Of a stretch of 34,005 bases of DNA, positions 1-34,005 are shown one piece after another. Below the pieces are notes generated by a model. It did not search any database and was not told the origin of the DNA. It saw only the letters and a program-made list of their open reading frames with translations. Position numbers and translations under genes: made by a program. The stretch's first letter is position 1. Every line of letters starts with the position of its first letter. This stretch comes from Saprospiraceae bacterium (GTDB lineage: Bacteria > Bacteroidota > Bacteroidia > Chitinophagales > Saprospiraceae). The stretch lies in contig JAQXAY010000125.1 of the NCBI GenBank assembly GCA_029252685.1, positions 1 to 34,005 of the forward strand, read 5' to 3'.

Positions 1-8
1 GTCCTATG

Positions 9-34
9 GATTAAATTTGCCTCTGAATTTAATC
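9..34. repeat. AT-rich perfect inverted repeat at window start
   Basis: GATTAAATT (9-17) and AATTTAATC (26-34) form a perfect 9-bp stem around an 8-nt loop. No T-tract follows on either side. It lies about 65 nt before the first gene and may be the 3' hairpin of a gene upstream of the window. The stem is almost all A:T, so chance is a real alternative. Confidence 0.35.
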
Positions 35-100
35 ATAATTTAATATATGGATGTATACCTCTATCTTCGAGATTGAGGCCTTACTCTAAATACTTCAGCT

Positions 101-631
101 ATGAAATCTCCTGTACTTATTTTACTACTTTTTTTTGGAATACATGCATATGGACAACACAACTTGTGCCTTGAATTCCAAGTATATCCTACAGGTATTA
201 TCCCATCAATAGGAATAGCTAAGCAGCTAGGAAACACCTCAGAATTACAGTTTAGAATTGGAGCAAATATTCTTGACCATAAGGATTTTGGAGTTCAGGA
301 TAGTGAAAAGGGTATAGGTTTTGGAGGGAGCCTAGGTTATAGAATTTTTAAAACATCGGACAGGAATAAATTCTATTTAGGCTTGCGTACAGATCTTTGG
401 AAAAATAAAATCGACTGGAGCAGTGGAACTCAACCTATCATTGCCCGTGGAGAATCTCAAATTCTTGTGCTGCAACCGACTGCAGAAATTGGCTATCGCA
501 TCTCTAAATTTAAAAAGCAATGGTTCATCCAACCCGCTATTTCATTTGGCAGAGAATTCAATATACAAACCATCGGCGCTGAAATAGGTCAAGGCTGGAT
601 TCTGTTAGCAGGTCTATCTATAGGCATATGA
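101..631 (+). CDS. Small outer-membrane beta-barrel-type protein, unknown function
   Basis: This encodes 176 residues. A hydrophobic signal peptide (about residues 1-19, ending HAYGQ) directs it to the envelope. The mature part alternates short polar and aromatic/hydrophobic strands (for example FGGSLGYRIF and FYLGLRTDLW) with turns between them. It ends in a hydrophobic Gly-rich strand, LAGLSIGI. This pattern fits a small beta-barrel, perhaps 8 strands, of the kind common as porin-family or uncharacterised outer-membrane proteins in Bacteroidota. No enzymatic motif is visible. The ATG at 101 is chosen because it opens directly into the signal peptide. It stands alone: the next gene on the same strand is 238 nt away and has its own candidate promoter. 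The barrel reading is inference from strand pattern, and no specific family is recognised. Confidence 0.7.
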   Translation: MKSPVLILLLFFGIHAYGQHNLCLEFQVYPTGIIPSIGIAKQLGNTSELQFRIGANILDHKDFGVQDSEKGIGFGGSLGYRIFKTSDRNKFYLGLRTDLWKNKIDWSSGTQPIIARGESQILVLQPTAEIGYRISKFKKQWFIQPAISFGREFNIQTIGAEIGQGWILLAGLSIGI

Positions 632-697
632 TCCTCTAAGCACCTTGAAATCAGCACAAAGTTCAATTTTCATTTTACCGAAACATTACTCAAGATC

Positions 698-731
698 TTT
701 GATGAATTTATGGTAAATCAAATTAACTTTG
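698..731 (+). promoter_or_regulatory. Candidate sigma-ABfr-type promoter of malic enzyme
   Basis: TAACTTTG at 724-731 matches the Bacteroidota -7 consensus TAnnTTTG exactly. A TTTG at 698-701 sits 22 nt upstream as a -33 element. Transcription would start near 737, giving a leader of about 130 nt before the malic enzyme ATG. The -7 motif also arises by chance in AT-rich DNA, so the paired -33 element is the main support. Confidence 0.45.
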
Positions 732-869
732 CCATCTGCATAGAGATTTTTATCGCTAAAACTGATAACAAACACGGCAACAAGCTGACTATCAAGCAAG
801 CATAAATTTAAGCAACATTATCGCTTCTAACTATTAAAGGAGCAATAACTAAATTGAAACTAAATAACT

Positions 870-2060
870 ATGGATTATTTTAAAGAATCCTTGAATCTTC
901 ACAGACGTTTAAAGGGAAAGATCAGAGTAAATCCAAAGATCGATGTAAGAACAAAAGAAGACTTGTCTTTGGTATATTCCCCTGGAGTAGCTGCACCTTG
1001 CAAAGCAATTGCGGAAGACGTTGAAGCGGTATATGATTATACAATTAAAAGTAACACCGTAGCGATAGTGACGGACGGTTCTGCTGTACTTGGACTTGGA
1101 AACATTGGACCACATGCTTCTATTCCTGTAATGGAAGGTAAAGCAATGCTATTTAAAAGATTTGCAAACATTGATGCATTTCCAATTTGCTTAGACACAC
1201 AAGATGTGGATAAAATTGTTGAAACTGTTAAACTAATTGCTCCTGTATTTGGTGGAATTAACTTGGAAGATATTGCAGCTCCTAGGAGCTTCGAGGTGGA
1301 AGAGAGACTTCAAGATATAGGCATACCTGTTTTTCACGATGATCAGCACGGTACAGCTATTGTTGTACTTGCAGGCCTTATCAATGCAGCAAAGGTTGTA
1401 AATAAAAATCTTTTTGACCTGAAGGTTGTAATCAACGGTGCAGGAGCGGCAGGAATTGCTATAGCCAAACTTCTTCGTTGTGTAAATATGGAAGATACAC
1501 AAAGCTGTGTGTCTGTAAAAGACGTTATCCTTTGTGATAGTAAAGGAATCGTACATAAAGACCGAGACAATCTAAATTCAGCTAAGCAAGAAATTCTAAA
1601 ATATACAAACGCTAGTAACAAACAAGGAACATTGAGAGATGCCCTTGTGGATGCTGATGTATTTATAGGTGTAAGTGTAGGTGACCTACTGACAGCAGAG
1701 GATGTGCGAACAATGGCCGAAAAGTCTATTATTTTCGGTTTGGCAAATCCAATTCCTGAGATCATGCCTGAAGAAGCTATTAAAGGTGGCGCTGCTATCG
1801 TTGGAACAGGTCGTTCAGACCTCCCGAATCAGATCAACAATGTACTTGGATTCCCTGGAATATTCAGAGGAGCACTTGATGCAAGAGCAAAGCAGATATC
1901 TAATGGGATGAAATTAGCAGCGGCATTCGCCATTGCTGACCATATCACCAATCCTACTGCAGACTGTATCATCCCTCCAACATTGAATGAGTCAGTTGCA
2001 TGGAAGGTTGGAAAAGCTGTTCAGGAAGTAGCAATAAAAGAACAAAAGGATAATAGTTAA
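870..2060 (+). CDS. Malic enzyme (oxidative decarboxylation of malate), short form
   Basis: This encodes 396 residues of a cytoplasmic malic enzyme, which converts malate plus NAD(P)+ to pyruvate, CO2 and NAD(P)H. The N-terminal malic domain has the LVYSPGVAAPC motif with the catalytic Tyr36, the EGKAMLFK segment with Lys91, and the metal-site DDQHGTA motif with Asp157-Asp158. The Rossmann domain carries INGAGAAG (188-195). The C-terminus ends near residue 396, so it lacks the phosphotransacetylase-like domain that makes the MaeB type about 750 residues. It is the short, single-module form. Whether it prefers NAD or NADP cannot be read safely. A purine-rich AAAGGAG lies about 30 nt before the ATG, too far for a normal ribosome site. 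It converges with the next gene with only 3 nt between stop codons. Confidence 0.95.
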   Translation: MDYFKESLNLHRRLKGKIRVNPKIDVRTKEDLSLVYSPGVAAPCKAIAEDVEAVYDYTIKSNTVAIVTDGSAVLGLGNIGPHASIPVMEGKAMLFKRFANIDAFPICLDTQDVDKIVETVKLIAPVFGGINLEDIAAPRSFEVEERLQDIGIPVFHDDQHGTAIVVLAGLINAAKVVNKNLFDLKVVINGAGAAGIAIAKLLRCVNMEDTQSCVSVKDVILCDSKGIVHKDRDNLNSAKQEILKYTNASNKQGTLRDALVDADVFIGVSVGDLLTAEDVRTMAEKSIIFGLANPIPEIMPEEAIKGGAAIVGTGRSDLPNQINNVLGFPGIFRGALDARAKQISNGMKLAAAFAIADHITNPTADCIIPPTLNESVAWKVGKAVQEVAIKEQKDNS

Positions 2061-2063
2061 GAA

Positions 2064-2615
2064 TTAATTTTCTATACCACCTCCGGGTCTTTGATTGATT
2101 CGGAGGTTTCCTTCTGCTACCAAATCTTCATTGTTATCTTCTGTAGCAGATGCCTTACCAAAAAGGATTGACGTACTTGCATAAGAAGAGCCAAAAGTAT
2201 CCGCAAGGTTTACAACTTGTTCCAAAGCATTCATGATTTGAAATTCGTTTAAATAACTTAGAGGATGTGAAAATACTGAGATCACGTATTCGTTATAAAG
2301 CCCATACTTTGCATCCAATGCAGTATGAAAGTTAGCCTCCAACATACGTTCCCATTCTTCTGAACCTATTTCATCTCTATTTACTACCGGTGTGAATATA
2401 CGCATGCGATCAGCAGCATCATCTGCGAAGACAAGTACCCAACGATCAGAGAAGTTGACCATCCAAACGCCCTCATCACCTTCAACCTCAAGGTCCAATT
2501 TCTTAAATACTTTTTCGACTTTTCGCTCACTCATATGTTGAGCATTGGCAGGCACGAATGCAAAAGTGGATGCGAGTAGCACCACTAGAAGTGTTAGTGT
2601 TTTGTTCATGTTCAT
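2064..2615 (-). CDS. Secreted small protein of unknown function, possibly YbjN/T3SS-chaperone-like fold
   Basis: This encodes 183 residues with a clear signal peptide (residues 1 to about 25, ending PANAQ), so it is exported to the periplasm or beyond. The mature part begins with a helix (SERKVEKVFKKL) and then short strands around GVWMVNFSDRWVLVFADD. A segment like WERMLEANFHTALDAKYGL follows, then FSHPLSYLNEFQIMNALEQV. That order resembles the alpha/beta fold of YbjN and type III secretion chaperones. This is fold-level inference only, without a recognised signature. The tail (about 155-183) is polar and Gly-rich and probably flexible. Two in-frame ATGs (2615 and 2609) could start it. The first is used. 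No convincing promoter was seen in the 228-nt divergent gap to the next gene. Confidence 0.65.
   Translation of the reverse strand: MNMNKTLTLLVVLLASTFAFVPANAQHMSERKVEKVFKKLDLEVEGDEGVWMVNFSDRWVLVFADDAADRMRIFTPVVNRDEIGSEEWERMLEANFHTALDAKYGLYNEYVISVFSHPLSYLNEFQIMNALEQVVNLADTFGSSYASTSILFGKASATEDNNEDLVAEGNLRINQRPGGGIEN
2079..2112 (+). terminator. Weak terminator candidate for malic enzyme inside the convergent gene
   Basis: ACCTCCG (2079-2085) and CGGAGGT (2101-2107) form a 7-bp stem with a 15-nt loop, followed on the + strand by TTTCCTTCT. The 3-nt gap between the convergent stop codons leaves no room for a separate terminator, so a hairpin in the 3' coding end of the opposite gene is plausible. 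The large loop and the broken T-tract make it weak. Confidence 0.25.
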
Positions 2616-2843
2616 TAGTTTTGTGTTAATAATATAACCTTAATACAAGAACCACGATGTCTTGAAATTTACATTATAATTCTATGAACTCTGATTTTCG
2701 GAAAACAGTAAAAAACAAGCTTTTTTCGGGACTAATACGGAATTACAACTATTCGAACGTAGGAATAGCTTAAAATAACTTAATTTACGGGAGCTATTTT
2801 CAATTCGGTCAAACCATTACCACTTGATTAAAACTATACTTTA

Positions 2844-5351
2844 ATGAAAAAACCAGTTTTAACACTCTTCACACTTCTGCTGCTAGTGAATAGTATGACA
2901 GCGCAGACTCAAAAAACTGCAGGCCAGATATTCTCAGAAATACAGAAACTAAATACTGTAGGAACCGTTTTATTCGTCGCTGCACATCCAGATGATGAGA
3001 ATACCCGCATGATTTCATATCTATCAAACGAAAAGCATCTAGATATAACCTATCTATCCCTTACCAGAGGAGATGGTGGTCAAAACCTTATTGGCTCGGA
3101 GATCAGAGAATTGTTAGGTATAATTCGTACGCAAGAACTACTCGCAGCAAGACGAGTGGACGGAGGTAAACAATTATTTTCACGAGCAAATGACTTTGGA
3201 TACTCTAAGCATCCTGACGAAACCTTAAACATTTGGAATAAAGCAGAGGTGCTTGAGGATGTGATCTGGACGATAAGAAAGTTGCAACCGGATGTCGTGA
3301 TTAATAGATTCAACCACAGAACGCCAGGATCGACCCATGGGCATCACACGTCCTCAGCAATGCTTTCAGTGGAAGCATTCAATATGGCAGGAAATCCTAG
3401 ACTATTTCCTGAACAACTCGAGCATGTAAAACCATGGACTCCTAATCGTCTATTTTTAAATACTTCCTGGTGGTTTTATGGTTCAAGAGAAGCATTTGCA
3501 AAAGCAGATAAATCTAATTTATGTACAGTAGACGTAGGAAGCTACTACCCTATCCTTGGAAAATCTAACACAGAAATAGCTGCGGAAAGTAGAAGTATGC
3601 ACAAATGTCAGGGTATGGGAAGAACACCTTCGCGTGGTAGTACTACAGAATACCTAGAATTGCTTGAAGGAAACATGCCTACTGATCAAACAAATCCATT
3701 TGAAGGAATAGATATGTCTTGGAATCGGGTCAAAGGTGGCAAACGCATTGGAGAACGAATTGCACAGATCCTGAAAACATACGACCTGATGGCCCCTGAA
3801 AAATCAGTGCCTGCACTTCTTGAGGTTCATGACATGATCTATATGATGGCAGATAATAAGTGGAAAGTACAAAAACTCAAGGAGGTTAAAGAAATAATCA
3901 AAAATGCCATGGGGCTCTACATCGATGTAATTATGGAATCTCCATATTCATCTCCTGGACAAACCCAAGCCTTAGATATAGAGATAACAAATCGTTCATC
4001 GATCAAAAGCAGACTCGTAAAAATAGAATACCTTCCTATGGGCAAGGATACACTATTGAATGCGGTGCTTGAAGAGAACAAGGTCTACAACCTATCTCGT
4101 CTTATTGAGATTCCGGAAGAAATGGAATACAGCAGCCCTTACTGGCTAAACGAAGCTCCAAAATTAGGCATGTACCAAGTCTCCGACCTTTTACTTCGTG
4201 GTCTGCCAGAAACACCAAGAGTACTGAAGGCTAGATTTTTATTTGAAGTACAAGGGGCTTATATAGCCTTTGAGAAAGACTTGGAATACAAATACACTGA
4301 CAACGTAAAAGGAGAAATCTATCAGCCCTTTGAAATCCTGCCAGAAGCTTTCGTTCAGATTGAGGAGCCAGCTTTTATATTCGGTAATCAATCACCTAAA
4401 CCAATGACCGTAACGGTGAAGGCAGGAATTGATAATTTTGAGGGAACCCTTAATCTAGATCTTCCTGATGGCTGGAGCACAACTCCTGCAGATTATCCAA
4501 TTTTACTTTCTCGAAAAGGGCAAAGCGAAACCTTTGAATTTATGCTAAACCCTTCAGAGGAAGCATCAGAAGTTGAAATTTCTGCCTACATACAATCTAA
4601 TGGTAAGAAATACGACCGATCATTGGCCCTAATAGAATACGACCATATACCTACCCAATCGATATTGCTACCCGCAACTTCGAAAGCCGTCAAAATCGAC
4701 TTGCAGATAAATGGCAATAAAATAGCTTATATCATGGGAGCTGGAGATGAAGTTCCTTCAAGTTTAGAACAAATCGGTTATGAAGTTGACATCATAGAAC
4801 CCAACACTTCACTAAAAGTATTGAAAGAATATGATGCATTGATTTTAAGTATACGCGCTTATAATACAATCAACGAACTACGTTTTATAAATCAAACACT
4901 TTTTGATTACGTAAAACAAGGAGGAACTATGATTGTCCAATATAATACTACCTGGGGGCTCAAGATGTCCAAAGATGAAATCCCTCCTCTACCCCTCAAT
5001 ATAAGCAGGAAACGTGTTTCTGATGAAAATGCAGAAATTAGAATTCTTGCTGAACGTCACCCTGTAATGAATTCACCAAATAAACTTAATGCTGGAGATT
5101 TCAATAACTGGGTTCAGGAACGAGGATTGTATTTTCCCAATGAATGGTCTGAAGACTATACTGCGATCTTATCCTGTAATGACAAAGGAGAGGATGCACT
5201 TAATGGAGGTCTCCTTGTCGCTGAACTAGGAGCTGGACATTACGTATACACCGGCCTTTCCTTTTTCCGAGAACTACCTGCGGGAGTACCTGGTGCATAC
5301 AGACTATTTGCTAATATGATCGCTTTAGGTAAAAACAACAAAAATGACTGA
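2844..5351 (+). CDS. PIG-L/LmbE-family deacetylase with C-terminal amidotransferase-like domain
   Basis: This encodes 835 residues. A signal peptide (1 to about 21) precedes an LmbE/PIG-L zinc deacetylase domain at about 40-290. It carries the metal motif AHPDDEN (47-53) and the second motif HGHH (165-168). The family removes acetyl groups from N-acetylglucosaminyl-type substrates, but the substrate here is unknown. The middle (about 350-600) is beta-rich and Ig-like, including PDGW near 'LNLDLPDGWSTTP', which resembles NEW3-type modules. The C-terminal part (about 615-830) looks like a class I glutamine amidotransferase/ThuA-like alpha/beta fold (YDALILSIRAYN, YVKQGGTMIVQYN). I could not identify an intact catalytic triad. 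It shares 8 nt with the downstream small gene and forms an operon with the symporter, suggesting that a deacetylated sugar or product is imported. No T9SS C-terminal sorting signature is seen. Confidence 0.85.
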   Translation: MKKPVLTLFTLLLLVNSMTAQTQKTAGQIFSEIQKLNTVGTVLFVAAHPDDENTRMISYLSNEKHLDITYLSLTRGDGGQNLIGSEIRELLGIIRTQELLAARRVDGGKQLFSRANDFGYSKHPDETLNIWNKAEVLEDVIWTIRKLQPDVVINRFNHRTPGSTHGHHTSSAMLSVEAFNMAGNPRLFPEQLEHVKPWTPNRLFLNTSWWFYGSREAFAKADKSNLCTVDVGSYYPILGKSNTEIAAESRSMHKCQGMGRTPSRGSTTEYLELLEGNMPTDQTNPFEGIDMSWNRVKGGKRIGERIAQILKTYDLMAPEKSVPALLEVHDMIYMMADNKWKVQKLKEVKEIIKNAMGLYIDVIMESPYSSPGQTQALDIEITNRSSIKSRLVKIEYLPMGKDTLLNAVLEENKVYNLSRLIEIPEEMEYSSPYWLNEAPKLGMYQVSDLLLRGLPETPRVLKARFLFEVQGAYIAFEKDLEYKYTDNVKGEIYQPFEILPEAFVQIEEPAFIFGNQSPKPMTVTVKAGIDNFEGTLNLDLPDGWSTTPADYPILLSRKGQSETFEFMLNPSEEASEVEISAYIQSNGKKYDRSLALIEYDHIPTQSILLPATSKAVKIDLQINGNKIAYIMGAGDEVPSSLEQIGYEVDIIEPNTSLKVLKEYDALILSIRAYNTINELRFINQTLFDYVKQGGTMIVQYNTTWGLKMSKDEIPPLPLNISRKRVSDENAEIRILAERHPVMNSPNKLNAGDFNNWVQERGLYFPNEWSEDYTAILSCNDKGEDALNGGLLVAELGAGHYVYTGLSFFRELPAGVPGAYRLFANMIALGKNNKND

Positions 5352-5484
5352 TTCAAATAAAAATAACCCACAAGAAAGCCCACCGCCTTTTCTTGGAACT
5401 TGGGACCGACTTTATAAGGTAATACTCGTCCTACACTTTGTATTACTGGTTTCCTTTTACCTCTTTTTTAATTACTTTTCTTAA
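5344..5484 (+). CDS. 46-residue single-pass membrane protein between deacetylase and symporter
   Basis: The ATG at 5344 overlaps the last 8 nt of the deacetylase gene, and the TAA ends at 5484, 9 nt before the symporter start. The product has a polar, Pro-rich N-terminus (NNPQESPPPFLGTWDRLYK) and one strongly hydrophobic helix (about residues 26-44, YKVILVLHFVLLVSFYLFF), ending NYFS. Several points favour a real gene. Its overlap start is typical of translational coupling. The ORF fills almost the whole gap between two operon genes. Its composition is that of a designed membrane anchor, with Lys/Arg/Asp before the helix. Its position suggests a small subunit or assembly partner of the symporter, comparable in idea to the small DUF4212 subunits of other SSS transporters, but the sequence is not recognised as that family. 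Function is inference. Confidence 0.75.
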   Translation: MTDSNKNNPQESPPPFLGTWDRLYKVILVLHFVLLVSFYLFFNYFS

Positions 5485-5493
5485 GTCGCAAAC

Positions 5494-7212
5494 ATGGAAT
5501 TAAGCACACTAGACTGGCTGATCATGCTAGGTACAATATTCGGAATCGTCGGCTACGGCATCTGGAAAACAAGATCAGTCAATAATGTAAAAAGCTTCTT
5601 ATTAGGAGATAAGGACCTTAAGTGGTGGACTATTGGCCTTTCAATAATGGCGACACAAGCATCCGCTATCACATTTTTATCAACACCAGGAAAAGCGTTT
5701 CAAGACGGAATGGGCTTTGCTCAATTCTACTTTGGGATGCCAATCGCCATGGTTATCATTTGTGTATTCTTTCTGCCCATCTATTACAGGCTGAATGTAT
5801 ACACTGCATATGAATACCTCGAAAAGCGCTTCGACCTAAAGACAAGAATGTTCACTGCGCTTTTGTTTTTGATATCTAGGGGCCTTGCCGCAGGTATCAC
5901 CATATTTGCCCCAGCAATCATTATGTCATCCATATTGGGTTGGCCATTAGAGCAAACCAATTTGTTCATCGGTGTACTCGTTATCATATATACCGTTGCT
6001 GGTGGAACAAAGGCAGTTAGTGTAACACAGAAACAACAAATGATCATAATCCTAAGCGGGATGTTTATTGCTGCTGGAGTTATAATCTACAAATTACCTA
6101 CGGATATTCAGTTTACTGATGCCTTACACATTTCAGGTAAATTAGATAAGCTAGAAATTATAAACTTCAAATTTGATCTAACAGAAAAATACACCATTTG
6201 GACTGGACTTTTTGCAGGTGTATTTTTATTCTTGTCCTACTTTGGTACAGACCAATCACAGGTACAAAGATACCTCTCTGGTAAATCGCTTAAGGAAAGT
6301 AGACTAGGATTAATCTTCAATGGAATAATAAAGGGGCCTATGCAGATCCTTGTTCTTTTTGTTGGTATCCTTGTTTTCATCTTCTTTCAATTCAATGCAG
6401 CTCCCCTGCACTTCAATCCGGGAAATGTAGAGGCGGTATACGCTTCAGAAAATGCAGCTGAATTCAAGCAACTAGAAAAAGACCACCTTGAAGTTTTCAG
6501 CCAAAAACAAACTGCCATACGCGAGATGCTCGACAATATGGATCAGAATGAAGAGGCTGCACTTGAGCAAAGTATTGCAACTGTGCACGAACTTGATGCA
6601 CAAGAAAAGGATCTTAGGAATGATGCACGTGAACTAATCAGCGCAACAGATTCTAACTTAGATACTGAAGACGGAGACTATATTTTCATCAACTTTATCC
6701 TAAACTACATGCCCATAGGGCTTATTGGATTGTTACTGGCAGTCATATTCTCAGCAGCGATGTCATCTACTGCTTCTGAACTGAATGCATTGGCCACAAC
6801 GACCATGATAGATTTTTACAAAAGAACCTTCAATCCTAATAAATCAGACAGGCACTATCTTAATATGAGCAGAATATTCACAGTTGCCTGGGGATGTATT
6901 GCATTATTATTTGCGATGGTAGCGAGCTTATTTGACAATCTGATCGAAGCAGTGAATATCATTGGTTCTTTATTTTACGGAACCATACTTGGTATCTTCC
7001 TGACTGCCTTCTTCTTAAAATGGGTACGTGGAAACGCTGTGTTTGTGGCGGCGATAATCACAGAAACTATTATTGTTTGTATTTACTCCTTCACAGATAT
7101 TGCCTTTTTATGGCTTAATCTAATCGGTGGCATACTGGTATTAATAATAGCAAGTATTCTCCAACTCATAATTGGTGATGATTCGGATCAAACAAAAAAA
7201 GCTGTAGCATAA
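5494..7212 (+). CDS. Sodium:solute symporter (SSS family) with soluble insertion
   Basis: This encodes 572 residues with about 13 hydrophobic segments. It is an inner-membrane Na+-coupled importer of the SSS family. Family features include the N-terminal SFLLGDKDLKWW segment, the GLSIMATQASAITFLSTPGKAF helix, TVAGGTKAVSVTQ and the FSAAMSSTASELNALATT helix. The last corresponds to the conserved Na+-site region near the end of the core. Unusual is a charged segment of roughly 90 residues (about 303-395). It is rich in Glu, Gln and Lys, has coiled-coil character (EAALEQSIATVHELDAQEKD) and splits two membrane helices. The substrate cannot be read. Co-transcription with the deacetylase suggests a sugar or sugar-acid. 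It is the last gene of the operon and is followed at once by a strong terminator. Confidence 0.92.
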   Translation: MELSTLDWLIMLGTIFGIVGYGIWKTRSVNNVKSFLLGDKDLKWWTIGLSIMATQASAITFLSTPGKAFQDGMGFAQFYFGMPIAMVIICVFFLPIYYRLNVYTAYEYLEKRFDLKTRMFTALLFLISRGLAAGITIFAPAIIMSSILGWPLEQTNLFIGVLVIIYTVAGGTKAVSVTQKQQMIIILSGMFIAAGVIIYKLPTDIQFTDALHISGKLDKLEIINFKFDLTEKYTIWTGLFAGVFLFLSYFGTDQSQVQRYLSGKSLKESRLGLIFNGIIKGPMQILVLFVGILVFIFFQFNAAPLHFNPGNVEAVYASENAAEFKQLEKDHLEVFSQKQTAIREMLDNMDQNEEAALEQSIATVHELDAQEKDLRNDARELISATDSNLDTEDGDYIFINFILNYMPIGLIGLLLAVIFSAAMSSTASELNALATTTMIDFYKRTFNPNKSDRHYLNMSRIFTVAWGCIALLFAMVASLFDNLIEAVNIIGSLFYGTILGIFLTAFFLKWVRGNAVFVAAIITETIIVCIYSFTDIAFLWLNLIGGILVLIIASILQLIIGDDSDQTKKAVA

Positions 7213-7248
7213 AAAAAAGGGACTGTGAATCACAGTCCCTTTTTTTTT
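7211..7248. terminator. Strong bidirectional intrinsic terminator
   Basis: GGGACTGTG (7219-7227), loop AAT, CACAGTCCC (7231-7239) form a perfect 9-bp stem. It is flanked by A8 (7211-7218) on the left and T9 (7240-7248) on the right, so it has a T-tract when read in either direction. It ends the symporter operon (+) and the DUF2911 gene (-), whose stop codons flank it closely. The symporter stop codon overlaps its left A-tract. Confidence 0.93.
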
Positions 7249-7261
7249 AATAAAGCTAAAA

Positions 7262-8155
7262 TTACATCTTAGCTCCACCCATCTGTGCCTTACCTTCTGT
7301 ACCAGAAAGCATTTTGTTCCACTCAGCAATAGACGCATTGTTCATACGAATATAAGAATCACTCCCAGCTTCTTTAGCCATCGTAGATGATTTCTTAGCA
7401 ACCTGAATTGCTTCAGCGTAACGCTTTAATTTACCTAGGATAAGTGCCTCAACACGCAGTTGCCAGTACTTAGGAGACATTTCATTTGCTTTTGCAGCCC
7501 ATTGAGCAGCTGTAGCCATATCATCATGGTCAGCATCCAAGTAGTATCTTGCAGCAAGGTAATAATCTCTAGCAGTTGGTCCTGCAAGTGTTTTTTCAAT
7601 TGATGCAGCAACTACTGCATCTGTATCCATAGATACAGGAACTCTAACGATAGTGTTTTCCCATACAAGCTCCAAGTTACAAGAGCTCATAGTGATATCT
7701 TCTATCACAAACATCAGAGATTCAACAGTTGCATCAAGGTTGATAGGAGCAGTCTTCACAGTTGCTGCTACCTTAGCTTCATCCCATGCTTCTGGAGTTC
7801 CCCAGTTTTCTGTGTCCATATAGAAATAAACAGTCCATTCTGTTGCAGATGGTATTGTAAAGATCGAGTAGGTTCCAGCTGCTACAGCTTGACCATCAAT
7901 CATTACATCTGTTGAGAAGGTAACCATTGAGTTTTTATTAGCACCTGTTCTCCACATTTTATCAAAAGGTACCAAACCGTTTTCTGCGAAAATAGTTCTT
8001 CCTTTTACACTTGGTCTTGAATACTCAAGTGTGATATCACACATTCCTACTTCTTGCATCATTGTGCATGAAGGGGATGGTGCTGGTGAAGTGATTTGAG
8101 CCTGAGCACTAACTGAAAATACTAGCGCCACAAGCGCGATAAACAAGTTTCTCAT
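7262..8155 (-). CDS. DUF2911 family secreted protein with C-terminal TPR-like helices
   Basis: This encodes 297 residues. The signal peptide (1 to about 20, ending SAQAQ) gives a periplasmic or surface location. Residues about 25-175 match the DUF2911 pattern: an SPAPSPS start, then ITLEYSRPSVKGRTIF, MWRTGANKNSMVTFSTDV, AAGTYSIFTIP and WTVYFYMDTENWG. The biochemical role of this family is unknown. The C-terminus (about 195-285) is helical with TPR-like spacing (RDYYLAARYYLDADHD, AAQWAAKANEMSPKYWQLR, KLKRYAEAIQVAKKS). Cysteines at the start of the domain (SPSCTMM, VGMCDIT) and near residue 170 (SSCNLEL) could form a disulfide. It lies 62 nt downstream of the SDR gene on the same strand with no terminator between, so it may share that transcript. 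A strong terminator follows. Confidence 0.88.
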   Translation of the reverse strand: MRNLFIALVALVFSVSAQAQITSPAPSPSCTMMQEVGMCDITLEYSRPSVKGRTIFAENGLVPFDKMWRTGANKNSMVTFSTDVMIDGQAVAAGTYSIFTIPSATEWTVYFYMDTENWGTPEAWDEAKVAATVKTAPINLDATVESLMFVIEDITMSSCNLELVWENTIVRVPVSMDTDAVVAASIEKTLAGPTARDYYLAARYYLDADHDDMATAAQWAAKANEMSPKYWQLRVEALILGKLKRYAEAIQVAKKSSTMAKEAGSDSYIRMNNASIAEWNKMLSGTEGKAQMGGAKM

Positions 8156-8217
8156 TACTTTAATAATTTGAATTGAAATAAAATGGTACTTAAATATATG
8201 AATATTAAAGGTTATCC

Positions 8218-9024
8218 TTAAAGTCTATACTCTAAAATCGACTTAAATGTATGATTAAACCTTCTTCTAGCACGTTCATTGGATACGAAACGTTCTGAAT
8301 TGGAAGAGCTTGATGCTGAATAAATAGGTGGAACAATACCAAACTTATTAGCTATAATGTTATAATATTTGCCCTTTGAATATTTTTCACCAGAACTAAG
8401 ATTATATATGCCTGCAAGTGGTTTTTCTAGATCAAGCTTATCCCAAGAATTTAGAATTTTTAAGATAATAGATATGATATCTTCTTGATGCACTAGATTA
8501 ACAGTCTCTTCAACAGGGAAACTTGTTTCTTTTCCTGAAAGGCGGAATATCGGGTGTCTTTTGGGTCCTATAAGCCCAGAACAACGCAATATGCAATTTC
8601 GTTTTTCGAAGCGTTGTTGTATAGCTTCTTCCGCTAGAATCAACTCTTGACCTGATCGCTTATCAGCTTTTAGATTTGACTCCTCGTCCAACACTCCATT
8701 TTGCTGACCATAAACAGATGTACTCGAACAAAAAATAACAAAGGCCCTTGATGGAAGCTCAGAAAGTAAGATCTCGATTTTAGAAGAAAAATCTTCAACA
8801 TTCGATGGAGGGATATTGATAATATAACAATCAGATTTCTTCAACTGCTTCTTCAGTGGCTCTCCTATATTCCATTCTATGGCTTCGACGCCCTTATGCC
8901 TAAGTAGTTTAGATTTATCAGCTTTGGTAGTACTACCATTAACTTCAAAGCCCTCCCGCTTGCATTTCTTTGCTAGCGGCAGACCTAACCATCCTAAACC
9001 TAATATTGTCACTTTCTTACTCAT
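8218..9024 (-). CDS. NAD(P)-dependent SDR-type epimerase/dehydratase (YeeZ-like)
   Basis: This encodes 268 residues from the chosen ATG at 9024. That start places the Rossmann motif KKVTILGLGWLGLPLA at the N-terminus, as in the family. The reading frame stays open upstream to 9126, but that part lies inside the neighbouring lipoprotein gene and looks like shadow. The start overlaps the stop of the upstream gene as ATGAGTAA, a typical coupled junction. Other marks are IINIPPSN after strand 4, FCSSTSVYG with the SDR Ser/Tyr region, and LAEEAIQQ where an SDR Lys would be expected, so the canonical YxxxK Lys is not obvious. It is a cytoplasmic, atypical extended SDR resembling E. coli YeeZ. The substrate is unknown. 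Confidence 0.82.
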   Translation of the reverse strand: MSKKVTILGLGWLGLPLAKKCKREGFEVNGSTTKADKSKLLRHKGVEAIEWNIGEPLKKQLKKSDCYIINIPPSNVEDFSSKIEILLSELPSRAFVIFCSSTSVYGQQNGVLDEESNLKADKRSGQELILAEEAIQQRFEKRNCILRCSGLIGPKRHPIFRLSGKETSFPVEETVNLVHQEDIISIILKILNSWDKLDLEKPLAGIYNLSSGEKYSKGKYYNIIANKFGIVPPIYSASSSSNSERFVSNERARRRFNHTFKSILEYRL

Positions 9025-10525
9025 ACTGATATTCAAAACAACCAATATCCGGATTGGTTGAGTCTCGATCCCTATCAGCGTAATCTTTTTGGATGGAAGA
9101 GATAAATTTAGCGCGTTCTTCAGCAATAGAAAGGCTATCTAATTCGTACAAATTTTCAGAAATATCCGCAAACAAAGTATCTGAAGATGAGGCGTTTATA
9201 CATTCCAAGGTGAAATCATCAAAGAAATTAGGATAGGGTCCATCTACAGGATCAAGAATATCTTCTACTCGGACAATACAATGGTCAAAACGTACATTAA
9301 AATCAAAAAATGATTGGCCTTGGAAGAAATCGGTCATTGAAATCTCGTCTGAACTAGATCCCATTATTATACAATTCTCAAATCTTGCAAAGATTCCATT
9401 GGTCACAAATTCTGAACAAAATGGGTCAAGACAAGATCCATTTGATAGACTAAGTGCTCGACTATCAAACCCAAAACCATAATTTGCAATTGTACAATAC
9501 TTAAAATTATAGTTACCACCATAGTTCAACTGAACAGCACGACCAGCATTTGCATAAAATAAATTATTCTCTGCCACTACCTTACTATGCCTAGTAAATA
9601 TTGCTGGTCCCGAAGTATGATGAATACTTGTATTTTTGATGCTTAATTCCGAGGCAGAATCTGCAAAAACTCCGTAAAGTGAATTTTTAATTTCAGCATA
9701 TTCAATTTCATTATTCTCACTATAAAGTCTAATACCTGCCCATTGGCCTGGTTCTTCTGCAAAAACCTCTTCGAGTCGATCCCCCTGAAACACTACTGGT
9801 TCATCCACTGTTCCTTCCACCTTCAACTGACCATCAGACAGTACAAAAATAGCGCCATCGTTATAAGCAAATATATCACCTTCTGCATCTTCACCTAAGG
9901 CAAGACCGCCATGTAAATATACTTCCGTCCCTGCTGGAATGTTAAGAGAACAGCTATCTATAAAAAGTATCCCGTAGATCACGTAAGGTTTGGGATCGTC
10001 CCAGGTGATTTCTCCAAAATCACAGGACAATAAAGAAAATGTCCCCTTGCTAAATCTAGAAGGAATATAATTCGCATTCTGCCCCCAAGCTTCTAATATA
10101 ACCTGCTGGTCATTACCATTTGTCTCGAACAATAAACGCTCTGTTATTACAAATGGAGATTCTGAAACTGGTGCATCTGGATTAACAGTAACTTCTGTAA
10201 ATATATAAATACTATCATTTGCAGGAACTTCAACATCTTGGGCAATAGCACCTGGAATACCATCTACATTTATACGAAATGAAGAAGATGTACCATTTTC
10301 TAACTGGATTTTGCTAATCTGAATCGCCTGGTCATTCCTATTGTATACCCGGATGTATCGGGTCGCAGAGCCCAATTCAGTAAACACTGTATCAAAACGT
10401 AAAGTATCCAACGAAAACTCTAGTTTCGCAGAATCATCCGTTATGAATCCCTCATCTGATTTACAAGATTCTAGAAGTAGTAGCCCAGCTATTAGACTAA
10501 AAATGAGTATAGATAAATGCCGCAT
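9017..10525 (-). CDS. Lipoprotein with parallel beta-helix repeats
   Basis: This encodes 502 residues. A lipoprotein signal peptide with lipobox LESC puts the lipidated Cys at residue 21, followed by KSDEGF, so the protein is anchored in the envelope. An N-terminal Ig-like region (about 35-150) includes LRFDTVFTELGSATRYIRVYN and a transthyretin-like pattern. The centre (about 190-430) shows short recurring strands typical of right-handed parallel beta-helices, as in carbohydrate-binding or lyase proteins: IFVLSDGQLKVEGTVDEPVVFQG, IRLYSENNEIEYAEIKNS, AENNLFYANAGRAVQLNYG. It ends RDSTNPDIGCFEYQYE, a tail often seen in choice-of-anchor/beta-helix proteins. No catalytic residues are recognisable. 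It is the first gene of a - strand unit with the SDR gene and is preceded by a candidate promoter at 10571-10578. Confidence 0.85.
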   Translation of the reverse strand: MRHLSILIFSLIAGLLLLESCKSDEGFITDDSAKLEFSLDTLRFDTVFTELGSATRYIRVYNRNDQAIQISKIQLENGTSSSFRINVDGIPGAIAQDVEVPANDSIYIFTEVTVNPDAPVSESPFVITERLLFETNGNDQQVILEAWGQNANYIPSRFSKGTFSLLSCDFGEITWDDPKPYVIYGILFIDSCSLNIPAGTEVYLHGGLALGEDAEGDIFAYNDGAIFVLSDGQLKVEGTVDEPVVFQGDRLEEVFAEEPGQWAGIRLYSENNEIEYAEIKNSLYGVFADSASELSIKNTSIHHTSGPAIFTRHSKVVAENNLFYANAGRAVQLNYGGNYNFKYCTIANYGFGFDSRALSLSNGSCLDPFCSEFVTNGIFARFENCIIMGSSSDEISMTDFFQGQSFFDFNVRFDHCIVRVEDILDPVDGPYPNFFDDFTLECINASSSDTLFADISENLYELDSLSIAEERAKFISSIQKDYADRDRDSTNPDIGCFEYQYE

Positions 10526-10570
10526 TTGGTAAACTTATAGGTTTTAATCTAATTCTTTAATGACCAAACG

Positions 10571-10578
10571 CAAATTTA
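10571..10578 (-). promoter_or_regulatory. Candidate -7 element for the beta-helix lipoprotein operon
   Basis: Read on the - strand this is TAAATTTG, an exact TAnnTTTG. It lies 46 nt before the lipoprotein ATG in the 79-nt divergent gap. No TTTG was found at the usual -33 distance, so support rests on the single element. Confidence 0.35.
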
Positions 10579-10604
10579 TGGTTTAATTTTACTTTTTTTA
10601 ACGC

Positions 10605-11300
10605 ATGAATGATAAAGCCATCATAGATGTCATAATTCCTGCATTCAATGAAGCCGATTCAATTGCCAAAGTAATTGGGGATATCCCCAAAGAAATCGTG
10701 AGAGAAATCATTGTATGTGACAATAATAGCACCGATAATACGGGTCAAGTTGCTACTAATGCAGGAGCAAAGGTCCTACTTGCAACAAAAAAAGGATATG
10801 GTTCCGCTTGTCTAAAAGGATTGGATTATTTAGCACAACAAAGCACCCCTCCTGATATTGTTGTTTTTATAGATGGAGATTATTCTGACTATCCCGAACA
10901 ACTTCCCTTATTAATTGAACCTATACAATCTGAACAAGTAGATCTTGTTATTGGATCACGAGCCTTAGGCAAGCTCGAAAAAGGTTCGATGACGCCACAA
11001 CAAGTATTTGGCAATTGGCTAGCAACAAGTTTAATAAAACGAATCTACGGATATCACTTTACAGACCTTGGTCCGTTCAGAGCAGTCCGATATAAAAGCT
11101 TGCTTAAGATCAATATGCAGGACCCCGACTTTGGCTGGACCGTTGAAATGCAGGTAAAAGCAGCCAAACTCGGCATGAATTGTAAGGAAATAGCCGTAAA
11201 TTATCGTCAAAGAATCGGAGTATCTAAAATATCCGGCACTATTAAGGGAACAATACTCGCTGGCCACAAAATACTATGGACAATATTCAAATTAATCTAG
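10605..11300 (+). CDS. Family 2 glycosyltransferase, dolichol/polyprenyl-phosphate mannose synthase-like
   Basis: This encodes 231 residues, GT-A fold, cytoplasmic face, with no membrane helix in the first 200 residues. The motifs IIPAFNEADSI (about 10-20), VCDNNSTDNTG (about 37-47) and IDGDYSDYPEQL (about 88-99, nucleotide/metal-binding DxD type) place it in the DPM1-like branch of GT2. That branch moves a hexose from a nucleotide sugar to a polyprenyl phosphate. The segment FTDLGPFRAVRY, then WTVEMQVKAAKLG and the basic YRQRIGVSKISG, are also typical. It opens a three-gene operon. The GT-C enzyme encoded by the third gene would be expected to use a polyprenyl-phosphate sugar, so this enzyme is the likely donor maker (inference). 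Sugar identity cannot be read. Confidence 0.87.
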   Translation: MNDKAIIDVIIPAFNEADSIAKVIGDIPKEIVREIIVCDNNSTDNTGQVATNAGAKVLLATKKGYGSACLKGLDYLAQQSTPPDIVVFIDGDYSDYPEQLPLLIEPIQSEQVDLVIGSRALGKLEKGSMTPQQVFGNWLATSLIKRIYGYHFTDLGPFRAVRYKSLLKINMQDPDFGWTVEMQVKAAKLGMNCKEIAVNYRQRIGVSKISGTIKGTILAGHKILWTIFKLI

Positions 11301-11316
11301 AAACCCTCAAAGAGAT

Positions 11317-12804
11317 ATGAATCTTCTGTATTACATCATACTGATTATCTACACCCTAGCGCTTAGCTATATCACGATCTATTGCCTCATGCAATTCACC
11401 TTGCTATTTCATTACCTGAAACACCATAAACAACAGGAATCAAAAGACACAGAAGAAACCCCTCCTCTAGAATGGCCATTCGTAACCATACAACTGCCTA
11501 TATTCAATGAACGTTTTGTAGTAGAGCGCCTCATTGATAATATCTGCAAAATGGACTATCCCAAAGATCGTTTTGAAATACACATCCTAGATGATTCAAC
11601 AGATGACACCCTTGAAGTTTGTGCTCAAAAGGTAGAGGAATATAAAAAATTGGGCTTCAATATTGAACAAATAAAACGAGTAGAACGCACTGGATTCAAA
11701 GCGGGGGCATTGCAATATGATATGGACCTTGCGAAGGGAGAATTCCTAGCTATTTTTGATGCAGATTTCCTTCCGAATTCAGACTTTCTAAGAAAGACTA
11801 TCCCACATTTCAAGAATGAAAAAGTTGGTGTGGTTCAAACACGCTGGGAGCATATCAATGAGGACTATTCATTGATTACAAAACTTCAAGCATTACAATT
11901 AAATGTACACTTTTCCGTCGAGCAGCGCGGAAGAAAAGCGGGAAATTACCTCTTACAATTTAATGGAACTGGGGGTATTTGGAGAAGATCCGCAATCGAA
12001 GATGCTGGTGGCTGGCAAGCAGATACGCTTACCGAAGACCTTGACTTAAGTATTAGAACACAACTCAAAGGATATGAGATTGTCTATCTAGAAGAGGTGG
12101 GATCTCCTGCGGAATTACCTGCAGAGATGAATGGACTCAAGTCTCAACAATTTCGTTGGATGAAAGGAGGTGCAGAAACAGCAAAGAAGATGCTTCCAAG
12201 TATTTGGAGATCAAATCTAAAACTTAGTCAAAAAATTCATGCTAGTTCACACTTACTGGGCTCCTCCATATTTGTTGTCATCTTGATAGCAGCATTGAGT
12301 TCTATTCCATTACTTTTCATACTTCCCGAACTTAAACATATACCATTAGGTGTATATACCTATTTCATGCTGGGTTGGCTTTCAATTATATCTATCTATT
12401 ATATAGCTAATGTTAGAGCCTTTTTCAATACGGATAGCTACTCAAAAAAAATCATAAAATTTGCTGTCTTATTCCCATTATTCCTCGGTCTTTCGATGGG
12501 TTTATCCCTACACAACAGCATTGCTGTCATACAAGGATTTAAAGGTAAAAAGTCACCATTCATTCGCACCCCAAAGTTCAATCTTAAAACAGTAAAAGAT
12601 AAGATCAATTCAAATACCTATCTCGCTAAGCAAATTCCTACCTCTACAATCATTGAGGGATTACTTGCATTGCTATTTGCTTGTTCATTGGCTTATGGCC
12701 TTTATACTGGGCAAAGGACTTTCCTTGTCTTTCATTTTCTATTGACAATCGGGTTCGGAAGTATTTGCTTCTACAGCATTAAACATTTACAGTTAAGAAA
12801 GTGA
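11317..12804 (+). CDS. Processive-type membrane glycosyltransferase family 2 (CesA/CslA-like)
   Basis: This encodes 495 residues. One N-terminal membrane helix (about 3-28) is followed by a cytoplasmic GT2 domain (about 50-290) and then a C-terminal set of about four helices (around 310-490). The D,D,D,Q(Q/R)xRW signature is complete: ILDDSTDDT, DADFLP, TEDLDLS and QQFRWMKG. In this branch (cellulose-synthase-like, related to plant CslA mannan/glucan synthases) these residues bind the nucleotide sugar and elongate a beta-linked chain. No PilZ domain is present. It starts 16 nt after the DPM-like gene and its TGA overlaps the next ATG by one base, so all three are probably made together. The product is likely a surface or matrix glycan, with chemistry unknown. 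Confidence 0.88.
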   Translation: MNLLYYIILIIYTLALSYITIYCLMQFTLLFHYLKHHKQQESKDTEETPPLEWPFVTIQLPIFNERFVVERLIDNICKMDYPKDRFEIHILDDSTDDTLEVCAQKVEEYKKLGFNIEQIKRVERTGFKAGALQYDMDLAKGEFLAIFDADFLPNSDFLRKTIPHFKNEKVGVVQTRWEHINEDYSLITKLQALQLNVHFSVEQRGRKAGNYLLQFNGTGGIWRRSAIEDAGGWQADTLTEDLDLSIRTQLKGYEIVYLEEVGSPAELPAEMNGLKSQQFRWMKGGAETAKKMLPSIWRSNLKLSQKIHASSHLLGSSIFVVILIAALSSIPLLFILPELKHIPLGVYTYFMLGWLSIISIYYIANVRAFFNTDSYSKKIIKFAVLFPLFLGLSMGLSLHNSIAVIQGFKGKKSPFIRTPKFNLKTVKDKINSNTYLAKQIPTSTIIEGLLALLFACSLAYGLYTGQRTFLVFHFLLTIGFGSICFYSIKHLQLRK

Positions 12805-14144
12805 TGATGGAAGGACTATTGCAAAGGATTCAGTCCAATAGAACATATAACACTAGCTTACTATTGGTGTTTATTGGCTCGATCCTTCTGATCAATTACA
12901 AGCTCGAACAGTCCGATTTCCTGTATCTAATGCTAGCATTTAGTGTAGCCAATTTGATATACTTTTTTGCCCTAAAAAGTGCTGACTGGAAGCTTTGGCT
13001 TTACGCCAGTATTGGCCTTCGCTTCTTGTTGATATTTGCCTTCCCTAATTTATCAGACGACATCTATCGTTTTATATGGGATGGCCATCTACTAAACCTA
13101 GGTTTTGATCCCTTTGAATATGTCCCAAGGTACTATTTCGATAAGCAAATAGAACCCACTATCCTTCAGGAGTCCTTGTATTTTAAACTAAATTCTAAAG
13201 ACTATTTCAGCGTATACCCACCCTTTGCTCAGCTGATTTTCTTCATCAGTACTAAAATTGCTGGAAGCAATATTTTCTTGGCGAGTATAATAATGAAAGC
13301 CTTTATTTTCGCAGCCGAAATAGGAAGTATATCTCTGATTATCAAACTACTCAAGCAATGGAAACTCCGTCCAGAAAAGATACTTTTATACAGTCTAAAT
13401 CCATTGATCCTCATAGAACTGAGCGGCAATATTCATTTTGAAGCCTTTATGATTTTTTTCTTTCTAGCTGCTTTGCACTATTTGACTAAAGGCAAATACT
13501 TTCAGGCAGCCTGCTTCATGTCCTTCTCCATTGCCTCAAAATTGATCACTTTAATTCCTCAAGTATTTATCATCAAAAGGATGGATACTAAAAATCTGTT
13601 CTACTATGGCTTCAGTGTTTTAACGGTATTATTTCTTTGCTTCTTACCACTTTATAGCAGTGAATTCGCAACTAATTTTAGTTCGAGCTTAGACCTTTAT
13701 TTTAGAAATTTTGAATTCAATGCAAGTATCTATTTCGTAGTCAATGGACTAGTAGAAATGATCTTAGGATATGGTTTGATTTCAATTGTTGGACCCAGCC
13801 TAAGCATATTGACGGTATTGCTTATTATAATACTAGCCATACGAGACAAAGAATCAAACTATAAAAGCTTTACAAGACTTAGTTTTTGGGCGATGTGCAT
13901 ATACCTTATGTTAAGTACAACGGTCCATCCCTGGTACCTTGCATTACCTATAGCACTAGCAGTATTCACAAATTATAGATTCATATACCTTTGGTCATTC
14001 CTGGCTTTTTTGAGTTACAGCAAATACAGTGTATTTGAAGATTACTATTACATCTTGGTAATAGTTGAGTATATCTCGGTATACAGTATACTACTTTGGG
14101 AGTGTAGAAATCTACTTATAGCCCGCAGCTTGAAGGTTAAATAA
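12804..14144 (+). CDS. Polytopic GT-C type glycosyltransferase (polyprenyl-phosphate-sugar dependent)
   Basis: This encodes 446 residues from the ATG at 12804, which overlaps the previous TGA as TGATG. A GTG at 12801 in the same frame is the alternative. Roughly 11 hydrophobic helices span most of the length. The first large loop carries LSDDIYRFIWDGHLL, an acidic pair typical of GT-C enzymes of the DUF2029/GT87 and MptA/B type, which take mannose or another sugar from a lipid-phosphate donor. FDPFEYVPRY and later YSVYPPFAQLIFF are further loop features of these proteins. HPWYLALP near the C-terminal end is a common GT-C motif. Its 3' end overlaps the convergent ABC gene by 33 nt. Assignment to GT-C is firm in topology, but the acceptor is unknown. 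Confidence 0.82.
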   Translation: MMEGLLQRIQSNRTYNTSLLLVFIGSILLINYKLEQSDFLYLMLAFSVANLIYFFALKSADWKLWLYASIGLRFLLIFAFPNLSDDIYRFIWDGHLLNLGFDPFEYVPRYYFDKQIEPTILQESLYFKLNSKDYFSVYPPFAQLIFFISTKIAGSNIFLASIIMKAFIFAAEIGSISLIIKLLKQWKLRPEKILLYSLNPLILIELSGNIHFEAFMIFFFLAALHYLTKGKYFQAACFMSFSIASKLITLIPQVFIIKRMDTKNLFYYGFSVLTVLFLCFLPLYSSEFATNFSSSLDLYFRNFEFNASIYFVVNGLVEMILGYGLISIVGPSLSILTVLLIIILAIRDKESNYKSFTRLSFWAMCIYLMLSTTVHPWYLALPIALAVFTNYRFIYLWSFLAFLSYSKYSVFEDYYYILVIVEYISVYSILLWECRNLLIARSLKVK

Positions 14145-15944
14145 TTCCGCATATTTCCCGCCTTTTTTGATCAGGCTATCATGCGATCCATATTCCAACT
14201 TCTGTCCATGCTCTAGAAAGAGGATTTTATCTGCCATACGAACGGTAGAAAACCTATGAGATATAAGTACTGCTATTTTGTCCTCAATCAGCTCAGCAAA
14301 ACGAAGAAATACCTGATGCTCTGCTCGCGCATCCAAAGCAGAGGTTGGCTCGTCCAAAATGAGGATCTGTGAATCTCTCATGTAGGCTCTTGCAATGGCT
14401 ATCTTTTGCCACTGTCCTCCTGACAATTCAACACCACTTTTGAATCGTTTACCTAGGATTTGATCATATCCAGGTTCAAAACTTTCCACAACCTCTTTGG
14501 CTAAACTTTTATAAGCGGCAGACTCGATCTTATCTTGATTATTTAGTTCTCCAATATTTCCTACAGCAATATTCTCTCGTACAGACATCTGGAGCTTTTG
14601 ATAATCTTGAAAGATAATACCCACAGCGTTCCTAAGGTCACTTAACTTATAATCTTTGATATCCACACCATCTATAAGAATACGGCCCTCTGTGGGATCA
14701 TAAAGTCTTGAAAGAAGTTTTACGATAGTAGTCTTACCTGCACCATTTTCTCCGACCAAGGCAATTTTTTCACCTGGGTTGATTATAAAAGAAAGGTTTC
14801 GAATCGCATATTGCTCAACACCATCATACTTGAAACTGACATTCTCGAATTCAATCCCTTTCGTGATATTACTAGGCAATACTTTTGCGGTAGCATGGTC
14901 ACTAATATTTGGCTTGATTGCAAAAAAATCAAAAAGATCCTGCAGGTACAATGCGCTATCTGCAATTCTAGTTATACGTACCGTAAAAGCTTGAAGCATA
15001 CTCCGCATTCTACTAAATGAACCTGCAAGGAAGGTAAGGGTACCAACCGTGATTAATAAATTAAGTGTTTGGATTAGAATAAATACATATGCCCCATAAT
15101 AGGCAAGCGTTCCAATAAGGGATAAACTAGCGCCTACCCAAGCTCTTTTGATCGCAATCTTTTTATTCTCTATAAAATATCTATCGGCAAGTTTTTTAAA
15201 TCGCTCAGAAATAAAATCCTGAAGGTTAAAGACCTTGATTTCTTTCGCGGACTCATAACTAACCCCAAGGTATCTAAAGTAATCTAACTCTCTGCGCTCG
15301 GGTGTCCATGACCGAGTCAGGCTAAACTGTTTTGCATTGAAAAAAGCTTCTCCTAAGAAGTTTGGGATCACCGCCAGAGCAAGGATTAGAATCAACCATG
15401 GATTAAAAAATAGAATTCCCGCTCCCAAGAATAGAAGGGTTATCAAATCCTGTAACTGTTCTAATACCATAGACATCAGAACAGACCTATTGACCGTTTG
15501 CCTACGAGCTCTTTCCATTTTATCATAAAATTCGGAATCTTCAAATTGATACAAATCTAAAGTTGCAGCATGCTGAATCATTTCAACGGAGGTCTTATTT
15601 GAAAATAGATCTCCCAACAATGCATCTATCAAACTAATCTGTCGATTTAGAATTTCAGAAATAATTGCAAGACCCAATTCAATCCCCAGATAGGTCCAAA
15701 GTAGACTAGTATCTAAACTTGGGCTATCCGAAATGAGGTCGAGGACTGTATCTATAATTTCCTTACCTACATATAGCATACTCAAAGGTAAAGTTGCCTT
15801 TATTACCCTAAGTACTATATTCAGCGTTGCATAACGCTTGCTCGTCGCCCAAATCATCTTAAAGAAGGGGATCAAGTTTTTATAAGAAGAAAATTGATTT
15901 TTGAATCTCTTTTTTAGACCTTTTTCAATCATATTTGTTGTCAT
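14112..15944 (-). CDS. ABC exporter half-transporter (fused permease-ATPase)
   Basis: This encodes 610 residues. A six-helix type I exporter membrane domain (about 20-320) is fused to a nucleotide-binding domain (about 350-600). The NBD has Walker A GENGAGKTT near 396, Q-loop GIIFQDYQK, signature ELSGGQWQK, Walker B ILILDEP and H-loop ISHRFST. The signature with GQWQKIA is frequent in peptide/bacteriocin- and lipid-type exporters. No peptidase domain is present and the substrate is unknown. It would work as a homodimer in the inner membrane. The start could also be the Met at residue 5. Its stop (TAG, 14112-14114) lies inside the opposing glycosyltransferase gene, and only 26 nt separate its start from the divergent helicase gene. 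Confidence 0.9.
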   Translation of the reverse strand: MTTNMIEKGLKKRFKNQFSSYKNLIPFFKMIWATSKRYATLNIVLRVIKATLPLSMLYVGKEIIDTVLDLISDSPSLDTSLLWTYLGIELGLAIISEILNRQISLIDALLGDLFSNKTSVEMIQHAATLDLYQFEDSEFYDKMERARRQTVNRSVLMSMVLEQLQDLITLLFLGAGILFFNPWLILILALAVIPNFLGEAFFNAKQFSLTRSWTPERRELDYFRYLGVSYESAKEIKVFNLQDFISERFKKLADRYFIENKKIAIKRAWVGASLSLIGTLAYYGAYVFILIQTLNLLITVGTLTFLAGSFSRMRSMLQAFTVRITRIADSALYLQDLFDFFAIKPNISDHATAKVLPSNITKGIEFENVSFKYDGVEQYAIRNLSFIINPGEKIALVGENGAGKTTIVKLLSRLYDPTEGRILIDGVDIKDYKLSDLRNAVGIIFQDYQKLQMSVRENIAVGNIGELNNQDKIESAAYKSLAKEVVESFEPGYDQILGKRFKSGVELSGGQWQKIAIARAYMRDSQILILDEPTSALDARAEHQVFLRFAELIEDKIAVLISHRFSTVRMADKILFLEHGQKLEYGSHDSLIKKGGKYAELFNLQAAGYK

Positions 15945-15970
15945 TAAGATGGATACCTAAAAACAAGGTA

Positions 15971-17896
15971 ATGACGAATAAGTTTTTGAACAACAGAACA
16001 GTCTTAAATAATTTATTATCTAAAAGTCTTGATGGACTAAATGCAGAACGAGAGCAAGAAAGAAAACACTTTCAAGACTGGGTTTTACGCATGCCATTGA
16101 ATGAGCGAAAGAAAGAAGGCTACAGCTGGTTCCCTCTTGAAATTCAGAGAAAAGGCTATACTATTGGAGGAAGAGCTTTTATAATCTTCAACCGAATCAA
16201 TGAGCTTGGAAAGGCTCATAAATTTAGAAGTGGAAATACCGTTCGCCTATTTACTCAATATGCTTCAGCTAATAAAGCTGAACAGAATGGAGTAATTCAT
16301 TTTGTGGAGAAAGATAAGATGAAGGTAATCCTATCTTCTAAAGACCATCCAGATTGGATAGACAAAGGCATGTGTGGTATTGATCTCGGTTTTGAGGAAC
16401 GAACCTATGTGGAAATGACTAAAGCACATAAACGCGTTGCCTCGGCAGAAAAAAACAGACTTGCAGAGATAAGAGATATTCTTTTAGGCTTTAAAACTCA
16501 AGAGGCTCGCAAACATTCTAGCATACAGATTGAACAACTAAATGCCTCTCAAAATAATGCCTTAAACGATTTGGTGGATAAAAAACTGGTGAGTATCATT
16601 CATGGTCCTCCAGGGACAGGGAAAACCACAACCATAGTAGAAGCTGTCCGTGAATTGGTTAAAGGGATGAATAATCTTCTACTCTGTGCTCCTTCAAATA
16701 CGGCAGTTGACCTTCTAACAGAACGATTGGCATCGGAAGGCGTTTCAGTGCTTAGAATTGGAAATATATCTAGAGTAAATGAAGAATTAATCATGCATAC
16801 TCTAGAGGCCAAATTGGGTACGCACCCAGAATCAAAGACCCTAAAAAAGATTCGTAAAGATGCCGCTGAGGCAAGAAGAAAAGCAAGGCGGTTTAAACGA
16901 AACTTTGATCGAGAAGCATATATGGAGCGAAAAGGGCTTTTCCAGGAAGCAGCAGAACTCGAAACATGGGCTAACCAGTTGGAGCGAAGACTCGTTGACC
17001 AAATCATCAGTAGTTCACAAGTGATCTGTTGCACATTAGTTGGAGCGAATGACAGGGTATTAGAAAACATGGAATTTCCCATGTGTATTATTGATGAGGC
17101 AGCGCAGGCACTCATGCCCTCATGCTGGATTCCTATTGCAAAATCATCAAAAGTAGCTTTAGTCGGAGATCCTTATCAATTACCTCCAACGGTCAAGTCT
17201 GATAAGGCGAGAAAGTTGAAATTTGAAAAAACACTTTTGGAATATGCTCTAGAAAGGATGGGTCAAGCCAATCTATTAAATATACAGTATAGAATGAATG
17301 AAAAGATAATGCACTTTTCTAACATTCAATTTTATGGCGGTGCATTAAAAGCTTCTGAAAAAGTTGCACAAAGCAGGTTGAAGATAAGCGACAATAAACC
17401 CTTGCAATTTATTGATACCGCTGGCTGTGGCTTTGAAGAAAAAATAAATTCCTCTTCCAAAAGTCGCTACAATCCCGAAGAATTTTTAATCATAAGAGAA
17501 CACCTGCTGCAGTTAATAGAAGCGTGTAAAATAGAGGGTGACCAGACTGAGATTGCAATAATATCACCTTATAAAGAACAGGTTATGCATATATCCGATA
17601 CCTTGGCGGATGATGCTGAACTATCGGCCCATAGAATTATAGTAAGTACTATTGATGGTTATCAAGGACAAGAAAAAGATGTTGTTTATCTTTCTTTAGT
17701 TCGATGTAATGAAAAGGGAGCAATTGGTTTTCTCAAAGATTATCGCAGAATGAATGTTGCGATGACAAGAGCTAAGCGGATGCTTGTTATGGTTGGTGAT
17801 AGTGGCACCATATCTCAGGATGAGTTCTATTCAAAATTCCTAGATTATGTGGATAAAGAACAAGCCTACCGATCTGCTTGGGAGTTTATCCAATAA
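15971..17896 (+). CDS. Superfamily 1 DNA/RNA helicase, UPF1/IGHMBP2-like
   Basis: This encodes 641 residues from ATG 15971. The longer ORF from 15935 runs over the divergent start region and is unlikely. An N-terminal domain of about 190 residues resembles the SMUBP-2/IGHMBP2 beta-barrel region (TIGGRAFIIFNRINEL). SF1B helicase motifs follow: Walker A HGPPGTGKTT (about 210-219), CAPSNTAVDLL (Ia), IIDEAAQA (motif II, about 372-379), LVGDPYQLPPTV (III), NIQYRMNE (IV region), STIDGYQGQEKDVVYLS (V) and RMNVAMTRAK (VI). A charged helical insertion (about 285-345) sits between Ia and II, as in the UPF1-like group. It is likely a 5'-3' unwinding ATPase on DNA or RNA, and its specific role in bacteria is unclear. 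It is followed by a strong terminator. Confidence 0.92.
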   Translation: MTNKFLNNRTVLNNLLSKSLDGLNAEREQERKHFQDWVLRMPLNERKKEGYSWFPLEIQRKGYTIGGRAFIIFNRINELGKAHKFRSGNTVRLFTQYASANKAEQNGVIHFVEKDKMKVILSSKDHPDWIDKGMCGIDLGFEERTYVEMTKAHKRVASAEKNRLAEIRDILLGFKTQEARKHSSIQIEQLNASQNNALNDLVDKKLVSIIHGPPGTGKTTTIVEAVRELVKGMNNLLLCAPSNTAVDLLTERLASEGVSVLRIGNISRVNEELIMHTLEAKLGTHPESKTLKKIRKDAAEARRKARRFKRNFDREAYMERKGLFQEAAELETWANQLERRLVDQIISSSQVICCTLVGANDRVLENMEFPMCIIDEAAQALMPSCWIPIAKSSKVALVGDPYQLPPTVKSDKARKLKFEKTLLEYALERMGQANLLNIQYRMNEKIMHFSNIQFYGGALKASEKVAQSRLKISDNKPLQFIDTAGCGFEEKINSSSKSRYNPEEFLIIREHLLQLIEACKIEGDQTEIAIISPYKEQVMHISDTLADDAELSAHRIIVSTIDGYQGQEKDVVYLSLVRCNEKGAIGFLKDYRRMNVAMTRAKRMLVMVGDSGTISQDEFYSKFLDYVDKEQAYRSAWEFIQ

Positions 17897-17929
17897 AAAA
17901 ACCGAATCAGAAATTCTGATTCGGTTTTT
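17894..17929. terminator. Strong bidirectional intrinsic terminator between helicase and gldN
   Basis: CCGAATCAGA (17902-17911), loop AAT, TCTGATTCGG (17915-17924) make a perfect 10-bp stem. It is flanked by A8 on the left (17894-17901) and T5 on the right (17925-17929). It can end the helicase transcript (+) and the T9SS operon transcript (-), where the T-tract is eight long. The helicase stop codon overlaps its left arm. Confidence 0.93.
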
Positions 17930-17945
17930 AGTGGTTACTAATCGA

Positions 17946-18824
17946 TTAGTATGACCACAGATCCTGTTCCCAGTTGAAGATTTCATTTCTGATCTTCTCA
18001 CCTTCATACAGAATGTCTATACCACTAAGGTAATCTTTCAGACGTTCATTGAACTCATTTTCCTTTTTATAGATATAAGAAGAAAAATATCTGAATTCTA
18101 GAATATCCTCCCATGATAAAGGAGATGCACCATTACCTGGATTAAATGCACGTTCACGAGCAAGAACTTCTCTTGCGTTCGGGTAGTACACCCAGAATAA
18201 AGGCTCTTCATAAGCGAATGAACCATCATCTTCGTTCAATACATCCTTGATAGGAGCAATTCCTAAGATACGTACACGCATCTCAGACGACTCTTCATCG
18301 AAGAACCAAATCTCTTTGATACGGAAACGCTTTATATCTTCTGGATTGATATCATTTCGTGTAACCTCCATTTTCTCCTCATAAGTTTCGATATCGAATG
18401 TGATAACGGTATCAATCTTAGAGGCTTTAGAAGCTACTTCTTCTTTTGTTAATGGGTAGGTGAACTTATCGTCATCTGTTCCATAAACAGTTATCTCACC
18501 GCTTGTTGCGGCTTCCATAAGGATGTTAAAAAATGGACGTTCAGGATAAGCAAAAGACTTATTCATTTTTTCACGAACATCAATAACTCTCCAAATTTTA
18601 CGCTGCCAAAGTATATCCGCTTCGCGAACATGGTCGTATGGCAATACGCGAGATTCAACAACTAATTTTTCCTCAACAACACCATCGATTACAGGACGTG
18701 TGTCTAAGGGGTCACCTGATTCAGTTGTCACACCGGTTGGAGTACCTTGTGCAAACACTCCAAGTGGAAGTGCAAGAATCAAAAGAGACAGCATGAAACC
18801 TAATACATTAAGAGTCTTCTTCAT
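17946..18824 (-). CDS. gldN: T9SS periplasmic ring protein GldN/PorN
   Basis: This encodes 292 residues with a signal peptide (1 to about 26, ending GVFAQ). It is the last gene of the T9SS core operon. Family features are ILWQRKIWRVIDVREKMN and the PFFNILMEA segment near the N-terminus. Next come FRIKEIWFFDEESSEMRVRILGIAP and PLFWVYYPNARE, then a C-terminal WEDILEFRYFSSYIYKKEN with a helical tail. In characterised systems PorN/GldN assembles with the lipoprotein PorK/GldK into a large ring on the periplasmic side of the outer membrane, essential for T9SS export. Length and gene order match the family. A 12-bp hairpin separates it from gldM, so its expression may be tuned apart from gldLM. A strong terminator follows 21 nt after the stop. 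Confidence 0.95.
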   Translation of the reverse strand: MKKTLNVLGFMLSLLILALPLGVFAQGTPTGVTTESGDPLDTRPVIDGVVEEKLVVESRVLPYDHVREADILWQRKIWRVIDVREKMNKSFAYPERPFFNILMEAATSGEITVYGTDDDKFTYPLTKEEVASKASKIDTVITFDIETYEEKMEVTRNDINPEDIKRFRIKEIWFFDEESSEMRVRILGIAPIKDVLNEDDGSFAYEEPLFWVYYPNAREVLARERAFNPGNGASPLSWEDILEFRYFSSYIYKKENEFNERLKDYLSGIDILYEGEKIRNEIFNWEQDLWSY

Positions 18825-18841
18825 TATACAGCAATTTTAAT

Positions 18842-18872
18842 ATAAGACCGGATTTAAACCATCCGGTCTTAT
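18842..18872 (-). promoter_or_regulatory. Intercistronic hairpin between gldM and gldN
   Basis: ATAAGACCGGAT (18842-18853) and ATCCGGTCTTAT (18861-18872) form a perfect 12-bp stem with a 7-nt loop. It begins 14 nt after the gldM stop and ends 17 nt before the gldN start. No T-tract follows, so it is not a classical terminator. It more likely blocks 3' exonucleases, marks a processing site or acts as a partial attenuator (inference). Confidence 0.85.
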
Positions 18873-18886
18873 GAGAAGAATTAATT

Positions 18887-20488
18887 TTATCTGATAGTAA
18901 ATACCATAGATGGCAGGCTACGACCTGCAGGGTCACCTGGACATTTACCTTTTATATTTCTAAAATAGTACGTATCACCTGGCTTAGCCTGTGTTACTAG
19001 ACGCTTAGCTTTTGTGTTATACTTTGCACCTTTGTTAGGAGCAGTAACAGGATCTTGACGACTTGCTATTCTAACGAGGTCATACTCCTGAATATTACAT
19101 CTTGCATCAAAATCAAAGTTTTTCAACTCGGCTATCACACCTTGGTACGCTTTGAACGTTCCGTTACCCATATTACCTTCATGAATACCTGGAGCTAGTG
19201 CAGGTACTGGATCTGGAATACGCTTAACACGGAAAGGTACTTTTACTGGCTTAGGTCCTCCTGTAACGGTAACATAAGTAAACTTATTTCCCGTCGGCTT
19301 TTTAGCAACTACAGAATATGAACTTCCTTTTACTCGTTCGATGGACGCTTGTCCTTCACCCGTCATCTTTACGTTAATGGCATTAGAGTTAATACCCGCT
19401 GCAGAAACTGTAACTGGATTTTTAACACCAACATAGAATACATTCATCTTGTCTGCTGCTACAGCAATAGATGGCTGACCTACCTCAAACTCAAATTTTT
19501 GCTCGTAAGAATCAGTTTCCTGAGTAAGTGGGTTAGTTACATCAATCTTAACGTTGTAAGAGTTTGTACCTAATCTACCTCCTGTAGTTGAGAAAGCACC
19601 TTTACCTTCTTCCATAGGAACCTCTTTACCATTTACAAAGATCTTTGTAGATTCACTTGCAGCAGTAGAGAAAGCAGAAAGGAAGATATCAGCCTCATAT
19701 TTCTCACCTTGGAGAACATAGCTTGATTTAGCAGAAGCTACTGGGAAGAATGCATCAAACTTGATGATTTGTCCTTTTGACTCTGCAAACATCTCATTCA
19801 TTACTGCAGAAGCTGAAGTTTTAGCATCTGCCTGGAATGAACGAAGAATTGGAATTACTGCCGCTACAGGCATTTGACGGAACTTATAAGTAGACCAAGA
19901 CATATTCTTGTCTGCTTTTTTAAGGTTCAAATTTGCATTCCAATTTTCAATATTATCACCAAGAGGCATTGATTTTACCAATTGCTCTTGCTTTTCAGGT
20001 GAAACTAAACCTTTTAAGGCATCTCTAGTCTCAATGATTTTATCATAAATCTGCGGGCCTAATGGATCTATACCTTTCTTTGGTTGACCATCAACTAGCA
20101 TACGAGTGGTAATATCTTTATTCTTCTTATCCTTTGGTATATTAGAACCCGGTTTTTTCGGATCTTCCTTACCAGCAGCCTCGAATATATCATCGTATAT
20201 ATCTTCGATGTATTTATCGAAATTATCAGCGATCAATTTAGCTTCAGTTGCTTTAGTAAGAGCAATTTGCTTAAGAGTATCACCTTCGTATGCTTCCGCT
20301 TCCGCTTGAATCGCTGCAAGTACTTTTTCATTACTTTTTGTTACGATTTCATTAGAAGTAAGCATACTTTTCTCCAATGTAAAGAATGCGTTCATTACAG
20401 AGGCAGAAACATTTAACGCAAGCAGTGCTGTCAAAACCAGATACATCAGGTTGATCATCAGCTGCCGCGGTTCCTTAGGAATTGACAT
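18887..20488 (-). CDS. gldM: T9SS motor/periplasmic protein GldM/PorM
   Basis: This encodes 533 residues. The N-terminus has the family signature IPKEPRQLMINLMYLVLTALLALNVS: a short cytoplasmic start and a single inner-membrane helix (about 12-32). The rest is periplasmic. It begins with a helical part (about 35-220) and continues with several beta domains to the C-terminus, with repeats such as VEVGQPSIAVAADKMNVFYVGVKNPVTV. In known systems GldM dimers pass through the GldL pentamer and transmit proton-driven motion to the outer-membrane parts of T9SS. The length is the family norm. It lies 45 nt downstream of gldL with no hairpin between, while one does follow it before gldN. Start codon choice is fixed by the conserved N-terminus. 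Confidence 0.96.
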   Translation of the reverse strand: MSIPKEPRQLMINLMYLVLTALLALNVSASVMNAFFTLEKSMLTSNEIVTKSNEKVLAAIQAEAEAYEGDTLKQIALTKATEAKLIADNFDKYIEDIYDDIFEAAGKEDPKKPGSNIPKDKKNKDITTRMLVDGQPKKGIDPLGPQIYDKIIETRDALKGLVSPEKQEQLVKSMPLGDNIENWNANLNLKKADKNMSWSTYKFRQMPVAAVIPILRSFQADAKTSASAVMNEMFAESKGQIIKFDAFFPVASAKSSYVLQGEKYEADIFLSAFSTAASESTKIFVNGKEVPMEEGKGAFSTTGGRLGTNSYNVKIDVTNPLTQETDSYEQKFEFEVGQPSIAVAADKMNVFYVGVKNPVTVSAAGINSNAINVKMTGEGQASIERVKGSSYSVVAKKPTGNKFTYVTVTGGPKPVKVPFRVKRIPDPVPALAPGIHEGNMGNGTFKAYQGVIAELKNFDFDARCNIQEYDLVRIASRQDPVTAPNKGAKYNTKAKRLVTQAKPGDTYYFRNIKGKCPGDPAGRSLPSMVFTIR

Positions 20489-20533
20489 GGATCTTTTTTT
20501 TAGTGATTAAAAAATAATTTGACTCAATACTGA

Positions 20534-21121
20534 TTAGTTCTTACCGATGTTAGACATCGCGTTAAGTACGTTACCGTATACTGAATTCAAAGATCCAAGA
20601 TTCTGGTTCAAAGCAGCCAATTGGTCTTTGTATGCTTTAGTATCTTCAACAGAATCACTTAGGTCTGCCATTGCCTCGTTCAAACGAGTATAAAAGCTTC
20701 CCATAGCTCTAACCTGCTCAGAAGTTCCAGAGAAATCAATTTCTTGAAGTGCTTTCAAAGAAGAAAGCGATGCTGACATTGTCTTAAGCTCATCTAGCAT
20801 TCCGCTAAGATTAGATTCAACAACCTCAGAGTTTAGTCCTTTATTCATGTCACCCATGTCACCAGCTGTAAGTGGCGCTATGTTTGATTCATAGTCTGCT
20901 AATCCTGGGTATAGTTTCTCCCAGTAATAATCTTTATCTGGTCCGATAACACCTAACATTAAGAAGATTAATGCCTCTACACTCAAACCTACGATAAGCA
21001 TCTCAGATGCATATGGCCAAGACTGAAGCTTGAAAAGTGCTCCCATAAGTACAACTGCTGCACCGGCACCAATGATCAAGTTCTTAGCGTATTTAAAACC
21101 TTTAGATTTTACAAAACTCAT
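20534..21121 (-). CDS. gldL: T9SS motor membrane protein GldL/PorL
   Basis: This encodes 195 residues. Two membrane helices (about 12-32 and 40-60) are followed by a cytoplasmic helical tail. GALFKLQSWP at the end of helix 1 has Lys31, and helix 2 (MLIVGLSVEALIFLML) has Glu49. They correspond to the conserved membrane charges that take part in proton-coupled rotation of the GldL pentamer around GldM in studied systems. The motif GPDKDYYWEKLYPGL after helix 2 is typical. The C-terminal part (about 100-195) is predicted to form long helices (LDELKTMSASLSSLKALQEI). The gene is 183 nt downstream of gldK, separated by a 15-bp hairpin and a possible internal promoter, and is closely linked to gldM. 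Confidence 0.95.
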   Translation of the reverse strand: MSFVKSKGFKYAKNLIIGAGAAVVLMGALFKLQSWPYASEMLIVGLSVEALIFLMLGVIGPDKDYYWEKLYPGLADYESNIAPLTAGDMGDMNKGLNSEVVESNLSGMLDELKTMSASLSSLKALQEIDFSGTSEQVRAMGSFYTRLNEAMADLSDSVEDTKAYKDQLAALNQNLGSLNSVYGNVLNAMSNIGKN

Positions 21122-21200
21122 TTTCTTAGAATTTAATTTTGATTAGTCAATGGATATTTAAAATAATTGCTGTATTCATCCTTACAATTAGATAAAAACA

Positions 21201-21233
21201 AAAAGTTACATCTAAAGGAGAATTTTTTTTCAA
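21201..21233 (-). promoter_or_regulatory. Weak candidate internal promoter for gldLMN
   Basis: On the - strand TAACTTTT (21208 to 21201) differs from TAnnTTTG by one base, and a TTG (21233-21231) lies 22 nt upstream. It stands between the gldK hairpin and gldL, leaving a leader of about 75 nt. If real it would give gldLMN a supply independent of gldK. The match is imperfect. Confidence 0.25.
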
Positions 21234-21251
21234 CAAAAAAAATGACGAGAA

Positions 21252-21288
21252 TTTATGGATGTCAGTTGGGTATACTGACATCCATAAA
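21252..21288 (-). promoter_or_regulatory. Intercistronic 15-bp hairpin between gldK and gldL
   Basis: TTTATGGATGTCAGT (21252-21266) and ACTGACATCCATAAA (21274-21288) pair perfectly over 15 bp with a 7-nt loop, 16 nt after the gldK stop. On the - strand an 8-T run follows 9 nt beyond the stem, too far for standard intrinsic termination but possibly enough for partial termination. It is the longest perfect hairpin I found in the window. Confidence 0.88.
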
Positions 21289-21304
21289 ATAGATTTGAGG
21301 TCTA

Positions 21305-22543
21305 CTAGAAATCGTCGATAGATCTACCTAGGAATGTAAGTGCACAACGGAAACCAACATATGATTTAGTCGTATCTTCATATTCCCAGTGACGTGTACC
21401 TGTCTGTAGGAAGAACATAACATCTTTCCAAGATCCACCACGGATTACTTTTCTTTTATATGCAATTGGATCGTCATCTTTAGAATCGTAACGAATATCC
21501 GGATTCAGATCATGAAGGTGTGCGTAAGCTCCAGCTTCGTAAGAAGACATTGTCCACTCAGCAACATTACCTGCCATATTGAATAGACCATAGTCATTCG
21601 GGAAGTAAGCATCTGCCTTTACAGTGTACAAACCACCATCTTCTGGATAGTTACCACGACCAGGCTTGAAGTTTGCAAGCAAACATCCTTTAGCATTTCT
21701 GATGTAGTAAGCTCCCCAAGGGAAAGGTGCTAAATCATGTCCACCTCTTGAAGCATATTCCCACTCGTGCTCAAATGGTAAACGGAAATCCTCCGTATTC
21801 ACACCATCTGCAGCATAAGAATTCCATAATTTTGTTCTCCAAAAACAAAAAGCATTAGCCATAGACCAGTTTACACCAACTACAGGGTAGTTGTCAAATG
21901 CTGGGTGCCAAAAATAGTTACGAGTCATTGGCTCATTATATGAGTAAGAGAAGTCACGTATCCAAACCATTGTATCTGGATAAACATTTACCTCTTCTTC
22001 AATAATGAAATTCCTTCTTGGAGATTTGCCTTTATCATGAGCAGCTTTTTTCCAATCGAACCATTGGTATTCATATTCTAGCTTACTCACATCAAGTTCT
22101 TTTTTACCTGCAAACTTATTGTTGCCTGTATAGAACATTTCTTCTAATTCTTCTGATTCCCAATCGATTTCAGCGTACCAATCGATATAGGTCTCACTTC
22201 CATCTTCTGACTCATACGTATTATCTAAAGTACTATGAGCAATAGAGTCCTTAACCCAATATACAAACTGACGATACTCGTTGTTTGTTATTTCAGTTTC
22301 ATCCATGTAGAAACCTTGGATTGAAATTGATTTAGGTCTTTGAACAAATGTGTTGGAGATGTCCTGGTCACTGTTTCCGATATGTAATGTTCCAGATGGG
22401 ATATAAACCATTCCGTATGGGTTTATGCCATTCCATGCTGGACGATCAATTACACCTAATAATTGACCATTTTCGCGAGATCCGCAAGACATTACTAATA
22501 TAAGTAATGTGAATGCGAAAGATGTCTTTAATAAATTCTTCAT
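21305..22543 (-). CDS. gldK: T9SS ring lipoprotein GldK/PorK
   Basis: This encodes 412 residues. The lipoprotein signal peptide has lipobox VMSC with the lipidated Cys at residue 20. The mature protein has the formylglycine-generating-enzyme/sulfatase-modifying (SUMF1) fold: PSGTLHIGNSDQD near 50, FRLPFEHEWEYASRGGHD (about 255-272), GLFNMAGNVAEWTMSSYE (about 320-337) and KVIRGGSWKD (about 360-370). It ends with YVGFRCALTF. GldK/PorK proteins use this fold as structural scaffold. With GldN they form the outer-membrane-bound periplasmic ring of T9SS. An insertion with KKAAHDKGKSPRRNF lies around 165-185, as in family members. A good -33/-7 promoter candidate sits just upstream, separate from that of porP. 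Confidence 0.96.
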   Translation of the reverse strand: MKNLLKTSFAFTLLILVMSCGSRENGQLLGVIDRPAWNGINPYGMVYIPSGTLHIGNSDQDISNTFVQRPKSISIQGFYMDETEITNNEYRQFVYWVKDSIAHSTLDNTYESEDGSETYIDWYAEIDWESEELEEMFYTGNNKFAGKKELDVSKLEYEYQWFDWKKAAHDKGKSPRRNFIIEEEVNVYPDTMVWIRDFSYSYNEPMTRNYFWHPAFDNYPVVGVNWSMANAFCFWRTKLWNSYAADGVNTEDFRLPFEHEWEYASRGGHDLAPFPWGAYYIRNAKGCLLANFKPGRGNYPEDGGLYTVKADAYFPNDYGLFNMAGNVAEWTMSSYEAGAYAHLHDLNPDIRYDSKDDDPIAYKRKVIRGGSWKDVMFFLQTGTRHWEYEDTTKSYVGFRCALTFLGRSIDDF

Positions 22544-22581
22544 TTTACACCCGAGTTTTCCTTCATTTTGATAAGAGTCCG

Positions 22582-22612
22582 TAAATATAGTTCCTTAATC
22601 ATTTATCACAAA
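22582..22612 (-). promoter_or_regulatory. Candidate promoter of gldKLMN
   Basis: On the - strand TTTG (22612 to 22609), a 19-nt spacer and TATATTTA (22589 to 22582) make a -33/-7 pair. The spacing is right and only the last base of TAnnTTTG differs. Transcription would begin near 22575, about 30 nt before the gldK ATG. The remainder of the 291-nt porP-gldK gap holds a short direct repeat and a weak hairpin only. Confidence 0.5.
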
Positions 22613-22746
22613 ATGAAATTTTTAAAATTTCGAAAATATCAGTTAAAACTTCAGATTTCAGCCTAAAAAAGAATGAAAATCTAATGTTTTACAGCGATTT
22701 ATAAAATTAAACAAATTGTGAAGGGCAGATTAAGGCCCTCAGAAAC

Positions 22747-22770
22747 CTATATATTAAATGCTATATATTA
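22747..22770. repeat. Short direct repeat in porP-gldK gap
   Basis: CTATATATTA occurs at 22747-22756 and again at 22761-22770, 14 nt apart. It could be a pair of protein-binding half-sites or a chance AT-rich duplication. No further copies were noticed nearby. Confidence 0.3.
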
Positions 22771-22810
22771 GCAATTTTAATCAGATACTAAACTAACGAT
22801 TAATGCATAA

Positions 22811-22830
22811 AACAACAATTTATTGCTGTT
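22811..22830 (-). terminator. Weak hairpin just after porP
   Basis: Read on the - strand, AACAGCAA, loop TAAA and TTGTTGTT form an 8-bp stem with one G-U pair, 5 nt after the porP/sprF stop. TTATG follows. It is A:T-rich and has only a short T-tract, so it would be at most a partial stop between porP and gldK. Confidence 0.3.
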
Positions 22831-22834
22831 AAAT

Positions 22835-23806
22835 TCAACTTTTGTAGCGTTGATTATAAATAATTGGGGGTAGCTTACCTTTCCACACCGCTTTTCCAAG
22901 GTCATATCTAATGAAGAGTTCATGCGAACCTCCATGTACAGTTTTTAATGCTGAGACACCTATATCATATGCGTAATAAAGACTTACTCGCTCTCCGAAG
23001 TAATACCCAATAAATGGCACAACCGAATCTATAGATAAGCTATTATAACCTCTGAACGAGGCTCCAAATACAATATTGTCATCAAAAGAAACTTTCACAC
23101 CTGCATCTAGTTGGCTCTGCGACAAAACAGACTTAAGCAAAATACTCGGTGTTAATTCCATACGCCTGCCCATTTCAAATGAGTTAGACACAAACAAATA
23201 ATATGCTCTTCCAGAAACTACATTCAGACCATCTAGTACCTTAGCACCTTCTGAAATATTCAATATAGATAAGCCAGCAGAAAAATCATTGCTCACGTAC
23301 ATTAGACCAAAATCTGTATTGTAGTTACTCCCCTGCATGTTTCCTGAAGAGAAAAGCGCATCTTGGTGATTCGGAATATTACCTTCATAAACACCTCCTG
23401 GGGTCCGAATCAAATTACCATCAATGGAGAAATCCTGCCAATAGGCGGTAAAACCCATCCGAATGCTTGAGTTGCGATTCAAAAAATAATTGTAGGCATA
23501 CGAAAGACCAATACGATTTCCTCTAGTAGAACCTAATTGTTCCTGCTCAAAAAATAAACCAATTCCGCCAGATAAAGGCTCGGCGCCCATTTGAACATTT
23601 ACATGTTGACTGACTGGCGACCCTGCCAATCCACTCCATTGATTCCGAATACCTCCAGACAGAATTACATGCTCATCTAACCCAGTTGCTGCAGGATTAA
23701 ATGCTGCTGGATTCAAGGCATATAGACTGTATTGTTGAGTATTTTGTCCCAACATCAAGAAAGGCAAAAGAAAAAGAAAAGCAGTTGGAAGTATAAGTCT
23801 AACCAT
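22835..23806 (-). CDS. T9SS outer-membrane protein, PorP/SprF family
   Basis: This encodes 323 residues. The signal peptide (1 to about 20, ending MLGQ) is followed by the family N-terminus TQQYSLYALNPAAFNPAATGLDEHVILSGGIRNQWSGLAGSPVSQHVN, whose NPAxxNPAxxG pattern is diagnostic. Alternating beta-strands (GLSYAYNYFL, MRMGFTAYW-like, FGLMYVSNDFSAGLSILN) run to the C-terminus (YYAYDIGVSAL, HELFIRYDL) and fit an outer-membrane barrel of about 14 strands. PorP-type proteins belong to the T9SS, and SprF paralogues support secretion of particular adhesins. Its place directly ahead of gldKLMN matches the porPKLMN order and favours the core PorP role. The two cannot be told apart from sequence alone. 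The 291-nt gap to gldK contains a separate promoter candidate, so co-transcription is not certain. Confidence 0.92.
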   Translation of the reverse strand: MVRLILPTAFLFLLPFLMLGQNTQQYSLYALNPAAFNPAATGLDEHVILSGGIRNQWSGLAGSPVSQHVNVQMGAEPLSGGIGLFFEQEQLGSTRGNRIGLSYAYNYFLNRNSSIRMGFTAYWQDFSIDGNLIRTPGGVYEGNIPNHQDALFSSGNMQGSNYNTDFGLMYVSNDFSAGLSILNISEGAKVLDGLNVVSGRAYYLFVSNSFEMGRRMELTPSILLKSVLSQSQLDAGVKVSFDDNIVFGASFRGYNSLSIDSVVPFIGYYFGERVSLYYAYDIGVSALKTVHGGSHELFIRYDLGKAVWKGKLPPIIYNQRYKS

Positions 23807-23975
23807 GTGGTTTTTTATTTTTATCTATATATGTAATTGAAATTTAAAAATTATAATTGCCCAAATACCTCACCTTTAACAACTTAATTCCACCAATGGA
23901 CTCCCAATCTAAATTAAATACGTTTTGAGTACCATCCTTTAACTCCATTCAGACAATAAACGACAAATAAGCTAT

Positions 23976-25352
23976 TTAGTTTAGACTTCGCAATAAATTT
24001 CGCAAAAGCCTATGTTTAGATATCGCCCTACCTTTCAAAATCCTTCTAAGTTGATCTTCGAATGCAAAAACCAACCCTTTATTAAGGATTATACTAAATC
24101 CCAATTGCTGATATGCATCAGATTTTGCAAGTATAAGGCTTTCAATATATGCTCTTTTTTCATTTGATATATAAAATTCACCCGAAATCCATCTTAAAAA
24201 AGTGTTTAAGCTGATTTGATACTTATCAACAAAATTAGCAGCCCCACTTTTACCATAAACACTAAATAGAGCATCCTGCTTAGTAGCCACAAAATTCATT
24301 TCCAATTGTTCGGTCCATATATCGATCAAATATGCTGGAATGCCGCAAGAACTGTCTACAAAAAAAACGGCTGATTTATCTAAGGCTGGATCATCAGTTC
24401 TTAAAGCTTGCGAATGCCTATCATATAATATTCTATTTTCGTATCCGACATCCAATAATCGCATAGCACTCCTCAATTCATCCCCTTCAATGATTCCTTC
24501 TTTTTTTTCCACCTTCAATTGATATAATCGCTGCCTGAGGACCCCATCAATATTCAAAACCGAACAGCGCCTTGCAAAATTCAGATAGGATGCAGTTGCA
24601 AACTTTGTTCTAATCTTCTTTAATCGAGGACCTGCAACTAATAAGTCATAAGGATGAAAATTCAAGCCTCGTATATCAAGGGTTTCCAATCTTTCAAATT
24701 GAAAGACTTCCTTTGGAATGTGCAAAAGCTTTGTTTGAAAAAGATCAAGCTTCTTCAAGTAATTCGACTTTTGATCACCTAAATTTAATGCTACTAGAGG
24801 ATTCTTTGAGAGGTCGAGGGATTCCAAAAAAGGCTTAGTCCAAATAAGTGCTGGCAAATGCGTAAAACAATTTGAGCTGAGATCAAGCCGCTTCAATAAG
24901 CGTAAAGTAGAAAATGAATCAGGCAAATCAATAAGCTTGTTTTCTCCGAGAAAAAGCGCTCGTAACAAAACCATGCCTTCAAAAAGTGAATGCTCAAGAG
25001 CCTGAATTTTATTATTTCCCAAATCTAATTCTTGCAGTTCTGGAAACTTCTTATCAGCACCTTGAATAGAATCCACCTTGTTATTGGATAAATTTAATTT
25101 CCGAATTGATGAGATATGCCTATTGGAAAAGGAAAGCTTAGTAAGCTTATTGAAAGAAAGGTCTAAATCATGAAGTGTAGGAATATGAAACACAGCCTCA
25201 GGAATTCTTTTCAATCGATTATTACTGAGGTTTAAGCTACGAAGATTGGGTAGCTTAAATATGGCTGCTGGAATTTGATTAATCCCCAAGCCAGAAAGAT
25301 CTAAGAACTTTGTATTGTCATCAAAAATCAACTTAGGATTCTGTCTTTCCAT
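23976..25352 (-). CDS. Leucine-rich-repeat protein with unrecognised C-terminal domain
   Basis: This encodes 458 residues from ATG 25352. Another ATG at 25415 in the same frame would add 21 residues, further inside the upstream gene. There is no signal peptide or membrane helix, so it is probably cytoplasmic. Residues about 15-250 hold some ten leucine-rich repeats of LxxLDLSxNxLxxLP type (LRSLNLSNNRLKRIP, LHDLDLSFNKLTKL, LKRLDLSSNCFTHLP, LESLDLSKNPLVAL), a protein-binding surface. The last 200 residues or so form a separate domain that I do not recognise. It has a basic stretch after the repeats, a central AVFFVDSSCGIPAYLIDIW, TFLRWISGEFY, and a basic C-terminus (RRILKGRAISKHRLLRNLLR). The gene overlaps the upstream glycosyltransferase by 25 nt, so it is translationally linked. 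Its function is unknown. Confidence 0.8.
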   Translation of the reverse strand: MERQNPKLIFDDNTKFLDLSGLGINQIPAAIFKLPNLRSLNLSNNRLKRIPEAVFHIPTLHDLDLSFNKLTKLSFSNRHISSIRKLNLSNNKVDSIQGADKKFPELQELDLGNNKIQALEHSLFEGMVLLRALFLGENKLIDLPDSFSTLRLLKRLDLSSNCFTHLPALIWTKPFLESLDLSKNPLVALNLGDQKSNYLKKLDLFQTKLLHIPKEVFQFERLETLDIRGLNFHPYDLLVAGPRLKKIRTKFATASYLNFARRCSVLNIDGVLRQRLYQLKVEKKEGIIEGDELRSAMRLLDVGYENRILYDRHSQALRTDDPALDKSAVFFVDSSCGIPAYLIDIWTEQLEMNFVATKQDALFSVYGKSGAANFVDKYQISLNTFLRWISGEFYISNEKRAYIESLILAKSDAYQQLGFSIILNKGLVFAFEDQLRRILKGRAISKHRLLRNLLRSLN

Positions 25353-26443
25353 GTGTAACGCTTTGCACGCATTGCTAATATCCCTGCCCCTACAATATAA
25401 ATAATATGTAGACATTGAACTAGCAAATACGAACCCCGCTTTATTTTTTGGCCATATTTTTTTGTCATAATGGTCAAATACATAAAATCAATGAAAGTCC
25501 TGCAAATCATAAACACTACAAAAGCGCTAAGAAAAGAACTATCCATTAATGCTAACAGACCAAGTAAAACAATGAAGACGCTAAACCCAAAAGCTAGCCC
25601 GATATGATACAAGATATTTTTATTGGTATAGGCTGATGTTTTACCTGCCCAACGAATACGCTGTTGAAAAAATCCTTTCCAACTTAATTCAGGATTCGTA
25701 ATAACCTCTGCCTCTACCTGGTCATTAAAGTCAACGCTGCCTTTATGCAGCATAGAAAATTGACTAATCAACCACATATCATCAGCTGCTGACCATTTTT
25801 CACTACCCTCAAATCCACCTACCTCATAAAAAGATTTCCGTCTAAAGGCCAAATTTGCACCGTTTGCCATAGCAAAATCAAGCCCACGGTGACCAGCGCT
25901 AGTCATACCCATTACGCCTATCATATCCAAGAATTGTAGTTCTTGCAGTGGACTTCCAGTAGAGGCTATTCTAACAGGACCACAGCAGGCAACTACATGT
26001 GCAGGTATTTCTCTTTCAAAAAAACTTAACAGCCAGTTTTCTCCTACTGTGCAGTCTGCATCCGAACATATAATCCACGGCGTATCAGCCTGATTTATTG
26101 CTGCATTCAAGGCTTCAATCTTACCCTCAGATCTCTCTGGCAAACTTAAAAAGCTAAAGTTTTCTTTTAGATTATTGACATGCTTCTCAAAGTCATCAGA
26201 AGAATGGTCGTTAATCAAAATTACCTGATAACGATCCTTTGGATAATTTTGATTCTCGAGAGAACGAATCCGCTCTTGGAGATTTGATGCTTCGTTCCTG
26301 AAGGGAATCACTACAGTTACTTGTGGTAAGTCAACCACAGAAGGTTCTTCTTCTTTTCTCCTATTCAATCGTAGATAGCTCCAGATGTTCCTTGCATATA
26401 AGCATGCAAGAACAAGACCTGAAATCCATGCGAAGGTCAGCAA
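25328..26443 (-). CDS. Membrane glycosyltransferase family 2 with TTG start
   Basis: This encodes 371 residues. One N-terminal helix (about 4-20) precedes a GT2 domain (about 40-260): VVIPFRNEASNL, INDHSSDD, CSDADCTV (metal-binding DxD) and FQQRIRWAGK, a Q(Q)RxRW-type end motif. Three C-terminal helices follow (about 270-355). It would transfer sugars at the inner membrane, with substrate unknown. No ATG exists in frame near the N-terminus. The frame opens only 15 nt upstream at a TAA, and the one usable initiator is TTG at 26443. That start lies 1 nt after the stop of the upstream membrane-protein gene, which suggests coupled re-initiation. The gene ends 25 nt inside the LRR gene. Confidence 0.85.
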   Translation of the reverse strand: MLTFAWISGLVLACLYARNIWSYLRLNRRKEEEPSVVDLPQVTVVIPFRNEASNLQERIRSLENQNYPKDRYQVILINDHSSDDFEKHVNNLKENFSFLSLPERSEGKIEALNAAINQADTPWIICSDADCTVGENWLLSFFEREIPAHVVACCGPVRIASTGSPLQELQFLDMIGVMGMTSAGHRGLDFAMANGANLAFRRKSFYEVGGFEGSEKWSAADDMWLISQFSMLHKGSVDFNDQVEAEVITNPELSWKGFFQQRIRWAGKTSAYTNKNILYHIGLAFGFSVFIVLLGLLALMDSSFLSAFVVFMICRTFIDFMYLTIMTKKYGQKIKRGSYLLVQCLHIIYIVGAGILAMRAKRYTWKDRILS

Positions 26444-26444
26444 A

Positions 26445-26846
26445 CTATTTCTTATTTAATCTTGGAAGTTCAATTGGATCTTCAAGCTCCTCAAATTCAA
26501 TATAGTCACCCTCAAGATCCTGCTGAGCAGCTCTTTTGCTTTTACCCATTCTGTAATTCATAAGGGATCTAGCAAATAGAAAAGCAAAAACAAATGGGAA
26601 GGCTAGTCCACACATAAGCGTAACAAATACACCTCCTATTACATTGACCTTAAATTGCTTACCTAACCATTTAAAGAAATTGATTGGCACCTTTTTGTCC
26701 AATAAAAAAGAAGCTAAGAAAAGAAAAGGCGCAATAACACTTAAAAGCTTCCACAAGCCGCTTATAATGAACCAAGTCAAGGCAGCAAAAAGAACAAATA
26801 CTAAAAGACCTGTAAGTGGATTAACTTTAAAAATTCTATTTGTCAT
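26445..26846 (-). CDS. Small membrane protein of unknown function
   Basis: This encodes 133 residues. Three hydrophobic segments are visible: about 10-29 (LTGLLVFVLFAALTWFIISG), 33-48 (LLSVIAPFLFLASFLL) and 70-93 (VIGGVFVTLMCGLAFPFVFAFLF). The C-terminal tail (about 97-133) is charged and cytoplasmic-looking, with KSKRAAQQ followed by an acidic EFEELEDPIEL stretch and basic end. I do not recognise the family. It heads a trio with the GT2 and LRR genes: its TAG stop is 1 nt from the TTG start of the GT2. It could be an assembly partner of that enzyme (inference from position only). Confidence 0.75.
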   Translation of the reverse strand: MTNRIFKVNPLTGLLVFVLFAALTWFIISGLWKLLSVIAPFLFLASFLLDKKVPINFFKWLGKQFKVNVIGGVFVTLMCGLAFPFVFAFLFARSLMNYRMGKSKRAAQQDLEGDYIEFEELEDPIELPRLNKK

Positions 26847-26960
26847 TATTGTAATTTCTACGTTTGTTTAGTAAAAATACGAATTAGAAGGCTTAAAAGT
26901 TTAATGATTTAGACCAGCTTAGTCTTTAACGGCTTTATTGAGCATAATTAATCGATAAAG

Positions 26961-28712
26961 CTATTTTGTTGCAAGAAATTGCATGTCATGCAATTTCTTA
27001 AAATAGCCATCCTCTATCTTAAGCAGTTCATCATAATTCCCATTCTCAACAATTCGACCTCTGTCCATAACTAATACCCGATCAGCATTACGAATTGTAG
27101 AGAGTCTATGCGCTATAACAATAGACGTTCGCTTTGCAATCAACTTCTCTATAGCGTATTGTATGATTTCTTCTGATTCTGGATCAATAGATGAAGTAGC
27201 CTCATCAAGGATAAGAATATTTGGATCGTAGACTAATGCCCTAACGAAAGAAACCAATTGGCGCTGACCCATAGAAAGTGTTGCTCCCCGCTCTTGTACT
27301 GCATAAGAATATGCACCTGGAAGTCGCTCAATAAACTCATGTGCACCAATCATCTTAGCCGCCTCAATAACTGTCTCCTCTTCAATTGCTGGATTTCTGA
27401 GGGTAATATTCTCAAGTATAGTCCCGGAGAATAAAAAGACATCCTGAAGTACGACTGCCATTTTTGATCGCAGAGCACTCAGTTCATATGATTTTATGTC
27501 CTGACCATCTATTAGAATCTGTCCCCCATTAATTTCATAAAACCTAGACAATAGATTAATGATAGTAGACTTACCTGATCCTGTACTTCCTACTATTGCA
27601 AGGGTCTGATTGGGCTCCAAATCGAAGGTCACATCATTTAGTACATAATTTTTATCGTCATAGGCAAAATCAACCGCTTTAAATTCAACTTTTCCCTTTA
27701 AGCGATCTGTTTTAAAACTTCCATTATTTTCAATCTCTTCATTATTATCAAGAACATCGAATACGCGTTCTGCTGCAATAAGTCCCATTTGAAGTGTATT
27801 GAACTTATCTGCAAGCATTCGAATAGGTCGATACAGCATATTCAAATAAATTGGAAAAGCAACCAACATACCTGGACTTACAAGTCCCTGTAAACTACTC
27901 TTTGCACCCCACCAAACCATTAGACCTAAAGACAGCGCAGATATAATCTCCACCACCGGAAAGAAAATAGCATAATAAAATATCGAATCTAGGTTGGCCT
28001 TAGTATAGGATCGATTTATACTTTTAAAAGTTTGCATCTCTCTACCTTCTGCCCCAAATGCCTGAACAATTCGCATACCAGAAATCCGCTCCTGCAAAAA
28101 GGCATTCATCTCCGCAATCTTGTTTCTAACTATCGTATATGAGGCTTTCACTTTTTCCTTGAATATATAGGTAGCGTATACAAGGATAGGCATGGTTACC
28201 ATTATTATTAATGATAATCGCCAAGAGGTAACAAACATGATTGTTAAGACCGTAAATACGGTCAAAAGATCTGAAATTATAGTTATTACTCCTTGAGTGA
28301 AAATAGAGTTGATTGTCTCAATATCGTTAATCACTCGGGTTGTCGATTTTCCAATAGGAGTAGTATCAAAATACCTGAGCTTGCGAGAGTTAATATGATT
28401 GAAAACTTTGATCCTCAGGTCTCTGATTACCGACTGGCCCAGCAAGTTTATATCGTAAATAAACAGGTACTGAATAATTGAATTCAAAATAAGAACGCCT
28501 AAGACTAGAATAAGAATGCGAGTCATACCTTGGAGATCATATTGAAAAATATAATCATCCACCATAACTTTTATCAAGTAAGGACGGACCGTTGTAAGAA
28601 CGGCAAGCAGAATAGCAAAACTAAATGCTACCAAAAAGAGTGACTTATAAGGTAGCGCCTCCCTTAAGACACGCTTTAATAGTTTAAAGTCTATGCTGCT
28701 TTTCTTTTCCAT
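26961..28712 (-). CDS. ABC exporter half-transporter, MsbA/LmrA-like
   Basis: This encodes 583 residues. A type I exporter membrane domain with six helices (about 18-300) includes TPIGKSTTRVINDIETINSIF and FLQERISGMRIVQAFGAEGRE, both typical coupling regions. The NBD (about 335-580) has Walker A GSTGSGKST near 375, Q-loop VVLQDVFLFSG, signature LSMGQRQL, Walker B ILILDEATSS and H-loop IAHRLST. LSMGQ in place of LSGGQ is a mild variant, and no other motif is damaged. The protein would export lipids or drugs as a dimer. It is not encoded beside another half-transporter here, so a homodimer is simplest. A -7 element (TATCTTTG) lies about 40 nt before its start, so it is probably transcribed on its own. 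Confidence 0.92.
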   Translation of the reverse strand: MEKKSSIDFKLLKRVLREALPYKSLFLVAFSFAILLAVLTTVRPYLIKVMVDDYIFQYDLQGMTRILILVLGVLILNSIIQYLFIYDINLLGQSVIRDLRIKVFNHINSRKLRYFDTTPIGKSTTRVINDIETINSIFTQGVITIISDLLTVFTVLTIMFVTSWRLSLIIMVTMPILVYATYIFKEKVKASYTIVRNKIAEMNAFLQERISGMRIVQAFGAEGREMQTFKSINRSYTKANLDSIFYYAIFFPVVEIISALSLGLMVWWGAKSSLQGLVSPGMLVAFPIYLNMLYRPIRMLADKFNTLQMGLIAAERVFDVLDNNEEIENNGSFKTDRLKGKVEFKAVDFAYDDKNYVLNDVTFDLEPNQTLAIVGSTGSGKSTIINLLSRFYEINGGQILIDGQDIKSYELSALRSKMAVVLQDVFLFSGTILENITLRNPAIEEETVIEAAKMIGAHEFIERLPGAYSYAVQERGATLSMGQRQLVSFVRALVYDPNILILDEATSSIDPESEEIIQYAIEKLIAKRTSIVIAHRLSTIRNADRVLVMDRGRIVENGNYDELLKIEDGYFKKLHDMQFLATK

Positions 28713-28750
28713 AAGTGTGTTTCATAACTCTGGTTCTCAGTCAGAGCCCT

Positions 28751-28758
28751 CAAAGATA
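28751..28758 (-). promoter_or_regulatory. Candidate -7 element of the MsbA-like ABC gene
   Basis: On the - strand this is TATCTTTG, an exact TAnnTTTG match and the same octamer as at the rnpA promoter candidate. It lies 38 nt before the ABC start codon. No clear TTTG stands at -33. A small 5-bp hairpin (CTCTG/CAGAG) would lie in the leader. Confidence 0.4.
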
Positions 28759-28817
28759 GATTTATTTGATAATAATCCACATCTGTATATTTGACAATTA
28801 GAAGTTTTGTTCCTCTA

Positions 28818-29501
28818 TTATTTTGGTACAATTAGTCCTTCGTCCGCAAATGAAAAATAATGCTCGTCCGAAAGGATTAGATGATCTAAGACTACGATAT
28901 CTAAAAAATCGCCAGCCAATCTTAATTTTTCGGTCAACTTTATATCAGCTTGAGAAGGCTTTAGATTGCCACTAGGATGATTGTGTGCAAAAATTACGGA
29001 CGATGCAGAAAACTGTAGTAATTTTAAAAAAACTAACTTTGAATCGACTACCGTACCTGACACGCCTCCACTAGAAATCCTATGGAGTCCAATCAAATGA
29101 TTTGCTCTATTCATGATCATAATCCAAAATTCTTCATGCTTCAAACCACTCAGTCTTGATCGAATTAATCGAAATGCATCGGAGCTACTACAGATCATAT
29201 CTTTTGATTCATCCGAGCCTAAACCACGATTAACAAGCTCAAGTGTAGCTAGTAAGCGATCTGCCTTTTCAAAAGACAATCCTAGTTCTTTAAAGTTTTC
29301 GATTGGTACATTATTTAGCACCCTTATGTCCCCGTTACACACTTTCATAAGATCTGAGATAAGATTAGAGGATTCTATTTCATGTTCATCCAAAATTAAA
29401 GACAGCAGTTGATCTAAACTTAGTGTTCGGGGGTCCATTTTCAGTAATCTTGGAGCTTTTGTTTCGAACCATTCTAAAAATTGACTTTCTGATTTACTCA
29501 T
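28818..29501 (-). CDS. RadC-family (JAB/MPN domain) protein
   Basis: This encodes 227 residues from ATG 29501, which gives the usual family length. The frame is open to 29597, but that upstream part overlaps the divergent rnpA promoter candidate and does not look like RadC. The N-terminal helical region (about 20-100) contains a helix-hairpin-helix-like part (LNNVPIENFKELGLSFEKADRLLATLEL). The JAB/MPN metalloprotease-like domain (about 105-227) carries the metal site HNHPSGNLKPSQAD (His near 172 and 174, Asp near 185) and SGGVSGTVVDSKLVF. The original 'DNA repair protein RadC' name came from a mapping later attributed to recG, so the function is unsettled. It is divergent from rnpA. Confidence 0.9.
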   Translation of the reverse strand: MSKSESQFLEWFETKAPRLLKMDPRTLSLDQLLSLILDEHEIESSNLISDLMKVCNGDIRVLNNVPIENFKELGLSFEKADRLLATLELVNRGLGSDESKDMICSSSDAFRLIRSRLSGLKHEEFWIMIMNRANHLIGLHRISSGGVSGTVVDSKLVFLKLLQFSASSVIFAHNHPSGNLKPSQADIKLTEKLRLAGDFLDIVVLDHLILSDEHYFSFADEGLIVPK

Positions 29502-29596
29502 ACTTTTTTTTACATAAGATCTATGTAGAGACTTAAAATAATTGCGAGTATTCAGGACTCTATGAAAATTACTACTCCATATTTGAGCGCATTCCA

Positions 29597-29604
29597 TATC
29601 TTTG
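29597..29604 (+). promoter_or_regulatory. Candidate -7 element of rnpA
   Basis: TATCTTTG is an exact TAnnTTTG and lies 19 nt before the rnpA start codon, giving a very short leader of roughly 13 nt. A -33 TTTG at the proper distance is not present. It overlaps the upstream-most possible RadC-family ATG, which supports the later start for that gene. Confidence 0.45.
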
Positions 29605-29623
29605 AGCTATCAAAGTAAAAGAT

Positions 29624-30031
29624 ATGATGACGAACCGCAGGGGAAAGTATCCTAAAGAGGAGCATTTAAAGAGTAGGAAAGCTATAGACCTTTTATTTAA
29701 GGATGGTGCGCTAATCAAAGCGTTTCCTCTCCGTGTAATTTATAAGTATGTAGACCGTGAATCGCCTGATGAACTTATAAAAGCTGGAGTTTCCGTATCC
29801 AAAAGAAAATTTAAAAGAGCCGTAGACCGAAATCGAGTTAAGCGGCTTATGCGAGAAGCACTTCGGTATCAAAAAACTCTATTTCAAGAAAGTTGGGAGA
29901 AAGATGGGAAAACCTTTGTTGTATTCTTTATCTATGTTAGCAATGAAATGCTAAGCATAAATAAGTTAGATCAAGCGTTTGCTAAATGCTTCAAAAAGCT
30001 ACATCTTTCTAGAGAGGAACAAACCAAATAA
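29624..30031 (+). CDS. rnpA: Ribonuclease P protein component
   Basis: This encodes 135 residues of the protein subunit that, with the RNase P RNA, removes 5' leaders from pre-tRNA. The N-terminus (YPKEEHLKSRKAIDLLFKDG) matches the family start where the RNA-binding cleft begins. Near residue 55 it reads AGVSVSKRKFKRAVDRNRVKRLMREALR, containing the conserved RNR box (about 69-71) and the basic helix that contacts RNA. The acidic, aromatic C-terminus (FVVFFIYVSNEM) gives the final strand and helix. It is usually beside rpmH near the origin. Here no rpmH is adjacent, a separation found in Bacteroidota. Met1 or Met2 may start it. A 33-nt gap with a short inverted repeat (AGTCC/GGACT, 30031-30044) leads to the next gene. 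Confidence 0.96.
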   Translation: MMTNRRGKYPKEEHLKSRKAIDLLFKDGALIKAFPLRVIYKYVDRESPDELIKAGVSVSKRKFKRAVDRNRVKRLMREALRYQKTLFQESWEKDGKTFVVFFIYVSNEMLSINKLDQAFAKCFKKLHLSREEQTK

Positions 30032-30064
30032 GTCCCAAGGGACTACATTTATTAAAACAATGAT

Positions 30065-30559
30065 ATGCAATTAAGAAACCTTATACTATCTGCGCTATTA
30101 ATAATTCCCTTTTGTACACAGGCCCAATTATTTGTAAAAATGGAACGCCTGGGTTCTCCCGATGGAAAGAGAATTTATCCTGGCCATGAACTGGTCTTTA
30201 AAATTGCAGGCGATGAGGAATGGAGAGTTTCTGAACTCATTGAGATCATTCCAGAGTCAGATATTTTGGTGTTCGCTGACCAAGCATATTCTATTTCAGA
30301 AATCAAATTAGTACGAGAAGATAGCAGATCCTCTTGGTCTGCACCTCTGGGAAATGGGCTTTTTACATTTGGAGTCAGTTGGTCTTTCTATGCAGGAGCA
30401 GCCTCCATTTTTGATGAAACCTTTACCTATTCAAAGCGAGATGCAATAATTGGAGGTAGCACAATCTTAGCAGGACTTGGAATAAGAAGACTCTTCCGCT
30501 ACAAGACGCTTGATATTGGAAAAAAATACAAGCTAAGGATTATCGATATGCGCCTCTAA
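30065..30559 (+). CDS. Secreted protein of unknown function downstream of rnpA
   Basis: This encodes 164 residues. The signal peptide (1 to about 20, ending TQAQ) suggests export. The mature part starts LFVKMERLGSPDGKRIYPGHELVFKI and has a strand-rich region (EWRVSELIEIIPESDILVFAD) like a small beta-barrel domain. A Gly/Ala-rich hydrophobic segment follows (about 98-145, LFTFGVSWSFYAGAASIF, IIGGSTILAGLGIRRLF), probably one or two membrane-associated hairpins, and then a basic end. It fits a conserved Bacteroidota protein of unknown role. I cannot name a family. It follows rnpA by 33 nt and is probably co-transcribed. Its TAA overlaps the convergent aroQ stop by 4 nt (CTAA), so no dedicated terminator exists between them. 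Confidence 0.75.
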   Translation: MQLRNLILSALLIIPFCTQAQLFVKMERLGSPDGKRIYPGHELVFKIAGDEEWRVSELIEIIPESDILVFADQAYSISEIKLVREDSRSSWSAPLGNGLFTFGVSWSFYAGAASIFDETFTYSKRDAIIGGSTILAGLGIRRLFRYKTLDIGKKYKLRIIDMRL

Positions 30560-30978
30560 ATCTTTTCTAAAAGGTACTTAATTGCCATTTTATAGCCCTG
30601 CATACCCATGCCAACTATACAAGCCTCTGCAAGCGGTGCAATAAGACTTTTATGTCGAAATTCTTCTCGCTTGAAAATATTTGAAAGATGGACTTCGATG
30701 ATAGGTTTATCTACAGATCTAAGCGCATCAGATATCGCGATGGAGGTATGTGAATAAGCACCAGCATTTATAATGAATGCTGAAACCTCCTGTTTTCTTA
30801 ATTGAATATGATCTATTATGGCTCCTTCATGATTCGACTGAAAGAGCTCAAGTTGTATATCTGGATAATCATTAGCCCAAGAATCCATGGCACTTTGAAA
30901 AGTCAAAGTACCATAGATTTCCGGCTCTCTAGTTCCTATTTCATTAAGATTAGGACCATTTATTATACAAATTCGCAT
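30556..30978 (-). CDS. aroQ: 3-dehydroquinate dehydratase, type II
   Basis: This encodes 140 residues, the usual length. It catalyses the third step of the shikimate pathway, 3-dehydroquinate to 3-dehydroshikimate, as a cytoplasmic dodecamer of flavodoxin-like subunits. Diagnostic motifs are all present: NGPNLNEIGTREPEIYG with the mobile-loop Arg17 and catalytic Tyr22, INAGAYSHTSIAI (70-82) with substrate-binding Asn71 and His77, EVHLSNIFKREEFRHKS (95-111) with His97 and Arg108. It is the second gene of a pair with recQ, whose stop codon is 5 nt upstream, so the two are probably on one transcript. The link between a helicase and a biosynthetic enzyme is likely just operon packing. Confidence 0.97.
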   Translation of the reverse strand: MRICIINGPNLNEIGTREPEIYGTLTFQSAMDSWANDYPDIQLELFQSNHEGAIIDHIQLRKQEVSAFIINAGAYSHTSIAISDALRSVDKPIIEVHLSNIFKREEFRHKSLIAPLAEACIVGMGMQGYKMAIKYLLEKI

Positions 30979-30983
30979 ATTTT

Positions 30984-33185
30984 CTAATTAGCCATGGAGC
31001 TTAAGAATGAAATTCGAACCAATTTAATTTCTTCCAGTGTAATGTCATCATCTGAAAGGGCATCTACAGCCTTGTCCAAATTATCACTTTCTGCTTCCAT
31101 GAAGTAATCTGTAATATCCTCATTAGAATATTCATCTACATTCTCTTCAATGTAATAGTTGATATCTAAACGAGTACCCGCATTAACAATCACATACATC
31201 TCTTCCAGCAATTCTTCCATTGATAATGCATTTCCATCTGCAATATCATATAATGGAATCTTTTTGTCAATAGACTGAATAATATTGACCTTGTTTTTAG
31301 ACTTATTGGCTACCTGCTTTACAACAAAATCATCCGGACGCATAATGTCGTTATCAGATACGTACTTGGATATAAGGTCAAGGAATTTACCGCCATAACG
31401 AATAGCTTTACCTTTACTCACACCAGATATGTTAGCAAGATCATCTTCTGTGACAGGATAATTTGTAGCCATCTCAATAAGTGAAGGATCTTGGAAGATA
31501 ACAAATGGAGGAAGATCTTTTTGCTTAGAAATCTCCTTTCTTAATGCCTTCAACAAAACCAAAAGATTCTTATCAAGGACAGACTCTTTGCTAGTGTCCT
31601 CTATGTCAAAATTACTTGTCAATTTTGTAAAATCCTGATTGATTGGAATTTCTTGTGCAAATGGTTGCTTGATATAAGAACGCCCAGCATCTGTCAGCTT
31701 TATAATCCCATACTCCTCAATCTCCTTTTTAGCTAAGCCATTCAATAAGGCATGACTAAATACAGATGTCCAAAAGATTGGCTCTCTATCTTTACCTGAT
31801 CCAAAAGTCGGTAATTTAGAAAAACCGTAATCCAATATATCCTTTGACTTGTTGCCCAAAACAAAATCTACTAGCGTCTTTATTTTGAATTCCTCTCTAA
31901 GGTCTGCTACTACCTGCAAGGCAGTCTGCAACTCCGTTTCCACGGATACCTTTTCACGAGGTGATTTACAATTATCACACATTTGATTACAAGATTCCTT
32001 ATCGAACTTTTCACCGAAATAATTCAGTAAATAAGTTCTTCTGCAGGCAGATGTTTCTGAGTATCCAATAACTTCTTGTAGTAATTGAGCACCCATTTCT
32101 CGCTCTGCAACAGGTTTATCTCTAAGGAATTTTTCTAATTTTTGTATATCCTTGTAGGCGTAGTATGAAATACAAGTTGAAGGTATACCATCTCTTCCCG
32201 CACGGCCAGTTTCTTGATAATAATTCTCAATACTCTTAGGAATATCGTAATGAATTACAAAACGAACATCTGGCTTATCAATCCCCATTCCAAAAGCAAT
32301 AGTAGCCACGATTACATCCACTTCTTCCATCAAGAAATCATCCTGTGCCTTATTTCTAGTCTTTGCATCAAGACCTGCATGATAAGGTGCAGCTTTGATA
32401 CCGTTCACATTCAAAAGATCAGAAATCTCTTTAGTAGACTTTCTTGACTGAACATATATAATTCCAGACTTCCCTTCGAATTGTTTGATTTGCTGAACGA
32501 TGTTCTTAAAAACATTCTCCTTCTTACCCTTGGGCCTTATCTCATAAAACAAATTGGTCCGATTAAATGAAGAACTGAAATGCCTCGCATTCTTCATGCT
32601 CAGGTTCTTGATAATATCAGACTGAACTTTAGGAGTAGCCGTTGCCGTAAGTGCAATGATAGCAATGTCTGCAGAGATCTCATTGATCATCATCCTGATC
32701 TTTCTGTACTCAGGCCTGAAGTCATGTCCCCATTCTGAGATACAATGCGCTTCATCCACAGCCACCATAGAAATCTTTACAGACTTCAAAAAGTCAATAT
32801 TTTCTTTCTTCGTCAAGGTTTCAGGTGCTATAAATAGCATTTTAGTCTGCCCAGACTTGATGTCTGCCTTTACTCTATTGATCTGTGTCTTTGTCAGCGA
32901 AGAATTCAGAAAATGTGCCACCTCATCATTATTCACATAAGCGCGAACACTGTCCACTTGATTCTTCATCAAGGCAATCAAAGGAGATACTATAATGGCT
33001 GTACCATCAAGTATCATCGCAGGCAATTGGTAACACAAAGATTTACCACCGCCCGTAGGCATGGTTACGAAAGTGTCATTACCTTCTAAAACAGATTTTA
33101 TTATTTCTTCTTGCTCTCCCTTAAATTTGTCGAAACCAAAGTTTCTGAGAAGGGATTTGCTAAGGTCAAGTGATTCCAAAACCAT
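30984..33185 (-). CDS. recQ: ATP-dependent DNA helicase RecQ
   Basis: This encodes 733 residues. The SF2 helicase core (about 10-345) has FKGEQEEIIKSVLEGND (motif 0 region), MPTGGGKSLCYQLPA (I), VDEAHCISEWGHDFRPEY (DEAH and aromatic-rich loop) and TATATPKV (III). YQETGRAGRDG (VI) completes it. The zinc site (about 380-410) has four Cys: SACRRTYLL, SCNQMCDNC. A winged-helix RQC domain (about 415-520) and an HRDC domain (about 530-610, PPFVIFQDPSLIEMA, ISGVSKGKAIRYG) follow. A further tail of about 110 residues, acidic near the end, makes it longer than E. coli RecQ (about 610). Such tails occur in Bacteroidota. It unwinds DNA 3'-5' in recombination and replication repair. Confidence 0.96.
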   Translation of the reverse strand: MVLESLDLSKSLLRNFGFDKFKGEQEEIIKSVLEGNDTFVTMPTGGGKSLCYQLPAMILDGTAIIVSPLIALMKNQVDSVRAYVNNDEVAHFLNSSLTKTQINRVKADIKSGQTKMLFIAPETLTKKENIDFLKSVKISMVAVDEAHCISEWGHDFRPEYRKIRMMINEISADIAIIALTATATPKVQSDIIKNLSMKNARHFSSSFNRTNLFYEIRPKGKKENVFKNIVQQIKQFEGKSGIIYVQSRKSTKEISDLLNVNGIKAAPYHAGLDAKTRNKAQDDFLMEEVDVIVATIAFGMGIDKPDVRFVIHYDIPKSIENYYQETGRAGRDGIPSTCISYYAYKDIQKLEKFLRDKPVAEREMGAQLLQEVIGYSETSACRRTYLLNYFGEKFDKESCNQMCDNCKSPREKVSVETELQTALQVVADLREEFKIKTLVDFVLGNKSKDILDYGFSKLPTFGSGKDREPIFWTSVFSHALLNGLAKKEIEEYGIIKLTDAGRSYIKQPFAQEIPINQDFTKLTSNFDIEDTSKESVLDKNLLVLLKALRKEISKQKDLPPFVIFQDPSLIEMATNYPVTEDDLANISGVSKGKAIRYGGKFLDLISKYVSDNDIMRPDDFVVKQVANKSKNKVNIIQSIDKKIPLYDIADGNALSMEELLEEMYVIVNAGTRLDINYYIEENVDEYSNEDITDYFMEAESDNLDKAVDALSDDDITLEEIKLVRISFLSSMAN

Positions 33186-33209
33186 AATAATTCAATTTAT
33201 CTTTAATGC

Positions 33210-33230
33210 GTTGCCAAAGTCTAAGGCAAC
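33210..33230 (-). repeat. Small hairpin in the recQ leader region
   Basis: GTTGCC (33210-33215) and GGCAAC (33225-33230) form a 6-bp stem with a 9-nt loop, 25 nt before the recQ ATG. It is G:C-rich for this region and could lie in the 5' leader of recQ. The rest of the 266-nt recQ-kdsD gap is AT-rich. It includes a TATATTTG (33252-33259, +) that could be a -7 element for the downstream gene, about 190 nt before its start. Confidence 0.35.
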
Positions 33231-33451
33231 ACCGGAGATAAATAACTCGGTTATATTTGAACAATTTAAAAGTCAAATTGATCAAAAAATTATAAATTTC
33301 GCTTTTGATTATGGAAGGTTAAAATGGTAGCTCTCTTAAATTTGAGCGAATGTACAATTTAACCAACTAAAAATCAATAGATTAGGGTACTACTTTAACA
33401 TAAGTTTAAAATATACTCTTTCAAAAAGCGTACAAAAATAAAAAAATACAC

Positions 33452-34005
33452 GTGATAATATCAAAAGAAATATTAGAAACTGCTAAAAACACGATTAAAA
33501 TTGAGCATCAGGCTATTATGCAACTTATCGATGTAATTGATGAAAAGTTTTTAGCCATAGTGGAGCTCATTTACAAATCAAAAGGCAGACTGGTAATAAC
33601 TGGCATAGGTAAAAGCGCAATTATCGGGCAAAAAATTGTAGCTACCCTAAATTCCACAGGGACAGCTGCCTTGTTTATGCACGCAGCAGATGCCATTCAT
33701 GGAGACCTAGGTATGATCCGAGATGGGGATATTCTGCTGTGCATTTCAAAAAGCGGAGAAACACCTGAAGTCAAAGCTCTTGTTCCGCTTATCCGCCAAC
33801 TAAATGCACCACTAATCGCCATGGTATCTAAGAGGGAATCATTTCTTGCAAAACATGCAGACCATATCCTGCACACACCTTTAGATCAAGAGGCAGATCC
33901 TAACAACTTGGCCCCTACCACATCTACCACCCTACAACTCGTAATGGGAGATGCACTTGCTACTGCACTGCTTAAAGCAAAAGGATTTTCACCAAAAGAT
34001 TTTGC
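33452..34005 (+). CDS. kdsD: Arabinose-5-phosphate isomerase (KdsD/KpsF/GutQ family), 5' part only
   Basis: This is cut by the window end after about 184 codons. The start is GTG at 33452: a stop precedes it in frame at 33407 and no ATG lies between, while the N-terminal helix begins straight after (IISKEILETAKNTIKIEHQAI). The sugar isomerase (SIS) domain is visible: RLVITGIGKSAIIGQKIVATLNSTGTAALFMHAADAIHGDLG (about 50-92), LLCISKSGETPEV (about 98-110) and PTTSTTLQLVMGDALA. These match the ribulose-5-phosphate to arabinose-5-phosphate isomerase family that starts Kdo synthesis for lipopolysaccharide. The C-terminal CBS pair expected in KdsD lies outside. GutQ/KpsF paralogues look alike, so the symbol is by the family's main role in Bacteroidota. 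Confidence 0.9.
   Translation, partial: MIISKEILETAKNTIKIEHQAIMQLIDVIDEKFLAIVELIYKSKGRLVITGIGKSAIIGQKIVATLNSTGTAALFMHAADAIHGDLGMIRDGDILLCISKSGETPEVKALVPLIRQLNAPLIAMVSKRESFLAKHADHILHTPLDQEADPNNLAPTTSTTLQLVMGDALATALLKAKGFSPKDF

Follow-up and report, generated by a model that had tools for sequence, protein, structure and literature searches.

ECF control of T9SS genes has been described in two systems. In P. gingivalis, the PorXY-SigP system uses an ECF sigma factor to drive T9SS core genes (Kadowaki 2016, PMC4800418). In the available part of that paper, SigP binding was found upstream of porT, ruvA, porV, and porP and not upstream of sov or porK; the reported motif is CTAAA-like, and the porP-porN region is at least partly polycistronic. 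In F. psychrophilum, the SM6 promoters, which are of ECF type and carry CGT in the -10 box, were placed before gldN, porU, and an ECF/anti-sigma operon, as given in the accessible text of PMC9723704. The available part of PMC5395568 reports no gldL promoter or gldK terminator.

The locus studied herein lies in a 34,005-nt stretch of DNA (the window) from a Saprospiraceae bacterium, and carries porP/sprF, gldK, gldL, gldM, and gldN genes on the minus strand (Table 1). All five identities were confirmed with scores above the respective NCBIfam cut-offs. The locus resembles the SigP regulon in the proposed ECF control of T9SS core genes. It differs in the promoter-like box, since the Saprospiraceae consensus, TGTWACYTTT-N11-CRTTAT, is located in the gldK-gldL spacer and did not match the CTAAA-like motif when compared by eye with the available part of PMC4800418. 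The Saprospiraceae ECF gene also has a membrane partner gene, unlike SigP as described there. SM6 and Saprospiraceae both have ECF-type promoters or promoter-like boxes before T9SS genes and before an ECF gene. However, the SM6 selection in the accessible text of PMC9723704 lists gldN and not gldL, whereas the main Saprospiraceae box precedes gldL. The SM6 comparison was made through this gene list and the CGT of the -10 box; the corresponding letters are CRTT (CGTT or CATT) in the family gldL box, AATT in the window, and CGTT in the gldN box. ECF control of the T9SS is already known from SigP and SM6, and a circuit centred on the motor looks like a new version of such control.

The gldK hairpin appears to mark a transcription boundary with a switch to a second promoter before gldL, which a dedicated ECF sigma factor probably recognises. 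The whole account, comprising this boundary, an ECF-read gldL promoter, an autoregulated ECF gene, and at least two transcription units, is given a probability of about 0.75 from the sequence evidence. The gldK transcript would end 3' at the hairpin after gldK, which would stop or protect the gldK mRNA and block housekeeping run-through into the ECF-controlled motor genes. The promoter of gldL itself would lie just beyond the hairpin and be read by a single dedicated ECF factor. The ECF gene would sit elsewhere in the genome, beside a membrane-anchored presumed anti-sigma factor, and be autoregulated from a promoter of that same sequence. At least two units would thus make up the core operon: (porP-)gldK, transcribed with the housekeeping factor, and gldL-gldM(-gldN), transcribed with the ECF factor. 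With a second promoter and its own sigma factor, the motor genes could be controlled separately from the ring gene.

Table 1 Features of the T9SS core locus in the window (proposed functions are predictions).
Feature	Position	Strand	Remarks
porP/sprF-family gene	22835..23806	-	upstream of gldK; TIGR03519, 157 bits, above cut-off
sigmaA (primary-sigma) promoter-like site of gldK	22582..22613	-	TTTTGTG ... TATATTTA
gldK (T9SS ring lipoprotein)	21305..22543	-	TIGR03525, 568 bits
gldK hairpin, proposed transcription boundary, terminator-like	21252..21288	-	8-T run 21235-21242
ECF-type promoter-like gldL box	21184..21210	-	-35 TGTAACTTTT 21201-21210; -10 region AATTGT 21184-21189
gldL (T9SS motor)	20534..21121	-	TIGR03513, 125 bits
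gldM (T9SS motor)	18887..20488	-	TIGR03517, 251.6 bits
gldM hairpin, proposed partial terminator or 3'-end protector of gldLM segment	18842..18872	-	
gldN (T9SS ring)	17946..18824	-	TIGR03523, 185.7 bits
Terminator-like hairpin, bidirectional, 16 bp, A/T-tracts	17897..17929	.	between gldN and convergent helicase gene; z -5.9

The original prediction described perfect stems of 15 bp after gldK and 12 bp after gldM, both with 7-nt loops. These stems were found, with arms at 21252-21266/21274-21288 and 18842-18853/18861-18872, and they begin 16 and 14 nt after the stop codons, as had been claimed. Equally borne out were the absence of a hairpin from the gldL-gldM gap (none at or below -6 kcal/mol in its 45 nt), the absence of a T-tract adjoining either stem, and the run of eight T located 9 nt past the gldK stem. 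Folded as RNA of the coding (minus) strand, the gldK hairpin has -21.0 kcal/mol (z -5.1) and the gldM hairpin -18.3 kcal/mol (z -4.1), with 0 of 200 shuffles equally stable in either case. A hairpin census was taken over 23 pieces of the same genome (242 kb of 3.44 Mb, with crude ORF calling). Hairpins at or below -13 kcal/mol were found in this part after 21 of 26 convergent stops, in 13/32 same-strand gaps of 40-120 nt, and in 8/31 same-strand gaps of 120-1500 nt. The gldK and gldM hairpins exceed chance for their own sequences, yet by themselves they are ordinary for this genome. With ordinary intrinsic terminators they share the site just past the stop codon and a long, stable, GC-cored stem, and both may terminate transcription. 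However, ordinary terminators have a U-tract directly after the stem and neither window hairpin does; the gldK hairpin is therefore named a boundary possibly working like a terminator and is not classed as a terminator. Counting the window, only 13/31 genomes with the ECF gene show four or more consecutive T at the 3' end of the gldK stem.

The lack of U-tracts also suits another explanation, in which the hairpins act on the mRNA alone and stem-loops on a single gldKLMN transcript set segment half-lives or partial termination. The 13/32 short gaps with such hairpins in the examined part of the genome agree with it, as does the at least partly polycistronic porPKLMN region of P. gingivalis (PMC4800418, available part). 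This explanation is considered unlikely, as it accounts neither for a box at constant spacing beyond the gldK hairpin, nor for the recurrence of this box ahead of the ECF gene, nor for the fact that ECF gene, box, and hairpin are gained and lost together. The original prediction had likewise proposed segment-specific mRNA stability or partial termination. That proposal is kept as the best guess at the gldM-gldN junction; at the gldK-gldL junction it missed a likely promoter. Because this likely ECF promoter is situated past the gldK hairpin and ahead of gldL, the boundary is read as a change of promoter and not merely as stability or partial termination.

The gldL box of the window, TGTAACTTTT-N11-AATTGT, lies 41 nt beyond the gldK hairpin and scores 15.2 bits with a matrix whose training set excluded the genus. 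Across the family, the box consists of two blocks whose cores, AAC and CRT, are separated by 15 nt, and it lies about 100 nt upstream of gldL (median 101.5 in 32 genomes). The strict form was found in 17/78 gldK-gldL spacers and in 0/73 porP-gldK, 0/80 gldL-gldM, and 0/70 gldM-gldN spacers. The form with both cores occurs in 22 of the 78 gldK-gldL spacers on the coding strand and in none on the opposite strand. Genome-wide, 100 family genomes gave 66 strict sites in 35 genomes, one to four per positive genome, versus 6 for the reversed pattern. By our tally, 43 of the 66 are accounted for as follows: 22 lie before gldL, 10 before the ECF gene, and 11 before gldM/gldN paralogs or a gldM-domain gene. 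These data suggest that the box is a promoter. It could instead be an operator for a DNA-binding regulator with the true gldL promoter elsewhere in the spacer, and the long gldK-gldL spacers (median 240 nt in ECF-bearing genomes) agree with that. The two-block layout on the coding strand only and the position before an ECF gene argue against an operator, which is judged quite improbable.

The strict pattern has no match in genomes G000 and G001. A loose pattern gave 3 matches in the 3.44 Mb of the window's own genome versus 5 for reversed controls. Of these, one precedes gldL and another sits immediately upstream of the ECF gene; the third (contig C66) is followed by no ATG-started ORF of at least 80 aa on the same strand in the downstream stretch listed. 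Since the -10 is altered (AATTGT instead of CRTTAT), the strict pattern gives no match, and loose matches do not exceed the reversed controls, the argument within this genome depends on the positions of the sites.

The proposed regulator in the same genome is an ECF sigma-factor gene at C171:5599-6246. Its protein scored 77.3 bits against the superfamily TIGR02937 (cut-off 42.9 bits), and Pfam sigma-70 regions 2 and 4 were found in the protein of a relative. Regions 2 and 4 within a protein of about 200 aa are the pattern that defines an ECF factor, and the proposed regulator fits it. In Saprospiraceae the box is also found upstream of the ECF gene, which is followed by a gene for a membrane protein, the presumed anti-sigma factor. 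A two-block box upstream of an ECF gene is the usual sign of ECF autoregulation. A matrix built from 22 gldL sites only reached at least 16 bits in 64/76 ECF-gene upstream regions and in 0/380 shuffles; the scan covered 76 of 80 loci, four with less than 180 nt upstream being left out. In the window's own genome and in G001, the ECF gene carries an upstream site with a drifted -10. The box common to the ECF gene and its putative targets points, at the level of sequence, to autoregulation. The neighbour protein has about 580 aa; in the model of a relative, the N-terminal helices are short, a helix at 46-69 is taken as membrane-spanning, and the remainder is beta-rich. It matched no anti-sigma family and no PDB fold at E <= 0.001. 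It may nevertheless be the anti-sigma factor of its neighbour. Searching 296 genomes of the phylum for the sigma factor gave 5 at E <= 1e-35, the window's own among these. Four genomes outside the family have an ECF homolog, with one box match in total (G195), on another contig than gldL.

The co-occurrence of these elements was counted in 77 family genomes. The gldL box is present in 32/34 ECF-bearing versus 2/43 ECF-less genomes; in G005 and G059 the ECF gene is present but no box reaches the cut-off, and in G011 and G065 the situation is reversed. In 11 independent tree pairs, the two changed in the same direction in 8, in opposite directions in 0, and showed no difference in 3 (p 0.008). 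From this distribution, the ECF gene and the gldL box are repeatedly gained or lost jointly, which suggests that the box is read by the co-occurring ECF factor. A gldK hairpin at or below -17 kcal/mol, a threshold tightened after the data had been seen, was found in 33/34 box-positive versus 3/43 box-negative genomes. On the tree, box and hairpin gave about 8 pairs to 0 (p 0.008, range 0.004-0.07), while ECF gene and hairpin gave only p 0.07; at -13 kcal/mol the latter counts are 31/34 versus 16/43. The hairpin ends ahead of the box in 31 of 33 genomes and overlaps it in 2, L089 and L103 (2/31 ECF-bearing), where it therefore cannot be a boundary before the box.

Twelve ECF-less genomes are nested in the half of the tree where most genomes carry the ECF gene. 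At the cut-offs used, eight lack both box and hairpin, some of them having short spacers (L066, 98 nt; L086, 50 nt). L057 and L063 retain both, and L071 and L105 the hairpin only. L032 (G002), of the window's genus, was absent from the 100-genome draw and left out of the tables. Its ECF gene was later found (1.1e-53), and its gldL box (11.7, cut-off 12) and gldK hairpin (-16.4, cut-off -17) fall short of the cut-offs. The predicted partition of the core operon by hairpins thus holds in that it recurs in relatives, with the gldK hairpin tracking the gldL box.

The gldM hairpin was found in 23/30 ECF-bearing versus 6/39 ECF-less genomes. In the window it ends just 17 nt before the gldN start, and no gldN box was found in the gldM-gldN gap of the window or in its genus; partial termination or 3'-end protection is therefore the best guess. 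It would reduce read-through into gldN without abolishing it. Elsewhere gldN may be expressed from its own promoter-like box, found in half of the readable ECF-bearing genomes: this second box (CGTT) precedes gldN in 15/31 ECF-bearing versus 0/39 ECF-less genomes, counting L032 as ECF-bearing (15/30 and 0/40 before it was reassigned). A looser form occurred 35 times versus 35 reversed controls in 1.43 Mb of family loci, and at this control frequency it is informative only by its position before gldN. A candidate dispersed repeat in the gldM-gldN gap (TAATAG-N15-CGTT with a CA tail) was rejected, with 3 matches in 9 genomes versus 6 reversed controls.

The circuit would bear on the control of the T9SS motor (GldLM) to ring (GldKN) ratio and on whether motors can be exchanged. 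A wider proposal, which we favour by a narrow margin, is that the number and kind of Saprospiraceae T9SS motors are set by an autoregulated pair of ECF factor and membrane sensor with a small regulon built around gldL-gldM and spare gldM/gldN genes. In it gldK would remain under housekeeping control, gldN in many genera would use a third promoter type, and the hairpins would insulate the three units. Such a regulon, joining ECF factor, membrane partner, motor genes, and spare motor genes, can be tested in cultured Saprospiraceae such as Flavilitoribacter nigricans DSM 23189, which has both box and ECF gene. The data suggest caution in treating gldKLMN as a single operon throughout Bacteroidota, and box plus ECF gene give a sequence signature predicting where it is not one.

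Generic sigma-70 and terminator scans showed no excess over shuffles and were not used, and no Rfam family reached its gathering score anywhere in the window. The sigmaA-like site of gldK is present in both genus relatives. TAnnTTTG boxes occur in 37/73 porP-gldK spacers versus 13.9 in shuffles, and the window's copy before gldK deviates in its last base. Co-variation of paired bases, proposed as a check of the hairpins, was counted for the gldK stem and gave a positive but weak answer: 4 of 15 pairs are changed on both sides among three sequences, above every slid version of the stem, with 41/500 shuffles as high. That both hairpins are ordinary stem-loops without selection, as their frequency in this genome and the weak co-variation would allow, is very improbable given these double-sided changes and the strong family-wide association between gldK hairpin and box. 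For the gldM hairpin, which MAFFT misaligned in L032, L031 has the same stem and L032 has altered arms.

The T9SS core genes porP, gldK, gldL, gldM and gldN lie in series on the minus strand of the window, and each scored above its own NCBIfam cut-off. The stem-loops 3' of the gldK and gldM stop codons (the gldK and gldM hairpins) were found exactly as the original prediction had described them. As hairpins, the two are not rare. Comparable structures, within 35 nt of a stop codon and folding at -13 kcal/mol or lower, were counted in 242 kb of the window's genome with crude ORF calls of at least 100 aa. They were found 3' of 21 of 26 convergent stops, 13 of 32 stops before same-strand gaps of 40-120 nt, and 8 of 31 before gaps of 120-1500 nt. 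The original prediction, that the hairpins partition gldKLMN through mRNA stability or partial termination, proved half right. The hairpins probably form boundaries, and in this clade the T9SS core genes seem to be divided into units under separate control; the likely driver of this split, a dedicated ECF sigma factor circuit, had escaped it.

A two-block, ECF-type promoter-like motif, TGTWACYTTT-N11-CRTTAT (the gldL box), was recognised on reading the gldK-gldL spacers. The strict form was present in 17 of 78 gldK-gldL spacers and in none of the 73 porP-gldK, 80 gldL-gldM or 70 gldM-gldN spacers; the -35-only form was present in 32/78, 1/73, 0/80 and 1/70, respectively. The form with both cores occurred on the coding strand of 22/78 gldK-gldL spacers and on the opposite strand of 0/78. 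In 32 genomes, the median distance from the start of the box to the gldL start codon is 101.5 nt. Over 100 family genomes, the strict pattern gave 66 sites in 35 genomes versus 6 for the reversed control.

Features of the window and loci of family relatives carrying the boxes
Feature	Position or loci	Strand	Remark
gldK hairpin	21252-21288	minus	much more stable fold than shuffled sequence, z -5.1
gldM hairpin	18842-18872	minus	much more stable fold than shuffled sequence, z -4.1
gldL box of the window, TGTAACTTTTTGTTTTTATCTAATTGT	21210 to 21184	minus	41 nt past the gldK hairpin
479-aa protein gene upstream of porP	23976-25415	minus	leucine-rich-repeat family matches (XopAC, XopL, LIC_11051), all below cut-offs
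gldM-gldN spacers with gldN box	L033, L034, L035, L038, L039, L042, L043, L044, L056, L061, L069, L070, L072, L083, L110		
Type-A T9SS cargo behind strict box	L139, L141, L339		
WG-repeat proteins behind strict box	L151, L343		
OmpA-domain proteins behind strict box	L144, L331, L337		
Extra gldM and gldN copies behind the same box	L134, L135, L143, L147, L148, L327, L332, L333, L338, L340, L341		elsewhere in the genomes
Gene behind box	L152:2547-3986 (G158:C12)	minus	match to the beta-rich part of the presumed anti-sigma protein; the N-terminal part is missing

A search with an alignment of five ECF proteins from box-bearing genomes (E <= 1e-30) identified clear members in 44 of the 100 family genomes, one genome carrying two. 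Co-occurrence was counted in the 77 genomes with a readable gldK-gldL spacer, leaving out L032 of the window's genus, with a gldL box cut-off of at least 12 bits. The box was present in 32/34 genomes with the ECF gene versus 2/43 without it (Fisher 6e-17, uncorrected for kinship). The ECF label has to change 11 times on a tree of 78 rows built from GldK+GldL+GldM; the 11 independent pairs agreed in 8 cases (7 in some pairings), opposed in 0 and showed no difference in 3 or 4 (p 0.008). The exceptions were G005 and G059, in which the ECF gene is present and no box reaches the cut-off, and G011 (L057) and G065 (L063), with the box and only distant ECF matches (1.7e-19 and 4.3e-18).

The gldK hairpin, taken at -17 kcal/mol or lower and starting within 35 nt, tracked the box. 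It was found in 31/34 genomes with the ECF gene versus 5/43 without (31/34 versus 16/43 at the first-tried threshold of -13), and in 33/34 box-positive versus 3/43 box-negative genomes (3/44 with L032). Tree pairs gave about 8 to 0 for box and hairpin (p 0.008, range 0.004-0.07), and 7 to 0 or 1 for ECF gene and hairpin (p 0.07). Of 12 ECF-less genomes that sit in the half of the tree where most genomes bear the gene, 8 had no box and no hairpin passing the cut-offs, L071 and L105 had the hairpin alone, and L057 and L063 had both. In 29 of the 31 ECF-bearing genomes with the hairpin, it ends before the box; it overlaps the box in L089 and L103. The gldL box of these two (genomes G073 and G035) lies within a long inverted repeat, which is the strongest hairpin at the spacer start.

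The same box was found upstream of the ECF gene, which would make this gene autoregulated. A weight matrix trained on 22 gldK-gldL sites, the window's genus excluded, was applied to 300 nt upstream of the gene, or to all sequence present if at least 180 nt. A scan of named genomes kept 80 ECF loci of 419 relatives, of which 76 were scored and 4 were too short upstream. At least 16 bits were reached by 64/76 upstream regions and by 0/380 shuffles, with the block spacing of gldL in 55 and 1 nt more in 9. A variant -35 block, TGTAACCAA(A/T), was seen in the ECF upstream regions of L297, L302, L303, L305, L316, L319 and L325; it was seen in Phaeodactylibacter, among others, and hints that the recognition sequence has drifted.

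The strict pattern had no match in the window's own genome. A looser pattern, with the base ahead of ATT in the -10 block left free, gave three matches in its 3.44 Mb, against 5 for the reversed control. Of the three, one precedes gldL, one precedes the ECF ORF and one has no recognised gene. Downstream of the ECF match, the first ATG of the ORF is 35 nt away and the homologous start 104 nt away. In the genus relative G001, the gldL and ECF-gene pair is likewise present among seven loose matches. Judged from sequence, the -10 block of these putative promoters has drifted alike in the window's genus. The ECF protein has diverged as well (6.7e-53, against 1e-75 to 1e-117 in the majority of the other genomes).

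Sigma-70 regions 2 and 4 were found in the ECF protein, and its gene is followed by one for a protein of ~580 aa. Family searches of this neighbour gave no recognised family and one repeat match below the cut-off. The model of the Lewinella cohaerens protein (39 sequences, pLDDT 83, pTM 0.57) shows beta domains, short helices at the N-terminus and two further helices, one at 46-69, taken here to span the membrane, and a long one at 379-433; no solved fold matched it at E <= 0.001. From position and topology, the protein is presumed to be an anti-sigma factor. Frames of ~480 aa resembling the L152 protein are present in several more family genomes.

Genes behind the strict box were read for most of the 66 sites, with those at G023:C23 and G151:C89 not included. 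By our own tally, 22 sites lie before gldL, 10 before one ECF sigma gene and 11 before gldM/gldN paralogs, among them a gene with only the gldM C-terminal domain, which accounts for 43/66. The remaining 23 are mixed: they comprise the cargo, WG-repeat and OmpA-domain genes of the table, several further kinds of gene, sites that no clear gene follows, and G023:C23 and G151:C89. The extra gldM/gldN copies may encode alternative motors for the T9SS, controlled by the ECF factor.

The housekeeping box TAnnTTTG was found in 37/73 porP-gldK spacers versus 13.9 in shuffled sequence, and in 14/78 gldK-gldL spacers versus 9.8. The site TTTTGTG...TATATTTA before gldK is kept in the window's genus. At the other end, the median gldM-gldN spacer is 125 nt in ECF-bearing genomes versus 29 nt in those without, and a hairpin at -13 or lower occurs there in 23/30 versus 6/39 (tree pairs about 6 to 0, p 0.03). 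A second promoter-like box, AATAG-N13-16-CGTT (the gldN box), precedes gldN in 15/30 ECF-bearing spacers (shuffled mean 0.06), a post hoc count since the box was recognised on reading the spacers; the 30 include the window and G001, both without it. It was found in 0/40 spacers from genomes counted as ECF-less, L032 wrongly among them. In the 15 spacers that carry it, the two blocks are separated by N14/15, and in several of these the box lies within the gldM hairpin. Across 1.43 Mb of family loci the motif was not enriched (35 versus 35). In the window's genus the gldN box is absent, and the gldM hairpin ends 17 nt before gldN.

Most likely, a housekeeping factor would transcribe gldK, this transcript ending at the gldK hairpin, and the ECF factor would transcribe gldL-gldM, with some gldN, from the gldL box. 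The gldM hairpin probably reduces the read-through that reaches gldN. Confidence in this reading was lowered very slightly by the two hairpins that overlap the box and by the four ECF-less genomes, of the 12 above, that retain a hairpin. The gldK hairpin may terminate transcription or only protect the 3' end; the window has no adjacent U-tract, and a T-run of at least 4 accompanies the hairpin in 13/31 ECF-bearing genomes.

ECF control of T9SS genes is already known from SigP of Porphyromonas gingivalis. SigP is reported to bind upstream of porT, ruvA, porV and porP, not sov or porK; its motif differs from the Saprospiraceae gldL box; and at least part of porP-porN is transcribed as a polycistronic unit (PMC4800418). 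In F. psychrophilum, SM6 promoters with a CGT -10 box are reported ahead of gldN, of porU and of an ECF/anti-sigma operon (PMC9723704); the gldN box is reminiscent of the SM6 promoter of gldN. No report of a gldL promoter or of ECF control in Saprospiraceae was found in the literature searched, which included parts of PMC5879114 and PMC5395568 and had most subscription papers outside it.

A further sequence, CTAACC, stands just 5' of the gldL start codon. It may be a conserved 5'-UTR element; in the last 70 nt before gldL of the family loci, it was counted in 16/34 ECF-bearing genomes versus 6/43 without the ECF gene (shuffled ~0.5).
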